This document shows positions 1 through 64,000 of a stretch of DNA of 64,000 nt, piece by piece (position 1 is the first letter of the stretch; every line of letters begins with the position of its first letter). The stretch spans positions 64,001-128,000 of the forward strand of contig CAJXQI010000002.1 of assembly GCA_913058395.1 (NCBI GenBank), in the 5' to 3' direction. The DNA comes from an uncultured Colwellia sp. GTDB lineage: Bacteria > Pseudomonadota > Gammaproteobacteria > Enterobacterales > Alteromonadaceae. The notes beneath the pieces are model-generated. The model had not been told where the DNA came from and did not search any database. It saw nothing but the letters and a program-made list of their open reading frames with translations. The position numbers and the translations under genes are program-made.

Positions 1-300
1 TTCTGAACGTTCACCTACACCTCTAATTTGCAAATATTTAGGACGAGAAGTACCGCCAGAGAAATTGAGATTTGCAACGCTACTAATCAACTCTTCGAAA
101 TGCTGAATAGCTTGATCATCAATTTTTTGCTGGTCAATAACGGCAATACTAGTAGGAACTTGAGCTAAAGACTGTTTAGTAAAGCTTGAACTTACAGTGA
201 TATGCTCAAGCTCATCTGCGGTATTGTTTTGTGAAAAGCTGTTAAAAGACGCTAAGTAGGTGGTAATTGCTATTGAAATAGCAGATTTAGAAATTTTCAT
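1..300 (-). CDS. TonB-dependent outer-membrane receptor, N-terminal part (cut by window edge)
   Basis: Only the first 100 codons lie in the window; the gene continues past position 1. The start is the ATG at 298-300. Residues 1 to about 23 form a signal peptide, followed by a plug-domain start: an E-H-I-T-V-S-S segment typical of the region after the TonB box, V-P-T-S-I-A-V-I-D, and L-Q-I-R-G-V-G-E-R near the break. These are standard plug motifs of TonB-dependent receptors, which import scarce ligands across the outer membrane using TonB-ExbBD energy. A TPP riboswitch lies about 155 nt upstream on the same strand, so the likely ligand is thiamin or a thiamin precursor. The ligand is inferred from the riboswitch, because the barrel is not visible here. 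Confidence 0.88.
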   Translation of the reverse strand, partial: MKISKSAISIAITTYLASFNSFSQNNTADELEHITVSSSFTKQSLAQVPTSIAVIDQQKIDDQAIQHFEELISSVANLNFSGGTSRPKYLQIRGVGERSE

Positions 301-454
301 TATGATCTCATAAATTCGGTCAAGAATACGTTATGGGATCCGGCATGGAGAAGTTAGATAGCTGTTCACTGGCAAACTGTAGAATTAGCATTGTCTGCAT
401 AGCATACGCTAAACGGCAAAATGCAATTTTACAGAATGGTATGCGATTAGCGTA

Positions 455-564
455 ACCATTCCTACGCCGGTACTATCCGGTTCAGGTTCTAAGGGTTCGC
501 TATGTCATCAACAACAGCGCATCTCAGCCATTAAATCGTCTTCGATTCTCAGGCACCCCTTGGT
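455..564 (-). ncRNA. TPP riboswitch (THI element)
   Basis: Read on the minus strand, this stretch carries the THI-box landmarks in order: GGGGTGCC, then CTGAGA, a variable stem, ACCCTTAGAACCTGAACCGG, then GATAGTACCGGCGTAGGAA. The ends can close as P1 (ACCA at 561-564 with TGGT at 455-458). It lies in the leader of the TonB-dependent receptor gene starting at 300. By family knowledge, TPP binding lowers expression, so the receptor should be made when thiamin is scarce. The expression platform (roughly 301-454) was not resolved. Confidence 0.93.
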
Positions 565-580
565 TTCGGTGTGCATACTA

Positions 581-609
581 ACAATATTTATTTAAAAGTA
601 CAGCGTAAA
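581..609 (-). promoter_or_regulatory. Candidate sigma-70 promoter of the TPP-controlled receptor
   Basis: On the minus strand a -35-like TTTACG (604-609) and a -10-like TATTGT (581-586) are separated by exactly 17 nt. Transcription would start near 574, about 10 nt before the riboswitch. Match quality is moderate; position is the main support. Confidence 0.45.
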
Positions 610-680
610 CATTTAATTTTACGCTATAAGTTATATTTGGTTTTTAGATTAAGATTTTAATTGCTTATTAAGCGTTAAGA

Positions 681-1049
681 CTATTTAGGATTTAGCATAC
701 GCCCTAATGGCTGACCGCCAACTAAGTGCATATGGATGTGGTAAACCTCTTGGCCGCCGTGCTTATTACAGTTCATGATCAAACGATAACCATCTTCTGC
801 AATGCCCTCTTCTTTGGCTAGCTTTCTCGCTACTGTAAACATACGACCCATGGTGAGTTCGTCTTCTTCTTCAATATCATTAACCGTTGGAATAAGTTTA
901 TTCGGTACAATCAAAATATGACTTTTCGCTTGCGGGGTAATATCACGAAAAGCACTTACAAGTTCATCTTGAAAAAGTAATGGTGCAGGGATTTCTTGGC
1001 GAATAATCTTGGAAAATATAGTTTCTTCTGGAGTGTTGTTATCAGCCAT
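681..1049 (-). CDS. hinT: HIT-family purine nucleoside phosphoramidase HinT
   Basis: A 122-residue cytosolic HIT-domain protein. The histidine triad H-I-H-M-H is at residues 104-108, following the conserved G-G-Q-E-V-Y, and the N-terminal half has the usual I-F-x-K-I-I and P-x-A-x-x-H-I-L-I-V-P pattern. HinT hydrolyses AMP-lysine and other nucleoside phosphoramidates; the middle histidine of the triad forms the nucleotidyl intermediate. Length matches the bacterial family. It is transcribed alone, with riboswitch-controlled DNA downstream and a converging-free gap upstream of the RND operon end. The ATG at 1047-1049 starts directly into the family N terminus. Confidence 0.93.
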
Positions 1050-1155
1050 GGTTAGCCTTTATGCGAGAATAGTATTTGCTTGCTAGTTTAACGATTGTTA
1101 AGCGAATGACAACGAAAAATGCCATTCGCTTTAATTAGACTCCTAAAAAAGTAGG

Positions 1156-4100
1156 TTAGCTTAGTTGAGTGACTAACTTGTTCTTGCCACGGGTTGTTAA
1201 GTTCTTAACGTCTTCAACTAATAAGTAATTTACTGGCACTAATATCAAGGTGATAAAAGTCGCGAAGATAATACCAAAGCCAAGCGATACCGCCATTGGT
1301 ATCAAGAACTGTGCTTGTGTCGCTTTTTCAAACAATAGTGGCATTAAACCAATAAAGGTGGTTAATGAAGTTAGCATTACCGGACGAAAACGCGACTGTG
1401 CCGCAATTAATACGGCATCAAACACTTTCTCTCCCGCCCGAACTTTACCATTAATAAAATCCACCAATACCAAGCTGTCATTTACCACTACGCCAATAAG
1501 CGCCATCAAACCAAGTAAACTCATAATAGTTAAGTCCATACCCATGATCCAATGACCAATAATGGCTCCTATCGCGCCAAATGGAATAACTGACATAACA
1601 ATTATCGGTTGTAAGTAAGATTTAAATGGTATTGCTAATAAACAGTAAATAATAAAGAAAACAAATACTAAGCCCCAAGCAAGGCTATTAAAAGAGTCAG
1701 CTTGCTCACGCGCTTCCCCTTCTAAGGTATAAGACACCCCCGGATACTTACTCATTAACTCGGTCAAAAACTGATTTAAATCGGCATTGAGCGTAGTCAT
1801 ATTAGTCGCGTTCTTATCAACATCAGCTGTGACATTAACCGTTCTGTACCTATCTATCCGTTTGATCGCTGACGGACTTTTACCAGGTTTTAATGTTGCG
1901 ACATGTGATAATGGTACTTTTCCACCTGTTGGCGTATTAATTAACATATCATTTAGCTTGGCAATTGATTGTCGTTCAGACAAAGGAAAGCGCAGCATAA
2001 CACGCACGTCATCTCGTCCACGTTGAATACGTTGAATTTGTGAGCCAAAATAGGCATCTCGTACCTGCCGCGTTATCCATGAATTACTCATTCCCATGGC
2101 ATAACCTTGCTCGGTCAGTTCTATTTGTAATTCTTCTTTACCATCAGACAAACTATCAGCAATTTCAAAGGCCGTTGGATAAGTTCGTATACGTGCTTTT
2201 ACTTCGCTAGCCACTTGCTCTAAGGTTTGTAAATCAGTTGCGGATAACTGAATATCAATAGGATCGCCACCACGACCAAATTCAGCCCTAAAAGTTAAAT
2301 TCTCAGCGCCAGGTAATGGTCCTATCAATTCTCGCCATTCTTTAACAAGTTGTGCGGTACCTATACCAGATTCATTTTGATCAGCAGGTAGTATTTCAAA
2401 GCGTACTCGGCCTTTTTCTTGGCTAGTGATCGCTAAGGTATTCAAAATAATACTGTCACCCTTATCGTCACGATACTTATCTTGCAAGGTTTTCGCCGCA
2501 TTAGACATTTTTTCAACATAAGCATCAACGACATCAAAACTGGTTCCAACCGGCATAGTGACGTTGCCACGAGCAGTTTCACTGGCAATACGAGGGAAGA
2601 AAACAAAGCGTGTCCAACCACTGGTAATGAAAGCTAAAATTAAAATGAATACGCCAACAAATAAGGCAATAGTGGTTAAACGGTTACGAATAGCTAATGA
2701 TAATAACGGCTTGTAATAACGTAAAATTGACGCTTCAAAGCCATCAGCAAAACGTTGCTGCCAAGCACTGAACTTTGATTGTTTGGTCTTTTCACTACGC
2801 AAACGTAATGATTTTAAATGCGACGGTAAAACAAACTTTGATTCAATTAAACTAAATAAAAGCACCGGAATAACGATGACTGGAATTTGCGCAAATAGCG
2901 CCCCTCGTTGACCTTCAATAAAAGCTAACGGCATAAACGCCGCCACAGTTGTTAAAATGCCGAAGGTAACCGGTGTTGCAACTTCTTCTGTGCCCTTAAT
3001 TGCTGCTTCTATGCCGCTTGATGCGGTTTGGGTATGACGATAGATGTTTTCTCCGGTAACAATAGCATCATCAACCACTATGCCCAGTACTAATATAAAA
3101 CCAAATAAGCTCATGATATTGATTGAAATATCAAAAAATGGCATAACAATAAATGCCCCCATGAAACTGACAGGAATACCAATAGAAACCCAAAAAGCAA
3201 TTGACGGACGTAGGAACAAAGTCAGCAATATCAAGACTAAGAAACCACCTTGTAAGGCATTAGTTATCAATGTATTTAAACGGCTTTTTACGATTTCAGA
3301 GTCATCATCCCAATAACTTAAAACAAAACCTTCAGGTAGTGTATCTTGACGTTCATCAATGTAATTTTTTACTGCGTCAGCAACATCTATTGCACTTTGG
3401 CTACCAATACGAAAAACATCAATTAAGGCACCTTGTTGACCATTAAAGCGAGCTCTTAATGGTGTTTCTTCAAAGCCATCATTTACCTGAGCGATATCTT
3501 CAAGATATAAAAAAGTACCATCAGTATTGGTTTTTATTACCACTTTCTCAAATTCATCTTTGCGGTAAGCTTGGCCAATATTACGTACTAAAACATCACC
3601 ACCATCGGTGCGAACATTACCGGCAGAAATATCAACCGAGCTATTACTAATGGCTGAAGATATTTCAGAAAGTGTTAATTGATACTGTTCAAGCTTACTT
3701 TGGTTAACATCAATACTGATTTCATAATCACGCACCGCATCAAGTGCTACTTGAGTAACTTGTGGTAAGCGCAATAAGTCGTCACGTACTTGTTCGGCAA
3801 ATTCGCGAATTTCTTTTTCGCCATAGTCAGAGGCGATAGTGACTGAAATAACATCACGAATACGCTGAGCAATGGCAATTACTGGTTTCTCAGCATCGAC
3901 TGGAAAGGTGTTTATCGCATCAACTCGGCTTTTGATATCAGCCAATAAGTCACGCACATCAGTAGCAGCATCAGCCTCAATACGAACGGTTGCAGCCCCT
4001 TCCACTGAGGTACTGGTAATTTTTTCAATGCCTTGTAAGTCTTGTACAGCCTCTTCAATACGAATTGCGACACCTTGCTCAGCATCTTCAGGCGTAGAGC

Positions 4101-4254
4101 CTCGTAATGCTACGGTAACATTAACAATTTCAGACTCGAATGATGGAAATACCTCTAACGGAATACTGCTTTTAATGGAAAATACGCCAGCCAATAAAAT
4201 GGTGATCATTAATAAATTAGCGGCGACATGATTTTTAGCAAACCAAGCGATCAT
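1156..4254 (-). CDS. RND-family efflux pump, inner-membrane permease subunit
   Basis: A 1032-residue resistance-nodulation-division permease of the AcrB/MexB superfamily. It has the internal duplication of the family: an N-terminal helix (residues 10-30), a large periplasmic porter loop, a block of helices with V-V-D-D-A at about residues 390-396 (the acidic pair of the proton relay), then a second copy ending in C-terminal helices with G-V-V-V-N-D-S-L-V-L-V-D-F. The pump would use proton influx to drive export from periplasm or inner leaflet through a TolC-type channel. Its first codon overlaps the adaptor stop by 4 nt (ATGA), so it is the third gene of a coupled operon. The substrate cannot be told from sequence; it is closer to the generic hydrophobic-compound group than to the CusA metal group. 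Confidence 0.93.
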   Translation of the reverse strand: MIAWFAKNHVAANLLMITILLAGVFSIKSSIPLEVFPSFESEIVNVTVALRGSTPEDAEQGVAIRIEEAVQDLQGIEKITSTSVEGAATVRIEADAATDVRDLLADIKSRVDAINTFPVDAEKPVIAIAQRIRDVISVTIASDYGEKEIREFAEQVRDDLLRLPQVTQVALDAVRDYEISIDVNQSKLEQYQLTLSEISSAISNSSVDISAGNVRTDGGDVLVRNIGQAYRKDEFEKVVIKTNTDGTFLYLEDIAQVNDGFEETPLRARFNGQQGALIDVFRIGSQSAIDVADAVKNYIDERQDTLPEGFVLSYWDDDSEIVKSRLNTLITNALQGGFLVLILLTLFLRPSIAFWVSIGIPVSFMGAFIVMPFFDISINIMSLFGFILVLGIVVDDAIVTGENIYRHTQTASSGIEAAIKGTEEVATPVTFGILTTVAAFMPLAFIEGQRGALFAQIPVIVIPVLLFSLIESKFVLPSHLKSLRLRSEKTKQSKFSAWQQRFADGFEASILRYYKPLLSLAIRNRLTTIALFVGVFILILAFITSGWTRFVFFPRIASETARGNVTMPVGTSFDVVDAYVEKMSNAAKTLQDKYRDDKGDSIILNTLAITSQEKGRVRFEILPADQNESGIGTAQLVKEWRELIGPLPGAENLTFRAEFGRGGDPIDIQLSATDLQTLEQVASEVKARIRTYPTAFEIADSLSDGKEELQIELTEQGYAMGMSNSWITRQVRDAYFGSQIQRIQRGRDDVRVMLRFPLSERQSIAKLNDMLINTPTGGKVPLSHVATLKPGKSPSAIKRIDRYRTVNVTADVDKNATNMTTLNADLNQFLTELMSKYPGVSYTLEGEAREQADSFNSLAWGLVFVFFIIYCLLAIPFKSYLQPIIVMSVIPFGAIGAIIGHWIMGMDLTIMSLLGLMALIGVVVNDSLVLVDFINGKVRAGEKVFDAVLIAAQSRFRPVMLTSLTTFIGLMPLLFEKATQAQFLIPMAVSLGFGIIFATFITLILVPVNYLLVEDVKNLTTRGKNKLVTQLS

Positions 4255-5585
4255 GACTCAACTCCTTTACTGCTAGTCGTTTGCGATGATTTTTCTTGGT
4301 CTGCATTTAGTGGCTTACGTGATTCACCTTGCTTGCCATTTTTGCGGGCTTTATTTTCGCCTTTCTTTATATCTTTCTTAGAGCCCTTTTGACCCGAGGC
4401 TTGCATGTTTACCGCTTTACCATCCATGCTGCTAATACTAACAATGGTGCCTGATGTCACTTGCCCTAACGGTGTCAAAACTAATAACTGTTGTGCTTCT
4501 AAGCCATCTTTTATTACCGCTACATCATCATTTTGCCAAGCAATGGTAATATTTTTCCGCTTAAGTATATTGCCTTCAACAATATAGACATAGCTGCCCT
4601 GATAAATGGCTTTATTAGGAATAGTTAGTACTTTTTCAATGACTTTACCCTTGATTTCAGCGCTAACATATTGGCCAATTTTAAGTGGTAAACCACCATT
4701 TTCATTTTTACCGTAGGGATCATCAATTTGTGCGACAACAAATAACTGTTGTGAGTCTTGATCAAATGCACCTTCAGTACGAACAACTTTGCCATACCAA
4801 CTTTGGCGTACCGATAAATCTGAGTGAATGGTAACCGCTGGTTGCTGATTAACACTTTCATCTTGAAAACGACTATTTTCAGGTAATACCATGTAAGGTA
4901 AATCTTTATTTTTCAGTGGTAAGCGAATTTCGACATAATCAACCGCATAAATTTCAGCAAGCTCTGTACCTACACTAACCACTTGCCCAACATCTACTGA
5001 TTTGCTTAATATTCTGCCAGTATATGGCGCAACAATATTGCTGCGCTCTAATGCTAATTCCGCTTTTGCTAAACCCGCTTCGGCTGAATAAACCGTTGCT
5101 TGTGCTGCTAAAAGCTGAGGTTTCCGTAATACTAAATCTGGTGCATCTTCACTGTTACCTAAGCGTTGCCAATCTTGCTTTGCTTGTTCTACACGCGCTT
5201 GCTCTTCACTTAAGCTTTGCTTGGCACCGAATAAGCTTGCTTGAGAAATTTTTACTTCTGCTAGCAAGTCACGTTGATCCAATTGTACTAGCACATCGCC
5301 CTGTTCAAAAAAGCCACCTTCACGAAACTTAGGGCTAATATTGATAATTTGCCCTGAAACCTGTGGCAACAATATACTTTGCGTGCGAGGTTTAATCGTA
5401 CCGTAGCTACTAATAGTTACAGCAAGGTCCGCACGAGTAAGCTTTTGTACTTGTACATTCAATTGCGGTGCAGTGCTTGGACGCCCACGTTTTGTTGATG
5501 GCGGGTTACTACTAACAATATAAGCCGCAAATACCAGTGAAGATAAAACAATAACAGGAAGAATTTTTTTTATTTTAGGTGACAT
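4251..5585 (-). CDS. RND efflux periplasmic adaptor (membrane fusion protein)
   Basis: A 444-residue HlyD/AcrA-type adaptor. Order: an N-terminal membrane anchor (residues 8-25), a lipoyl half-motif around residues 70-100 (V-S-G-Q-I-I-N-I-S, F-x-Q-G-D-V-L-V-Q-L-D), an alpha-helical hairpin (about 105-175), the second lipoyl half (I-V-A-P-Y-T-G-R-I), then beta-barrel and membrane-proximal domains. It bridges the permease and the outer-membrane channel. The last 55 or so residues form a very charged, Lys/Gly/Ser/Gln-rich tail that is not part of the usual fold. The start overlaps the stop of the upstream outer-membrane gene by 1 nt; the stop overlaps the permease start by 4 nt. Confidence 0.92.
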   Translation of the reverse strand: MSPKIKKILPVIVLSSLVFAAYIVSSNPPSTKRGRPSTAPQLNVQVQKLTRADLAVTISSYGTIKPRTQSILLPQVSGQIINISPKFREGGFFEQGDVLVQLDQRDLLAEVKISQASLFGAKQSLSEEQARVEQAKQDWQRLGNSEDAPDLVLRKPQLLAAQATVYSAEAGLAKAELALERSNIVAPYTGRILSKSVDVGQVVSVGTELAEIYAVDYVEIRLPLKNKDLPYMVLPENSRFQDESVNQQPAVTIHSDLSVRQSWYGKVVRTEGAFDQDSQQLFVVAQIDDPYGKNENGGLPLKIGQYVSAEIKGKVIEKVLTIPNKAIYQGSYVYIVEGNILKRKNITIAWQNDDVAVIKDGLEAQQLLVLTPLGQVTSGTIVSISSMDGKAVNMQASGQKGSKKDIKKGENKARKNGKQGESRKPLNADQEKSSQTTSSKGVES

Positions 5586-7051
5586 TACTTTTCCAAACTT
5601 GTGCGGTTAGTTGATGATACAGACGCTATGCTTTCTGATTGGCTTATGGGGCTAAGATAGTCACCACCTAAAGCGCTATAAATTTCAATACGATTTTGTA
5701 ATAACTGATTAGTTAGTTGGATCACGGTAGTTTGCGCATCAAAAGAACGACGCTGTGATTCCAATACCGTGGTGTAGGTTACTAAGCCGCGTAGATATTG
5801 ATCGAAGGACAGTTTTTCTGCTGCCAAGGCATTTTCTTGCGCTTTACCATAGTAAACATAGCGCTTGGTTAATGACTCTCGTTCACTAATACTATTTTCA
5901 ACATCTGCAAAAGCTTGATAAACCTGTTGTAAGTATTGCTGTTCTTTTTGTTGAACAGTTAACTTGGCTTGCTGCTCTAATGATTCCAAGCGCCCCGCGT
6001 TAAACAATGGTGTGGTGATATTGCCTATTAACGACCAAGCAAATGAGCCACCGTCAAGTAAATCACTTAGCTCTGTGCCATTGTCGCTAACACTTGCATT
6101 CAGGTTAAAACTTGGGAAACGTTGTTTATGTGCAACCGCCAAACCAGCATCTAATGCCATTAATTCAAACCAACTTGCCTGAATATCGCTACGGCGCGCT
6201 AGCAACTGAGCCGGTATACCTAATTCAATATCGCTATCAATAAAAGGTAGGTTTTGCTTTGCTGTTTTCTGGGCGTAAGGGTAATCACCTAATAACAGTT
6301 CCAAAGTTCGGCTTTGTAGTTTTACCGTTTGCTCTTGTTGAGCAACTCTAGCAAGCTCCTGATTTACATTGTTTTTAGTTAAATAAACATCTAGAGCATC
6401 ATTCAAACCTAATTGATAAGATGATTGGATCATTGCAAGGTTGCGCTGTAAGTTTTCGGCACGTTCTTGATACAGCATAAGCAGTTGTTGTGCTTGCGTT
6501 AAATCAAACCAAGCTTTGCTAATATTGGTAACTAGGGTCAAAGTACTTTGTTGATAAGTAGCTTGTGCCGCAGCATAGTTTAAACGGCTTTGATTTTGCT
6601 CATCAGACAGTTTGCCCCACAAGTCAATTTCATAACGTAAATCGACGCTAATGTCGGCATCAGTTTGATAATTTACCGTACTAGCGGATACCTGCTTACG
6701 TCTTGAATTACCAATTGCCAGTGACAATTCAGGAAAATCAGTTGCTTCACTAACTTGCAAACGCTCTTTAGCGATTTCGAGATTGATACTGTCAGCACGT
6801 AATTGATAATTATGCGATAAAGCATATGCAATCATTTGTTCGAGCACGGGGTCATTAAAGCTTTTTAACCAGCCATCTACCACCGCACTTTGCTGACTAT
6901 TTTTTGTTTGCTCTGTTTGCCAAACATCTGGGCTATTCTGTGCTATGTTTATGCTAGGATTTTTTGACGACAAACCACTTGGCGCGCTACATGCACTGAG
7001 GACTGCGGTTAGTACAGCCATAGCAATAGCACTTCTATTTACTCTTAACAT
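5585..7051 (-). CDS. RND efflux outer-membrane channel, NodT/TolC-type lipoprotein
   Basis: A 488-residue OEP-family protein, first gene of the efflux operon. The preferred start is the ATG at 7049-7051: it has AAGGA 9 nt upstream and begins a lipoprotein signal peptide with the lipobox L-S-A-C at residues 18-21. An in-frame ATG at 7141 would add 30 Lys/Arg/Asn-rich residues before the signal and is less likely. Two long helical repeats and short outer-membrane beta segments follow (for example A-R-R-S-D-I-Q-A, typical of NodT proteins). It forms the exit duct of the tripartite pump. It overlaps the adaptor start by 1 nt, which implies translational coupling. Confidence 0.92.
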   Translation of the reverse strand: MLRVNRSAIAMAVLTAVLSACSAPSGLSSKNPSINIAQNSPDVWQTEQTKNSQQSAVVDGWLKSFNDPVLEQMIAYALSHNYQLRADSINLEIAKERLQVSEATDFPELSLAIGNSRRKQVSASTVNYQTDADISVDLRYEIDLWGKLSDEQNQSRLNYAAAQATYQQSTLTLVTNISKAWFDLTQAQQLLMLYQERAENLQRNLAMIQSSYQLGLNDALDVYLTKNNVNQELARVAQQEQTVKLQSRTLELLLGDYPYAQKTAKQNLPFIDSDIELGIPAQLLARRSDIQASWFELMALDAGLAVAHKQRFPSFNLNASVSDNGTELSDLLDGGSFAWSLIGNITTPLFNAGRLESLEQQAKLTVQQKEQQYLQQVYQAFADVENSISERESLTKRYVYYGKAQENALAAEKLSFDQYLRGLVTYTTVLESQRRSFDAQTTVIQLTNQLLQNRIEIYSALGGDYLSPISQSESIASVSSTNRTSLEK

Positions 7052-7287
7052 GCTGATTTTTCCTTGGCTAAACAGTTTTGCCTTGCCTAATTGCTTTTTT
7101 CGTTTGTTTTTATTACAACGAATGTTCAAATTTATACTCACTACACCACTACATCTCTGTTAACTATAATATTGTTCGCTATTAAGGCAAACAACGTTCT
7201 TTACACTGCTTTACATTGTTTTTGATTTACTGCGGTGAATGGTTATTTTTTTACGATTAATAGCAATTTCATTAATAAGAACAGCGA

Positions 7288-10200
7288 CTAATGAAAGTTT
7301 CTTGATTTACAGTCTAGTCCATTAATGCGATCAGTGAGATCGAACAAACGACCAGCAATAATGTGAATAACATCACCTTCTCGCTCAAGAATACCTGTCA
7401 CTTTTAATATTTTAGCGGTTAAAAAAGTAGTTTTTTGTGCATTCGCTGTCGCTTGCCATACCACGACATTACAATTCCCCGTATGATCTTCTAAGGTCAC
7501 AAAGGTCACACCTGATGCGGTACCAGGACTTTGGCGGCCAGTAACTAAGCCAATAACAGATACCACGGTTTGTCCGGTAATATTGACTAAGTCATGTGCT
7601 AAGGTATAACGGCCAATATAAGCTTGCTGCTCACTATCAGCTAATAGCAAAGCGATTGGATGTTGAGTCACACTCACGCCAGTACTCGCATAATCTTCAA
7701 TTAAGTTATCCATTGCGCTAGGTGTAAAACTAAACTCACTTTGTGCTGGCTGCTGTACTACGCTCTCGTTAGCTACTTGCCACAAAGGTAGACTGTGCTC
7801 TGAATCCATTAGTTGCCAACGCGCTTGGTAACGATTATCGGCTAATGATTGCAAAGCATTCGCACTAGCAAGCAGGTTGACATCATCACGCCTTAAGGCT
7901 TTTTTCATTAATGTAGCAAAGTCTTGATAGCCCTGCCTCGGCCTTTGCACAAGCAATTGCTGAGCACTTTTATCGGACAAACCTTTAACCATGTTCAAGC
8001 CTAACTGAATGGTGTAACTATTAGACTTTTCCTCGTAACGTATTTGATGCTCTAATAATGATTGATTAATGTCGATCTCATTAATGGTAATGCCATGTCG
8101 TTGTGCGTCTTGTATTAATTGTGATCGGGAATAAAAACCCATCGGGTAACTATTGAGTAAACCATTATAAAAAGCGGCAGGATAATAGTATTTGAGCCAA
8201 GCAGACACGTAAGCTAGCACAGCAAAGCTGGCAGAATGAGATTCAGGAAAGCCATACTCACCAAAACCACAAATTTGCTGATAAATACGTTCTGCAAAAC
8301 TCTCTTGGTAACCTCTGGCTTTCATTCCTGATATTAACTTGTTACGAAACTGGCTTAATTCGCCATTACGTTGCCATTTCGCCATTGCTCGGCGTAACTG
8401 ATCTGCCTCACCACCGCTAAAGCCTGCAGCAACCATGGCAATTTTGATCACTTGTTCTTGAAATATCGGCACACCAAGTGTTCGACTCAACACACTTTTA
8501 ATCGCCTCAGATGGATATTCCACGGGCTCAAGCCCTGCTCGACGGCGTAAATACGGGTGTACCATATCACCTTGAATCGGCCCAGGTCTTACAATGGCAA
8601 TTTGCACCACTAAGTCGTAGTAACATTCGGGTTTAAGCCGAGGCAACATACTCATTTGCGCGCGTGACTCTATTTGAAAGACGCCGACGGTATCTGCTTG
8701 CTGTAGCATTTTATAAACTTGTGGATCTTCAGGTAAACGGGTGATGTCAGCAATGGTCAGCTGTTGTTGATAATGTTGTTTAATATAACTAAACGCACGG
8801 CGAATTGCCGTTAACATGCCCAAAGCTAGCACATCAACTTTTAATAAACCTAAGGTTTCTAAGTCGCTTTTATCCCATTGAATAACCGTGCGTTCGGCCA
8901 TGGCGGCATTTTCTACTGGCACAAGCTCATATAACGGACCTGATGAAATAATAAAACCACCAACATGTTGCGATAAGTGTCGTGGAAAACCAATGATTTC
9001 ATCAACAAGTTGAATAAATAATTGTGCTTGATGGCTATCTTTGTTTAAGCCCAATTCAAACACTTGTTCACGCCAGCTAACTTCACTTTGGCGACGATTA
9101 ATATTTTTGATGAAAAAGCTCAGTTGTGTCTCATTAAAACCAAAAGCTTTACCAACTTCTCGAATAGCACTTTTTAATCGATAAGTGATCACAGTCGCTG
9201 CTAACGCAGCATGCTCACGCCCATATTTTTGATAAATATATTGAAAGATTTCTTCTCGGCGTTGGTGTTCAAAATCAACATCAATATCTGGTGGTTCGTT
9301 TCTTTCTTTCGAAATAAAACGCTCGAACAATACCGATATTTGTCTTGGGTCAACAGAGGTTATTTCTAAGCAATAACAGACAATAGAATTAGCGGCTGAG
9401 CCTCGTCCTTGATACAGTATTTTTTGTGACTTAGCGTACTGAACAATATCGTAAATGGTGAGAAAAAAGTACTCGTAGCCTTGTTCTTCAATAAGCACTA
9501 GTTCTTTATCAATAATTGCTTGAATATTACTCGCTATTCCATCACAAAAACGTAACGCGATACCTTTTATTACTAATTTTTTTAAATATTCAATGGCAGA
9601 AAAGCCTTTAGCAACAAGCTCTTTAGGGTATTCATATCGTAAACTCGATAAACAGAACTGACATTGGTTCGCTATTTCAATACTGGCAACAATATAGTCT
9701 TCTGGGTAAATTTTTAGTAATTTTTTTATCGGTCTGAAAGACTTTTCAGCATTTTGCTCAAGTAAAACCCCCATGTCTTTGAGCATTTTTCCATGTCGTA
9801 TTGTAGTTAATATATCTTGCAGTTTTTGCCGCTGAGCAACGTGCATTAAGACCCCACCACAGGCAACTATATTCAGCTGGAATTGCTTAGCCAAACGTTG
9901 ACAATGTTGTTTAAAAATAACTTCATTGCTATGTAAAAAACGTGTGTATGCTAATGACAATCGGGCTCGGTGATAACGTAATAATATCGTAATATCTTGC
10001 TGATCTTTTTCCAGTTCACCGCTAGGTAGCCAAAGCACAAAACAGTGTTTAATAGAGTGTAAATCCCAGTAAGTAAATTGATAATGACCTTTTTCACATC
10101 GCCTTCTTGCATTGGTGATAACACGGCATAACTCGGCATAACCCTGTCGGTTTGGTGCTAGTAATATAAGCTTTAGTCCATCTTCTAACTTAAAACTTGC

Positions 10201-10398
10201 ACCAACAATAAGTTTAACGGCTAATTTTTTATCTTTTATTTCACGATACGCCCGCACTACCCCAGCAACTGAACATTCATCAGTAATGGCAAGTGCACTA
10301 TAACCAAGTTTATCGGCTTGCAGAATAAGCTCTTCTGGATGAGAAGCTCCTTGTAGAAAAGAGAAGTTAGATTGGCAATAAAGCTCTGCGTAGCTCAT
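7288..10398 (-). CDS. dnaE2: Error-prone DNA polymerase III alpha subunit DnaE2 (ImuC)
   Basis: A 1036-residue C-family DNA polymerase. The N-terminal PHP domain opens with Y-A-E-L-Y-C-Q-S-N-F-S-F-L-Q-G-A-S-H, the DnaE2 signature. Palm-domain carboxylates are visible in P-P-D-I-D-V-D-F (about residue 370) and L-K-V-D-V-L-A-L-G (about residue 520), followed by a helix-hairpin-helix region and a C-terminal OB fold. It is shorter than replicative DnaE (about 1160), as usual for DnaE2. It performs lesion bypass and damage-induced mutagenesis together with ImuA and ImuB. It is the last gene of imuA-imuB-dnaE2, 57 nt after imuB, and should be SOS-induced from the LexA-controlled promoter near 12.9 kb. 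Confidence 0.95.
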   Translation of the reverse strand: MSYAELYCQSNFSFLQGASHPEELILQADKLGYSALAITDECSVAGVVRAYREIKDKKLAVKLIVGASFKLEDGLKLILLAPNRQGYAELCRVITNARRRCEKGHYQFTYWDLHSIKHCFVLWLPSGELEKDQQDITILLRYHRARLSLAYTRFLHSNEVIFKQHCQRLAKQFQLNIVACGGVLMHVAQRQKLQDILTTIRHGKMLKDMGVLLEQNAEKSFRPIKKLLKIYPEDYIVASIEIANQCQFCLSSLRYEYPKELVAKGFSAIEYLKKLVIKGIALRFCDGIASNIQAIIDKELVLIEEQGYEYFFLTIYDIVQYAKSQKILYQGRGSAANSIVCYCLEITSVDPRQISVLFERFISKERNEPPDIDVDFEHQRREEIFQYIYQKYGREHAALAATVITYRLKSAIREVGKAFGFNETQLSFFIKNINRRQSEVSWREQVFELGLNKDSHQAQLFIQLVDEIIGFPRHLSQHVGGFIISSGPLYELVPVENAAMAERTVIQWDKSDLETLGLLKVDVLALGMLTAIRRAFSYIKQHYQQQLTIADITRLPEDPQVYKMLQQADTVGVFQIESRAQMSMLPRLKPECYYDLVVQIAIVRPGPIQGDMVHPYLRRRAGLEPVEYPSEAIKSVLSRTLGVPIFQEQVIKIAMVAAGFSGGEADQLRRAMAKWQRNGELSQFRNKLISGMKARGYQESFAERIYQQICGFGEYGFPESHSASFAVLAYVSAWLKYYYPAAFYNGLLNSYPMGFYSRSQLIQDAQRHGITINEIDINQSLLEHQIRYEEKSNSYTIQLGLNMVKGLSDKSAQQLLVQRPRQGYQDFATLMKKALRRDDVNLLASANALQSLADNRYQARWQLMDSEHSLPLWQVANESVVQQPAQSEFSFTPSAMDNLIEDYASTGVSVTQHPIALLLADSEQQAYIGRYTLAHDLVNITGQTVVSVIGLVTGRQSPGTASGVTFVTLEDHTGNCNVVVWQATANAQKTTFLTAKILKVTGILEREGDVIHIIAGRLFDLTDRINGLDCKSRNFH

Positions 10399-10455
10399 TA
10401 AAGGCGACTCACTACTAATATATGACGAACTGTTAGGGTGTTGCAGATTATTATT

Positions 10456-12054
10456 TTATGAAAAGTAGCCATGAATGTACCATTGATTGTTTAACTCTCT
10501 ATATACCCAACAGCATTGTCCTTGGGAGTTTTTAGCCACAAAGTAGTCACGTTGGTAACCATGTTCAGCAATCGGCTCATTACCATTCGTCGCTTCGCCA
10601 TTAAAACTTTGTATTGTTGTTTTATCTTTTGATTGCTCCCACCAAGCAGTAGATATACGTTCAGGACCATGTAAAACTCGAATATTGGATAGTAATGGTT
10701 CAGGCTCAGCTAAAATAAAGCTCGGTCTTAGTAGTTGTTTATCAACAGAGTAAGTAGCACTGCTATCAGTATTACGCGCACCAACGTTCTTGCTGGTAGC
10801 TATCCCAGTGTGATTGTTATTTCTATTAATTTTATTTGTCGAACAATTAATAAAAGGTCGATAACATGATGCTAACTCCGCTCTATGATCATTACCTTGC
10901 TGCAAGCACAACACTTTTTCATCGCCTAACTTATTGGCCAATAACGAGGCAAGTTGCGCAAATGATAACTGCCCTCTTTTACCTAAAAAAATATCGTTTA
11001 TCTCGCCAGTATTTGACTGAAAATGCTGGACAAGTAAGTTCACTTTAGTGATAGGGGCGTGTAATTTGATACTGCTGAGCTTCAAGCTTACTAACTTCAA
11101 CCATTGAGCCGACAAATACTCTCCTGTAGCACTGTTAATCACTAATGACTGCTGTAAGACATGACTGATCCCGTCAATACGATGATATAAGTGAAATTCA
11201 AGTTGTAGGCAAACGTAATCGCGACGCAGTAAAAATACTTCTAATAATGCCAACAGTTGCTTAATAGGTTGGAGCAAAAAATCAAGGTTAATCATTTCGT
11301 ATAGCAATTCAACACTGTGCTCAAACAGATGTTTCGGCTGATAAAATTGTAATGATTTATCCGTTTGCCCTTTTAACTGAGCTAAATACTCCATAGTGTT
11401 ACTGTCTAAGCGCTTAGTTAATTCTTTTACCGGTAATGCCTGCAACTGCGCTAATGTTTTAATTCCTAAACGCGCAAGGCTATTTTTCGCTTTATCGGTA
11501 ATAAATAGCTGTTCAATGCTTAAGTCAGCACTTTTCTTGGTCATGATATTTTGATCTGTGGTGATCAAATTAACACCTGCACAAGCAAGTAATTGTGCTG
11601 ACATAACGCTATAGCCACAGGCAAGGTTCCTCTTAAGGTTAAAGGATGCAAGTACGGTATTTATTATTTCAATATAAGCAGTTAAGTGCTGATAAAGCTG
11701 CAACATATCGCCTACTTTAAGCGCTAAACCATGGGGTGGAAATAGCGCTATGCTAGCGGTAACACTGTAAAGCTGCTCTGCCAGTGTCAGCAAATAAGCC
11801 TCTTCTTCTGCCATTTGATATGGCACAACACAAAGTTCATGAGTCAAAGATGCCGCCATGCCCAATCCCATGCCCTGTTGAATCCCTTTTGCCCTCGCGC
11901 TTTCATTCAACTGAACAATACAATTTTTTTTACTATCGACAATAACAATAGCTTGATCATTGCAGTAACTTCTTTCTGTTACTGTCGATACAGATGTATC
12001 AGCCTGCAAGCAATCAAGCTGTAAAGACGGAAAATCAATATATAACCAAAGCAT
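10456..12054 (-). CDS. imuB: ImuB, Y-family polymerase-like translesion factor
   Basis: A 532-residue protein beginning M-L-W-L-Y-I-D-F-P-S-L-Q-L-D, the ImuB form of the Y-family palm start. ImuB proteins lack the full set of catalytic acidic residues and act as a hub that recruits DnaE2 and ImuA to the beta clamp. A little-finger-like domain occupies about residues 230-350. The C-terminal part (R-V-L-H-G-P-E-R-I-S-T-A-W-W, D-Y-F-V-A) is the conserved ImuB tail. A low-complexity Asn/Ser stretch around residues 410-430 interrupts it. It lies 40 nt after imuA and 57 nt before dnaE2. I could not identify the clamp-binding peptide with certainty. Confidence 0.92.
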   Translation of the reverse strand: MLWLYIDFPSLQLDCLQADTSVSTVTERSYCNDQAIVIVDSKKNCIVQLNESARAKGIQQGMGLGMAASLTHELCVVPYQMAEEEAYLLTLAEQLYSVTASIALFPPHGLALKVGDMLQLYQHLTAYIEIINTVLASFNLKRNLACGYSVMSAQLLACAGVNLITTDQNIMTKKSADLSIEQLFITDKAKNSLARLGIKTLAQLQALPVKELTKRLDSNTMEYLAQLKGQTDKSLQFYQPKHLFEHSVELLYEMINLDFLLQPIKQLLALLEVFLLRRDYVCLQLEFHLYHRIDGISHVLQQSLVINSATGEYLSAQWLKLVSLKLSSIKLHAPITKVNLLVQHFQSNTGEINDIFLGKRGQLSFAQLASLLANKLGDEKVLCLQQGNDHRAELASCYRPFINCSTNKINRNNNHTGIATSKNVGARNTDSSATYSVDKQLLRPSFILAEPEPLLSNIRVLHGPERISTAWWEQSKDKTTIQSFNGEATNGNEPIAEHGYQRDYFVAKNSQGQCCWVYRELNNQWYIHGYFS

Positions 12055-12094
12055 CAGTAAAACTTAATCATAAAACAAGATGAGCCAAGCAGTA

Positions 12095-12871
12095 CTAGTT
12101 AGCGCTAATACGCTGAGTATCTGTCGTTTTAGCTACATGCTTAAACCGTTGTCGACTAGATAGTGGCACGACAACATTGCTTATAACCCCATCACTAGTA
12201 CTATCGGTAGCGCTTGTTAAACTTGGCCATTGCTTGTGCATGTTGACTACAAAAGGCTTGCAAGGCCAACCACCTAACTGCTTTTTAACTTTTACTTTTA
12301 TGCCTGTTGGCTGTGCCTCCAGTGCTACAGATAATGAAACAGGTAAGGCTAAATCAACACTATGTGGAGAACGAAAAATTATTTGTACTGCACTACCTGT
12401 CATTGCAGCCTGTTTTAAACGTTTAACCTGATGCACTGCTAATAGTTGTTGCCACAACAATACAGCGAAACAACAGCCACTTTTTAAACATTGCTCTGCT
12501 GCCCATAATGACTCTTCAGGTTTTTGTGATGAAATAATCAGCAAGTTATCAAGTGGAATGGATGCTTGTAGTAGCATTAAGGCATTTACTTGTGCTGGTG
12601 GCGCAATAAAAACAATTTGTCGGCTTTGCTGCTGTTGCGCTAACTCTGCTTGTAGCAAGTTAAATAAATAAGGCAGAAATAACCTTAGCTCACCAATACC
12701 GTTAATGGTTTGTACTTCTATAACACCTTGGCGAGGTAAGCCACCATTGAGGTGCTGGTTTAATTCTTGGTAACCACTATCAATTATTTCAACAACATTT
12801 TTAACTTGGTCAGCTGACCAAATTTTGCCTTGGTGATGCAATTGTTTAAGCATTTTATTCATAATAGTCAC
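12095..12871 (-). CDS. imuA: ImuA, RecA-like translesion mutagenesis factor
   Basis: A 258-residue RecA/SulA-like protein (COG4544). It begins L-H-H-Q-G-K-I-W and has the ImuA signature H-L-N-G-G-L-P-R-Q-G-V-I-E-V; no complete Walker A lysine is evident, as in other ImuA proteins. It is the first gene of the SOS mutagenesis operon. The start is uncertain: a GTG at 12869-12871 sits 4 nt after GAGG, while the in-frame ATG at 12860-12862 is 13 nt away from it. The leader is only about 20-30 nt long because the promoter and LexA box lie immediately upstream. Confidence 0.9.
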   Translation of the reverse strand: MTIMNKMLKQLHHQGKIWSADQVKNVVEIIDSGYQELNQHLNGGLPRQGVIEVQTINGIGELRLFLPYLFNLLQAELAQQQQSRQIVFIAPPAQVNALMLLQASIPLDNLLIISSQKPEESLWAAEQCLKSGCCFAVLLWQQLLAVHQVKRLKQAAMTGSAVQIIFRSPHSVDLALPVSLSVALEAQPTGIKVKVKKQLGGWPCKPFVVNMHKQWPSLTSATDSTSDGVISNVVVPLSSRQRFKHVAKTTDTQRISAN

Positions 12872-12928
12872 ACAACCTCACTATACTGTATTTTTATACA
12901 GTATAGTGAGGTTGTGAAAAATTAACAA
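12871..12928 (-). promoter_or_regulatory. imuA promoter with LexA (SOS) box inside a 46-bp palindrome
   Basis: CTGTATTTTTATACAG at 12886-12901 fits the gammaproteobacterial LexA consensus CTG-N10-CAG with AT-rich core. It is the centre of a perfect inverted repeat, arms 12871-12891 and 12896-12916 (21 bp each), loop 4 nt. A sigma-70 promoter reading into imuA is also visible on the minus strand: TTGTTA (plus 12923-12928), 17-nt spacer, TATACT (plus 12900-12905). LexA would cover the -10 edge and the start site. Because transcription should start near the palindrome centre, only one arm would be in the mRNA. Confidence 0.88.
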
Positions 12929-13011
12929 TGTAACAACACATAAAACTTAGTGATATGGGCATTATATTGATTAGAATTTAATTAATTGATTGATAAAACT
13001 AATATTTTAGA

Positions 13012-13041
13012 TAATAAAAAAGCAGGCTAATTGCCTGCTTT
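13012..13041 (-). terminator. Intrinsic terminator of aroG
   Basis: Inverted repeat AAAGCAGGC (13019-13027) and GCCTGCTTT (13033-13041) with a 5-nt loop. On the minus strand it is followed by a run of T, directly downstream of the aroG stop at 13068. Confidence 0.88.
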
Positions 13042-13067
13042 ATCTTTTTATATTTCTACTTCAACGG

Positions 13068-14123
13068 TTATTTTTCTCGACGTTGAATGACCGCTTGTTC
13101 AAGTTCAGCCAATAACGTTTCAGTATCTTGCCAACCAATGCAAGCATCTGTAATGCTTTGTCCGTAGGTTGCAGCTTTGCCATCAACTAAGTTTTGACGT
13201 CCTTCAACTAGGTGGCTTTCTACCATAACGCCAAAGATATTATGATTGCCATCACTCATTTGTTGGCAAACATCACGGCAAACTAGCATTTGATTTTCAA
13301 ATTTCTTACTACTATTTGCATGACTAAAGTCAATCATGATATTAGTGTTCAAACCTGACTTGTCTAATTGCTGGGTAACACTTTTAACGCTATCAGCATC
13401 AAAATTTGTTGTTTTACCACCACGTAAAATAATATGACAATCTTCATTACCTGTAGTTTCAACAATAGCTGAATGACCGTACTTTGTTACTGATAAGAAG
13501 TGATGTGAAGCGCTGGCAGCACCAATAGCGTCAATGGCTACTTTAATAGTACCGTCAGTACCATTTTTAAAGCCAACAGGGCAAGACAAACCTGAAGCCA
13601 GTTCGCGATGTACTTGGCTTTCTGTGGTGCGCGCACCAATAGCGCCCCAACACATAAAATCAGCCATGTACTGTGGTGTGATCATATCTAAAAACTCACC
13701 TGCAGTAGGTAAGCCAAGATTGTTCAAATCAAGCAACAATTTACGTCCAATACGTAAACCATCATTGAGCTTAAAGCTGTTATCCATATAAGGGTCATTG
13801 ATAAGCCCTTTCCAACCAACTGTTGTTCTTGGTTTTTCAAAATAGACACGCATTACAATTTCTAGTGTGTCTTGATATTTAACGCGCATTTTAGCTAAGC
13901 GCTCGCCATACTCTAACGCCGCTTTAGGATCATGTATTGAACATGGGCCGATAACAACGAGTAAGCGGTCATCTTGATTATTAAAAATATTACTGATGGC
14001 TTGTCTGCCAGCAAAAACCGACTTTGTAGCTTGTTCTGATGAAGGAAATCGCTCAAGTAGCGCGATAGGAGGTAAAAGCTCTTTGATTTTATTAATACGA
14101 ACGTCGTCGGTTTGATCAACCAT
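13068..14123 (-). CDS. aroG: 3-deoxy-7-phosphoheptulonate (DAHP) synthase, class I
   Basis: A 351-residue class I DAHP synthase that joins phosphoenolpyruvate and erythrose 4-phosphate, the first step of the shikimate pathway. Very close to E. coli AroG along its length: D-D-V-R-I-x-x-I-K-E-L-L-P-P, V-V-I-G-P-C-S-I-H-D (about residues 56-65), K-P-R-T-T-V-G-W-K-G, A-R-T-T-E-S-Q-V-H-R-E, and D-F-S-H-A-N-S-S-K. Which aromatic amino acid inhibits it cannot be read reliably; resemblance to the Phe-sensitive form is an inference. It is monocistronic, with its own terminator; aroA of the same pathway is 8 kb away. Confidence 0.94.
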   Translation of the reverse strand: MVDQTDDVRINKIKELLPPIALLERFPSSEQATKSVFAGRQAISNIFNNQDDRLLVVIGPCSIHDPKAALEYGERLAKMRVKYQDTLEIVMRVYFEKPRTTVGWKGLINDPYMDNSFKLNDGLRIGRKLLLDLNNLGLPTAGEFLDMITPQYMADFMCWGAIGARTTESQVHRELASGLSCPVGFKNGTDGTIKVAIDAIGAASASHHFLSVTKYGHSAIVETTGNEDCHIILRGGKTTNFDADSVKSVTQQLDKSGLNTNIMIDFSHANSSKKFENQMLVCRDVCQQMSDGNHNIFGVMVESHLVEGRQNLVDGKAATYGQSITDACIGWQDTETLLAELEQAVIQRREK

Positions 14124-14352
14124 AATTTTTTCTCTTTATACTACGAATAGTTTTTATTTAATATTTACGTCTAGACACCTAGATGATTAGTCCCGCATTT
14201 AATTTATCAGTGTTCTGACGCTAATAGCAACATATAATACGAAAAAAGCGGTATAATAAAATTATTCGACATCAAAGAAACATAAGTAAGTATATTCTAT
14301 AGTGCTTTGGTCGTATTTTTTATTAGACATATTCATATAGGTTGCCATTCGC

Positions 14353-15357
14353 ATGACTCATCCCTCTTTACCCTTAATTGATTTACACCGTCATTTAGAT
14401 GGTAATATTCGCCCTAAAACTATCTGGTCGTTAGCACAAGAACATAATATTGCTTTACCTGAGACTAACTTCGAAGCCTTTATTCCTCATGTACAAATTC
14501 AAGGAAGTGAAAGTGACCTACTCGCATTTCTCAGTAAGCTTGATTGGGGCGTTGCGGTACTTAAAACATTAGACGACTGTAAGCGCATCGCCTTTGAAAA
14601 TGTTGAAGATGCTTTCAATGCCGGCATTCACTATGCTGAATTACGCTTTTCACCTTATTACATGGCGATGAAAAATAATTTAGTGGTTGCTGATGTTGTG
14701 GCGGCGGTAATTGACGGCGTAAATGCAGCTTGTAAAATTTACGATGTGAAAATTAATCTTATCGGTATTTTAAGTCGTACTTTTGGTGTTGAGAAATGCC
14801 AAGCGGAGCTAGATGCCCTATTAGCGCATAAGCAACATCTTATTGGTGTTGATTTAGCTGGTGACGAGTACAACTACCCTGGCGAACTTTTTATCGAACA
14901 CTTTAAACAAGTACGACAAGCTGATCTCAATATAACCGTTCATGCTGGTGAAGCAGCAGGCCCTGAAAGTATATGGCAAGCAATAAACCAATTGCATGCA
15001 CAACGTATTGGCCATGGCGTAGCTTGTCATAAAGATGAGAAGCTGATGGATTATATGCGTGAGCATAATATTGCCATTGAATCTTGTCTAACCTCAAACT
15101 TTCAAACAGGTACGATAAAAGATTTATCACAGCACCCAATTAAACACTTCCTCAAGCAAGGTTTATTAGTTTGTTTAAATACAGATGATCCTGGTGTGCA
15201 AGGGATAGAGTTAAAAAATGAATTCCTTGTTGCCCGTAATACACTCGGCTTTTCTGATAAAGATATTCAGCAATTACAAGAGAACTCGCTTAAGGCTAGC
15301 TTCTTATCTGATAGTGAAAAATCAGCATTAAAACAAAAAGTATTAAATAACGGCTAG
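14353..15357 (+). CDS. add: Adenosine deaminase
   Basis: A 334-residue Zn-dependent deaminase converting (deoxy)adenosine to (deoxy)inosine in purine salvage. Zinc ligands are visible in D-L-H-R-H-L-D-G (His12, His14), in the H-A-G-E-A motif (His197 with catalytic Glu200), the R-I-G-H-G motif, and L-N-T-D-D-P (Asp278/Asp279). Length matches bacterial Add. It is followed 55 nt later by a XapX gene and then deoD; all three point the same way. Add makes inosine, which is the substrate of the deoD product, so the cluster fits nucleoside salvage. Confidence 0.95.
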   Translation: MTHPSLPLIDLHRHLDGNIRPKTIWSLAQEHNIALPETNFEAFIPHVQIQGSESDLLAFLSKLDWGVAVLKTLDDCKRIAFENVEDAFNAGIHYAELRFSPYYMAMKNNLVVADVVAAVIDGVNAACKIYDVKINLIGILSRTFGVEKCQAELDALLAHKQHLIGVDLAGDEYNYPGELFIEHFKQVRQADLNITVHAGEAAGPESIWQAINQLHAQRIGHGVACHKDEKLMDYMREHNIAIESCLTSNFQTGTIKDLSQHPIKHFLKQGLLVCLNTDDPGVQGIELKNEFLVARNTLGFSDKDIQQLQENSLKASFLSDSEKSALKQKVLNNG

Positions 15358-15412
15358 AGCTAATTGTTAATATTGGGTTAAAATAATAAATTAACTACAA
15401 TTAGGAGAACAT

Positions 15413-15583
15413 ATGTTCGAAGTTATTATCGCAACAATAACAGGTATTATTGTTGGTGTGATATTTTCACTATTAAAATTACCGGTACCTGCTCCACCTG
15501 TTTTATCAGGTATTGCTGGTATTTTCGGTATTTATTTAGGTGGCGTCGGTTATCACTGGATCATCGAGCGCTTTTTCAGTTAG
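15413..15583 (+). CDS. XapX domain small membrane protein
   Basis: A 56-residue ORF with a strong AGGAG 6 nt before its ATG. It has two hydrophobic segments (residues 3-21 and 31-48) around the L-K-L-P-V-P-A-P-P motif that defines the XapX/DUF1427 family; the end reads G-G-V-G-Y-H-W-I-I-E-R-F-F. XapX proteins are short inner-membrane proteins of unknown molecular role. The name refers to linkage with xanthosine metabolism. Its position between add and deoD suggests a link to nucleoside uptake or salvage, which is inference. Confidence 0.88.
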   Translation: MFEVIIATITGIIVGVIFSLLKLPVPAPPVLSGIAGIFGIYLGGVGYHWIIERFFS

Positions 15584-15635
15584 AATTCAACTTTAAAGAT
15601 TTAAAAGACATATCAGTAAAAAACCCTTGATAGCG

Positions 15636-15652
15636 GCTGAAGTAACTTCAGC
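15636..15652. repeat. Perfect inverted repeat upstream of deoD
   Basis: GCTGAAGT and ACTTCAGC flank a single A, about 50 nt upstream of the deoD start. No T tract follows, so an operator is more plausible than a terminator. The binding protein is unknown; it does not match CRP or PurR consensus. Confidence 0.4.
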
Positions 15653-15703
15653 AACGGCTAGAAACTTACTGTGATTGAACACCACTAAAAAAGGTTAACA
15701 CTC

Positions 15704-16408
15704 ATGGCAACAGCACACATAGAAGCAAACACTGGTGATTTCGCAAAAACGGTTCTTATGCCGGGCGATCCATTACGTGCAAAATATATTGCAGAAACTT
15801 TTCTTGATGACGCAAAATGTGTCACACGCGTACGTAACATGTTCGGTTACACGGGTACGTATAAAGGCAAACCTGTTTCAGTAATGGGTTCAGGAATGGG
15901 CGTACCGTCAATTTCTATCTATGCCACAGAACTTTATAAAGATTACGGCGTAGAAAGCATTATTCGTATTGGCTCTTGTGGCGCAGTACGCGACGATATC
16001 AACATTCGTGATATCGTTATTGGTATGTCAGCTAGCACTGATTCAAATGTTAACCGTTCACGTTTTAATGGTTATGACTTCGCAGCAACCGCTGATTTCG
16101 ATTTACTACACAAAGTAGTAACAACGGCAGAAAAAACAGGTAAAGCTGTACGTGTAGGTAATATTTTCACTGCTGACTTATTCTACACCCCACAACCTGA
16201 AATGTTTTCATTAATGGAAAAGTACGGTATTTTAGCGGTTGAAATGGAAGCTGCTGGCTTATACGGCGTTGCAGCTGAATACGGTAAGAAAGCACTAACG
16301 GTATTAACGGTAAGCGACCATATTAAAACTGGCGAGCAAACTACTGCTGATGAACGTGAGACAACGTTCAAAGATATGATGGAATTAACATTAGATAGCT
16401 TGTTATAA
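15704..16408 (+). CDS. deoD: Purine-nucleoside phosphorylase, DeoD type
   Basis: A 234-residue hexameric-type phosphorylase that splits purine (deoxy)ribonucleosides with phosphate into base and (deoxy)ribose 1-phosphate. Diagnostic segments: [12 protein letters not shown] near the N terminus, [28 protein letters not shown] (ribose-binding Met/Glu) and V-S-D-H in the C-terminal third (catalytic Asp). It follows add and XapX in the same direction with a 120-nt gap that contains a palindrome, so it may have its own promoter. A strong terminator follows. Confidence 0.95.
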
Positions 16409-16426
16409 ATTAACAAACTACCCATG

Positions 16427-16458
16427 TAAAAAAGCCAGTCAAATGACTGGCTTTTTTA
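16427..16458. terminator. Bidirectional terminator between deoD and comEA
   Basis: Perfect 15-bp arms TAAAAAAGCCAGTCA (16427-16441) and TGACTGGCTTTTTTA (16444-16458), with an A-run on one side and a T-run on the other. It lies between the convergent genes deoD (+) and comEA (-) and can end both transcripts. Confidence 0.92.
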
Positions 16459-16494
16459 CAATTAGCTTTCTGTACATTACTTCTATAAACAAGC

Positions 16495-16797
16495 CTACAA
16501 CTTAATTCTTTCTTTATTATGCTGTAGCATCTGCTCACCTATGCCTTTAACGTTAAGTAAATCATCAACAGAGTTAAAGTCACCATGCAATTCACGATAA
16601 GCGATAATCGCTTGAGCTTTTTTCTCTCCAACGCCCTTCAATAAAGCTAACGTTTCAATATCAGCTTTATTAACATCTACCACTTGTATTTCTAAAGGAG
16701 AAATTACTTCAGGACTTTCATTTAGCCCTTCGGCACTAAGTGACAATGACATAACAGTAAATAAAACGGTGAGAAAATAACAGATGTGCTTTTTCAT
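16495..16797 (-). CDS. comEA: ComEA-like helix-hairpin-helix DNA-binding protein
   Basis: A 100-residue exported protein: signal peptide at residues 1-22, a short linker, then two helix-hairpin-helix motifs with K-G-V-G-E-K-K-A (54-61) and K-G-I-G-E-Q-M-L (84-91). This single-domain form is the gammaproteobacterial ComEA, a periplasmic protein that binds incoming DNA and ratchets it during natural transformation. Family knowledge supports the function; no other competence genes are nearby, so competence of this organism is not shown. It is preceded by a 16-bp inverted repeat at 16886-16925. Confidence 0.88.
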   Translation of the reverse strand: MKKHICYFLTVLFTVMSLSLSAEGLNESPEVISPLEIQVVDVNKADIETLALLKGVGEKKAQAIIAYRELHGDFNSVDDLLNVKGIGEQMLQHNKERIKL

Positions 16798-16885
16798 TAT
16801 ACCTTCCTTCTAATAGTTAATATCCATATAAACGAATTATCATTGATAATAAATCGCTCCATTAGGTTTAGAAGTTTTGGTATTA

Positions 16886-16925
16886 TTTGTCAAATAAACA
16901 ACATAAAAATTGTTTATTTGACAAA
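16886..16925. repeat. 16-bp AT-rich inverted repeat between pyrF and comEA
   Basis: Arms TTTGTCAAATAAACAA (16886-16901) and TTGTTTATTTGACAAA (16910-16925) are perfect, loop 8 nt. It starts 15 nt after the pyrF stop on the minus strand but has no T tract. It could be a weak pyrF transcript end or an operator for comEA. Confidence 0.6.
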
Positions 16926-16940
16926 AATTTTCAACAGGAA

Positions 16941-17636
16941 TTAGCTAATTGATTGGTTAATTTCTTGTAGTACGGTATGAGGGTTTTCTGCTTTAGTGAT
17001 AGGACGTCCAATAACTAAGTAATCAACACCAACATCAATTGCTTCACGTGGTGTCATAATACGTTTTTGATCATCAGCATTAGCACCTGCCGGACGTATA
17101 CCTGGCGTTACAAGGTTAAAGTCTTTACCTAGTAATTGCTTTAATGACTCAGCTTCCATTGCAGAACACACTACACCATCTAAACCGGCTTTTTTAGTCA
17201 AAGACGCTAAATGTTGTACTTGCTCGGCTGGTGATTTAGTAATACCTAAGCCAATAAGATCTTCTTCACTCATACTAGTTAACACCGTAACGGCAATGAG
17301 TAATGGTGCTTTATCACCGTATGGTACTAACGCTTCTTTAGCCTTTTCCATCATTTTAAGACCGCCAGAAGCATGAACATTCACCATCCACACGCCTAAT
17401 TCAGCAGCAGCAGTTACCGCTTTAGCAACCGTATTAGGGATATCATGGAATTTTAAATCAAGAAATACATCAAAATCACGCTTAACTAACTCTTTTACAA
17501 ACTCAGGACCAAAGTGAGTAAACATTTCTTTGCCGACTTTTAATCGGCACTCACTTGGTTGAATTTTATCTACAAAAGATAATGCCTCATCTTTGTTATC
17601 AAAATCTAAGGCGACTACAACTTTTGCATCTCTCAT
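16941..17636 (-). CDS. pyrF: Orotidine 5'-phosphate decarboxylase
   Basis: A 231-residue OMP decarboxylase that makes UMP, the last step of de novo pyrimidine synthesis. It shows the catalytic [10 protein letters not shown] (Asp60, Lys62, Asp65), the phosphate-binding region with T-P-G-I-R-P, and V-I-G-R-P-I-T near the C terminus. Length matches E. coli PyrF (245) closely. It follows lapB after 125 nt, the same order as lapA-lapB-pyrF in E. coli. The start is the ATG at 17634-17636. pyrC of the same pathway is 20 kb away. Confidence 0.95.
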
Positions 17637-17761
17637 GCTGATTTCCTCAATAGGTAAATATTTTAAACAATAATTTTTTGCGCTATATGCGCTAAGAGTT
17701 TGATGATTTCCTGCGCTTTAAATGACTAAAGCGCAGGAAAATTTCATTTTATAATATAGTT

Positions 17762-18931
17762 TTATTCGCCGTCTAAACCGCGCACAGGCTTAAGTTGTTC
17801 CCAATCATGACAAGATGGGCAAGACCAATAATGAGTGCCTGAATTAAAGCCGCAAGTTCTACAACTATAACGATGTTTAACGTTTAAGTATGCTGATACC
17901 AACTCACGAATAACTTCTAAGTTTTCTGAAGTATTTTCAGATTCACTGTCGGTCATTTGCATTTTAACAAAATGCTTAAAGCCACGAATAGTCGGACGAC
18001 GTTTTAACGCAGATAAAATAAAGGTTTTCGCATGGTTAACCCCTTTTGTTTGCTCAACATGGCTTAAATATTTGATCAAAGCACTAGTGCTGCCCGTTTC
18101 GTCGTAAACTTTTCGGATAAACTTAAAGAATTCAACTTCTGCATCAAGCGCCTGATAACATAGAAACATTTTTTCAATAACGTCAGGGAAAAATTCTTTA
18201 TCTTGCTCATAAATCGCTTTATAGCATTGGCAGGCTTCATTATATTGCTGATGATTTTCATAAATTTGTGCCATTAACCAGTTTGCTCTTGATGAGTTTT
18301 GATCATGACTTAACGCGTGCTCTAATAATTCTATAACTTCGATAAATTCATCTTTCTCTAAAGCTGTCGATGCAAGTTCACAATAGAAATTAGCTAAAGT
18401 GTGTAACAGTTTTTTATCGCGAGTTTTAACAATCGCTTTTTTAAGCGCAATGCCCTGCTGCCAATCCTTAGTAGATTGATAAATTTGCATTAAAGAGGTT
18501 AACGACTTCAAGCCGTAAATTTTAGATTTAAGAAGTTTATGAAACATCGATTCAGCGCGATCATATAAACCGGCACTGAGGAAATCTTTTGCAAGCTCAA
18601 ATACCGCTTGTTGTTTTGCACTATTAGGTAAGTGCTTTTGGCGAACTAAATGCTCATGAACTTTTAAGGCTCTATCAAGTTCGCCACGACGTCTAAATAG
18701 GTTTGCCATAGCAAAATGTGCTTCGACAGTATCATCTTCTACTTTTAGCGCTTCAAGTAAGTAATCTATCGCTTTATCTTGTTGATTCGATAATAAGTAA
18801 TTTAAACCTGTAGAATATTTAATGGAGAGTTCTTGAGTAGCAGAATGGTTGTTTTGTTTAACGCTATTGCGCCCCATAAACCAACCATAGCCCATGGCTA
18901 CAGGTAACAACAAAAATAATAACCCTAACAT
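17762..18931 (-). CDS. lapB: LapB (YciM), lipopolysaccharide assembly TPR protein
   Basis: A 389-residue inner-membrane protein facing the cytosol. It has an N-terminal helix (residues 1-19, L-G-L-L-F-L-L-L-P-V-A), tandem TPR repeats (about 40-330) and a C-terminal rubredoxin-like metal site with Cys357, Cys360, Cys371 and Cys374. In E. coli LapB recruits LpxC to the protease FtsH and so limits lipid A synthesis; LapC/YejM blocks it. It starts 1 nt after the lapA stop, so the two are one unit. A lapC homologue is encoded 20 kb away in this window. Confidence 0.94.
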   Translation of the reverse strand: MLGLLFLLLPVAMGYGWFMGRNSVKQNNHSATQELSIKYSTGLNYLLSNQQDKAIDYLLEALKVEDDTVEAHFAMANLFRRRGELDRALKVHEHLVRQKHLPNSAKQQAVFELAKDFLSAGLYDRAESMFHKLLKSKIYGLKSLTSLMQIYQSTKDWQQGIALKKAIVKTRDKKLLHTLANFYCELASTALEKDEFIEVIELLEHALSHDQNSSRANWLMAQIYENHQQYNEACQCYKAIYEQDKEFFPDVIEKMFLCYQALDAEVEFFKFIRKVYDETGSTSALIKYLSHVEQTKGVNHAKTFILSALKRRPTIRGFKHFVKMQMTDSESENTSENLEVIRELVSAYLNVKHRYSCRTCGFNSGTHYWSCPSCHDWEQLKPVRGLDGE

Positions 18932-18932
18932 A

Positions 18933-19184
18933 CTATGACTTCTTCTCAGCGATCAATTTAGCATTTTTAGCGGGCTTCATCATTCTTAACAGTTTCCAGA
19001 ATAAAGCAAACAATAAACCAAGTAAAAATCCTATTGAGGTAAATAAACTCACCGCAGCTGCTACTGAAAGATTAGTTTTTGCAATTAAGTAGTTTAATGT
19101 CAGTACTTGATCATTTTGACTGCCGAAAATAAATGCAATGGCAAGTAAGATAAGAAAAAGGATAATCGTAATATAAAGACGCAT
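18933..19184 (-). CDS. lapA: LapA (YciS), LPS assembly membrane protein
   Basis: An 83-residue protein with two transmembrane helices (about residues 2-20 and 40-62) and a short basic cytosolic tail ending K-L-I-A-E-K-K-S. The G-S-Q-N-D-Q-V-L-T-L-N-Y-L-I-A segment between the helices is typical of DUF1049/LapA. It acts with LapB, whose gene follows after 1 nt. Upstream, an ihfB terminator separates this pair from rpsA-ihfB, so lapAB probably has its own promoter or depends on readthrough. Confidence 0.9.
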   Translation of the reverse strand: MRLYITIILFLILLAIAFIFGSQNDQVLTLNYLIAKTNLSVAAAVSLFTSIGFLLGLLFALFWKLLRMMKPAKNAKLIAEKKS

Positions 19185-19206
19185 AGTGGTTCATCCAAAA
19201 CAACAC

Positions 19207-19233
19207 AAAAAAAAGGCATGCTGATAGCATGCC
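19207..19233 (-). terminator. Intrinsic terminator after ihfB
   Basis: GGCATGCT (19215-19222) and AGCATGCC (19226-19233), 3-nt loop, followed on the minus strand by eight T. It ends the ihfB message only about 20 nt before the lapA start. Confidence 0.88.
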
Positions 19234-19254
19234 GTTTATTCACTAATTCTGCAA

Positions 19255-19542
19255 TTACGCGATTGAAAGATTTACTCTTTCACGTAACTCTTTACCAGGC
19301 TTAAAATGCGGAACATACTTTCCGTCAAGTTCTACTGACTCGCCAGTTTTTGGGTTCCGTCCCACGCGAGGAGCACGATAATGCAACGAAAAGCTGCCAA
19401 AACCTCTAATTTCAATACGCTCACCTTTTGACAAAGTTTGCGCCATCATTTCAAGAATTTCTTTAATAGCTTCTTCAACATCTTTTGCAGATAAATGATT
19501 TAATTTTTCTGCTAATCTTTCAATGAGTTCTGATTTGGTCAT
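19255..19542 (-). CDS. ihfB: Integration host factor subunit beta
   Basis: A 95-residue HU/IHF-family DNA-bending protein. The chosen ATG at 19540-19542 has GGAGG 4 nt upstream and gives the family N terminus [10 protein letters not shown]; an earlier in-frame start at 19560 would add six residues that include the SD sequence. The DNA-contacting arm has [11 protein letters not shown] (about residues 62-72). It pairs with IhfA, which is not in the window. It follows rpsA after a hairpin, the conserved rpsA-ihfB order. Confidence 0.95.
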
Positions 19543-19591
19543 TTGACCTCCAGTGTTCACTATAGCTTCGCGCCATCGGATTTAACATTTA

Positions 19592-19620
19592 AAGAAGAAC
19601 TGCATAAAGCAGCTCTTCTT
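19592..19620 (-). terminator. Hairpin between rpsA and ihfB (attenuator-like)
   Basis: AAGAAGA-A-CTGC and GCAG-CTCTTCTT can pair around a 5-nt loop just after the rpsA stop. On the minus strand only a short T tract follows, so it may partly terminate or protect the rpsA message. Confidence 0.5.
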
Positions 19621-19639
19621 CACTTGGTATTGCTATAAA

Positions 19640-21310
19640 TTAGATTTTAGCGTTTTTAAACGCTTCAGCCATTGCACTCAAACCAGAAGTATCTTCTGCT
19701 GGAGCTTGGTTCAATGTATCCATAGCTTCACGTTCGTCAGCTTGATCTTTAGCTTTGATTGATAAGCTGATAGTGCGGTTCTTACGATCTACACCAACAA
19801 ACTTAGTTTCAACGCTATCGCCTACAGATAATTCAGTAGTCGCATCTTCGATACGCTCACGTGAAATATCAGCTACACGAAGGTAACCTTCAACGCTATC
19901 AGCTAATTCAATTTTAGCGCCTTTCGCGTCTACTTCAATAACCTTACCTGTAACAATAGCACCTTTTTTGTTATCTGCAAGGTATTGATTAAACGGATCA
20001 TCTTCAGTTTGTTTAACACCTAAAGAGATACGCTCGCGCTCTGGGTCAACTTGTAATACAACAGCTGAGATTTCATCACCTTTCTTGTATTCACGAACAG
20101 CTTCTTCACCGCCAGCCCATGAAATATCAGATAAGTGAACAAGACCATCAATGCCGCCGTCAAGACCAATGAAGATACCGAAGTCAGTGATTGACTTGAT
20201 CTTACCTGATACTTTATCACCTTTGTTGAAGTTCTTAGCAAACTCTTCCCAAGGGTTAGGGATACATTGTTTAAGGCCAAGAGAAATACGACGACGTTCT
20301 TCGTCAATTTCAAGAACCATAACTTCAACAGTGTCACCCAAGTTAACAACTTTAGATGGGTGGATGTTTTTGTTAGTCCAATCCATTTCAGAAACGTGAA
20401 CAAGACCTTCAACGCCTTCTTGGATCTCAACGAAACAACCGTAGTCAGTTAAGTTAGTTACGCGACCAGAAAGTTTAGCACCTTCAGGGTAACGCTTAGC
20501 GATAGCAACCCATGGATCTTCGCCTAACTGCTTCATACCTAGAGATACACGAGTACGCTCACGATCGAATTTCAATACTTTAACTTGAATTTCATCACCA
20601 ACATTTACGATTTCACTTGGGTGCTTAACACGTTTCCAAGCCATATCTGTGATGTGAAGTAGGCCGTCAATGCCGCCTAAGTCTACGAATGCACCGTAGT
20701 CAGTAAGGTTCTTAACGATACCTTTAACTTCAATGCCTTCAGCAAGAGAAGCTAATAGTTCATCACGTTCAACACTGCTTTCTGATTCGATAACAGCACG
20801 ACGAGATACAACTACGTTATTACGCTTTTGATCAAGCTTAATAACTTTAAATTCTAAATCTTTACCTTCAAGGTGAGTAGTGTCACGGATAGGACGAACA
20901 TCTACTAATGAACCAGGTAAGAAAGCACGGATATTGCTAACTTCAACTGTGAAACCACCTTTAACTTTACCGTTGATAACACCGATAATAGTTTCTTTTT
21001 CTTCATATGCTTTTTCAAGCACTTGCCATGCTTCATGACGTTTTGCTTTTTCACGAGAAAGAATAGTCTCACCGAAACCATCATCAGTCGCGTCTAACGC
21101 TACATCAATTTCATCACCAACACTTACTTCAACTTCACCAGTCGCGCTTTTAAACTGATCAATAGAAATAACTGATTCAGATTTTAAGCCAGCGTCAACT
21201 AATACGTTGTCTTTGTTTACGGCAACTACAGTCCCTTTAATGATTGAACCAGGGCGAGTTTCGATTGTTTTTAAACTTTCTTCAAAAAGTTCTGCAAAAT
21301 TTTCAGTCAT
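19640..21310 (-). CDS. rpsA: 30S ribosomal protein S1
   Basis: A 556-residue protein with six S1 (OB-fold) domains. The central and C-terminal repeats show the recurring G-x-V-x-x-L-T-D-Y-G-x-F-V and R-x-R-x-S-L-G-x-K-Q patterns, while the first two are divergent and bind the ribosome. S1 binds mRNA leaders and helps initiate translation of structured messages. Length matches E. coli (557). It lies between cmk and ihfB, as in most Gammaproteobacteria. The 110-nt leader may carry autogenous control, as known in E. coli, but I could not demonstrate it. Confidence 0.96.
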
Positions 21311-21421
21311 AATTTGTCTATGAGCTCAGAGTTAATCCAATCAACTTACATGTTTCATGGGGTTGTTAATAAGACCTAACGCATCCTTACTTTAGGTTAT
21401 TTTTAAGCATTATTGCTTGGT

Positions 21422-22102
21422 TTACATTAGTTTTTCATTACTAAATGAAAGGATTTTGCTGACCACTTCATCAATAGAAAGATCAGTAGAATCAATAACC
21501 AATGCTCCTTCTGCAGGGACAAGCGGCGCCACCTTACGGTTTTGATCTCGCTCATCTCTTTGACGTATGTCATCCAAAAGGCGCCCGATTTTAACATCAA
21601 AGCCCTTTTCTTTCAACTGATTAAATCGTCTTTGCGCTCTTTCTTCTGCGCTAGCGGTCAAAAATACTTTTACTGGTGCATCAATAAAGACAACAGTCCC
21701 CATGTCACGACCATCAGCCACTAAACCAGGAGTAACCTTAAAAGCACGTTGACGTCTTAATAACGCTTCACGAACGCGTGGAAAAGCAGCAACTTGAGAC
21801 GCAAGTGCGCCAACTTCTTCAGTGCGAATGGCATTTGACACATCCTCACCTTCTAAAATGACTTTACCTTCACCTTCACTACAAATTTGAAACTGTACAT
21901 CCAAATGCGCTGCAATAGGTAATAATGATTCTTCATCATCTACCGCTATATTATGGTGCTCAGCTGCTACAGCAAGCACACGGTAAATAGCGCCACTATC
22001 GAGTAAGTGCCAGCCTAATTGTTCAGCTACTATACGCGCAACAGTTCCTTTACCCGCACCGCTTGGTCCATCAATCGTAATGACTGGAATGCTTTCCTGC
22101 AT
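21422..22102 (-). CDS. cmk: Cytidylate kinase
   Basis: A 226-residue (d)CMP kinase with P-loop G-P-S-G-A-G-K-G-T (about residues 11-19), [10 protein letters not shown], and the Arg-rich R-D-E-R-D-Q-N-R lid region. The chosen start is the ATG at 22100-22102: AGGGGA lies 7 nt upstream and the protein begins [11 protein letters not shown], as in the family. A TTG seven codons earlier overlaps the SD and is unlikely. It converts CMP to CDP for RNA, DNA and lipid synthesis. It is followed by rpsA on the same strand and preceded by aroA. Confidence 0.94.
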
Positions 22103-22188
22103 ACATCTTTCCCCTAAAATCAAAAATCGGCGGCATTATACGGGATTTATCGTTCAAAATCGCGTAAAAAAATTATTCTGTAACAACT

Positions 22189-23469
22189 TTAACAAGAGAC
22201 TTGCGATAGCTTCTCAAAATAATCAGGAAATGTTTTAGCTGTACACTTTGGATCATTAATAGTGACAGGTGTATCACTTAATGCGACAAGCGAGAAACAC
22301 ATGGCAACTCGGTGATCATTATAAGTATCAATTTCTGCATGTTTCAATGCCGCTGGCGGTGTTACCGAAATATAATCTTCACCTTCGATAACCGTTGCAC
22401 CAACCTTTCTCAGCTCAGTTGCCATCGCCGTTAAGCGGTCAGTTTCTTTAACTCGCCAATTGTAGATATTTCGAATAGTCGTTGTGCCTTGAGCAAACAA
22501 TGCTGTTGTTGCTATTGTCATCGCTGCATCTGGTATGTGGTTCATATCCATATCTACCGCAGTAAGAGGCTTACCAATAACAGTTATAGATTCATCATGC
22601 CAAATAACTTCTGCACCCATTTTTTCAAGTACATCAGCAAAGTGTTTGTCACCCTGAACGCTCAGTTTACCAACGCCGTGTACGGTGACTTCTCCGCCTT
22701 TTATTGCCCCTGCAGCCAAGAAGTATGATGCAGAAGAAGCATCTCCTTCCACCATATACTTATCGACAGCTTCGTAAGATTGATTACCTTGAACATTAAA
22801 TGATTGATAATCATTATTTTGCACCTTAACACCAAACCTTGCCATTATATCGAGTGTAATATCGATATATGGCTTAGAAACTAACTCACCATTAATTTCG
22901 ATATTGGTGTCTGTTTTCAGTAATGGAGATACCATCAAAATAGCGGTTAAGAATTGACTTGAAATAGAACCATCTATTTTTACTGTGCTTCCAGTTAGTG
23001 CCCTGCCGTTAATTTTAACTGGTGGGTAATCTTTATTTTCCAAGTATTGAATATCAGCATTAAGCTGAGCTAGCGCATCCACTAAATGACCAATTGGTCT
23101 TTCTTTCATTCTTGGCTCGCCAGTTAAAACAAACTCGCCTTCACTAGCAGCAAGCGCCGCACATAAAGGACGCATAGCAGTGCCGGCATTACCAAGGTAT
23201 AACTCTAACGTTTCATTGCGACTAAAGAAGCCATTGTTACCAACAACCGTACATTCCGTGCCACAAGTACTTAAGCTGTATTGAATGCCCAGACTTTTTA
23301 AGGCGTCTAGCATATGGTTAATATCGTCACTCACTAGCAAGTTAGTAATTTTAGTTTCACCATTAGCAAGTGCCGCGATTAACAACGCGCGATTAGATAA
23401 ACTCTTTGAGCCTGGTAAAAATATTTCGCCATTAATTTTATCTATTGGGTTTAAAGTTAATTGTTCCAT
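22189..23469 (-). CDS. aroA: 3-phosphoshikimate 1-carboxyvinyltransferase (EPSP synthase)
   Basis: A 426-residue enzyme joining shikimate 3-phosphate and PEP. It has two inside-out alpha/beta domains with [10 protein letters not shown] near the N terminus, [11 protein letters not shown] (about residues 91-101) and the second-half R-V-K-E-T-D-R-L and D-H-R-V-A-M. This is the class I, E. coli-like form. It starts 1 nt after the serC stop, so serC-aroA is an operon as in enterobacteria. aroG in the same window supplies the pathway entry. Confidence 0.95.
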
Positions 23470-23470
23470 A

Positions 23471-24556
23471 TTATTTAGTTCCTGCTGCGAATTTTTGCAT
23501 AAAGTCGACTAATGCTTGCACACCTTCAATTGGCATTGCGTTATAAATACTGGCACGCATTCCACCAACCATTCGGTGGCCTTTAAGTGCAGTTAGTCCT
23601 TGTGTTTGTGCTTGTGCTAAAAAGTCAGCAGAAAATTCATCATTGGTTAGCCAAAATGGCACATTCATTAAGCTTCTGTTCTCTGGAACAATCGAATTTT
23701 GATAAAAATCACTTTGATCAATATAGTCATACAATAACTGTGCTTTTTCGGCATTAACTTCAGCAATTGCACTAACACCACCTTTTGCAAGTAACCATTC
23801 AAAAACAAGTCCGGCAAGATACCAAGCATATGTAGGAGGTGTGTTATACATAGAGCCATTTTTTGCCAATACTTGGTAATTCATAATAGATGGCGTATCA
23901 ATATGCGCTTTACCTAACAAATCTTCTCGTACAATCACTAATGTTAAACCTGAAGGTCCGATATTTTTCTGTGCACCCGCATAAATAAGTCCAAATTTAC
24001 TGACATCAAATTCACGCGACAAAATCGTTGACGACATATCAGCTACTAGAGGAACACCACCAGTGTCTGGCACCTGAAAAATTTCGATACCGTCAACAGT
24101 TTCATTAGGGCAATAGTGCACATAAGCGGCGTCTTGACTGATCGGCCACTCGTTGCTTGGCTTTACACGTTGAGTGCCGTCACTGTTATCAATAACGTTA
24201 ACAGCATTAATATTTCCGTAATGACTTGCTTCTTCTGCGGCTGACTTAGACCAAGCCCCCGTAACGATGTAATCAGCTTTTTTAGTCTCGCCTAGTAGGT
24301 TTAACGCAATAGCTGAAAACTGACCGCGACCTCCGCCATGACAAAAAAGTACTTTATAATTTTCGGGAATAGCCATGAGGTTGCGCAAATTAGCTTCCGC
24401 TTTCTCTGCAACAGCAACAAATTCTTTACTACGATGGCTAAGCTCCATCACTGAACTGCCGGTATCAGCAAAGTTTAAAAATTCACTTTGCGCCTTTGTC
24501 ATTACATCAACAGGTAACATTGCCGGACCTGCGCAAAAATTATAAACACTAGACAT
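23471..24556 (-). CDS. serC: Phosphoserine aminotransferase
   Basis: A 361-residue PLP enzyme that makes 3-phosphoserine (serine synthesis) and acts in pyridoxal phosphate synthesis. It starts [11 protein letters not shown], with the PLP lysine in [12 protein letters not shown] (about residue 197) and the phosphate-binding C-H-G-G-G-R-G-Q-F. The C-terminal H-R-x-V-G-G-M-R-A-S-x-Y-N motif is present. It is the first gene of serC-aroA. An inverted repeat at 24648-24669 lies about 90 nt upstream of the start. Confidence 0.95.
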
Positions 24557-24834
24557 TTAACACTACACCCTTCTTCAATTAACTTGTTTTGTCGGTTTTG
24601 GCCTATTTTTGTCAATACCAACCTACGAATTCACTAACACTAACGTTTATACCCATGTTTCTGGGTATATCATTATCAAATATTTTTATTATTATCGTTT
24701 CGTTTTACAAACTTAATTACCGCTACCACAGCATACCAATTTAACTTTACGCATCAATTCTTAAATAAACTTTGATATAACTATTTTTACCCGATGCCAT
24801 TAGGCTTTTCTCTTACTTAATATAAATTTCACTC
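24557..24834. other. Intergenic region upstream of serC with an inverted repeat
   Basis: No gene is seen. TATACCCA (24648-24655) and TGGGTATA (24662-24669) form a hairpin with a 6-nt loop on either strand. On the minus strand it would sit in the serC leader or promoter region. No T tract follows. The rest is AT-rich DNA with no clear feature. Confidence 0.4.
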
Positions 24835-24836
24835 AT

Positions 24837-24862
24837 AAAAAAAGGCGGTAAAAACCGCCTTT
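24837..24862 (-). terminator. Intrinsic terminator of gyrA
   Basis: AAAGGCGGT (24841-24849) and ACCGCCTTT (24854-24862), 4-nt loop, then a T-run on the minus strand, 18 nt after the gyrA stop. Confidence 0.9.
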
Positions 24863-24879
24863 TATTATGTTAACAACGG

Positions 24880-27606
24880 TTACTCAGGAGCATCGCCATC
24901 GTTGAGCGTTGAATCATCACTCTCAACATCAGTTTCTGGCGCATCAGTTTGCTCGCCTTCTACTGCTTGAGTTGGAGTTTCCACGCCATTTTCGTCTTCT
25001 TCAAATACTTCTGGCTCTTCAATTTCATCAATACGTTGTAAAGCAACTACATGCTCACCTTCAACGGTACGAATAATTCGAACACCTTGAGTATTACGAC
25101 CAATAACACTTACTTCACCAACACGAGTACGAACTAAAGTACCGTTATCAGTAATAAGCATAATTTCGTCTTGCTCTTCAACTTGCACTGCGCCAACAAC
25201 TGGGCCGTTACGCTCACTGACTTTAATTGAAACAACACCTTTAGTTGCTCGACTTTTCGCAGGGTACTCATCTAAAGCAGTACGCTTACCATAGCCATTT
25301 TCAGTAATGGTTAAAATTGGACCATCGTTTTTAGGAACAATAAGTGAAACTACTTTTTGATCACCTTCTAACTTAATACCGCGAACACCAGTACCAGTAC
25401 GACCAATAGGTTTCAATGCCCAAAGTTGTTCGCCTGTTTCAGGATCAACCTTTATTTCACCTGTTTCGCTATCACGTTTCTTCTCGTTAAAACGGACAAC
25501 TTTACCAGCATCAGAGAACAACATAATGTCGTTGTTACCATCAGTAATATCAACACCGATTAACGTATCGTCATCACGTAAGTTCAAAGCAATAATACCG
25601 TTTGCACGTTGATTCTTATAAGCCGTTAACGCTGTTTTCTTCACAGTACCAGAAGCCGTTGCCATGATGATGAATTTATCTTCTTCATATTCACGTACTG
25701 GCAAAATAGCGGTAATACGTTCACCTTCTTCAAGCGGTAAAATATTAACAATTGGACGACCACGAGCAGTACGACTAGCTAATGGTAATTGGAACACTTT
25801 CAACCAGTACAGTTTGCCGCGATCTGAGAAACATAAAATCGTATCATGGGTATTAGCAATCAATAAACGTTCGATGAAATCTTCTTCTTTCATCTTAGTT
25901 GCTGCTTTACCTTTACCACCACGACGTTGTGCTTGGTAATCACTTAATACTTGATATTTAACGTAACCTTCATGCGAAAGTGTTACTACAACATCTTCTT
26001 CAGTGATTAAATCTTCCATCGATAAATCATGTGAAGCATTGGTAATTTCAGTGCGACGCTCATCACCAAACTCATCACGAATAACTTCAAGCTCTTCACG
26101 AATAACTTCCATTAAACGTGCAGGTGTCGCTAAGATATAAAGTAACTCAGCAATCACTTCTAATAACGCTTTGTATTCACTTAAAATCTTCTCGTGCTCT
26201 AGACCCGTTAACTTATGTAAACGTAAATCTAGAATGGCTTGTGCTTGTGGCGGTGTTAAGAAATATTGACCATCACGAATACCAAACTCTTCTTCAACCC
26301 ATTCAGGGCGAGCAGCGTCGTCACCAGCAGCAGCTAGCATGTCAGAAACTAAACCTAAGTCCCAGCCACGTGATAACAATTGCTCTTTTGCTACACTTGG
26401 TGTTGGTGAATTCTTAATTAACGCGATGATAGGGTCAATATTAGAAAGCGCTATCGATAAGCCTTCCAATAAATGTGCACGTTCACGGGCTTTACGTAAT
26501 TCAAATATTGTTCTACGTGTAACTACTTCACGGCGATGTAAGATAAAGGCATCAAGCATTTCACGTAGGTTGAATAGTTTTGGTTGACCGTTAGTTAACG
26601 CAACCATATTCAAACCAAAAGACACTTGCATTTGCGTTAGCTTATATAAGTTATTTAAAATAACTTCGCCAACTTCGCCGCGTTTAACTTCGATAACCAT
26701 ACGCATGCCGTCTTTATCTGACTCATCACGTAGTGCAGAAATACCTTCAAGGCGTTTCTCTTTTACCAAATCAGCCATTTTTTCAATCAAACGAGCTTTG
26801 TTAACTTGGTATGGTAATTCGTGAACAACAATAGTTTCTTTGCCAGACTTTTCATCAACTTCAATTGATGCACGGGCACGAATTTTAATTTTTCCGCGAC
26901 CAGTTAAGTAAGCTTCTTGAATGCCCGCACGGCCACTAATAATACCGGCAGTTGGGAAATCAGGGCCTGGAATATATTCAAGTAATTCTTCAAAACCTAT
27001 TTCTTCGTTATCAATAACGGCTAAACAACCATTAATAACTTCAGTTAGGTTATGTGGCGGAATGTTCGTCGCCATACCAACCGCAATACCGGAAGTACCA
27101 TTAACTAATAAGTTAGGGATACGTGTCGGCATAACTGCAGGTATCATTTCCGTGCCGTCATAGTTGGCAACGTAATCAACAGTTTCTTTATCTAAATCAG
27201 CTAAAATTGAATGGGCGATTTTCGACATTCTAATTTCGGTGTAACGCATTGCTGCCGCTGAGTCGCCATCAACAGAACCAAAGTTACCTTGGCCGTCAAC
27301 TAGCATATAGCGTAATGAAAATGGCTGTGCCATACGAACAATTGTGTCATAAACAGCAGTATCACCATGAGGGTGATACTTACCGATAACATCACCAACA
27401 ACACGTGCTGATTTTTTATACGGCTTGTTAAAGTCGTTACCTAAAACATTCATCGCAAAAAGTACGCGACGATGCACTGGTTTTAAGCCATCACGTACAT
27501 CTGGTAATGCACGACCTACAATTACACTCATTGCGTAATCTAAATAGGAGCTTTTTAGCTCATCCTCAATATTGACAGGAGCAATATTATTCGCTAAATC
27601 GGTCAT
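24880..27606 (-). CDS. gyrA: DNA gyrase subunit A
   Basis: A 908-residue type II topoisomerase A subunit. The first 90 residues align without gaps to E. coli GyrA. The catalytic tyrosine is Tyr122 in [10 protein letters not shown]. The C-terminal DNA-wrapping beta-pinwheel carries the GyrA box (Q-R-R-G-G-K-G, about residue 560), followed by blades and an acidic tail (residues about 860-908). In the quinolone-resistance region, residue 83 is Thr (H-G-D-T-A-V-Y-D) where E. coli has Ser; Asp87 is kept. It is divergent from ubiG, the same arrangement as in E. coli, and has its own terminator. Confidence 0.97.
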
Positions 27607-28084
27607 AAATTGATGGTATCCCTTAAGGTAAATCTAATTCAAAAAAATTCGAAATTATTATTTTTAATTAACATGGCATACTAACATAAATAATTGTCAT
27701 GCCCTATCGCTTTATATTACTTCATTTTGCCGTTAAAAAGACAAAGTTTCAAGCCCCGGCTACTATTTACCTAATAGTCAACTATATGGCTGTTTTCATA
27801 GGTATTTATCTTCATAAATTAGGTGATAAAGATATTCATAAAAAGTCATTGTTCGCATTTTGAACACATGTCAGGTTTAAGCGTTTATTTTATCGACATT
27901 ATTTTGTCTAAAAGCACTAGTTCCGCACACTAAAGCCCTGCTTATATATAAGCAAAGATAAAAAGAACACTAAAAATACAGCTGCATTTCACTTTTATTT
28001 AAGTTGAATCAATTTTCACGCTAGGCTTGCTGTAATTATTGGTTTAGAATCGCCAACATAAACAAGACAAATAATGATAAAGCC
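27607..28084. other. Divergent intergenic region gyrA/ubiG
   Basis: About 480 nt without a gene. It must hold the gyrA and ubiG promoters. A perfect 14-bp palindrome GCTTATATATAAGC lies at 27940-27953. No other structure or conserved site was recognised. Confidence 0.4.
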
Positions 28085-28792
28085 ATGTCCAATTCTTTAA
28101 ATGTTAATCAAGACGAAATCGCAAAATTTGAACAAGTTGCCAGCCAATGGTGGGAACTAGATGGTGACTTTAAACCGTTACATCAAATTAACCCTTTACG
28201 TCGTCAATTCATTTGCCAACATGTTGGTGACATATTCGATAAAGAAATTATCGATGTTGGTTGTGGTGGCGGAATTTTAGCTGAAAGCTTAGCGCAGTTA
28301 GGTGCGAAAGTGACGGGCATTGATATGGGGCAAGAGCCTTTAAATGTAGCTAAACTACATGCATTAGAAGCAGGGGTTAACGTTGATTACCTTAAAATCA
28401 CTGCCGAAGAACAAGCACAACAGCATCCAGAACATTATGATGTAGTTACTTGTATGGAAATGCTTGAGCATGTGCCAGATCCGGCGTCAATCGTTAATGC
28501 CTGCGCACATATGGTAAAACCAGGTGGTTATGTTTTCTTTTCTACCTTAAATAAATCATTAAAAGCTTATTTACTAGCGATAGTGGCTGCCGAAAAAGTA
28601 TTTAAACTTGTGCCAAATGGTACGCATGATCATAAAAGTTTCATTCGCCCTTCAACGCTTATTTCATGGGCTGAGTCTTTCGACTTAAAGTGTATCGATA
28701 CTGCGGGTATTCACTACAACCCAATCACTGAAAATCATAAGCTAACCTCATCACTTGATGTTAACTATATACTTTGCTGTCAACGCGTTTAA
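28085..28792 (+). CDS. ubiG: Ubiquinone biosynthesis O-methyltransferase UbiG
   Basis: A 235-residue SAM-dependent methyltransferase that does both O-methylations in ubiquinone synthesis. It begins with the family's V-D-x-x-E-I-x-K-F-E-x-x-A-x-x-W-W-E pattern (here [16 protein letters not shown]) and has the SAM motif [11 protein letters not shown] (about residues 57-67) and [10 protein letters not shown]. It also has [11 protein letters not shown], typical of UbiG. It is divergent from gyrA and 97 nt before a HAD phosphatase, an order seen in many Gammaproteobacteria. Confidence 0.95.
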
Positions 28793-28889
28793 GCTAACTA
28801 AATTGACTAAATACGCGTCGAAATGTAATTGGCTTACGTCGGCGCTATTCCCTTGCTAAATTATCACCATAACAAAATCGAGCGATATT

Positions 28890-29567
28890 ATGCCCAACGC
28901 TAGTAACTTAACAGATCACCTTGCCGCGGTTCTTTTTGATTTAGACGGTACATTATTAGATACCGCTGATGATTTAGGCGCCGCGTTAAATTACGTATTG
29001 GCAAAGTACAATAAACCGGTCGTTGCCGCTAAATATTATCGTCCAATAGCTTCAGATGGTGCATTAGGCTTATTAAACTTAGGCTTTGGCGAAGATATTG
29101 CGCAGTATGACTATGAAAGCTTACGCCAACAGTTTCTAGACTATTACGAACAAAATATTGCAGACCATACTTGTCTTTATCCTGGCGTTGCAGAACTTTT
29201 ACAACAGTTAGAAGACAATAATATCCCTTGGGGCATAGTCACCAATAAACCTGAAGGCTTAACCAAAACATTAATGCCGTATTATCCAGAATTTGCAAAC
29301 TGTGCTGTAATGGTCGGTGGTGATACCCTAGTAAAACGTAAACCTGATCCTGAGCCAATATTATACGCTTGTCAGCAAATCAATGTTGATAATCAGCATT
29401 GTTACTATGTCGGTGATGCCCTGCGCGATATTCAAGCAGGTAATAGCGCATTAATGAAAACTTTTGTTGCCAATTGGGACTACATTTTAGCTGATGAAAA
29501 TTGCCAAACTTGGCAAGCAGATCACATTATTAATACACCAACCGATTTACTTGCTTTTATAAAATAA
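28890..29567 (+). CDS. HAD phosphatase, MupP/Gph type
   Basis: A 225-residue HAD-IA phosphatase. Motif I is F-D-L-D-G-T-L-L-D-T (residues 16-25), motif II lies in V-T-N-K-P, motif III Lys in K-R-K-P-D-P-E-P, and motif IV in Y-V-G-D-A-L-R-D-I-Q-A-G. Two activities are plausible: phosphoglycolate phosphatase (Gph) or N-acetylmuramic acid 6-phosphate phosphatase (MupP). The W-G-I-V-T-N-K-P, K-P-D-P-E-P-I-L-Y-A-C and G-D-A-L-R-D-I-Q-A-G segments, together with placement after ubiG, are closer to the MupP pattern I remember from Pseudomonas. The choice remains inference. A 38-bp imperfect palindrome follows the stop. Confidence 0.85.
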   Translation: MPNASNLTDHLAAVLFDLDGTLLDTADDLGAALNYVLAKYNKPVVAAKYYRPIASDGALGLLNLGFGEDIAQYDYESLRQQFLDYYEQNIADHTCLYPGVAELLQQLEDNNIPWGIVTNKPEGLTKTLMPYYPEFANCAVMVGGDTLVKRKPDPEPILYACQQINVDNQHCYYVGDALRDIQAGNSALMKTFVANWDYILADENCQTWQADHIINTPTDLLAFIK

Positions 29568-29576
29568 CCTTTGTTC

Positions 29577-29614
29577 ACTAGTACAACGACTAACCGGTTA
29601 TTCGTTGTGCTAGT
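29577..29614. repeat. 38-bp near-palindrome after the MupP/Gph gene
   Basis: ACTAGTACAACGA (29577-29589) pairs with TCGTTGTGCTAGT (29602-29614), one G-T pair, and the centre TAACCGGTTA is itself a palindrome. It begins 10 nt after the phosphatase stop and lacks a T tract, so it may be a processing or termination signal of an unusual form. Confidence 0.6.
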
Positions 29615-30080
29615 TCTCTACTAGAGTAACTCCTCAATCCGTTTTATTTATGGATAAAAAAGTAATTTTAACTGCCTTGTGCTATATCATTAAGCCTCTG
29701 TTTTATCTCATTACCCCCAACAAACTAAAAATTGTCTGTTGATTATCAATAAACCCTAATTTTACTGTGCTTATTCAACTAAGGATCTAAATGTGATCTT
29801 TAAGCGATGATAAAATAAACACTCGTCAATCACATCGGTCGAGATTTAAACAAAACACATAAGCCATTGAAATTTATTGTTTTATATTTTTATATTACCT
29901 TTAGTAATATAAACCCCAAAAATCAACTTAAAATAATTTAGCCCTAAAAAGAAAATAAAAATAAATGAAAATAAGCGTTGCGTTTTAGAAAAATCAAAAT
30001 TAAAAAGCGCTACTAAGTTAGTTGTTACTAACAGAACTTTACTCTAAAAAAAGCAACTAAAATTCAACACTTTTTATCAC
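29615..30080. other. AT-rich intergenic DNA upstream of nrdA
   Basis: No ORF with a credible start and no recognisable site; very A+T-rich, with several A-tracts between 29920 and 30060. The nrdA control region follows directly. Confidence 0.4.
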
Positions 30081-30193
30081 TTGCATTGTCATGCAAACCT
30101 CACTATCTTGTGGTTAGTTTTTCAAAATCCCCAATATATAGTGCATTTTTCATTCACTGCTTTTTGAATGGTATACGATTTATCTCGTATAAT
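30081..30193 (+). promoter_or_regulatory. nrdA promoter region with paired NrdR boxes
   Basis: Two sites resemble the NrdR box (aCaCwAtATaTwGtGt): CCTCACTATCTTGTGG (30098-30113) and CCCCAATATATAGTGC (30129-30144). They are 31 bp apart start to start, the three-helical-turn spacing typical of NrdR pairs. Two sigma-70 promoters are readable: TTGCAT (30081-30086), 17 nt, TATCTT (30104-30109) inside box 1; and TTGAAT (30164-30169), 18 nt, TATAAT (30188-30193). NrdR represses nrd genes when dATP/ATP is high. The sites were matched to a remembered consensus. Confidence 0.65.
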
Positions 30194-30270
30194 TGCTTCC
30201 TTGAGGGTATTAACAATATAAACACCTATTTTTGGGTGATTAAAACAATAAATAGATTTACAGGTCTTTC

Positions 30271-32544
30271 ATGAATAACAACCTTTTTGTTACAAAACGC
30301 AATGGCTCAAAAGAACCTATCGACTTAGAAAAAATCCATAAAGTAATTGCTTGGGCTGCTGAAGGCCTAGACAATGTTTCGGTATCACAAGTCGAATTAA
30401 AATCCCATATACAGTTTTATGATGGTATTAAAACTGGTGACATTCATGAAACGATTATTAAGTCAGCTGCTGATTTAATTTCGGAAGAAACACCTGATTA
30501 TCAATACTTGTCTGCACGGTTAGCAATATTTCATTTACGTAAAAAAGCGTATGGCCAATTTGAGCCACCTAAGCTATACCCACATGTTGTAAATTTAGTG
30601 GAAGCAGGTAAATATGATCAACATCTATTAACTGATTACACTGCTGAAGAGTTTGAGCAATTAGAAAGCTTTTTAGATCACCGTCGTGATTTAGATTTCA
30701 GCTATGCTGCTGTAAAGCAGTTAGAAGGTAAATACCTAGTACAAAACCGTGTAACCGGTGAAATTTACGAAAGTGCACAGTTTCTTTATATTTTAGTCGC
30801 GGCATGTTTATTCGCGAAATACCCGAAAGAAACACGTTTAGATTATGTAAAAGGCTTTTACAACGCCATTTCTACTTTTAAACTTTCTCTGCCAACACCA
30901 ATTATGGCCGGTGTACGTACTCCAACACGTCAATTCTCTTCTTGTGTGTTAATTGAATGTGGCGATAGCTTAGATTCAATTAACGCCACATCAAGCTCAA
31001 TTGTTAAGTATGTTTCTCAACGTGCTGGTATTGGTATCAATGCAGGTCGCATTCGTGCATTGGGTAGTACAATTCGAAATGGTGAAGCATTCCATACCGG
31101 TTGTATTCCATTTTATAAATTATTTCAAACTGCCGTTAAAAGTTGTTCGCAAGGTGGTGTTCGAGGTGGTGCAGCTACCCTATTCTACCCACTTTGGCAC
31201 TTAGAAGTTGAAAGCTTACTGGTACTTAAAAATAACCGTGGTGTTGAAGAAAACCGCGTTCGCCATTTAGATTACGGTGTACAATTTAACAAACTAATGT
31301 ACCAACGCTTAATCAAAGGTCAATCAATCACTTTGTTTAGCCCAAGTGATGTACCTGGTTTGTACGATGCTTTCTTTGAAGATCAAGACAAGTTTGAAGA
31401 GCTTTACGTAAAATACGAAGCAGATGATTCAATTCGTAAAAAGCGCATTAAAGCCATTGAATTATTTACTTTGTTTGCTCAAGAACGCGCAAGTACAGGT
31501 CGTATTTATTTACAAAACGTTGATCATTGTAATACCCATTCTCCGTTTGAACCAACAGTTGCACCAATTCGTCAAAGTAACTTATGTTTGGAAATTGCTC
31601 TGCCAACTAAACCAATGGAAGATGTCAATGATCCTAACGGAGAAATTGCCTTATGTACTCTGTCAGCCTTTAACCTAGGTGCGATTGAGAACCTTGAAGA
31701 ACTTGACGGTTTAGCTGATTTAGCAGTACGCGCACTAGATAGCTTATTAGATTATCAAGATTACCCAGTTCCTGCTGCGTATACCGCAACCATGGGCCGT
31801 CGTACGTTAGGTATAGGTGTTATTAACTACGCGTACTACTTAGCAAAAAATGGTGTTTTCTATTCAAATGGTAGTGCCAACAACTTAACACATAGAACGT
31901 TTGAAGCGATTCAATTCTACTTGTTAAAAGCGTCAAACCAATTAGCTATTGAGCAAGGTGCTTGTCCTAAGTTTAACGAGACGCGTTTATCTCAAGGCAT
32001 TTTACCTATCGATACTTACAAGAAAGAAATCGATAATATTACTGGTGAAGCGCTACATTTAGATTGGGAATCATTACGCGCTAGTATTAAAGAGCACGGT
32101 GTTAGAAACTCAACCGTATCAGCATTAATGCCGTCAGAAACGTCATCGCAAATTTCTAATGCAACAAATGGCATTGAGCCACCTCGTGGTTTGATCAGCA
32201 TTAAAGCAAGTAAAGATGGTGTGCTAAAGCAAGTAGTGCCTGAATATCAACGCTTAAAAGATAACTATGAATTACTGTGGAATATCCCAAGTAATGAAGG
32301 TTATTTAGAGTTAGTCGGTATAATGCAGAAGTTTATTGACCAAACCATTTCAGCCAATACTAACTACGACCCTGCTCGTTTTGAAGGTGGAAAAGTGCCT
32401 ATCAAACAAGTATTAAAAGATATTTTAACGGCATACAAACTAGGTGTTAAAACCATGTATTACCACAATACTCGTGATGGTGCAGCGGATAGCCAAGTTG
32501 AAATTGAAGATGATAGTTGTGCAGGCGGCGCTTGTAAGATTTAA
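30271..32544 (+). CDS. nrdA: Ribonucleoside-diphosphate reductase class Ia, alpha subunit
   Basis: A 757-residue large subunit, close to E. coli NrdA (761). It has an N-terminal ATP-cone (residues about 3-95), the first active-site Cys in R-Q-F-S-S-C-V-L-I, the radical Cys in S-N-L-C-L-E-I, the third in I-A-L-C-T-L-S-A-F-N-L, and the C-terminal thioredoxin-facing pair in C-A-G-G-A-C-K-I. It reduces ribonucleoside diphosphates for DNA synthesis using the tyrosyl radical of NrdB. It is followed by a terminator-like hairpin, then nrdB and yfaE. Control is by NrdR as judged from the upstream boxes. Confidence 0.97.
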   Translation: MNNNLFVTKRNGSKEPIDLEKIHKVIAWAAEGLDNVSVSQVELKSHIQFYDGIKTGDIHETIIKSAADLISEETPDYQYLSARLAIFHLRKKAYGQFEPPKLYPHVVNLVEAGKYDQHLLTDYTAEEFEQLESFLDHRRDLDFSYAAVKQLEGKYLVQNRVTGEIYESAQFLYILVAACLFAKYPKETRLDYVKGFYNAISTFKLSLPTPIMAGVRTPTRQFSSCVLIECGDSLDSINATSSSIVKYVSQRAGIGINAGRIRALGSTIRNGEAFHTGCIPFYKLFQTAVKSCSQGGVRGGAATLFYPLWHLEVESLLVLKNNRGVEENRVRHLDYGVQFNKLMYQRLIKGQSITLFSPSDVPGLYDAFFEDQDKFEELYVKYEADDSIRKKRIKAIELFTLFAQERASTGRIYLQNVDHCNTHSPFEPTVAPIRQSNLCLEIALPTKPMEDVNDPNGEIALCTLSAFNLGAIENLEELDGLADLAVRALDSLLDYQDYPVPAAYTATMGRRTLGIGVINYAYYLAKNGVFYSNGSANNLTHRTFEAIQFYLLKASNQLAIEQGACPKFNETRLSQGILPIDTYKKEIDNITGEALHLDWESLRASIKEHGVRNSTVSALMPSETSSQISNATNGIEPPRGLISIKASKDGVLKQVVPEYQRLKDNYELLWNIPSNEGYLELVGIMQKFIDQTISANTNYDPARFEGGKVPIKQVLKDILTAYKLGVKTMYYHNTRDGAADSQVEIEDDSCAGGACKI

Positions 32545-32551
32545 CATCTAC

Positions 32552-32583
32552 AAAGAGGAAAACACTAGTTTTCCTCTTTTTTT
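32552..32583 (+). terminator. Terminator-like hairpin between nrdA and nrdB
   Basis: AAAGAGGAAAAC (32552-32563) and GTTTTCCTCTTT (32568-32579) form 12 bp around ACTA, followed by TTTT; the T-run covers 32577-32583. It sits 8 nt after the nrdA stop, inside the expected nrdA-nrdB operon. Confidence 0.85.
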
Positions 32584-32680
32584 GCAACGAAATACAAAAC
32601 TAACAACTCATAATAATTAGATTAATAACCACTAATGTGACGAAATATTGCGATTAGCGCAGTATTTCCAGGAGATATAA

Positions 32681-33811
32681 ATGTCGTACACTACGTTTAA
32701 CCAAACACCTAACAACGCTTTGTTAGAGCCAATGTTTTTGGGGAACAGTGTTAATGTTGCGCGATACGATCAACAGCGTTTTGTTGCTTTTGAGAAATTA
32801 ATTGAAAAGCAATTATCGTTTTTTTGGCGTCCAGAAGAAATTGATGTTTCAAAAGATCGTGCTGACTGGCAGAGCTTAACCGCGTCTGAAAAGCATATTT
32901 TCATTTCTAATTTGAAATATCAAACGCTACTCGATTCAATGGCAGCACGTTCTGTTAACGCAGTATTACTACCATTAGTATCACTACCTGAAGTTGAAAC
33001 TTGGGTGGAAACTTGGGCATTTAGTGAAACCATTCATTCACGCTCTTACACCCACATTTTACGTAACCTATTTACCGACCCAAGTGAAGTGTTTGACGAC
33101 ATCATGGTTAACCCAGCGATATTAAAACGTGCTTCAAGCATCGCTAAATACTTTGACGCCGTAATTATCACAACGCAGTTATTACAATCACAAGGCGCGG
33201 GTAGCTACGAAGTTGATGGTAAAACCATTGAAGTGAGCGAACGTAAATTAAAAGAACGTTTATTCTTAGCGATATGTTCAGTAAATGCTTTAGAAGCCAT
33301 TCGTTTTTACGTAAGTTTTGCCTGTTCATTTGCCTTTGCAGAACGTGAATTACTGGAAGGTAATGCAAAAATCATCAAGCTAATTGCACGTGATGAAGCC
33401 CTACACTTAACCGGTACTCAGCATATATTAAATAACTGGATGTCAGGTAAAGACGACCCTGAAATGCAAGAAATTGCCACAGAATTACGTGAAGAAGGCA
33501 AGCAAATCTTCATGGACGTGGTTGAGCAAGAAAAAGAATGGGCAGATTACTTATTTAAAGACGGTTCAATGATCGGCCTTAATGCTGCAATCTTAAAACA
33601 ATACATTGAATACACCAGTAATCAACGTATGGCAGCAATCGGGTTCGACGCACCGTTTGATATTAAAAGTAACCCATTACCTTGGATGAATGCTTATTTA
33701 GTTAGTGACAATGTTCAAGTAGCGCCACAAGAAACTGAAATCTCAAGCTACCTTGTTGGCCAAGTAGATTCATCAGTATCAAGTGATGACTTTGACGATT
33801 TCGATTTATAA
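32681..33811 (+). CDS. nrdB: Ribonucleoside-diphosphate reductase class Ia, beta subunit
   Basis: A 376-residue di-iron tyrosyl-radical subunit, matching E. coli NrdB (376). The radical tyrosine lies in [13 protein letters not shown], with iron ligands Glu and His in that helix, and in [10 protein letters not shown] (Glu, His). The C-terminal tail ends D-D-F-D-D-F-D-L, the peptide that docks on NrdA. It has AGGAGAT before its ATG. It is separated from nrdA by 136 nt with a hairpin and followed 66 nt later by its ferredoxin partner gene. Confidence 0.97.
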
Positions 33812-33877
33812 TCGTTTATTAGTTGTATCAAAAGTATGATTATTATTAGCCTATCTACATTTATCGGATAATTTATT

Positions 33878-34195
33878 ATGTCGAAAAAAGTAGATAGTGC
33901 TAATGAAACAACACCAGATTTAGCCAAGAAAGAAAAACCCGCCATTAAAATCTCTATTGCCAATCAAGAAATTATCTACTTAGATTCTCACCGTAACTTA
34001 TTAGAGTGTTTGGAATCATCAAATGTAGAAGTACACTACCACTGCCGTGATGGTTACTGTGGTGCTTGCCGTGTTACGCTAAAAAGTGGAAAAATAAACT
34101 ACCCACAAGGTGAGCCATTAGCGTTTATTGGTGATGGTGAAATTCTGCCTTGCTGTTGTATTCCCAATAGCGACATTACCATCGAGGTTGAATAA
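33878..34195 (+). CDS. yfaE: 2Fe-2S ferredoxin YfaE (NrdB cofactor maintenance)
   Basis: A 105-residue plant-type [2Fe-2S] ferredoxin with the cluster motif C-R-D-G-Y-C-G-A-C (Cys x4 Cys x2 Cys) and a fourth Cys in the L-P-C-C-C-I-P segment. In E. coli YfaE supplies electrons to assemble and repair the NrdB di-iron tyrosyl radical, and the gene order nrdA-nrdB-yfaE is kept here. The first 20 or so residues are a Lys/Glu-rich extension absent from the E. coli protein. The start at 33878 is the only in-frame ATG before the fold. Confidence 0.92.
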   Translation: MSKKVDSANETTPDLAKKEKPAIKISIANQEIIYLDSHRNLLECLESSNVEVHYHCRDGYCGACRVTLKSGKINYPQGEPLAFIGDGEILPCCCIPNSDITIEVE

Positions 34196-34260
34196 AGCGC
34201 AATAAAAGCGTTAGCAACGAGTAAATAAAGCTCAAATTTAAAAATAAAATTACAGCTAGC

Positions 34261-35016
34261 TTAATTTAGTCGACTCCATTTGTTGATGATGCTTTCCAAC
34301 TCACCTGATTTTTTTAATTCACCAATAGCATTATCGATTTTTTCTACTACCTCAGGAGTAACTGATTTATTACTCAACATAATATGAATATCTGATTGAT
34401 AAATACTTAATGAATGTTGTTCAAATTCGCCATTCATTTGGTATTTGCTAGAAAACGCTTTAATTGTTGCAGGATCAACTAAAAAGCCATCAATATGTCC
34501 TTTTAATAGTAAAGTAACATTTTCTTCAATATCTACGACTTCTAAAATATGTTCTTGAAATTCAGTCGTTTTCATTAACTCTTTATATTCATCACCGTAA
34601 TAATAACCACTTTCAATTCCAATCATAAAGTTACTGTTGCTTATGTCTGCTAATTTAGCTATTTGCATTGTATTTGCTTTACCTTTTCTAACATACAGTT
34701 TAATTGTTTCTTTTCGATATGGTTGAGTGAAATCGGCGTAACGCTGACGCTCTTCGCTTAAAGATGCGCCCATAGCAACATCCATTTCACCGGTTTTGAT
34801 GTAATGTAAATGACGTTTCCACGGTAATTCGGTGTATTGTGAGGAGTAGCCAGCCTTGGCGAGTATGGCGTTAAATATTTCAAAATCTAAGCCGAGTAAT
34901 TCTTGTTGACTATTACGGTATTGATAGGGATACCAAAGCTCCCAACCAACATGTAATTCTTTAGCGTAACTGTTGAAGTTTGCCATTAAGCAAAAGACGA
35001 TAAGGATATTTCTCAT
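34261..35016 (-). CDS. Periplasmic solute-binding protein, amino-acid type (SBP_bac_3)
   Basis: A 251-residue exported protein: signal peptide at residues 1-18 ending N-S-Y-A, then a family 3 solute-binding fold with L-H-V-G-W-E-L-W-Y-P-Y-Q-Y, L-G-L-D-F-E-I-F-N-A-I and M-D-V-A-M-G-A-S-L-S. No ABC permease or ATPase gene is nearby. Such orphan proteins are common in Alteromonadales and may feed a distant transporter or a sensor. The ligand is unknown. It is the last of the minus-strand block and convergent with yfaE. Confidence 0.85.
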   Translation of the reverse strand: MRNILIVFCLMANFNSYAKELHVGWELWYPYQYRNSQQELLGLDFEIFNAILAKAGYSSQYTELPWKRHLHYIKTGEMDVAMGASLSEERQRYADFTQPYRKETIKLYVRKGKANTMQIAKLADISNSNFMIGIESGYYYGDEYKELMKTTEFQEHILEVVDIEENVTLLLKGHIDGFLVDPATIKAFSSKYQMNGEFEQHSLSIYQSDIHIMLSNKSVTPEVVEKIDNAIGELKKSGELESIINKWSRLN

Positions 35017-35054
35017 TTACTACCTATAACCGCCTTTGCAAATTTATGTAATTT

Positions 35055-35885
35055 TTATTTCAAAGGCTTTAATTTTAATACTAACGCAGGGTCTAATCTC
35101 ATATTAAACCAATTTATACGCCAATCTAAGTGTGGGCCTGTCGCTCTGCCACTTGAACCAACCGCTGCAACCAATTGTCCCTTGGTTACTTTATCACCAA
35201 CTTTGACATAAGAATTGCTCAAATGCAAAAATGTTGAGCTAACACCATGACCATGGTCGATGATCATGGTGCCACCGGAATAAAACATATCAGGTACATA
35301 CATAAGTACTGTGCCATCGGCTGGTGCTTTAACAGGGTCACCTTTTTTACCGGCATAATCCAAACCGTAATGTGGTCGTTTAGGCACACCGTTGTAATAA
35401 CGCTGGCTACCATATACACCGGTAATTGTGCCTTCAATAGGCGCAATAAAACCTTGAGAAAAAGCAGTTAAGTCACTATCAACTTTTCGTGCGGCAGATA
35501 TTTTTTTATTATCTTCCCCCGCACGAACATTGGCTTTTTTGTTAGGGTTCATTATTTTCTTAGCGATGCCCTCCACTTTCTGAATATTATATTCACGTTT
35601 AAGTGGTTTCAAAATACGCTTTTCAATAGCACCGTTAGGACTAATGATCACAAGTTCACTATTATTCTTTTCATCTCGGCTAAAACCTAGCGCATAATCA
35701 CCCGTGCTAGATACCTTGATGGCTTTTCCATTGAGTGAAACTTTATTTGTCGGTGATGTTTTACCTACAATTAACGCACCTTGAAAAAACTGCTCAGTGA
35801 GTTGCTCTTGTGCAGCCAAAGGCTGCAACATTAATAAAGAGGCAAGCAAAGAGCCTTTAAATAATAATGAAAACTTTCTAACCAT
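35055..35885 (-). CDS. M23-family (LytM-like) peptidoglycan endopeptidase homologue
   Basis: A 276-residue exported protein. The start at 35883-35885 has AGGAG 9 nt upstream and gives a signal peptide (residues 1-25, ending P-L-A-A-Q). An earlier in-frame start would only add residues overlapping the upstream gene. An N-terminal domain of about 110 residues precedes the M23 fold, with H-Y-G-L-D (172-176) and G-P-H-L-D-W (250-255). In classical M23 enzymes the second motif is H-x-H; here the zinc-binding second His is Asp254. It may be a subfamily with altered metal binding or a non-catalytic regulator. It overlaps the upstream PTPS gene by 8 nt. Confidence 0.88.
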   Translation of the reverse strand: MVRKFSLLFKGSLLASLLMLQPLAAQEQLTEQFFQGALIVGKTSPTNKVSLNGKAIKVSSTGDYALGFSRDEKNNSELVIISPNGAIEKRILKPLKREYNIQKVEGIAKKIMNPNKKANVRAGEDNKKISAARKVDSDLTAFSQGFIAPIEGTITGVYGSQRYYNGVPKRPHYGLDYAGKKGDPVKAPADGTVLMYVPDMFYSGGTMIIDHGHGVSSTFLHLSNSYVKVGDKVTKGQLVAAVGSSGRATGPHLDWRINWFNMRLDPALVLKLKPLK

Positions 35886-36759
35886 TAGCAATAGCTCCTT
35901 TTGCAACACCTTCAAATGCAACGACTTTAAATTCATCGTTTGGTGCCTGTTTTTTAAGTTGGCGCACAATAAAGTCTGCAAGTAATTCAACTGTAGAATC
36001 ACAATCAACTACATCTAAAATTTTACCTGGCACGGCAATATCGAATCGTCCTTGTGGAGCAAAATAAGAAAATAATTGATGATCGATTGTCAAATTAGCT
36101 TTAGCTTCACTTGAAAGCTCAATATCAGTAAGTGCAATGCGATCAGCTTCACTAGCTAAATAAATATCTTGCCAGCGTAAGCTCCAAACTTCTTCTAGTG
36201 CTGCCGAGCGTTGACCATTTTTGTAGATATGAATTTTTGAGCGGTGGCCATGAGCAATACGTTGGCAATTGCCATCATGAAGTTTTAAGCCATGAGTGTA
36301 ATGATAATAAGCACCATCTATTTTTTCAGGACGTAAGTTTAACGTTAGGCCTTGAACATTTTTCGGTAATTCGGCAAGTATGATTGTTGTAAGATGCGTA
36401 GTGACTGAAGCAATATCTATCTGTTTGGCGTCAATTTTAGCGAAAGCACTAAGTGGTGATTGCAAAAAGTAATCACCTTGCTTAGAGCTAAAGTTTACAT
36501 ATTCGTGTCCTTCACGTACATCTGAGTCAGCTACGTTCACCGATCCGTCTTGCATAGGTAGTAACAGTTTATGATCAACAGCTTCGTCAATAATGGCTTT
36601 AATTTGCTTTTTAACAACAGCAAAATCAAGCACCATGCTCATTTCATTCAGACTACCGTCGAGTAACACGTCTACTATCCAGCTTTCACCTACAATGCCT
36701 CGGGCCGGACAACAGTATGAAAAATCGATAACAGTTAAATCATTTACAAATAATTGCAT
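35878..36759 (-). CDS. Two-domain 6-pyruvoyl-tetrahydropterin synthase (QueD)-fold protein
   Basis: A 293-residue protein with two PTPS-like halves. The N-terminal half has M-V-L-D-F (residues 42-46) and V-D-H-K-L-L (61-66), as in QueD, but at the zinc site it has G-E-S (24-26) instead of H-G-H. The C-terminal half carries a full-looking site: His156, Cys165 as candidate nucleophile, and H-G-H at 170-172, with an S-T-V-E-L-L-A-D helix near residue 255. QueD makes 6-carboxytetrahydropterin for queuosine; queE and queC are 17 kb away, but this protein is about twice the QueD length. Its exact reaction is not known to me. It is downstream of pyrC and overlaps the M23 gene. Confidence 0.78.
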   Translation of the reverse strand: MQLFVNDLTVIDFSYCCPARGIVGESWIVDVLLDGSLNEMSMVLDFAVVKKQIKAIIDEAVDHKLLLPMQDGSVNVADSDVREGHEYVNFSSKQGDYFLQSPLSAFAKIDAKQIDIASVTTHLTTIILAELPKNVQGLTLNLRPEKIDGAYYHYTHGLKLHDGNCQRIAHGHRSKIHIYKNGQRSAALEEVWSLRWQDIYLASEADRIALTDIELSSEAKANLTIDHQLFSYFAPQGRFDIAVPGKILDVVDCDSTVELLADFIVRQLKKQAPNDEFKVVAFEGVAKGAIANG

Positions 36760-36771
36760 TAAACCTTCCTA

Positions 36772-37800
36772 CTACTTTACTTGCCAAGCAATACTTTCGC
36801 TTGCTCGAATAGGTACAACTTCATCTTCACCAAAAGCCATCGTCGCTGGCACTGACCATTCCTCTTTTACTAAGGTTATTTTATCGCTGTTAGCCGGTAA
36901 GTTATAAAATTTAGGGCCATTTAAGCTGGCAAAGGCTTCAAGTTTATCAAGCGCACCTGCTGCTTCAAATGCTTCAGCATAAAGCTCAATTGCGGCATGT
37001 GCCGTATACGAACCTGCACAACCACACGCAGATTCTTTTGCATGTTGTGGATGTGGAGCAGAATCAGTGCCTAAAAAGAATTTTTCACTGCCACTGGTAG
37101 CCGCTTCAATAAGCGCATGCTGATGAATGTTGCGCTTTAAGATAGGTAAGCAGAAGTAATGTGGGCGAATACCGCCAACCAACATATGATTGCGGTTAAA
37201 TAATAAGTGATGAACAGTAATTGTTGCCGCAACGTTATCACCCGCTTCTTTAACAAAGTCTACCGCATTTTTCGTGGTGATATGTTCTAAAACAATTTTT
37301 AATGTTGAATACTTTGCAACTAACGGACGTAAAATAGTATCAATAAACACGGCTTCACGATCAAAAATGTCGATATCGTGATCGGTTACTTCACCGTGTA
37401 TCAACAACGGCATATTTTCTTCTTCCATTGCCGCTAGCACTGACGCGATATTATCAACGCTAGTAACACCTGAAGATGAATTAGTTGTTGCACCGGCAGG
37501 ATAAAGCTTAGCGGCATAAACGATACCAGACGCTTTTGCGGCTTTAATATCTTCTGCTGTGGTTTGGTCAGTCAAATACAAAACCATTAACGGTTGAAAT
37601 TGTTTGCTTGGGCTCACAGCCATAATACGTTGATGGTACTCACGAGCTAATTCAGCGTTCGTCACTGGCGGTACAAGGTTTGGCATAACAATAGCGCGGG
37701 CAAAGTAACGACTAATATCAGGTACTGTCGTATTTAAAGCAGCACCATCGCGTAAATGTACATGCCAGTCGTCTGGGCGAGTAATTGTTAATGTTGTCAT
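36772..37800 (-). CDS. pyrC: Dihydroorotase, homodimeric class
   Basis: A 342-residue Zn amidohydrolase closing carbamoyl aspartate to dihydroorotate in pyrimidine synthesis. It shows [11 protein letters not shown] (metal His16/His18 region), the carboxylated Lys in [17 protein letters not shown] as further metal ligand, and G-T-D-S-A-P-H with the catalytic Asp. It closely matches E. coli PyrC (348). It is the first of three minus-strand genes with short gaps (12 nt to the PTPS-fold gene), a likely transcription unit. Confidence 0.95.
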
Positions 37801-37875
37801 TATTCTTCCTAGTTAAATCTATTCATTTTCTATTACCCGTATGGGCAACATGCTTATTATGTAAATTTCTACCGC

Positions 37876-38991
37876 TTAAAATTCGTCTTCTGACGATTCA
37901 CTCCTTGACGCTTCACTGTTTGACGTGATTGCCGCTTGACCTTGACTAGCATTTTGGTTGTTATTACTTTCAATTAACGCCAATAGTTGATCTTTTAAAT
38001 TTGGTGGCACTTTGAAGATAGTAATACTTTCATTCGCCGGGTTATAAACAACGTCTTGCCCAAAGTGACTACGTTCGAAACTCAAACTAATACCATTACC
38101 GTAACCGGCATATTTAGTCACTTTATTAACTACTGCTTGGTCATGAGGGAATGATTCTTCAATTGGGTATGATTGCTCTTGGCAGAATTTATAAAAGTCA
38201 GAGCCACTTTCTTCTGACTTAATAACATTAGCGACTTCTTGTAACGAAACATCTTGAGCTGATTCTTTTTGCTCTTTACAGTAACTTAATAGCTCTTTGC
38301 GCGTTTCCTGTTTTTCGTTGGCATCAAATTGATTAACCGCTACATAGTCTTCAACCGCTTGTACTAAAGTTTGTGTTTGTTCTTTCGAATTTAAGCCTTC
38401 TTCACAACTTAAAAAATCTAAGAAAAAGTCAGACACTTTTCGGCCTGCTCTGCCCTTAATAAAAGAAATATAACGGTTACCTTCAGCATTATCTTGATAA
38501 TCAAATAAATCAATACGAGCAGCTAATTGCAGCTTACTGGTATCAAGGTGTTGATCGGCAGAGATATTCAGTTCACCGTCAACTGAGTAATGCTCAGAAA
38601 TAGGAATAACGGCAGCTAATAAATAACGACCGCCCATATATTCATAATGACAAATAATTAAGTAACCGGTTTCGGCTAAGTCGTACTTTTCAATTTCATT
38701 TTTAAGTAAGTTAGCGGCTTGGCTGCTAAATTGGTAAAAACTTTGTACGTCGCCTAGGTAACTTTCCATGATGTCAACGAAACGGGCGCTTTCACCTTCT
38801 GCCGGCATAGAAGAGAAATGACCGTATGCTTTACTGCCTTTGCTGTTATAAATTTTGTGTAATGCATCAACAAAATTTTCTATTTTGCTGCTAGCCGCAA
38901 CATTTTCAGGACCTAACCTGAGTACAACTTCACCAGTTTCTTCTTTTTTAGTTAAAAAATGCAGTGCAATGTTCGAAATAATTAAGCTCAT
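37876..38991 (-). CDS. ndpA: Nucleoid-associated protein NdpA (YejK)
   Basis: A 371-residue protein of the 37-kDa nucleoid-associated family; E. coli YejK has 335. N-terminal I-I-S-N-I-A-L-H-F-L and the middle I-S-F-I-K-G-R-A-G-R-K-V-S-D-F-F-L-D-F-L-S-C are family hallmarks. It binds DNA and also contacts topoisomerases in E. coli studies. The last 40 residues are a Ser/Gln/Asn/Glu-rich tail. It is divergent from yejL, keeping the yejK-yejL-yejM layout. Confidence 0.93.
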   Translation of the reverse strand: MSLIISNIALHFLTKKEETGEVVLRLGPENVAASSKIENFVDALHKIYNSKGSKAYGHFSSMPAEGESARFVDIMESYLGDVQSFYQFSSQAANLLKNEIEKYDLAETGYLIICHYEYMGGRYLLAAVIPISEHYSVDGELNISADQHLDTSKLQLAARIDLFDYQDNAEGNRYISFIKGRAGRKVSDFFLDFLSCEEGLNSKEQTQTLVQAVEDYVAVNQFDANEKQETRKELLSYCKEQKESAQDVSLQEVANVIKSEESGSDFYKFCQEQSYPIEESFPHDQAVVNKVTKYAGYGNGISLSFERSHFGQDVVYNPANESITIFKVPPNLKDQLLALIESNNNQNASQGQAAITSNSEASRSESSEDEF

Positions 38992-39071
38992 AGATAAAGG
39001 TCAGTATTATATTGTTCGGGCATTTGATAAACTTAACATTAGTTTATTCAATTACCAATTAAGTGTTTAAG

Positions 39072-39293
39072 ATGCCTATTGTATCCAAGTATTCCAACGA
39101 ACGTGTAGAAAAAATTATCCAAGATTTGCATGATGTACTCGTAAATGAGTCTGCAACCCCTGATCTAGCGCTGATGTGCCTAGGAAATACCCTGACAGAA
39201 ATTATTAATAATAATGTGCCAGAATCAAGACGTGAAGCAATAGTAGACAATTTTACCAGTGCATTAAAACAATCGGTACAAAAATCTAAATAA
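39072..39293 (+). CDS. yejL: YejL, DUF1414 family protein
   Basis: A 73-residue cytosolic protein of the UPF0352/DUF1414 family. The ATG at 39072 gives the family start M-P-I-V-S-K-Y-S; the in-frame GTG three codons earlier is less likely. The core [12 protein letters not shown] is conserved with E. coli YejL. Function unknown. It is followed after 138 nt by the yejM/lapC homologue, as in E. coli. Confidence 0.92.
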
Positions 39294-39431
39294 AACTTCT
39301 CCCTGTGAACATTACAAATGGTGTTTTTTAAACGAATAAAAAGCACAATTTGAATGATTACGGCGATATAAGTATTATCTAGTATTAGAAAGCGACAAAA
39401 ATAAACAATAATAAGAGAATTTAACGACGCA

Positions 39432-41120
39432 ATGGTTTCATTTGAATCAAAACCCTATAGTAAGCGCCTATTACAGCTCGTTAGTTGGAGCCACTGGTTT
39501 ACATTTTTCAACATAATTGCCGCAATTTTATTGTCGTCAATTTATGTATTTAATGAAGCAATGCCCGAAACTTTACTCGGCCAAACTTATTTAGTCACTA
39601 CATGGCTAAGTCATATGGCCTTTTTAACCTTTATGAGCTTTGTGCTGATTTTATTCCCGATCACCATACTGTTCCCCCGTACACGCTTTATACGGGTTGT
39701 CGCTTCCATCATTTTTACCGCAGAATTATTACTGCTGTTACTCGACGCATTCATCTATTCGCGATTAGGGTATCATTTAAATATTTCCTCAAGTGCGCCA
39801 ATTCTAGAATTAATAACTAACGAAATTCAGCAAAACAGTCGAATTTTTTGGTTTGTTAGTTTAGTGCTTTGGTTAGTGATTTTATCATTCGAATTACTTG
39901 CTTCTAACTACGCCTGGAAACATCTTAAAGAATTACAAAAAACAATATTCGCCCGCTTTATTGTTGTGCCATTAGTCGTCTTCTTCTTCTTTAGTCATAT
40001 CGTGCACATTTGGGCAGATGCAAATTTAGAGTACGATGTATTACGCCAAGATACCGTCTTGCCATTATCGTACCCTTCAACAGCAAAAACCTTATTAACC
40101 AAGTACGGTATGTTTGACGAAGTTGACTATATTGCTCGTCGTACGAGCCCGTTAGCTTTTACAGACGTCATGCCAAAATACCCGACTTACCAAGGACAAT
40201 GCCCGAACGACTCAGCATTAAAGCAGTCAGTATTTATGGTATTAACTGACGATACGCTTACCAGCCAACAATTAGAGAAAATTAAGCAAAGAGTCAAGCG
40301 TGGCAAGCTTTCGCTTGATAACCACATAGATAACGCGTTACCAAAAGATGCATGGTTCAACCTCTTTTATAGCTTACCAAGTATCTATAAAACTGATGTC
40401 TTAGCACAAAATACTCAACCGCTTTTACTGCAAATAATTGAAAAGAAAAACTTGGCAAAATCATTTACTGTTATTGGCGAAGAAGCTAACGCGAGCAGTG
40501 AAACTGAGCTATCAAATCTGATCACAACACTCTTTCCTGAATCTAATAAATTAAACGATATTTCAAGTTTAATTTTTGCTGACAAATTAAATAGTCGAGC
40601 ACCTGGCTTACATGTATTTTATTTCAAAGGTCAAAACAGTTATCAATTTGAATTGTTTTTAGATGCGTTAATGTCAGCACAAAATAAAAAACAACAAAAA
40701 GATATTCTTTGGATCAGCTCTATTGGCAACCAAACAACAGATACAAGTTTATCGACAAAGCCCGCCTTGTTGATACTTCCTGAAAGTAAGAACAAGTCAG
40801 TAAATAAATTAACCAGTCATATGGACATGCAGCCTACTCTAATTAAGCGTTGGTTAGATTGTGATATCGATGTGAAGCATTATAGTAATGGTGTTGATAT
40901 TAAGCGTTTAAAGAAAGACCGTATTATTGCTAACACCATGGATGATGGTGTTGTGGTGTTCAATAAAGACAAGTCGATGTTTGTTGACCAAAATGGTAAC
41001 TTTCAAAGCTACTCAATACAGCTTGCCGCCCCTATTACTGCAAAAGCCGACTTTCCATTAATGATTGATGGCGTAAATTTCATTAAGCAATTTAGCGAAC
41101 AAGTAAATAAAGGACAATAA
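39432..41120 (+). CDS. lapC: LapC/YejM (PbgA)-like inner-membrane regulator of LPS synthesis
   Basis: A 562-residue DUF3413 protein. Five transmembrane helices lie in roughly the first 190 residues (F-F-N-I-I-A-A-I, F-M-S-F-V-L-I-L-F, L-L-L-L-L-D-A-F-I-Y), followed by a periplasmic sulfatase-like domain. Identity with YejM rests on the membrane domain and on synteny with ndpA, yejL and tRNA-Pro. In E. coli LapC senses periplasmic LPS and restrains LapB-FtsH degradation of LpxC. The periplasmic domain here is quite divergent and I find none of the metal-binding residues of true sulfatases. Confidence 0.85.
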   Translation: MVSFESKPYSKRLLQLVSWSHWFTFFNIIAAILLSSIYVFNEAMPETLLGQTYLVTTWLSHMAFLTFMSFVLILFPITILFPRTRFIRVVASIIFTAELLLLLLDAFIYSRLGYHLNISSSAPILELITNEIQQNSRIFWFVSLVLWLVILSFELLASNYAWKHLKELQKTIFARFIVVPLVVFFFFSHIVHIWADANLEYDVLRQDTVLPLSYPSTAKTLLTKYGMFDEVDYIARRTSPLAFTDVMPKYPTYQGQCPNDSALKQSVFMVLTDDTLTSQQLEKIKQRVKRGKLSLDNHIDNALPKDAWFNLFYSLPSIYKTDVLAQNTQPLLLQIIEKKNLAKSFTVIGEEANASSETELSNLITTLFPESNKLNDISSLIFADKLNSRAPGLHVFYFKGQNSYQFELFLDALMSAQNKKQQKDILWISSIGNQTTDTSLSTKPALLILPESKNKSVNKLTSHMDMQPTLIKRWLDCDIDVKHYSNGVDIKRLKKDRIIANTMDDGVVVFNKDKSMFVDQNGNFQSYSIQLAAPITAKADFPLMIDGVNFIKQFSEQVNKGQ

Positions 41121-41132
41121 TTAGTCACTTAC

Positions 41133-41170
41133 ATGCAATTAAATGCTTTTTACATCGCATTTAATTGCAT
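41133..41170. repeat. 14-bp inverted repeat between lapC and tRNA-Pro
   Basis: ATGCAATTAAATGC (41133-41146) and GCATTTAATTGCAT (41157-41170), perfect, 10-nt loop TTTTTACATC. It begins 12 nt after the lapC stop. No T tract follows the second arm. Confidence 0.6.
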
Positions 41171-41230
41171 TCAGTTCGTAAACCATTAATATAACTGAGG
41201 TAAGCTTTTCTCCCCATTAAGTTTACGTTT

Positions 41231-41307
41231 CGGGGTATAGCGCAGCTTGGTAGCGCGTGCGTCTGGGGGACGTGAGGTCGCAAGTTCGAATCTTGCTACT
41301 CCGACCA
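41231..41307 (+). tRNA. tRNA-Pro (anticodon GGG)
   Basis: A 77-nt cloverleaf with encoded CCA. Acceptor CGGGGTA pairs with TACTCCG (one G-T); D arm AGCGCAGCTTGGTAGCGC; anticodon stem TGCGT/ACGTG with loop CTGGGGG, giving anticodon GGG; T arm GCAAG-TTCGAAT-CTTGC. The first pair C1-G72 and the overall sequence match bacterial tRNA-Pro. It follows the lapC homologue, as proL follows yejM in E. coli, and has its own terminator. Confidence 0.95.
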
Positions 41308-41318
41308 TATAAAAATAG

Positions 41319-41345
41319 AAAACCTTGTTTTTACAAGGTTTTTTT
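41319..41345 (+). terminator. Terminator of tRNA-Pro
   Basis: AAACCTTGT (41320-41328) and ACAAGGTTT (41333-41341), 4-nt loop, followed by a T-run to 41345, 13 nt after the tRNA. Confidence 0.92.
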
Positions 41346-41945
41346 ATTTCTTCAATATTAGTAATACTTACATAATAAACTCTATTGCATCTATATCGCA
41401 TTTAATAAAAAGAACATGGATTGATTCTATATCTTTGTAGTAAATGCCTTTTGTTAGTTTTACTTTATGTGAATAACTCAATTTTCACTTTATGCCTAAT
41501 AGAAGAAAATAATTAAATTTCCAATATTATTGGTACTTTTCCATAGCCTCAAAAAAATTACAAAAAGAAACCCAAGCGTTACAAAAATAAACATCTTTAT
41601 AGTTCCTAACATTATGAAGATATGGGATATTAACGTGAATAAAAACAGTTATTAAATATGGATATTACTATATTTCTTCAGGAATAAGTGATTATAAGCA
41701 AGGAAAGCTATGCAGTATGTTCTCAATAGAAATACCAACGAATACTCGGATATAACACCCTTTTCACTGATGTAGCAACATACTTATATTTAACACGATA
41801 TCGTCTATCGCATTCTTATATTACATACAGTCATTTTAAGCTGTTCAATAGAAGAAAATACCGTTTTTCTGCTTTCTACTCTACGAAAACTACCATTTCA
41901 TAAAAAGAGCATTAGATGACAACTACGTACGAAAGAATAACGTAA
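41346..41945. other. 600-nt gene-free region after tRNA-Pro
   Basis: No ORF with a plausible ribosome binding site is seen on either strand, and the sequence is very A+T-rich. I found no copy of the tRNA 3' end, no integrase remnant and no strong hairpin. It probably contains the promoter of the STAS-like gene at 41946. Confidence 0.4.
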
Positions 41946-42317
41946 ATGGCCTATTCAATAATATGGGATATAAAATCTGTTTGTATTGACTACTTTGGTG
42001 AAGTTGATAACGAGAATATAAAAAGTGCGCATTATGAAGTAAATAATGATGAACGCTTTTATGATTGTTCGCACTTAATCCTCGACATAGCTAAATGCGA
42101 TATGAGTAAGGTTGATGTATCTGAACTGATAGAAGTGGCTGGGCTTGACCTGGGGGGGTTAATAGTTCGTAAATCATTTAAAATAGCGATGATAGCAATC
42201 CAACCTGATAAATTAGAAATAGCACATAGCTATATAGATTTTTTCAACAAATATGCATATAAAATTAATGTCTTTAATTCCATTGATAGTGCTAATTCAT
42301 GGCTAAATAGAATTTAG
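41946..42317 (+). CDS. STAS/SpoIIAA-like protein
   Basis: A 123-residue soluble protein. The pattern of alternating strands and helices, with an N-terminal I-I-W-D-I-K-S-V-C-I-D-Y-F-G-E-V, a central H-L-I-L-D-I-A-K-C-D and I-A-M-I-A-I-Q-P-D, resembles small SpoIIAA-like (STAS) proteins that are common and uncharacterised in Vibrio and Shewanella. The role is unknown. It stands alone on the plus strand in a group of minus-strand small genes, with a 600-nt empty region before it. The family call rests on remembered similarity. Confidence 0.7.
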   Translation: MAYSIIWDIKSVCIDYFGEVDNENIKSAHYEVNNDERFYDCSHLILDIAKCDMSKVDVSELIEVAGLDLGGLIVRKSFKIAMIAIQPDKLEIAHSYIDFFNKYAYKINVFNSIDSANSWLNRI

Positions 42318-42397
42318 AGGCAAATAATAGAAAGTTAAAGTTGGCTAATCAGGGGCAAAAAACTATTTTTGTTCTACTTGAACAAGCTTCATAAATT

Positions 42398-42847
42398 TCA
42401 CTCTATCACTTTAAATTCACTAACCTCATAAAAGCATTCATCATCAATAACATCTTTGCGCCAATCAACCTCAATAACTTGCGGAAAAGCATACTTGGGG
42501 TGATATGTAATTTTGATTCTAGCAGCTTCAAATAAACCTTTATTGGCTGCTTTAAACACGTCACTAATGACTAACTCACTGTCATATTCATCTACTTTTT
42601 CAAACAGTGCGACACCATTTACAACGAGTACTTTTGAAGATGCGACAAACATACAGCCTTGACGAACCACATAGCTGTATTTTTCAGGCTCTCCCTGCAA
42701 CCAAGTAGTTAAATTGTGCGCTAACTTATCATGTGCTTGAGAGTTAACAGATTGATACTTAATCCCCCAAAAACTGAATAGAAGAACAATCACTGTTCCC
42801 AATATAAAAAATACTGCATAAGGGTTACGGGTATCAAATATTTGCAT
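42398..42847 (-). CDS. DUF6174-like membrane-anchored protein
   Basis: A 149-residue protein with one N-terminal membrane helix (residues 11-28) and a periplasmic domain. The C-terminal region Y-H-P-K-Y-A-F-P-Q-V-I-E-V-D and D-D-E-C-F-Y-E-V-S-E-F follows the DUF6174 pattern (YxPxYGYPxxIxxD ... DDExxYxVxxF). These domains are usually in lipoproteins or secreted proteins of unknown function. It is convergent with the STAS-like gene. First of several minus-strand small genes on this side of putA. Confidence 0.72.
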   Translation of the reverse strand: MQIFDTRNPYAVFFILGTVIVLLFSFWGIKYQSVNSQAHDKLAHNLTTWLQGEPEKYSYVVRQGCMFVASSKVLVVNGVALFEKVDEYDSELVISDVFKAANKGLFEAARIKITYHPKYAFPQVIEVDWRKDVIDDECFYEVSEFKVIE

Positions 42848-42945
42848 AAAACGCTAATACCTCATTTAAAGCGGTGAAAAAATTATTTACTAGGTATATA
42901 AATAAGTAAAAACAAAAGCTGTAACCGTATCGCTCTAAACTATTA

Positions 42946-43245
42946 TCAGATATCTTTATCAAATGGCTTCAATTCTTTTTGATCACACAAGAAATCAGAA
43001 GGTTTTTGCTTTTTATTTATACTAGGTACACTCTTAAAAATATCAATAAGAACAATACCTAAGAGAACTATAGAAATCAAACATGTGATAGCAGTACCAA
43101 TATTCAAGTCAGGCTCTAGATGTTGATGGGCTAAATTCTTCACAAATACGTTTGGAGCTCCTTCAATCATCGTAATCAAAAAAAAGAAAACTCCTAGCAA
43201 TGAACATAAGATATTTTTTATGCTCCGAATAATCCTAAAGTTCAT
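42946..43245 (-). CDS. Hypothetical two-helix membrane protein
   Basis: A 99-residue ORF that I do not recognise. Two hydrophobic helices (about residues 10-28 and 47-70) flank a short loop containing A-H-Q-H-L-E-P-D; the charged tail has K-K-Q-K-P-S-D-F-L. Start ATG at 43243-43245; no strong SD seen. It lies between the DUF6174-like gene and another membrane protein on the same strand, with gaps of 100-140 nt, so an operon is not clear. Confidence 0.6.
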   Translation of the reverse strand: MNFRIIRSIKNILCSLLGVFFFLITMIEGAPNVFVKNLAHQHLEPDLNIGTAITCLISIVLLGIVLIDIFKSVPSINKKQKPSDFLCDQKELKPFDKDI

Positions 43246-43381
43246 ACAGATACCTTTTTACGCCTACCAACTAAATAATAGAATGATTAAGTTGACTAAT
43301 GTTGAACGGATTTAAAAAGAGTTTGATCAACTGTAATCGAAGAAAAACCAAGGCCTGTAGCGACCTTAATTCAAACTATCG

Positions 43382-43819
43382 TTATATATTACTATTAGCA
43401 AAACCTTGGTTTATTTTATATTGCATATATATCACATGAAATATTGACGTAATAAATGGGTTTAACCAAAGCTTGTCGCCTTTATTGGCGCCTATAATTA
43501 CATTAATACGATTACGTACCATAATTATCCACATTACGTCGAAAATGCTAGAGATAAGATGAATACCAATTGAGCTTTTCAAAATATCAGGTTCATGAAA
43601 ATTAATTAAGCTATAAGTTAGACTACCTAATGAGATAATAAATAAAACTATGGTTGTATAAACAAATAATTTAGATATTTTTAGCTCTGTATGTCGATTG
43701 ATTTGGTTCGAAAAACGATAAAGCATATACATTAAATATGAACCTATAGTTAATATGCAAAGCGCTGAAGTCTTTATTACTGAATCAACCTCAAATATGC
43801 TGGTAAGTCCCTTTTCCAT
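43382..43819 (-). CDS. Hypothetical four-helix membrane protein
   Basis: A 145-residue ORF with four hydrophobic segments (about residues 17-35, 49-70, 83-103 and 118-136). The end, F-I-T-S-I-F-H-V-I-Y-M-Q-Y-K-I-N-Q, resembles small DUF4234-like membrane proteins, but I am not sure of the family. No function can be given. Its neighbours are also small membrane proteins on the same strand. Confidence 0.6.
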   Translation of the reverse strand: MEKGLTSIFEVDSVIKTSALCILTIGSYLMYMLYRFSNQINRHTELKISKLFVYTTIVLFIISLGSLTYSLINFHEPDILKSSIGIHLISSIFDVMWIIMVRNRINVIIGANKGDKLWLNPFITSIFHVIYMQYKINQGFANSNI

Positions 43820-43942
43820 TTATTATCCGTAATTAAAAATTACGCTAAAATATTAATAATTAAGCTAGTTACAAAGAAGAAAGTAATGGTTCGCTACAAT
43901 CGTAGGCAATGGCAAACCATTATTTTACGTTTAAATAATTTA

Positions 43943-44296
43943 TTATGAATTGTACGGTTTATTAGACGTTATTTTTGCAAAGCCTTTAATTAACTTATAA
44001 ACAGACCAGAACCAAACCGCTAGTAAGATAAAATATCCAATAATAAAAAAGATCAGAAAAGCCCCAATAATTGATAACAATAACCCCCACCAGAAAATCT
44101 TAATTATATTTGAATAATGATCCTCAAACAGAGTACCGATCGCATCATCTTTCTTAACCATTGCCCAAATGGCACCAATTATCCAAAATATTCCAGTAAA
44201 AAGACCTATGCCCATAAAAGCATAAGCGATAAGCGCATTTGTTTTTGCGGCATCATCTTCATTCGATAAGCAAATTGTTCTTTCTAGATCTGACAT
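43943..44296 (-). CDS. DUF4870-like small membrane protein
   Basis: A 117-residue protein with a hydrophilic N terminus and three hydrophobic segments (about residues 22-45, 64-84 and 86-105). A-L-I-A-Y-A-F-M-G-I-G-L-F-T-G-I-F-W-I-I-G followed by D-D-A-I-G-T-L-F-E-D-H-Y resembles the Tic20/DUF4870 layout, where a helical pair and a short amphipathic loop recur. Role unknown. ATG at 44294-44296. Confidence 0.68.
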   Translation of the reverse strand: MSDLERTICLSNEDDAAKTNALIAYAFMGIGLFTGIFWIIGAIWAMVKKDDAIGTLFEDHYSNIIKIFWWGLLLSIIGAFLIFFIIGYFILLAVWFWSVYKLIKGFAKITSNKPYNS

Positions 44297-44376
44297 CTAT
44301 ACATCCTTGGTATTATTGATTAATAAAAATTCATAACGCCCCATTAAAAGGCTTTTAAATTTGAAAAGAAACAGAG

Positions 44377-44817
44377 CTAATCTCCACCGCCGCCGCTATC
44401 TGCGCCGCCACCACTGTAGCTACTATCGCCTGAAGTATTAAAACTATCATTAGTTGAGCTGCCAAATGAGCTAGATTCAGACTTCGCAGATTCTACTAAT
44501 AAGGTTGAGAAAGAAAAATCTTCTGAATTATTAAATACGGTATTTGAAATTTCACCACGCATACTTCCATAGTTACACGTTTCAGCTAAATTTTCGTGAA
44601 TATCATTAAACTCTTCTGAGGAACAATACATTGCGTAAGCATAACAATTATCGGTGACAGCTATGCCTCCACCGCCAACGAGACGCTTCCGTTTTAAAGC
44701 AGCATCAACTTGCTCTTTTGAGTAATGCTTTTGATATGCATAGTTTTCCTTTAAGTCCTGCGGTAATTTTTTAGCATATTTCTTTATTTTTTGTTTTTTG
44801 AAAAATTCTTTAAACAT
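44377..44817 (-). CDS. DUF6559-like protein with Gly/Ser-rich tail
   Basis: A 146-residue soluble protein. Residues 1-100 contain a basic start (K-K-Q-K-I-K-K-Y-A-K-K-L-P), a Y-S-K-E-Q-V-D-A-A-L segment, and N-C-Y-A-Y-A-M-Y-C-S-S-E-E-F, which resembles the DUF6559 family as I remember it. The last 45 residues are Ser-rich and end in G-G-G-A-D-S-G-G-G-G-D, a low-complexity tail. An SD (GGAAG) precedes the ATG. Function unknown. It is the first gene of the minus-strand small-gene group. Confidence 0.68.
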   Translation of the reverse strand: MFKEFFKKQKIKKYAKKLPQDLKENYAYQKHYSKEQVDAALKRKRLVGGGGIAVTDNCYAYAMYCSSEEFNDIHENLAETCNYGSMRGEISNTVFNNSEDFSFSTLLVESAKSESSSFGSSTNDSFNTSGDSSYSGGGADSGGGGD

Positions 44818-45018
44818 ATACAGCCTTCCTTGAGCCTTTTAACTTTACATTAGTGAAACTCACCAGTAATTCTTATTACATAATATTCCATAATTACAAT
44901 CAATTAGAAAGATAAATTAGTCATTGTTCAGCGCTTTTGGATATTACAGAGCAGTCAAATATTCGTTTAAGCAAGTAAATTTAATGGTTTGAATTAATAT
45001 AACAATGCCCTAGATACT

Positions 45019-45051
45019 AAAAAGCCGAGTATCTTACGACACTCGGCTTTT
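45019..45051 (-). terminator. Intrinsic terminator of putA
   Basis: AAAAGCCGAGT (45020-45030) and ACTCGGCTTTT (45041-45051) form 11 bp with a 10-nt loop; T tract on the minus strand, 27 nt after the putA stop. Confidence 0.9.
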
Positions 45052-45077
45052 ATTAAGTTCTAGCGTTTAGCAAACCG

Positions 45078-48000
45078 TTAGTCTTCTTCCACCAACGTCA
45101 TCAATGATGTGTTACCACCAGATGCCGTGGTATCAATACTAATGGTTTTTTCAGTTAATAAACGCTGAATTAAGTTGTCCATATATTCAGAGCTGATCAC
45201 TGGCAATATCGCACCTTGACGTTGAGCTAATTTTTCACTGATGTAGTGCTTACGATCACAGTGACTATCAACAACAACACCCGATAACTTTGGATGTGCC
45301 AACATAGTTGATAAGTGACGTAGTCTTGCTACTTGGAAGACATTTTTATCTTCGCCGGTAGCAATAAACTTATCTCTAAATGCCAACGCTTCATCATAGA
45401 ATAAGTCAGAAACCACAGTAACAACGGTATTACCTGTTGCTAATGCCGTCACAATTGACAGTACCCAAAAGTGAAAAGTTGAATTTTTATCACCGAAAGA
45501 AATAACATTACCGCGGTTTTCTAGGTATATGATATTAGATTCACCTGTCGGCCCAGGTAATACTTTCGGTTTTTTCAAACGCTTTTCAATATCAATTAAT
45601 TGCGAACGAGCTGCCGTTAACGTAAGGCTTAAATCATCAGCTAAGTCGTCAACAATATCAACGTGAGCAATTTTCGCTAGCAACTGACGCACACTAGAAA
45701 TACGTGTATTTAGGTCAGCTAAGCGCCAGTTTTTCTCTGCATTATTAGCATTGTTCATCATTGTTATTGCTTCAGAGCGTGACTTTTCATCACATTCTAA
45801 TGCCTCTAAATGTGAAGATTGCAAGTTAAACTGCTCAGCATCTGGCGTGGCTTTCTCTTTAACTAATCGTGTTAAGTAATTCGGACCACCGGCTTTAGGA
45901 CCAGTACCCGAAAGGCCACGACCACCAAAAGGTTGCACACCAACTACCGCGCCAATCATATTACGATTGATATAAACATTACCCGCACGTGAAAGTTTAG
46001 CTAAATCAAAGGCGCGGTGTTCAATACGCGTATGAATACCCATCGTTAAACCAAAACCAGTACTGTTAATTTTATCAACAACTTGCTCTATTTCACTGCC
46101 TTTAAAACGCACTACGTGAACACAAGGGCCAAATACTTCTTGTTTTAAAACACTAATATCACTGATTTCATATAAACGCGGCGCAAAGAAGAAGTGCTCA
46201 TTACCTGCTACTTCCTCTGAGACTTCACATTGATACAATAATTTGCCATTGGTTTTCATATACTCACTGTGAGCATTTAATGCACCTAGCGCTTTTTGAT
46301 CAATAACCGGGCCTACATCTGTGCTTAAGTACTCAGGATTACCAACATGTAATTCTGCTAATGCGCCTTTAAGCATGGTAATAACATTATCAGCGATATC
46401 TTCTTGCAAAAATAATACACGTAATGCGGAACAACGTTGACCTGCTGATTGGAAACCTGAAGAAATAACATCATCAACCACTTGCTCTGGTAAAGCAGTA
46501 GAGTCAACAACCATACAGTTTTGACCACCGGTTTCTGCAATCAAAGGTACTTGATCGCCACCACGTTCAGCCAAGGTTTGTGAAATAACAGTGCCAGTTT
46601 CAGTAGAACCGGTAAACATAACTGTTTGAATGCGTTCATCAGGAATAATCACGCGACCAACCTGACTACCTCTTGCAATAACTGCTTGCACAACGCCTTC
46701 AGGTAAACCAACTGACTTCATTAGTTCAATAGTACGTAAAGCGATTAAGCTCGTTTGCTCAGCTGGTTTTGCTAATACCGTGTTACCTGTAGCAATGGCC
46801 GCTGCAACTTGGCCTAAAAATATTGCTAATGGGAAGTTCCAAGGGCTAATACAAAGTACCACACCACGGGCTTCTAAACGCTCATCGCTTTCTAATTCAA
46901 TGGCACGCTCGGCATAGTAACGACAAAAGTCTACTGCTTCTCGTACTTCATCAATACCATCTTGCGCGATTTTACCTGCTTCTTTAATACATAACGCAAT
47001 TAGCTCGTCAGTATGACGTTCAAGAATATCAGCAACACGGCATAATAACTCTGCACGTTCTGATACCGGCGTTGTTGACCAAGTTGCAAATGCCGTTTGT
47101 GCTGTATCAATCATCGCCAGCATATCGTCTTTATCATGATGCTTATGAAAGCCGATAATTTCACTGTGGTTTGCAGGGTTCTTAACGGCGCTAGTACCTT
47201 CTGGTAACTCGCTTTCATTAAGTTGGTTGTCTTTAAACCAATTGTCTAATGACGCTTTTAACGGTGTAATGGCATTTACATCGGTTAAGTCTAGGCCTTT
47301 AGAGTTATCTCGGTCAGCGCCATTTTCGCCATAATATAAGGCGATAGGTTTAACAATTTGTTTATTATATTTTTCTTTTAAACGCTGAGTTCTCTCAACA
47401 GGATCTTCAAGTAAAGATTCAACTGGTTGAGTTTCATCAACAATGGCATTCACAAAAGAAGAGTTAGCACCATTTTCTAATAAACGACGTACTAAATAGG
47501 CTAATAAGTCTTCATGCTGGCCAACTGGCGCATATATGCGACATTGAATACGCTCATTAGTAACAATTTGGTCATATAATGAATCACCCATGCCGTGTAG
47601 ACACTGAAATTCAAAACCTTCTTTATCATCACCAGCAAGTTCAACAATTGTTGCCGCGGTGTAAGCGTTATGTGTTGCGAATTGCGGGTAGATAGTATCT
47701 CTATAATCTAATAATTTATTCGCACAAGCATGGTAAGAAACGTCAGTAGAAGACTTACGTGTAAACACTGGAAAGTGCTGATGACCATCTTTTTGCGCGT
47801 TTTTAATTTCGCTGTCCCAATAAGCGCCTTTTACTAAACGCACCATCATTTTTCTATCAACACGAAGCGTTAACTCACGTAACCAGTCAACCACAAAAAT
47901 TGCACGTTTTTGGTAAGCTTGTAGTGCAATACCAAAGCCGTTCCAGCCTGTTAAATCATCATCACTGAATACCGCTTCAATAACATCTAGCGAGATATCT

Positions 48001-48902
48001 AAACGCTCAGACTCTTCCGCATCAACCGTTAAGCCAATGTTGTATTGTTTTGCTTGTAAACAAAGCGCTTTAAGTTTTGGCACAACTTCAGCCATTACAC
48101 GTTCTTTATGAGTAAACTCGTAACGTGGATGAATGGCAGAAAGTTTTACTGAAATACCCGGTACTTTGCGTGGATCGTTTTTACCCGACGCTACCGCTGC
48201 ATTACCAATAGTGACAATCGCATCTTGGTACGACTTCAAATAACGTTCAGCATCGGCCATGGTGCGAGCACCTTCACCAAGCATATCGTAAGAATACACG
48301 TAGCCTTGTTGTTCTTTAGTCGCAGCTCGTTCAGTTGCTGCAACAATGGTTTCGCCCATCACAAACTGCTGACCCATAATTTTCATGGCGTAGTTCATTG
48401 ATTTACGAATAACAGGCTCACCTAAACGGCCGATGGTTCTTTTTAATAATCCAAAGCTGTCTTGCTTACGATTATCAGCATAATCAACCATAGAGCCAGT
48501 GATCAAAAGCCCCCACGAAGAAGCATTAACAAATAACGAATCACTACCGCCTAAATGCGTAGTCCACTGACCTTGAGAAATTTTGTCACGAATTAACGCA
48601 TCTTGCGTATGTTTATCAGGTACACGAAGTAAAGCTTCCGCCAAACACATTAATACCACACCTTCTTCACTTGAAAGCGAGTATTCTTTTAATAAAGCAT
48701 CTATTGCGCCATTACCAGCTTGGTCTAGGCGAATTTGTAATACCATTTTGCGAGCTCTTTCCCAAGCCCTACTTCTGGCACTAACATTAACTTCAGCTAA
48801 AGGTAGAATATGATCTACCGCTATATTCTCATCAATACGATAAAATTCACGAATCTTCTGACGGATTGGACAGTCAGTAATAAAAGAACCATTAAAAAGC
48901 AT
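45078..48902 (-). CDS. putA: Bifunctional proline dehydrogenase / P5C dehydrogenase PutA
   Basis: A 1274-residue enzyme oxidising proline to glutamate. Domains: an N-terminal helical arm (residues 1-130), the FAD beta/alpha-barrel proline dehydrogenase (about 150-490; D-A-E-E-S-E-R-L-D and V-K-G-A-Y-W-D-S-E), the NAD aldehyde dehydrogenase (about 570-1030; W-N-F-P-L-A, F-T-G-S-T-E-T-G and the catalytic Cys in S-A-G-Q-R-C-S-A-L), and a C-terminal domain as in long PutA proteins. It begins directly with the arm and lacks the ribbon-helix-helix DNA-binding domain that lets E. coli PutA repress its own operon. putP is not in the window. Confidence 0.96.
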   Translation of the reverse strand: MLFNGSFITDCPIRQKIREFYRIDENIAVDHILPLAEVNVSARSRAWERARKMVLQIRLDQAGNGAIDALLKEYSLSSEEGVVLMCLAEALLRVPDKHTQDALIRDKISQGQWTTHLGGSDSLFVNASSWGLLITGSMVDYADNRKQDSFGLLKRTIGRLGEPVIRKSMNYAMKIMGQQFVMGETIVAATERAATKEQQGYVYSYDMLGEGARTMADAERYLKSYQDAIVTIGNAAVASGKNDPRKVPGISVKLSAIHPRYEFTHKERVMAEVVPKLKALCLQAKQYNIGLTVDAEESERLDISLDVIEAVFSDDDLTGWNGFGIALQAYQKRAIFVVDWLRELTLRVDRKMMVRLVKGAYWDSEIKNAQKDGHQHFPVFTRKSSTDVSYHACANKLLDYRDTIYPQFATHNAYTAATIVELAGDDKEGFEFQCLHGMGDSLYDQIVTNERIQCRIYAPVGQHEDLLAYLVRRLLENGANSSFVNAIVDETQPVESLLEDPVERTQRLKEKYNKQIVKPIALYYGENGADRDNSKGLDLTDVNAITPLKASLDNWFKDNQLNESELPEGTSAVKNPANHSEIIGFHKHHDKDDMLAMIDTAQTAFATWSTTPVSERAELLCRVADILERHTDELIALCIKEAGKIAQDGIDEVREAVDFCRYYAERAIELESDERLEARGVVLCISPWNFPLAIFLGQVAAAIATGNTVLAKPAEQTSLIALRTIELMKSVGLPEGVVQAVIARGSQVGRVIIPDERIQTVMFTGSTETGTVISQTLAERGGDQVPLIAETGGQNCMVVDSTALPEQVVDDVISSGFQSAGQRCSALRVLFLQEDIADNVITMLKGALAELHVGNPEYLSTDVGPVIDQKALGALNAHSEYMKTNGKLLYQCEVSEEVAGNEHFFFAPRLYEISDISVLKQEVFGPCVHVVRFKGSEIEQVVDKINSTGFGLTMGIHTRIEHRAFDLAKLSRAGNVYINRNMIGAVVGVQPFGGRGLSGTGPKAGGPNYLTRLVKEKATPDAEQFNLQSSHLEALECDEKSRSEAITMMNNANNAEKNWRLADLNTRISSVRQLLAKIAHVDIVDDLADDLSLTLTAARSQLIDIEKRLKKPKVLPGPTGESNIIYLENRGNVISFGDKNSTFHFWVLSIVTALATGNTVVTVVSDLFYDEALAFRDKFIATGEDKNVFQVARLRHLSTMLAHPKLSGVVVDSHCDRKHYISEKLAQRQGAILPVISSEYMDNLIQRLLTEKTISIDTTASGGNTSLMTLVEED

Positions 48903-49251
48903 GTGCTTGCCCTAAAAATAAGATGAAATAGTATTCAAAACCATTCAAAGTTAATTACAATAAAAAATATTCGCGCATGTTAATTCAAACTCTACAGAAT
49001 GTGCTACTTAAATATTGCCTTTAAACAGAATTTTTTGCTTCAAAACAATATAAAGTGAACGATATGCTGACTTTCAAACAATTAGCGCAGAATTATTTAC
49101 CAATTAGTTACATTGGTTAAAAAAATTCATACATTGGCGTCAAGTAATTAATAAGTTAACTCAACTGCCGAGTACGGCTTTGGTTATTAATAGTAGTAGG
49201 TTCTGCTATTAAATAAACAAGTCAGACATTAAGCAAAACCGTTTATGGCTA
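48903..49251. other. Divergent intergenic region putA/vemP-like
   Basis: About 350 nt without a gene; it must hold the putA promoter. Strongly A+T-rich. I recognise no operator here. A perfect inverted repeat follows at 49252. Confidence 0.4.
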
Positions 49252-49289
49252 AACACCTTTTAATTAGCTTACTTTAATTAAAAGGTGTT
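49252..49289. repeat. 15-bp inverted repeat upstream of the vemP-like gene
   Basis: AACACCTTTTAATTA (49252-49266) and TAATTAAAAGGTGTT (49275-49289), perfect, 8-nt loop. It lies 65 nt before the vemP-like start, with no T tract, so either an operator or part of the leader RNA. Confidence 0.6.
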
Positions 49290-49354
49290 AACGCTATTGA
49301 AACATAAACAAAGAACCATATATTATTATGTATCTTAAAGAAGAGTTTGTTTTT

Positions 49355-49774
49355 ATGTGGCGTCAATTAGCAGTAATGTTATTTGTTTTAGTAGTAGCTC
49401 ACACCGCTAGTGCTTTGCCGATCTCTGAGGTTTTAACTGTTGAAAATTCGACTCACCTTACAAACACTCAAATAAAGCAGCAACCTACTTCAGTTTTTGA
49501 TGACAATGAACCCGAAGATTTACTTAATCTTCCAAGACTAAACCGAATTAGTCCGGCTTTATTCAATGCTGAAATACAAACCACGCCAAACTATGTATTA
49601 GTAGTCGAATTCTTTAAAATTAAGCTTTCTGCTGGCTTGTATAAAAACTTAATCAACCCACCTTTAATAACGCCTTGGTTTGAACAGTTAAGCCATAAAA
49701 ATAATTCATCTCGACTTTCTGGCTGGAAAGACGGCAACTCTTTGTATTCATCTCGCACTACCTACCATAGTTAA
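49355..49774 (+). CDS. vemP: VemP-like secretion-monitoring arrest peptide
   Basis: A 139-residue exported protein: signal peptide M-W-R-Q-L-A-V-M-L-F-V-L-V-V-A-H-T-A-S-A (1-20), a hydrophilic middle, and a C-terminal segment R-L-S-G-W-K-D-G-N-S-L-Y (residues 120-131) ending eight residues before the stop. Vibrio VemP (159 residues), as I remember it, stalls with an R-I-S-G-W-K-E-T-N-A-M-Y motif close to its C terminus. Together with the position just before secD-secF, this identifies the protein. When export is poor the nascent chain would stay arrested and open the downstream mRNA for secD translation. The start at 49355 has AAGAG about 9 nt upstream; an in-frame ATG at 49328 would add nine residues. 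The match after Tyr131 is weak. Confidence 0.85.
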   Translation: MWRQLAVMLFVLVVAHTASALPISEVLTVENSTHLTNTQIKQQPTSVFDDNEPEDLLNLPRLNRISPALFNAEIQTTPNYVLVVEFFKIKLSAGLYKNLINPPLITPWFEQLSHKNNSSRLSGWKDGNSLYSSRTTYHS

Positions 49775-49974
49775 TTCACTAAAAGCAGTTTAATAAAACA
49801 TAACCTTTTAGTTTTTCGACTGTAAAAATCACTTATTTACCTTTTTCAAATACCAATACTCAACCATTGGTTGCTTGTCGTATGCGCGCTTTTTTAATTG
49901 GCCTTTACCTTGAATAATCGTCATTAGTTTTTCAATGATTCAAGGCAACTTACGACAAGTTTTTATGTAGAGAT
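49750..49974 (+). promoter_or_regulatory. Structured vemP-secD intercistronic leader
   Basis: The region can fold into several stems. Long range: ATCT and CTAC in the last vemP codons (49750-49753 and 49758-49761) pair with GTAGAGAT at 49967-49974, which contains the probable secD SD (AGAG). Local stems: ACTAAAAG/CTTTTAGT (49778-49785/49805-49812), CAACCA/TGGTTG (49861-49866/49868-49873), CTTGTCGTA/TACGACAAG (49874-49882/49951-49959) and, inside it, CCTTGAAT/ATTCAAGG (49908-49915/49938-49945). A ribosome stalled at the vemP end would cover the anti-SD strand. The folding is by eye. Confidence 0.65.
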
Positions 49975-49980
49975 TTTATA

Positions 49981-51810
49981 ATGAATTCACGTACAACTAC
50001 GCAGACAACAAATGCGAAATGGCAAAATATTGTCATTATTTTCATCTTACTATTTATGGTTATTAGCGCCCTGCCAAATTTATATTCTGACAAGGTGAAC
50101 GTTCAGCTTATAAACAACAGCACTCAAAGCGAAACAATAGCTCCTCAAGATATTAATGCCTTACTGACCAGCAATAACCTGATGGTTGATGAAATTAAAA
50201 CATCAACGAACGGCTCAACCATTATCTTAAAAAATAAAGCCGATAAACAGGCGATAGAAAAACTATTAACACAGGAATATGCTAATGGTTATGCCGTTGA
50301 AAGCTCAGTAGAGAATGACTCTCCCGCATGGCTAAAATCGTTAAATGGCGAGCCGATAAAGCTCGGCTTAGATCTTAGTGGCGGAGTGCTATTTGTACTT
50401 GATGTTGATACCGAGCGTGCCCTTTCTGACAGATTGAAAAGCATCGCCTTAGACGTTAAAACCATAGCGATAGATAACCGCATCCGACTTGGCAAAGTAT
50501 CTCAAGCCAATAACCATTCAATCATCATTGATTTCTCTTCTGCTAAACAATCAGCTAGCAAGCTGTTATTAACAAAAATTAGTAACAGCTACCCAGAATT
50601 GACTCAGAAAAACCTAGCTGATAATAAAGTTGCTTTGAGCTTTAGCTCGCAGGAACAAACCAAATTTCGTCAAGAAACCATGAAGCAAACACTTAAAACC
50701 ATGCGCGGACGTATTGAAGAATTAGGCATTACGGAAGCAGTTACCCAAAAACAAGGTAAAAATAGAATTCGTATTGAATTACCCGGTGTACATGATCCTG
50801 AAGCAGCGAAAAAAATTATTGGCGCGACGGCATCATTAGACTTTTACCAATTGGCTGAGCATTCAAGAGCTGCAGGCATTATACAAATGAGTGACCAAAA
50901 TGGTCGTAAACTTAAAATGAATAGTCAGGTGATATTTTCTGGTGCCAATATTAAAAATGCTCGGTCAGGCCAAGATGAAATGGGTATGCCATTAGTCAAC
51001 TTAACCTTGGATGCCGTTGGCGGTAAAAAAATGTCGCAATTCTCCAAAAGGAATGTCGGCAAGCCAATGGTTACGGTATTTTCCGAATTTTATCGTAACA
51101 CCCAAGATGAAATGGTGAAGAAAAGTAAGGTAATTAATGTTGCCACTATTCAACAACACTTAGGTTCACAATTTAGCATTACCAATATGTCGAGCCATCA
51201 AGATGCACAAGAACTCGCGTTATTGCTCCGTGCAGGTTCATTAACCGCGCCAGTCACTATAGTAAAACAACGCAGTATTGAAGCAACACTTGGTGTTGAC
51301 AATATAGACAACGGCATTAAAGCATTAACCATAGGTATTACTTTTACTTTGTTATTTATGGTTTTTTGGTATCGAGCGTTAGGTGTTATCGCTAACATTG
51401 CCTTGGCATTAAATTTGGTCAGTTTACTTGGATTAATGTCATTACTACCTGGCGCGGTACTAACACTTCCTGGCATTGCAGGCTTAGTGCTAACTGTTGG
51501 TATGGCGGTTGATACCAACGTACTTATTTTTGAGCGAATAAAAGAAGAATTAAAACGTGGTCGCAAAGTAATATCTGCCATTGAATTGGGTTATAAAAGT
51601 GCATTTTCAACTATTTTAGATGCCAATATCACCACCATGATCACCGGCATTATTCTCTATTCCATCGGCTATGGTCCAGTAAAAGGCTTTGCCATCATTT
51701 TATGCTTGGGCATTTTAACCAGTATGTTTACCGGCGTTTTTGTTTCAAAAGCACTGATCAATTTATCTATTCGAGAAAACAAGTCACAGTTACTTGGAGT
51801 TAAACTATGA
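49981..51810 (+). CDS. secD: Protein translocase subunit SecD (second-set type)
   Basis: A 609-residue protein that uses the cation gradient to pull exported proteins out of the SecYEG channel. N-terminal helix (14-32), periplasmic P1 with L-G-L-D-L-S-G-G-V (about 127-135), then five transmembrane helices with G-M-A-V-D-T-N-V-L-I-F-E-R-I (507-520; Asp511 is the conserved ion-pathway acid) and D-A-N-I-T-T-M-I-T. No yajC precedes it; a VemP-like gene does, as for the inducible secDF2 of Vibrio. That suggests a second SecDF set, the housekeeping yajC-secDF lying elsewhere (not seen). It overlaps secF by 4 nt. Confidence 0.93.
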   Translation: MNSRTTTQTTNAKWQNIVIIFILLFMVISALPNLYSDKVNVQLINNSTQSETIAPQDINALLTSNNLMVDEIKTSTNGSTIILKNKADKQAIEKLLTQEYANGYAVESSVENDSPAWLKSLNGEPIKLGLDLSGGVLFVLDVDTERALSDRLKSIALDVKTIAIDNRIRLGKVSQANNHSIIIDFSSAKQSASKLLLTKISNSYPELTQKNLADNKVALSFSSQEQTKFRQETMKQTLKTMRGRIEELGITEAVTQKQGKNRIRIELPGVHDPEAAKKIIGATASLDFYQLAEHSRAAGIIQMSDQNGRKLKMNSQVIFSGANIKNARSGQDEMGMPLVNLTLDAVGGKKMSQFSKRNVGKPMVTVFSEFYRNTQDEMVKKSKVINVATIQQHLGSQFSITNMSSHQDAQELALLLRAGSLTAPVTIVKQRSIEATLGVDNIDNGIKALTIGITFTLLFMVFWYRALGVIANIALALNLVSLLGLMSLLPGAVLTLPGIAGLVLTVGMAVDTNVLIFERIKEELKRGRKVISAIELGYKSAFSTILDANITTMITGIILYSIGYGPVKGFAIILCLGILTSMFTGVFVSKALINLSIRENKSQLLGVKL

Positions 51811-52727
51811 ACAATTTCCTATTAAATCAAAGCCAAACATTAAGTAAGTTGCGCATCACTAGCTTCTATTTTGCTGCTGTACTTGTATTCTTTTCACTAT
51901 TCGGACTCATTAGTCACGGGCTTAATCTTGGTTTAGATTTTACCGGCGGTTACCTGACAGAATTCTCGACACAAGAATCACTTAGCCAAAAGAAAATGAC
52001 TACATTGTTAACATCATATTTGCCCGATACCTTTCAACTGACTTCTGCTGAAAATGGTACACATTGGAGCGTACAACAAGTTGATAATGACATCAGCTTA
52101 AAAGGCAAAGCATGGTTAGCAGAATTCTCCGAGCAAAGTGGCTTAAACATTATCCCACAAGACGCTATTTATATCGGTAGTCAGGTAGGTGAAGAGTTAA
52201 TTAATCAAGGTGGCTTGGCGTTATTAACGGCTGTGATAATAATACTAGTCTACCTATCATTTAGGTTTGAATGGCGTTTGGCCGCTGGCTCAGTAATCGC
52301 TCTTTTTCATGATGTTATTATTGTACTTGGGCTATTTGCTTGGTTTGACGTTTCATTTGATTTAACCATTCTTGCCAGCCTACTTGCCATTATTGGCTAT
52401 TCATTAAATGACTCAATTATTGTCGGCGACAAAATACGAGAAATTATGAAAAAGAATCAAGAAAAAAGTATCGAAACTATTATCAATTTAGCGATAAAAG
52501 CCACCATAGTGCGAACTTTAATAACCTCAGGAACGACATTGGCGACAATATTAGCCATTTATTTTTTTGCAGGTGAGTCATTAACCGGCTTTGCTATTGC
52601 TTTATTTTGTGGAATTTTAGTCGGTACATTTTCATCCATTGCCATTTCGGCAACAGTACCACAGTTGCTTGGTTTAACAGCAGATTATTACAAGCAGAAA
52701 GAACAAGAGGTTTGCCAGTTACCATAA
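51807..52727 (+). CDS. secF: Protein translocase subunit SecF
   Basis: A 306-residue partner of SecD with six helices. It has the family L-G-L-D-F-T-G-G-Y-L-T-E-F (about residues 37-49), F-H-D-V-I-I-V-L-G-L-F, G-Y-S-L-N-D-S-I-I-V-G-D-K-I-R-E (about 205-220) and R-T-L-I-T-S-G-T-T. Its ATG overlaps the secD stop (ATGA), which implies coupled translation. A 12-bp hairpin at 52753-52787 follows the gene. Confidence 0.93.
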   Translation: MNNFLLNQSQTLSKLRITSFYFAAVLVFFSLFGLISHGLNLGLDFTGGYLTEFSTQESLSQKKMTTLLTSYLPDTFQLTSAENGTHWSVQQVDNDISLKGKAWLAEFSEQSGLNIIPQDAIYIGSQVGEELINQGGLALLTAVIIILVYLSFRFEWRLAAGSVIALFHDVIIVLGLFAWFDVSFDLTILASLLAIIGYSLNDSIIVGDKIREIMKKNQEKSIETIINLAIKATIVRTLITSGTTLATILAIYFFAGESLTGFAIALFCGILVGTFSSIAISATVPQLLGLTADYYKQKEQEVCQLP

Positions 52728-52752
52728 TTAGATAGGCAGAAATGAAAGATGT

Positions 52753-52787
52753 TAGTACACCTATTAATGAATAAGATAGGTGTACTA
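52753..52787 (+). terminator. Hairpin after secF
   Basis: TAGTACACCTAT (52753-52764) and ATAGGTGTACTA (52776-52787), perfect 12 bp, 11-nt loop, 26 nt after the secF stop. Only weak T-richness follows, so it may be an atypical terminator. Confidence 0.55.
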
Positions 52788-52817
52788 CTTGAAGTGGTTT
52801 TCTAGCTAATTTATTGT

Positions 52818-53492
52818 TTATTCAATACCAATGTATTTATGAACTTGTACCGACAAACGCCAGTTGTTTTCAATACAAGTAGCAATGGCAAGTTCTGTCG
52901 CTCGCTGTTTTTGACTTATTGGTTGTAAGTATACTTGTTTGTTTTCTACCTTAAACCTTGTAAGTAAGGCTTTAAGGTCATCAATATGTTGCTCTGTGCC
53001 AACAGGATGTTTAATTTCATTCGCACGATTCATCGCACTGGCTAAAATATCATAGCCACCGCGCATATTAACTTTTGGCGAAACCGTTACCCAGCAATCA
53101 TCAGATACACGAATTTCAAAAGTGCCTGATGTTTCAACCTGACAGCTATAACCTTGTGCTTCAAAATATTCACACAACGCCGTTAAATCAACCATGCAAG
53201 GCTCGCCGCCCGTAATAACAATGTGTTTAGCTTTAAAGCCCTGCTGCGTAAATACTTTGGCTATATCGTCGAGTGATAAATTTGACCACTGTTCAGTTTC
53301 TTCAGACTTGTCTAATAGCTGCTGAGTGTTAATCTCAAGTTCAGGGTGAATTTCCCAAGTATGTTTGGTATCACACCATGAGCAGCCGACAGGACAGCCT
53401 TGTAAGCGAAGAAATATAGATGGTTGGCCAGTAAAAGAGCCCTCACCTTGCAGAGTTTCAAACAATTCATTTATTTTATAACGTGTGGTCAT
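52818..53492 (-). CDS. queE: 7-carboxy-7-deazaguanine synthase QueE
   Basis: A 224-residue radical-SAM enzyme converting 6-carboxytetrahydropterin to 7-carboxy-7-deazaguanine in queuosine synthesis. The cluster motif is C-P-V-G-C-S-W-C (Cys x3 Cys x2 Cys, about residues 33-40), after E-T-L-Q-G-E-G and followed by V-I-T-G-G-E-P (SAM-binding GGE). It is divergent from queC, separated by 69 nt holding both promoters; no preQ1 riboswitch was seen there. Confidence 0.95.
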   Translation of the reverse strand: MTTRYKINELFETLQGEGSFTGQPSIFLRLQGCPVGCSWCDTKHTWEIHPELEINTQQLLDKSEETEQWSNLSLDDIAKVFTQQGFKAKHIVITGGEPCMVDLTALCEYFEAQGYSCQVETSGTFEIRVSDDCWVTVSPKVNMRGGYDILASAMNRANEIKHPVGTEQHIDDLKALLTRFKVENKQVYLQPISQKQRATELAIATCIENNWRLSVQVHKYIGIE

Positions 53493-53561
53493 TACTTTAA
53501 TGCTTAGATAATTTCGAGTAGAATGCGCAAGTTTTCATTATACCCCAAGAGATAGATAAAT

Positions 53562-54221
53562 ATGAGTAATAAAGTTGTGGTAATTTTTTCCGGTGGCATG
53601 GATTCTTTCACTGTGCTTAATCGCGCCCTAAAAGACGGTAAAGAAGTTTATGCCTTAACTTTCGATTATGGCCAGAAACATGTGAAAGAAATAGCCTGTG
53701 CCAGCAAAGTTTGTACACAACTTGGCGTTGCTCATAAAGTTATTGATATTTCGGCTATTAACCAATTACTTGCGGGTTCATCATTAACCGATGATATTGA
53801 AATACCAGAAGGTCATTACGAAGCTGAAAGCATGAAATCGACCGTTGTGCCAAATCGTAATATGATTTTATTATCACTAGCGGTTGGTTATGCTGTGTCA
53901 GTTAACGCTTCACAAGTGTATTACGGCGCACATTCTGGCGATCATGCTATTTATCCTGATTGTCGTCCAGAATTTGTTATGAAAATGAATGACGTGTGTA
54001 AAATTGCTAATTATGAAGCGGTAGAAATATTTAGCCCGTACCTAACCGTAACTAAAACTGACATTTTAACTGACGGTTTGAAAATGGGCTTAAGTTACGA
54101 TGATACGTGGACTTGTTATAACGGTCGTGAAAAAGCTTGTGGAAAATGTGGTGCTTGCCAAGAGCGCTTAGAAGCATTCGCTGATAATAATACGACAGAT
54201 CCCTTAGCTTACGAAGTATAA
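53562..54221 (+). CDS. queC: 7-cyano-7-deazaguanine synthase QueC
   Basis: A 219-residue ATP-dependent ligase that makes preQ0 from 7-carboxy-7-deazaguanine. P-loop motif F-S-G-G-M-D-S (residues 9-15), V-P-N-R-N-M-I-L-L in the middle, and the C-terminal zinc Cys cluster [16 protein letters not shown]. coli QueC has S-G-G-Q-D-S; the Met here is a normal family variant. It is divergent from queE. A dispersed-repeat copy and terminator follow. Confidence 0.95.
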
Positions 54222-54254
54222 TTAATAGAGCAATATATAGAAATATTGATCATA

Positions 54255-54308
54255 TGCTCTTTCACATCCATGTGAGCGCGTTATACCGTACATCCTGTAC
54301 ATAAAAAA
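54255..54308. repeat. Dispersed repeat, short copy (between queC and lysC)
   Basis: TGCTCTTTCACATC (54255-54268) and ATACCGTACATCCTGTACAT (54283-54302) plus an A-run match the ends of the element at 57314-57420. In this copy the middle is only 14 nt. CACATCCATGTG in it is a palindrome. It runs into the terminator that follows. Confidence 0.75.
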
Positions 54309-54331
54309 GGGACTGTAAATGTCCCTTTTGT
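54303..54331. terminator. Bidirectional terminator between queC and lysC
   Basis: AAAAGGGAC (54305-54313) and GTCCCTTTT (54321-54329), 7-nt loop. The A-run on the left acts as the T tract for lysC on the minus strand; the right side has TTTT plus a T-rich stretch for queC. Confidence 0.85.
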
Positions 54332-54364
54332 GTTTTTATAACGGTAATGAATAACTCAAACGTT

Positions 54365-55741
54365 TTAGTGCGTAAATAAAGTATCGTGTAAACGCTCTAC
54401 CACTTGATTAGCATCTTCTTCAGGAACTAAAAAACACAAGTTATGGTCACTGGCACCATGACAAATCATGCGAATATTAAAATCATTCACTTTATCAAAA
54501 ATACTGCTACCAACACCTTTAGTACCGTGAATTTTATTACCGATGACCGCAATTAAACTCAAACCATGCTCAACACTGACTTCACAAAGTTGTTCAAGCT
54601 CTTCAACAACCGCTTTTGTTAATAACGCTTGTGTTGAACCCAACGGATTATCAAAGGTTAAAGCAACACTAATTTCACTGGTTGTGATCAAATCAACACT
54701 TAATTGATGTTTGGCTAATACCGTAAATACCTTCGCCAAAAAACCGCTAGCATGTAACATTTCAGGGCTTTTGACGGTAACGAGTGTTTGTTCACGACGT
54801 AAGGCAATTGAACGATATGTTGGGTTAGAGTCAACTTGGCGTTGAATGCGAGTGCCGCCGGCATTAGGTTCTTTACTCGAACCAACAAACACCGGAATAT
54901 CTTGTCGCATAGCAGGTATAAGCGTGGCAGGATGCAATATTTTCGCGCCAAAGGTCGCCATTTCAGCCGCTTCACCAAAGCTAATTTCATTAATTGAACG
55001 CGCTTGGTCAGTAATACGAGGATCGGTCGTAAAAATACCAACAACATCTGTCCAAATACTTAAGTTACTGGCTTGAATAGCTTCAGCTAACAATGCCGCA
55101 CTATAGTCAGAGCCGCCTCGGCCTAATGTAGTGGTATTACCTTGTTCATCACTACCAATAAAACCTTGAGTAACAATAACTTTCTCTGTTAATTTCGGTA
55201 ATAGTGACTCTTGAGCATTCTTTGCTAACTGCGCTAGATTAACTTGCGCTTTACCGTACAAATCATCGGTTTTCATTACTTGGCGAGCATCAAAATAATG
55301 GCCATTCACGTCAACACTTTGTAGCACTTGCGCAAAAATACGCGAGCTCATTTGCTCACCAAAGCTGAGTATTTCATCGCTGTTTTGTAAGCAATATTGA
55401 TTTGCTTGTTGCTGTGCGTAATTTTCTAATGCTTCTAAAAGTGTGTTTATTTCAGTATCGAGTGCTTGATGACAGGCTAAGTGTTGCGTAATAGCAAACT
55501 GAATTCGACCAATATCAGCGATAATACCAGCACGTTCTTGCTCTGGAACATTTTCTTGGCTAAGTCTAACGAGTTTATTTGTTACACCCGAACTAGCAGA
55601 TACCACCACCAAACGGTTACAAGTATCTTTTTTAATAATCTCGGCGCAGCGAAGCATAGCTTGAAAGTCGGCAACACTGGTGCCGCCAAATTTTGCGACA
55701 GTAATTTCATTAGCGCTTGCTTGATTAACCACTACTGACAT
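54365..55741 (-). CDS. lysC: Lysine-sensitive aspartokinase III
   Basis: A 458-residue monofunctional aspartokinase. V-A-K-F-G-G-T-S-V-A-D-F near the N terminus, E-I-S-F-G-E-A-A-E-M-A in the kinase domain, and C-terminal ACT domains (about residues 300-458). It phosphorylates aspartate at the entry to lysine, threonine and methionine synthesis. The upstream lysine riboswitch identifies it as the lysine-regulated isozyme. Its ATG (55739-55741) lies inside the last codons of a 43-codon upstream ORF, with GGAGAA 5 nt upstream, so it may be translated by coupling. Confidence 0.94.
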   Translation of the reverse strand: MSVVVNQASANEITVAKFGGTSVADFQAMLRCAEIIKKDTCNRLVVVSASSGVTNKLVRLSQENVPEQERAGIIADIGRIQFAITQHLACHQALDTEINTLLEALENYAQQQANQYCLQNSDEILSFGEQMSSRIFAQVLQSVDVNGHYFDARQVMKTDDLYGKAQVNLAQLAKNAQESLLPKLTEKVIVTQGFIGSDEQGNTTTLGRGGSDYSAALLAEAIQASNLSIWTDVVGIFTTDPRITDQARSINEISFGEAAEMATFGAKILHPATLIPAMRQDIPVFVGSSKEPNAGGTRIQRQVDSNPTYRSIALRREQTLVTVKSPEMLHASGFLAKVFTVLAKHQLSVDLITTSEISVALTFDNPLGSTQALLTKAVVEELEQLCEVSVEHGLSLIAVIGNKIHGTKGVGSSIFDKVNDFNIRMICHGASDHNLCFLVPEEDANQVVERLHDTLFTH

Positions 55742-55863
55742 GCAAGTTCTCCATGAAGTTGAGATTGAACGAATGTATGCTCAAGACTAGCTTGGTGCAT
55801 GTATACAGGTAAGGTTGTGACTGTAATTTGGCCACAACAGCTTATTTGATGAGATACTAACAT
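55732..55863 (-). CDS. 43-residue ORF overlapping the lysC start
   Basis: A small ORF in the lysC leader: ATG at 55861-55863 with AGGGAGA 6 nt upstream, stop TAG at 55732-55734, overlapping the lysC start by 10 nt. The product begins M-L-V-S-H-Q-I-S-C-C-G-Q and ends L-H-G-E-L-A-C-Q; it has three Cys, no Lys and no membrane helix. Absence of Lys codons argues against a classic lysine attenuation peptide. I recognise no family. Its good SD and overlap suggest that it loads ribosomes for lysC. Confidence 0.5.
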   Translation of the reverse strand: MLVSHQISCCGQITVTTLPVYMHQASLEHTFVQSQLHGELACQ

Positions 55864-56004
55864 AAAAATTCTCCCTAATAGCTTACTGACAGTCAATTTA
55901 ATTAAAATAAATTGAGTAATTTAAGCTAATAAAAAACAGGAAGAGCATGACTGAGCGTAGAGTGAATAATAGCTGTGAAACGTGATTATTCAGGCGATAC
56001 TTTT

Positions 56005-56197
56005 CAGCCAGAAGCTCTCCACCCAAATCTAAAAAGCGATTTGCTTTCTAGCGGTGACAGCCCTAGGGATTCAGCCCTAGTGACCGAACGTGATATGCCA
56101 CCCATATCAACATTCTCGGCAATTGTCCCCCTTAGTAACCTTCAACGGATGTGGATCCTCGTGTTACCTACCTGGCAATTGCACCTCTTCTGGTGAG
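56005..56197 (-). ncRNA. Lysine riboswitch (L box)
   Basis: Read on the minus strand it has the L-box landmarks: CCAGAAGAGGTGC then TTGCCAGGTA, AGGGGGACAATTGCCGAGA, a GGGCTGAATCCCTAGGGCTG stem-loop region, and GGTGGAGAGCTTCTGG at the 3' side. P1 pairs CCAGAAG (plus 56187-56193) with CTTCTGG (plus 56008-56014). By family knowledge, lysine binding turns off the downstream gene, here lysC and its overlapping small ORF. About 140 nt of leader separate it from that ORF; I could not resolve the expression platform. Confidence 0.93.
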
Positions 56198-56506
56198 TAA
56201 AATAAGTCGGTTTATTCAATTTATTCTTATCAGTACTTAGAGTTGCCACTGATATAAATATTGAGTAAAAGTTCTAATTTACTGCGCTGTTATTAAAACC
56301 CATTTAATTATTAAGGTCAATAGACTTTTAGATGTCTAAAGTGATTATTTTCAATAAAAATTTTAAAGTAGTAATTGCATTAAGTTGTCACTAATAAAAT
56401 AAGGTTTTCGCGTCAGCACCTGCCCTGTAAATTAGCGTGTAGCAAGGTAGTTAACTTGCTATCATTTAACGGTTATTTTTAAAATTACAATATTGTTGGA
56501 TTATTT
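56198..56506. other. Divergent intergenic region lysC leader/elyC
   Basis: About 310 nt without a gene. It should contain the promoters for the lysine riboswitch transcript and for elyC. No clear consensus site was picked out. Confidence 0.35.
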
Positions 56507-57259
56507 ATGGATTTGTTTCTGCTAAAAAAAATCATTGGCTCATTGCTTATGCCACTATCAGTGGTGATCATATTATTATTTATCGCTATTTTATTTTATC
56601 GCAAGCATTCTAGATTAAGCTTTTACGCCCTATTTTCAGCTACGATAATTTTAGTTTTGAGTTCATTATCACCGACTTCTGATTCTTTCATGGCTCCATT
56701 AGAGGACACATACCCTGCATTTACACGTAGTATCAAACCCGTTGATTATATAGTAGTGTTAGGATGCACGCATACAACAGTCCATAGCTTACCCGCAACA
56801 AGCCAATTAAAAACATGTTCATTACAACGATTAGTCGAAGCTATACGTATTTATCAAATTCACCCAGAGGCACAAATAATTACTTCTGGCTATGCTGGCG
56901 ACGATGAAACCTCTAATGCTGAAAAAGTTAAGCAAGCCGCAATATTACTTGGCATACCAGCACATAAAATTATTACTGAAAACTTTCCACAAGATACTGA
57001 AGAAGAAGCAGAGTTAATCGCACCAAGAGTTCGTCATAAAAATGTAGTGCTTGTCACTAATGCCAATCACTTGCCACGTGCGATGAAATATTTTGAAATG
57101 CAAGGGGTAAACGCTATTCCTGCGCCCGCAAGCCCTTGGGTAAAAGAAGGTAATAATATAACTTGGCAATATTACGTGCCCCACGCAGGAACATTACAGC
57201 AAACCACAATTGCTTGGTATGAAACCTTAGGCCGAATTGTTCAGTGGTTTAAAAGCTAG
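56507..57259 (+). CDS. elyC: ElyC-like DUF218 envelope biogenesis protein
   Basis: A 250-residue inner-membrane protein: two N-terminal helices (about residues 8-29 and 36-54), then a DUF218 domain with Y-I-V-V-L-G-C, R-L-V-E-A-I-R-I-Y and L-V-T-N-A-N-H-L-P-R-A-M. This matches the long YcbC/ElyC form rather than single-helix YdcF or SanA. In E. coli ElyC affects peptidoglycan and undecaprenyl phosphate supply, especially at low temperature. It is monocistronic, followed by the long copy of the dispersed repeat. Confidence 0.88.
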   Translation: MDLFLLKKIIGSLLMPLSVVIILLFIAILFYRKHSRLSFYALFSATIILVLSSLSPTSDSFMAPLEDTYPAFTRSIKPVDYIVVLGCTHTTVHSLPATSQLKTCSLQRLVEAIRIYQIHPEAQIITSGYAGDDETSNAEKVKQAAILLGIPAHKIITENFPQDTEEEAELIAPRVRHKNVVLVTNANHLPRAMKYFEMQGVNAIPAPASPWVKEGNNITWQYYVPHAGTLQQTTIAWYETLGRIVQWFKS

Positions 57260-57313
57260 TAAAAACATCAGTTAAAGTAGTTGAAAGTAATAGCAATAAG
57301 GCCTGAACATAAC

Positions 57314-57420
57314 TGCTCTTTCACATCGACATGCACGGATGCATTAATGCCGAGGTGCCATGGATGGCGATGAACGGTCATGTGACCGCAGAATACCGTT
57401 CGTCCTGAACATAAAAAAAG
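57314..57420. repeat. Dispersed repeat, long copy (between elyC and adk)
   Basis: TGCTCTTTCACATC (57314-57327) and ATACCGTTCGTCCTGAACAT (57393-57412) followed by an A-run match the copy at 54255-54308, with a 65-nt middle. That middle contains the palindromes CCATGG and CGGTCATGTGACCG. Both copies lie just after a plus-strand gene and end in the terminator of a convergent minus-strand gene. Confidence 0.75.
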
Positions 57421-57438
57421 CTCGCATAAGCGAGCTTT
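57412..57438 (-). terminator. Intrinsic terminator of adk
   Basis: AAAGCTCGC (57417-57425) and GCGAGCTTT (57430-57438), 4-nt loop, followed by a T-run on the minus strand, 30 nt after the adk stop. Confidence 0.92.
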
Positions 57439-57467
57439 CATGTTCAACCGTAGGAGTTGTTGTTAAC

Positions 57468-58112
<645 letters not shown>

Positions 58113-58210
58113 TTAGTATAACCCTATTTAATTAATGAATTGGTTTTGCATAAAGGCTGTCACTATACATATTCAAAGGGATTCAAACAAGTAGCTAGCT
58201 GTGCAAAAAA

Positions 58211-58241
58211 ACAAAAAAGGAGCTAAAAAGCTCCTTTTTTT
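58211..58241 (-). terminator. Intrinsic terminator of htpG
   Basis: AAAAAAGGAGCT (58213-58224) and AGCTCCTTTTTT (58229-58240), 4-nt loop AAAA; T-run on the minus strand. It lies 35 nt after the htpG stop and before adk. Confidence 0.9.
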
Positions 58242-58274
58242 GACTAAAGTCTAACGACAATATGACCTAAGTCA

Positions 58275-60236
58275 CTATTTAGTTAGGCTCAACATTAATT
58301 TGTTCAAACGTGTAACAAAAGTTGCTGGGTCTTTCAAGCTGCCACGCTCTGCTAACATTGCTTGTTCAAATAATACTTCAGCCCATTGTTTGAACTGTGC
58401 ATCGTCTTGTTCGTCAGCAACATGTTTGATTAAATCATGTTCAGCGTTGATTTCAAAAATTGGTAATGAGTCTGGCACTTCTTGGCCAACAGACTGCATT
58501 AACTTCATCATTTGGCTGCTCATGTCATGTTCATCAGCAACGATACATGCTGGTGAGTCAGTTAAACGCTGTGAAAGTTTCACGTCTTTAGCTTTACCAT
58601 CAAGCGCTGTTTTAATACGAGTAACCACTGAATCGAATTCTTGCTCAAGTTTTTCTTGTGCTTCTTTCGTTTCTGCATCGTCCATATCACCAAGATCTAA
58701 ACCGCCACGAGTTACAGACTGTAATTGCTTACCATCAAACTCAGTTAAATGGCTAACTAACCACTCATCAATACGGTCAGACATTAATAAAACTTCAATG
58801 CCTTTCTTGCGGAACACTTCTAAATGCGGGCTATTTTTAGCGGCTTCGAAACTATCAGCAACCACGTAGTAAATTTTGTCTTGGCCTTCTTTCTTGCGCT
58901 CAATGTATTGCGCTAAAGAAGCACTTTGCATGCTGTTGTCTTCATGCGTTGAAGCAAAACGCATTAATTTGGCAATAGCATCTTTATTGGCAGAGTCTTC
59001 TGCTGGACCTTCTTTTAGTACTTGACCAAATTCGTTCCAGAATAGTTGATATTGCTCAGCATCTTTATTGCCTAACTTATCAAGCATTTTCAATACACGT
59101 TTCGTACAACCTTTACGGATTGCTTGAGTAATTTTGTTATCTTGTAAAATTTCACGCGACACGTTTAATGGTAAATCATTTGAATCTAATAAACCTTTTA
59201 CAAAACGTAAGTAGCTTGGCATAAACTGCTCAGCGTCATCCATAATGAATACGCGTTGCACAAACAGTTTTAAACCATGCTGTTTTTCACGGTTATGCAT
59301 ATCAAACGGTGCTTTAGATGGAACGTAAAGTAGTGAAGTATATTCAGTTTTACCTTCTACCTTATTATGCTCCCATAATAGTGGGTCACCAAAGTCGTGT
59401 GATACATGCTTATAAAATTCTTTATATTCTTCGTCAGAAACTTCTGATTTCTCACGTGTCCAAAGCGCTGTAGCTTTGTTCACTGGTTCCCATAGTGCAG
59501 GCACTGCGTCACGCGCTTCAATAGCAGGCGTAGTGACATTGCCTTCGTCATCTTTTGTTTCAGCAACGGCTTCAACGGCTGGAACTTCTGGTGTTAACAT
59601 CTCAACAGAAACAGAAATGTGATCTGAATATTTAGTCACAATTGACTTTAAACGCCAGTCATCAGCAAACTCGCTTTCTTCTTCTTTTAAGTGAAGAATA
59701 ATATCTGTACCACGGTTAGCTTTTTCAATTGCAGTTGTAGTGAATTCACCTTCACCATCACTTGACCATTCAACGCCTGCAGATGCATCAACACCAGCGC
59801 CGCGTGAACGCACAGTTACTGAGTCAGCAACAATAAATGCTGAGTAAAAGCCAACACCGAATTGGCCAATTAATTGTGAATCAGACGCTTCATCACCAGA
59901 AAGCTGTGAGAAAAACTCAGACGTACCTGATTTTGCAATAGTACCTAAGTGATCAACGATTTGGTCATGAGTCATACCAATACCGTTATCAGAAATAGTC
60001 ACCGTATTGTTTTCTTTATCACAACTTACTCGAACACGTAAATCACCATCACCTTCATATAAATTGTCATCTGAAAGCGCTTTAAAGCGTAATTTGTCAG
60101 CAGCATCGGCAGCGTTTGATACCAACTCACGTAAGAAGATTTCTTTATTTGAGTAAAGAGAGTGGATCATTAATTTTAATAGCTTAGCGTTATCAGTTGC
60201 AAACTGATGATTTTCTTTTTGGCCTGTTTCTGACAT
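58275..60236 (-). CDS. htpG: Molecular chaperone HtpG (Hsp90)
   Basis: A 653-residue bacterial Hsp90 with the GHKL ATPase domain (about 1-230: [17 protein letters not shown], and G-Q-F-G-V-G-F-Y-S), middle domain with [10 protein letters not shown] (catalytic Arg loop) and a dimerisation domain. An insert rich in Glu/Ala/Val (about residues 218-250) makes it slightly longer than E. coli HtpG (624). It is monocistronic, driven by a clear heat-shock promoter. Confidence 0.97.
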
Positions 60237-60324
60237 GTGAAATTTTTCCTACATTTACTAGTTTAAAACGATTATTTGTCGTGGTTATCAAATTTAATTA
60301 TTCAATACTCACTCGATAGTTAAC

Positions 60325-60352
60325 ATGTGGGGGTAGCGAAAACTTTTTCAAG
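60325..60352 (-). promoter_or_regulatory. Sigma-32 (RpoH) heat-shock promoter of htpG
   Basis: On the minus strand CTTGAAA (plus 60346-60352) and CCCCACAT (plus 60325-60332) with a 13-nt spacer. This fits the RpoH consensus CTTGAAA-N13/14-CCCCATNT in all but one or two bases. The start site would be near 60316, giving a leader of about 80 nt. Confidence 0.88.
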
Positions 60353-60550
60353 CAAAAACCTAAAAAATTCACAGATTAAATCTATTGCTCGCTTTATTCT
60401 TAGCACGGTTAACGTTTATTTGTATCTATTATTCGCATATTCTTCATCACAAATAATGATTTGCTTTCAACGACTACAGCCCTTACATTGCTACACTCTA
60501 AAAGCTACGCTACCGACGTATTTATCAAAGTACGAATACAGGGGTTTAAC

Positions 60551-61741
60551 ATGTTACTCGACCGAAATAATAATGCTGCCATTTTATTAGCAGGCATTCT
60601 CGCTTTGGTGGTTGGCGTAGGTGTCGCTCGTTTTGCATTCACTTCATTACTACCTGCCATGTTAGATAACTATTTAAGTATCGCTTTTGCCGGCGTACTC
60701 GCATCCATCAATTATGTTGGTTATTTATCAGGTTCAATTTTTTCAATTTTCATTAAAGATATCCATTCAAAGGTACGTTTTTTCAGGTTTGGCTTAGCGC
60801 TGTGTATTATCACCTCACTAGTATTGGGCTTTACTGAAAACAATATTATTTGGCTAATAGCACGATTGTTAGCAGGTTTTGGCGCAGCAATGGCATTGGT
60901 AGTTGGCTCTGCTATCGTGATGTCAAAATTACAAAACACCAATAAGACTAAAGCAATGGGCATTCATTTTAGTGGCTTAGGTTTTTCAATATTGGTATCT
61001 GACTTGATTATGCGTGCAGTATTTAGTGTCAGTGACTATTGGCAACATGCTTGGGTAGTCCTCGCCTTAGCAGGTACAATTTTTGCCAGTTATTCCGCTT
61101 ATATTCTTAGCTTTGATAAACAACCAGCAAATAAAGTGCTTAAACATACCTTCGATAAATCGTTATTTAATCCATTAGTGATTATTCTTGCCCTCGCCTA
61201 TTTTACTGAAGGGGTTGGTATGGTGGTACAAGCAACATTTTTACCTGACATTGTTAATTCATTAGAAGGATTAGCTGGGTATGGCGGCTATGCTTGGCTA
61301 GCAGTGGGTTTAGCAGGTATTCCGTCTTGTATTATTTGGATGCGATTAGCACATCGCTATAACAGTATCGATATTATGATGCTAGCCATGGCGCTACAAG
61401 TGATTGGTATTTTAATTCCAACCTTTTCTAGCAACATTATATTGAATTTGATCAGCGGTATATTATTCGGCGGTACTTTTATTGGTCTAGTGGCTTTATT
61501 TATGAATTTCGGTGGCCAATTAGCGGGTAAAAATCCGGTCTTTATAATGGGATTAATTACCGCTGCTTACGGCGTTGGTCAAGTAATCGCGCCATTATAT
61601 TGTGTTGCGTTAATTGAGCAATTTAATAACTATAACGCCGCGCTTTATGTCACCGCTGCTATTGTTGGGATAGGTATACTCTTGCTTAAGTATGCAAAAG
61701 CAAATTTAATGGGTAATCACCAACTCGCAAGCAAACTATAA
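60551..61741 (+). CDS. YbfB/YjiJ-family MFS transporter
   Basis: A 396-residue protein with about 12 transmembrane helices. The ATG at 60551 has CAGGGG 6 nt upstream and gives the family start, G-I-L-A-L-V-V-G-V-G-V-A-R-F-A-F-T, the YbfB/YjiJ hallmark; an in-frame ATG at 60461 would add 30 residues without a membrane signature. R-L-L-A-G-F-G-A-A follows in helix 4. The substrate is unknown. It is convergent with the peptidase gene and has no operon partner. Confidence 0.88.
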   Translation: MLLDRNNNAAILLAGILALVVGVGVARFAFTSLLPAMLDNYLSIAFAGVLASINYVGYLSGSIFSIFIKDIHSKVRFFRFGLALCIITSLVLGFTENNIIWLIARLLAGFGAAMALVVGSAIVMSKLQNTNKTKAMGIHFSGLGFSILVSDLIMRAVFSVSDYWQHAWVVLALAGTIFASYSAYILSFDKQPANKVLKHTFDKSLFNPLVIILALAYFTEGVGMVVQATFLPDIVNSLEGLAGYGGYAWLAVGLAGIPSCIIWMRLAHRYNSIDIMMLAMALQVIGILIPTFSSNIILNLISGILFGGTFIGLVALFMNFGGQLAGKNPVFIMGLITAAYGVGQVIAPLYCVALIEQFNNYNAALYVTAAIVGIGILLLKYAKANLMGNHQLASKL

Positions 61742-61763
61742 ACGACAAGCCACCCATTGCCGA

Positions 61764-63257
61764 TTATAGCTTTCCTGTTTTGCTCATTAATAAATTGATC
61801 AAGCTGACATCAATTCTGCCATCTGGCTCGATATTATTGCTGCGCTGAAACTCTTTTATCGCTTTACTTGTAAGTGAGCCATGCAAACCGTCAATAGTGC
61901 CAACGTCATAACCTAAACTTGTAAGTCGTTCTTGAATGTCTATTACTTGTTCACGGGTTATTGGCAATTGAGCATGATCTAACCAAGCAAAGAAGTCTTG
62001 CTCTAGTTGCATTAAACTTTGCCCTGTCGCTTGCTTGATCAACCCTTTCACTTCCGCTTGGTAGTTGTCAGTAATTTGCTCAACGGTAACGTTCTTAAAA
62101 GCGCTATAAACCGCCGTTAATAAATCTTTGTCTTGCAAATAAAGTACCCAATATCTCGCTAGCGCGTGATTCACTGCTTGTTGCTCTTTTGCTATTTTAC
62201 GGGCGTCAAAGTCTATCCAGTCCATGGTCATTAATCTTACAAGGCCAACCGGATACTGTTCAAAATAGTGATCAAGCACTTGGCCTCGCCAGTTGGGTAA
62301 TCCCCTTAAGTAATCGCCTTCTTGCCTTGAAACTTCATACAGTGCGGCAAGCCCCTCATCCAACCAAGGTGGAACGTCACCAAAATTAGTTCGAACTAAT
62401 AAATGCGCCAATTCATGTTTCAGTGTGCCAACATAAGGACCATTAACAACCGCAGCAAGGCTTAAATCATCGCGAAACGAATAACCGATAGTAGAACGGT
62501 TAACATTGAGCCCGTGTAACTTATCACCAAATGCTCTCAGTTTTAAGCCGTCTGGTACCAAGTATATGGTAAAAAATTGTTCAGGAAGTTGAAATTGGTA
62601 ACTTGTTTGTAGGAAATTCAACGCTCTGTTTAATAGTGAAACTGTTTTTTCCAGTTCGCCTTGCGTATGGTTACTGATGCTGCCAACAACAAACCGACCG
62701 CTAGCAAAAACCTTTCCGTTATAGCCTAGCTTTTTCAAACGTTTTTTTACTCGTTCTGTCGCTATTTCACTCTCTGAAATAGCAACTAATCGTTGGTCAA
62801 TTTCGCTTTGTGCAATAGCGCGCTCCACTTGCAATGGGTTACCACCAATCGACTGATTCGCCCCACCTAAAAAGTAAAACGACTTTCCGCTTACGCCAGC
62901 CATGCCACGGCCCGAGTTAAAAGCAATAAGGTTCGGCTTACCCTGCACCGGACATTGCGTTAGTTCATTAAAAATAATGTCATAGTTTTTATTTGAAAGT
63001 GGGTAAACCCGTAATATACGTTTAAGATAATTTCTACCGCCAACATGATAATCTTTATAACGGCACATACTCGTTGCCAACATATAATCAACATCTACGC
63101 GTTTGCCAAAAAATTCATCACGTAATGGTGGCAAAATATCAATGACACTTTTGTATTCTTGCTTTTTCCAATGTTGTTGTGCTTTTTCAAATTGGGAAGC
63201 GCCAGCAAAATGTGATAACGCAAATAAGCTTATAAGAGCTACCGTGAACAGTTTCAT
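61764..63257 (-). CDS. Exported zinc peptidase-like protein with peptidoglycan-binding domain
   Basis: A 497-residue exported protein: signal peptide (1-20, ending F-A-G-A-S), an N-terminal TPR-like region (about 21-110), a gluzincin-type metallopeptidase core with H-E-L-A-H (about residue 285) followed by W-L-D-E-G-L-A-A (third ligand Glu), and a C-terminal PG_binding_1 domain (about 430-495; L-G-Y-D-V-G-T-I-D-G, I-K-E-F-Q-R). It resembles peptidase MA-like/DUF1570 proteins. The substrate is unknown; the wall-binding domain points to the periplasm. Its start overlaps the stop of the upstream membrane-protein gene by 4 nt. Confidence 0.8.
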   Translation of the reverse strand: MKLFTVALISLFALSHFAGASQFEKAQQHWKKQEYKSVIDILPPLRDEFFGKRVDVDYMLATSMCRYKDYHVGGRNYLKRILRVYPLSNKNYDIIFNELTQCPVQGKPNLIAFNSGRGMAGVSGKSFYFLGGANQSIGGNPLQVERAIAQSEIDQRLVAISESEIATERVKKRLKKLGYNGKVFASGRFVVGSISNHTQGELEKTVSLLNRALNFLQTSYQFQLPEQFFTIYLVPDGLKLRAFGDKLHGLNVNRSTIGYSFRDDLSLAAVVNGPYVGTLKHELAHLLVRTNFGDVPPWLDEGLAALYEVSRQEGDYLRGLPNWRGQVLDHYFEQYPVGLVRLMTMDWIDFDARKIAKEQQAVNHALARYWVLYLQDKDLLTAVYSAFKNVTVEQITDNYQAEVKGLIKQATGQSLMQLEQDFFAWLDHAQLPITREQVIDIQERLTSLGYDVGTIDGLHGSLTSKAIKEFQRSNNIEPDGRIDVSLINLLMSKTGKL

Positions 63258-63967
63258 TTTTGTTCTCCTTTTTCCTTTTTCTGATCCTCTTCTTTCTGCT
63301 TATTTTCTAGGAACATCATTAGCTCATCACTATCATCAAAGTTACCTATTTCTTCTAATGACGTAGGCCGAGAGTCAGTGTTAGTTAAACTAAATGATTG
63401 TGGAATATATATAGGTGCGTCCATAACGGAAATTCTAGGATGGTTTAATATTGTTGTTAGCATAATGGTACTGCCTAAAAGTACTAAAATTATGCCTGGC
63501 GATTGCGTTACTATTTGCACTTGCACAGAGCCGCCAACTGCCATTTCAGTATTCGACTCTCTTAATTTTCCAAGTACAAAAATAGCACCAATTATCGCTA
63601 GCATCATACCGGTGACAAATCCTAAGTAGCGTACCCAAATACGCGCCATTAATAACACATTGGCTTGATGATAACGTTGCTGTAGTGCATGAGACTCAAG
63701 CACTATTAACGTTTTCCATTGATAATGAGTATCCTTATCGCTAACATTTTCCAATAAAGATTGCTCAACGGTTAATTGTGGCGCGTTGTCTACACGATTA
63801 TTGAGGGAAAATAGTTGGTAAACGGTTGCGCTAAAGAAGAAAATTATCAGCGCTAAAATGATCTTAGTGATAAACGGTAGCATTCGCGTTAGCCATTTAA
63901 GTTCATTTTTTAACTGATTTTGGCTGGTATTATTTTTGTCTTCTGGCGAGTTATTCTGAATATTCAT
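63254..63967 (-). CDS. Hypothetical membrane protein coupled to the peptidase gene
   Basis: A 237-residue protein with three hydrophobic segments (about residues 35-55, 113-133 and 148-170 of this start) and a charged Glu/Lys C-terminal tail (K-E-E-D-Q-K-K-E-K-G-E-Q-K). Segments G-F-V-T-G-M-M-L-A-I-I-G-A and S-P-G-I-I-L-V-L-L-G-S are membrane helices. The ATG at 63965-63967 has AAGGA 7 nt upstream; another in-frame ATG at 63992-63994 is possible and the window edge limits the view. I do not recognise a family. The 4-nt overlap with the peptidase gene suggests a joint function. Confidence 0.72.
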   Translation of the reverse strand: MNIQNNSPEDKNNTSQNQLKNELKWLTRMLPFITKIILALIIFFFSATVYQLFSLNNRVDNAPQLTVEQSLLENVSDKDTHYQWKTLIVLESHALQQRYHQANVLLMARIWVRYLGFVTGMMLAIIGAIFVLGKLRESNTEMAVGGSVQVQIVTQSPGIILVLLGSTIMLTTILNHPRISVMDAPIYIPQSFSLTNTDSRPTSLEEIGNFDDSDELMMFLENKQKEEDQKKEKGEQK

Positions 63968-64000
63968 TTCCTCATCCTTCCCTTTAGACAGCATAAATTG

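Follow-up and report, generated by a model that had tools for sequence, protein, structure and literature searches.

A small gene upstream of secD and secF in an uncultured Colwellia sp. very likely encodes a VemP-type monitoring substrate, a protein whose export-sensitive self-arrest would induce SecD2-SecF2 (Table 1; the window is the whole stretch of 64,000 nucleotides analysed here). The evidence comprises the gene and its motif, their linkage to and co-occurrence with secD2, the placement of the neighbouring SecD among SecD2 proteins, the pattern of selection and the RNA complementarity at the secD start. The homologous SecDF2-linked switch proposed in the initial annotation is strongly supported by these sequence comparisons; that it might sense salinity, as was also suggested there, is a weaker possibility.

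Table 1. Observed and predicted features of the vemP-like locus in the window
Feature	Position	Strand	Basis or remark
Promoter-like hexamers TTGAAA-16/18-TATATT/TATTAT	49297..49326	+	Consensus scan; upstream of vemP-like gene
vemP-like gene, 139 aa	49355..49774	+	ATG 49355, stop TAA 49772-49774; signal-peptide-like N terminus MWRQLAVMLFVLVVAHTASA
P78-x-Y80-x-L82-x-x-E85-F86 element	49586..49612	+	51-59 residues N-terminal of predicted P site
W108	49676..49678	+	Invariant in 18 aligned copies
Arrest core R120-L-S-G-W-K-D-G-N-S-L-Y131	49712..49747	+	Equivalent to VemP R139-Y150
Alternative tail S-S-R-T-T-Y-H-S	49748..49771	+	Conserved; register from VemP alignment and PMC5449182
Predicted P-site codon, Tyr137	49763-49765	+	Spacing from Tyr131
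Predicted A-site codon, His138	49766-49768	+	Spacing from Tyr131
Predicted helix, 5' strand, vemP stop region	49773..49781	+	RNAalifold, pair counts
GAGATT, probable Shine-Dalgarno sequence	49970..49975	+	11 nt 5' of secD ATG
Predicted helix, 3' strand, spanning secD start codon	49979..49987	+	RNAalifold, pair counts
secD2, SecD2-type paralogue, 609 aa	49981..51810	+	NCBIfam profile, SecD tree
secF2, 306 aa	51807..52727	+	4-nt overlap with secD

The vemP-like protein and its predicted arrest core

The ORF list and the sequence confirm an ORF with a signal-peptide-like start (judged by eye from the sequence) and the arrest core at its end, placed before secD-secF, and no yajC lies ahead of secD at this locus. 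The protein terminates in SSRLSGWKDGNSLYSSRTTYHS, residues 120-131 being RLSGWKDGNSLY, followed by SSRTTYHS up to the stop. Initiation at another in-frame ATG, 49328, would lengthen the protein by 9 residues; of the 13 closest copies, 12 share the M-W start, and L008 has I-W. The protein did not reach the cut-off of any Pfam or NCBIfam model (one Pfam match, E 0.11, lay far below it), the full-length sequence had only a chance-level match in PDB, to a cadherin (E 1.4), tblastn against plasmids yielded zero matches, and the RAPP-like motifs of RQH arrest peptides (RAPP, RGPP, RAGP; PMC10987492) are absent from the 139-aa sequence.

As in VemP of Vibrio alginolyticus, a putative signal-peptide-like start is combined with a C-terminal R-x-x-G-W-K-[DE]-x-N-x-x-Y core situated 8-9 residues from the stop. 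The Vibrio core given in the initial annotation, R-I-S-G-W-K-E-T-N-A-M-Y, was right, since it agrees with the motif HRIxGWKETNAMYVxLNxx (PMC7897499) and with the canonical 159-aa VemP from L071, which reads HRISGWKETNAMYVALNSQFSA. The Colwellia protein retains the R-G-W-K-N-Y tunnel-anchor residues, and R120, W124, K125, N128 and Y131 match the RxxxWKxxNxxY-like core near the C terminus by which an earlier survey recognized VemP-like sequences (PMC10987492). In sequence, the protein departs from Vibrio in its peptidyl-transferase-end segment, with SSRTTYH for VALNSQF: the VemP residues V151-x-L153-N154-x-Q156, among them N154, for which a clash with U2585 and U2506 has been reported (PMC5449182), are replaced by S132-x-R134-T135-x-Y137, and we therefore file the protein as a VemP-type variant and not as a canonical VemP. 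Little can be aligned beyond the core, where the Vibrio tail Y-V-A-L-N-S-Q-F contrasts with Y-x4-T-Y-H-S. Further upstream, 18 aligned copies share P78 and Y80 without exception and L82, E85 and F86 almost without, although this element is looser or missing across a wider set and the canonical copies L065 and L071 do not show it. W108 is a possible counterpart of VemP W124, which stacks on uL22 (PMC5449182); the genome of the window encodes the uL22 hairpin MKRIMPRAKGRADR.

Linkage to secD2 and distribution

The vemP-like stop codon is separated from secD by 206 nt. Both downstream products are recognized by NCBIfam models (SecD, NF009545, 760 bits against a cut-off of 728; SecF, TIGR00966, 253.6 bits against 160) and, as in the vemP-secD2-secF2 arrangement of V. 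alginolyticus, the pair is of the SecD2 type and a second SecD with yajC is found elsewhere, here on contig C6 (L001; yajC 101-436, secD from 595). In a SecD tree made by a quick method from 53 of 94 extracted rows and with SecD1 rows as outgroup, the SecD2 and SecD1 sides separated at 100, the TYH group including the window was recovered at 97 and the V-x-L-N group at 99, so that the SecD of the window groups with those behind canonical VemP, away from SecD1. Two SecD2-type loci (L021 and L022) are without the motif. Genome G032 has two further SecD copies (39-41% identity).

The motif DNA pattern occurred in 46 of 394 genomes of the order, distributed over 9 families, and in 0 of 365 genomes outside it. 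All 46 matches lie near the 3' end of an ORF, and in 42 of them secD comes next. Within the genus of the window, the 12 of 17 genomes with a VemP-like protein are the same 12 that have SecD2, the remaining 5 having neither. Selection on the C terminus was estimated only from the 13 loci found through SecD and not through the motif, because the Serratia and Pseudoalteromonas sets, as well as 13 of the 26 copies in the Colwelliaceae set, had been picked by the motif pattern and are thus biased for core and tail. Among these 13 orthologues, pN/pS was 0.096 for the core, 0.117 for TYHS, 0.364 for the whole tail and 0.317 for the preceding 12 residues. A chance likeness, with GWK occurring in an unrelated leader ORF, might be suspected from the weak whole-protein similarity to L071 VemP (18 aligned residues in all, E 1e-04 in a two-sequence comparison), yet the spread of the motif against 0 of 394 genomes of the order for the reversed control pattern, the linkage to secD, the co-occurrence, the SecD tree and the low core pN/pS refute it and leave it with practically no probability. 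The earlier survey reported 339 VemP-like sequences, their taxa unnamed in its main text (PMC10987492), and these may include some of the present loci.

Predicted stall register

The dissimilarity of the tail past Tyr131 from that of Vibrio, pointed out in the initial annotation, was borne out, and the alternative Y-x4-T-Y-H tail proved to be conserved among relatives. The accompanying idea of a shifted stall point is not favoured: by spacing from Tyr131, the residues that occupy the P and A sites in the Vibrio register, Q156 and F157, correspond to Tyr137 and His138, a conserved pair. This suggests that the stall position is apparently unchanged with respect to Vibrio, with different residues occupying it. 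An unlikely alternative is that the protein descends from VemP and keeps its tunnel anchor but arrests at termination, with Ser139 or His in the P site and the stop codon in the A site, through another mechanism near the peptidyl-transferase centre. The un-Vibrio-like tail would suit it, as would the position of the stop 1-2 residues past T-Y-H in the group of the window and right behind His in the Kangiellaceae copies L040, L041 and L043, and NSP-stop and DGMK-stop motifs are known among sec uORFs (PMC10987492). Nevertheless, the distance from T-Y-H to the anchor is constant whether followed by the stop (L040), S-stop (window), LS-stop (L059, L061), PTLA-stop (L095) or a longer tail (L087), which fits a site set by the anchor and not by the stop; the pattern that yielded L087 and L095 required this constancy, but the 46-locus pattern did not, and 9 of its 46 loci show it.

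Predicted RNA pairing between vemP and secD

Unguided RNAalifold joined the vemP stop region to the secD start in a helix, and compensatory changes point to a predicted masking of the secD start by this region. Helix cells were paired in 89.4% of cases against 20.6-45.5% in slid registers, and two-sided changes were seen in 11 cells, where shuffles gave 3.7 (0 of 500), although two of the five covariation measures did not exceed shuffles (double-change pairs, 3 versus 2.4; further pair types, 5 versus 5.4) and the copy of the window itself has one mismatch. The modelled accessibility of the secD start rose on stalling from 0.36 to 0.47, a small effect (11 of 13 copies up, 1 equal, 1 down). Simple duplex z-scores were weak, with means of -1.41 over 13 Colwellia copies (+0.3 for that of the window), -1.26 for Pseudoalteromonas (8), -1.76 for VxLN (9), -0.68 for f2 (7) and -0.73 for Serratia/Edwardsiella (17). 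The same pairing of vemP stop and secD start is found with canonical VemP, being strong in 3 of 9 copies tested. GAGATT is invariant in 21 aligned sequences, but the same string had served to find the secD start. Evidence for a promoter is weak because promoter-like sites are as numerous as in shuffles (5 observed, 5.0 expected); the vemP-secD interval contains zero terminator-like sites, and Rfam gave nothing at gathering score over 48800-50100.

The conserved C terminus could also be a binding tag, or the protein a small periplasmic partner of SecDF, with no ribosome arrest involved. The protein is conserved and has a signal-peptide-like start, and secreted SecDF partners would be linked in the same way; however, conservation falls on the residues by which VemP touches the tunnel wall, the mature chain diverges in its N-terminal part (pN/pS 0.566 in 26 Colwelliaceae-type copies), the same tail is found ahead of yqjA-mzrA, where there is no secD, and the mRNA pairing would be left unaccounted for, all of which makes such a partner very improbable.

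Proposed mechanism

For the preferred VemP-type arrest, we infer the stalling, its site, its release by pulling and the resulting regulation as follows. The vemP-like protein would be synthesised with a Sec signal and, under brisk export, pulling on the nascent chain would let its translation finish, so that the stop-codon region could pair with the secD start and SecD2-SecF2 would stay low. When export falters, the R120/G123/W124/K125/N128/Y131 anchor would hold the exit tunnel, by analogy with VemP through contacts with the uL22 hairpin and with 23S rRNA near 747, 752 and 2610, and the ribosome would come to rest on Tyr137 (P site) and His138 (A site). Sitting over the vemP stop region, the stalled ribosome would block the helix, and secD2-secF2 would thus be translated.

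Other putative target genes and related systems

Unexpectedly, the cassette is also present ahead of yqjA-mzrA in Serratia, Edwardsiella, Edaphovirga and one Yersinia, ahead of a chaA-like gene in three Vibrio-family genomes and ahead of an S41 peptidase in two other genomes. VemP is probably a member of an order-wide family of export-monitoring leaders with a fixed tunnel anchor and exchangeable tails (V-x-L-N, T-Y-H and others) and targets, these being secD2-secF2 in most and yqjA-mzrA, the chaA-like antiporter or the S41 peptidase in others; in enterobacteria, a VemP-type arrest would in this way tie a DedA protein and a modulator of EnvZ to Sec function. The yqjA-mzrA operon is Cpx- and sigma-E-responsive in E. 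coli (PMC2727453), and a literature search for YqjA with arrest or leader peptides had YqjA absent among the matches listed. It is not a SecDF operon, MzrA having only the SecD N-terminal transmembrane region in common (PF13721). We rejected MzrA as a SecD2 relic since its profile (18 rows, 4 shortened to 32-33 aa by frame extraction) fits SecD rows without VemP about as well as SecD2 rows, with median bits of 36.1 for the former (12 rows: 10 SecD1, L021 and L022), 39.1 for other SecD2, 26.0 for VxLN and 19.8 for TYH; MzrA is therefore SecD-like, with no SecD2 likeness demonstrated.

In Alteromonas naphthalenivorans, a gammaproteobacterium of the same GTDB order, the arrest peptide uDF_RQH_Enterobacterales likewise precedes secDF2, whose Shine-Dalgarno sequence is controlled by a stem-loop, but its arrest motif is R-G-P-P and the available description gives no GWK anchor (PMC10987492). 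SecM (secA) and MifM (yidC2) are also export or insertion monitors in which stalling uncovers a downstream start, although their arrest motifs (PMC7897499) and targets are unrelated.

A 2024 paper described the vemP-secD2/F2 operon as specifically conserved among Vibrio species, E. coli K-12 being without vemP (PMC11470409); if our reading holds, VemP would be an old, order-wide device. Nature would then already have made the exchange demanded by the anchor-plus-inner-helix model of VemP arrest, keeping the anchor and changing the peptidyl-transferase end. Through the yqjA-mzrA and chaA versions, if real, export stress would bear on a DedA protein, on the control of porins and on cation exchange, and the relationship between DedA and Sec would become directly testable.

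A VemP-type gene ahead of secD-secF

Judged from its sequence, the protein encoded ahead of secD-secF is a genuine export monitor of the VemP type whose tail differs at the peptidyl-transferase end, and arrest is predicted for it. The initial annotation had proposed an ORF of 139 residues, with a putative signal peptide, followed by secD and secF; the ORF list and the NCBIfam matches bear out the ORF and the two genes. The vemP-like ORF and secD are separated by 206 nt, where a search for a terminator-like site revealed none. Another yajC-secD, whose existence had been raised, is indeed present once in the genome, on contig C6, and contains its sole other SecD. The suggested Colwelliaceae-type host was also right, as a close relative (G014) that likewise has a vemP-secD locus, with an 89% identical SecD, matches Cognaticolwellia mytili (L143).

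Features of the vemP-secD-secF locus in the window
Feature	Position	Strand	Basis
vemP-like ORF, 139 residues, C terminus SSRLSGWKDGNSLYSSRTTYHS	49355-49774	+	ORF list and sequence
P-x-Y-x-L-x-x-E-F element	49586-49612		
secD	49981-51810	same as vemP-like ORF	NCBIfam NF009545, 760 bits
secF	51807-52727	same as vemP-like ORF	NCBIfam TIGR00966

Conservation next to SecD2

Searching 60 genomes, including the window's own, with the window SecD yielded 21 loci of the SecD2 type, the paralogue behind vemP (L003-L022 and L027); a 22nd place, in G043, was not among them and was later recovered as L037, with the motif present. The upstream ORF ends in R-x-x-x-W-K-[DE]-x-N-x-x-Y in 18 of the 21, confirming that the GWK motif is conserved in orthologues next to secDF. 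L020 carries the variant RLSGWKDTRVMY, and the motif is absent upstream of SecD in L021 and L022. The L022 upstream ORF (1008-1394) keeps P-N-Y-x-L-V-F-E and the W and ends in RFAAWRS, as if truncated within the arrest core. Twelve of the 17 genomes of the window's genus encode a VemP-like protein and the same 12 have SecD2; the five without SecD2, one of them only 66% complete, also lack the VemP-like protein. One of the 12 (G006) contains, beside an intact vemP-secD2, another vemP that is degraded, together with what remains of a secF copy (L170, contig C1, about 1137700-1138100).

A quick-method SecD tree of 53 of the 94 extracted rows, with SecD1 (the copy beside yajC) set as outgroup, placed 22 rows with the window-type tail Y-x4-T-Y-H, a label that takes in L007 (ITYQS), inside one group of 25 (97*), the exceptions being L016 (TTLLDPLS), the long-branch L020, and L021 (without VemP). 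Six rows with the canonical Vibrio-type V-x-L-N tail formed another group (99*).

Anchor, tail and predicted stall site

Window Tyr131 corresponds to VemP Tyr150, numbered on the canonical 159-residue copy (L071). The ribosome stalled on VemP has Gln156 in its P site and Phe157 in its A site (PMC5449182); by analogy, this spacing is predicted to place Tyr137 in the P site and His138 in the A site of the window protein. Both belong to the nearly invariant Y-x4-T-Y-H tail of the window's group, in which pN/pS is 0.117 for TYHS and 0.364 for the whole tail, the four residues in between varying more. VemP residues W143, K144, R139, and Y150, which contact uL22, U747, A752, and C2610, are all retained (the uL22 hairpin of the window's genome reads MKRIMPRAKGRADR); V151, L153, and N154 are not. 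A modelling study (PMC8887479) distinguishes an anchor from an inner helix in VemP; in these terms the window protein shares the anchor but differs in the inner segment. The P-x-Y-x-L-x-x-E-F element is strictly kept within the window's group and more loosely in many other copies. It sits 51-59 residues ahead of the predicted P site, close to the tunnel exit, and may be an export-sensing contact.

Pairing between the vemP stop and the secD start

For 21 regions between vemP and secD (13 obtained through SecD and eight by pattern, the other Colwelliaceae-type T-Y-H loci being left out), RNAalifold, given no guidance, predicted a helix joining the vemP stop region to the secD start. Counted as nine pairs, it has 89.4% of its cells paired, against 20.6-45.5% in slid registers, and both sides have changed in 11 cells, where shuffles give 3.7 (0 of 500); the numbers of doubly changed pairs and of pair types did not exceed those of shuffles. 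The clearest compensatory changes turn A-U into G-C at the second pair (L010-L014) and C-G into U-A at the eighth (L003, the window's own copy, with L004, L012, and L014); a single pair of the window's helix is mismatched. Stalling at Tyr137 would put the ribosome over the 5' strand, and the modelled opening on stalling is modest (0.36 to 0.47). By a generic duplex score the window copy is no better than shuffled sequence (z +0.3, with a mean of -1.41 for the 13 copies of its group), and strong pairing occurs in three of nine canonical V-x-L-N copies (L066, L075, and L076, with z between -3.5 and -3.9 and a mean of -1.76 for the nine).

Distribution and other targets

A degenerate DNA pattern approximating R-[LIMF]-x-[GA]-W-K-[DE]-x-N-x-[LIMVF]-Y matched 46 of 394 genomes across the order (14 of 115 genera, nine families), while its reversed control matched none of the 394. 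Class-wide it matched two of 369 genomes, both from the window's own family, and none of 365 outside the order. All 46 matches sit close to the 3' end of an ORF, followed by secD (42), an S41 peptidase gene (PF03572; two), a DedA gene with mzrA (one), or a chaA-like gene with a DedA gene (one, L077). Nine have Y-x4-T-Y-H tails, nine V-x-L-N, and 28 others.

A T-Y-H-type pattern run over named genomes gave 72 contigs, from Colwelliaceae, Pseudoalteromonas, Psychromonas, Kangiellaceae (Aliikangiella, Pleionea, and one MAG so labelled), MAGs labelled Alteromonadaceae and Algicola, and the enterobacterial Serratia (13), Edwardsiella (four), Yersinia nurmii, and Edaphovirga. The next gene is secD in 51 and a DedA-family gene in 19; in the remaining two the sequence stops 42 and 53 nt past the vemP stop. 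The 19 DedA-linked loci (L081, L085, L087, L094-L096, L098, L101, L110, L115-L117, L122, L132, L139, L141, L142, L144, and L152) are the enterobacterial ones, and their DedA gene is yqjA. Downstream, mzrA is visible in 18 (the L101 stretch ends before it); exuR lies upstream in 15, the other four stretches beginning too close. MzrA matches PF13721 (SecD-TM1) at 1e-17 and its own model NF007915 at 138.8 bits. All seven genomes searched in the genus of G324, which matches Serratia silvae, encode a VemP-like peptide. Of the 12 named Serratia loci examined, 11 have CCGGTGT starting within 1-2 nt after the vemP stop, as do four of four further loci of that genus; it complements ACACCGG, located between an AGGA element and the yqjA ATG. 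This exact pair is absent from L085 (the twelfth Serratia locus), Edwardsiella, Edaphovirga, and Yersinia, and the generic duplex test gives weak z-scores for the enterobacterial group, averaging -0.73 over 17 copies. Escherichia coli yqjA-mzrA responds to Cpx and, to a modest extent, to sigma-E (PMC2727453), which fits an export-stress leader.

Two loci of the Vibrio family (f21, so assigned from its canonical VemP sequences), L172 and L173, have a chaA-like antiporter gene directly after vemP, and a third genome (L077) has the chaA-like and DedA genes there; no secD occurs in these fetched stretches. Among seven relatives with vemP-secD (L174-L180), five carry the chaA-like gene ~2.8 kb after vemP, beyond secD. 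Its product passes the cut-off of PF01699 and reaches 322.7 bits with the ChaA model NF007895, short of the 505 that this model requires. In the S41 cases, two of the nine genomes searched in their family, the gene after the VemP-like ORF (L056, 482-985; L057, 1138-1560) encodes a secreted peptidase of the S41 type.

An earlier survey (PMC10987492) counted as VemP-like 339 sequences whose motif resembles RxxxWKxxNxxY; the portions consulted name no taxa and describe a scope of genes upstream of secA, secDF, and yidC, so that the yqjA, chaA, and S41 cases would fall outside it, while some secDF-linked ones may already be among the 339. Among the papers listed for VemP in Colwellia, Serratia, Enterobacterales, or Shewanella, and for arrest peptides with Pseudoalteromonas and secDF, none beyond that survey appears, mostly from its listing, to treat VemP in these groups; one hit, checked in its text, had the word as an author's name. 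The VemP family is wider, in both hosts and targets, than its name suggests.
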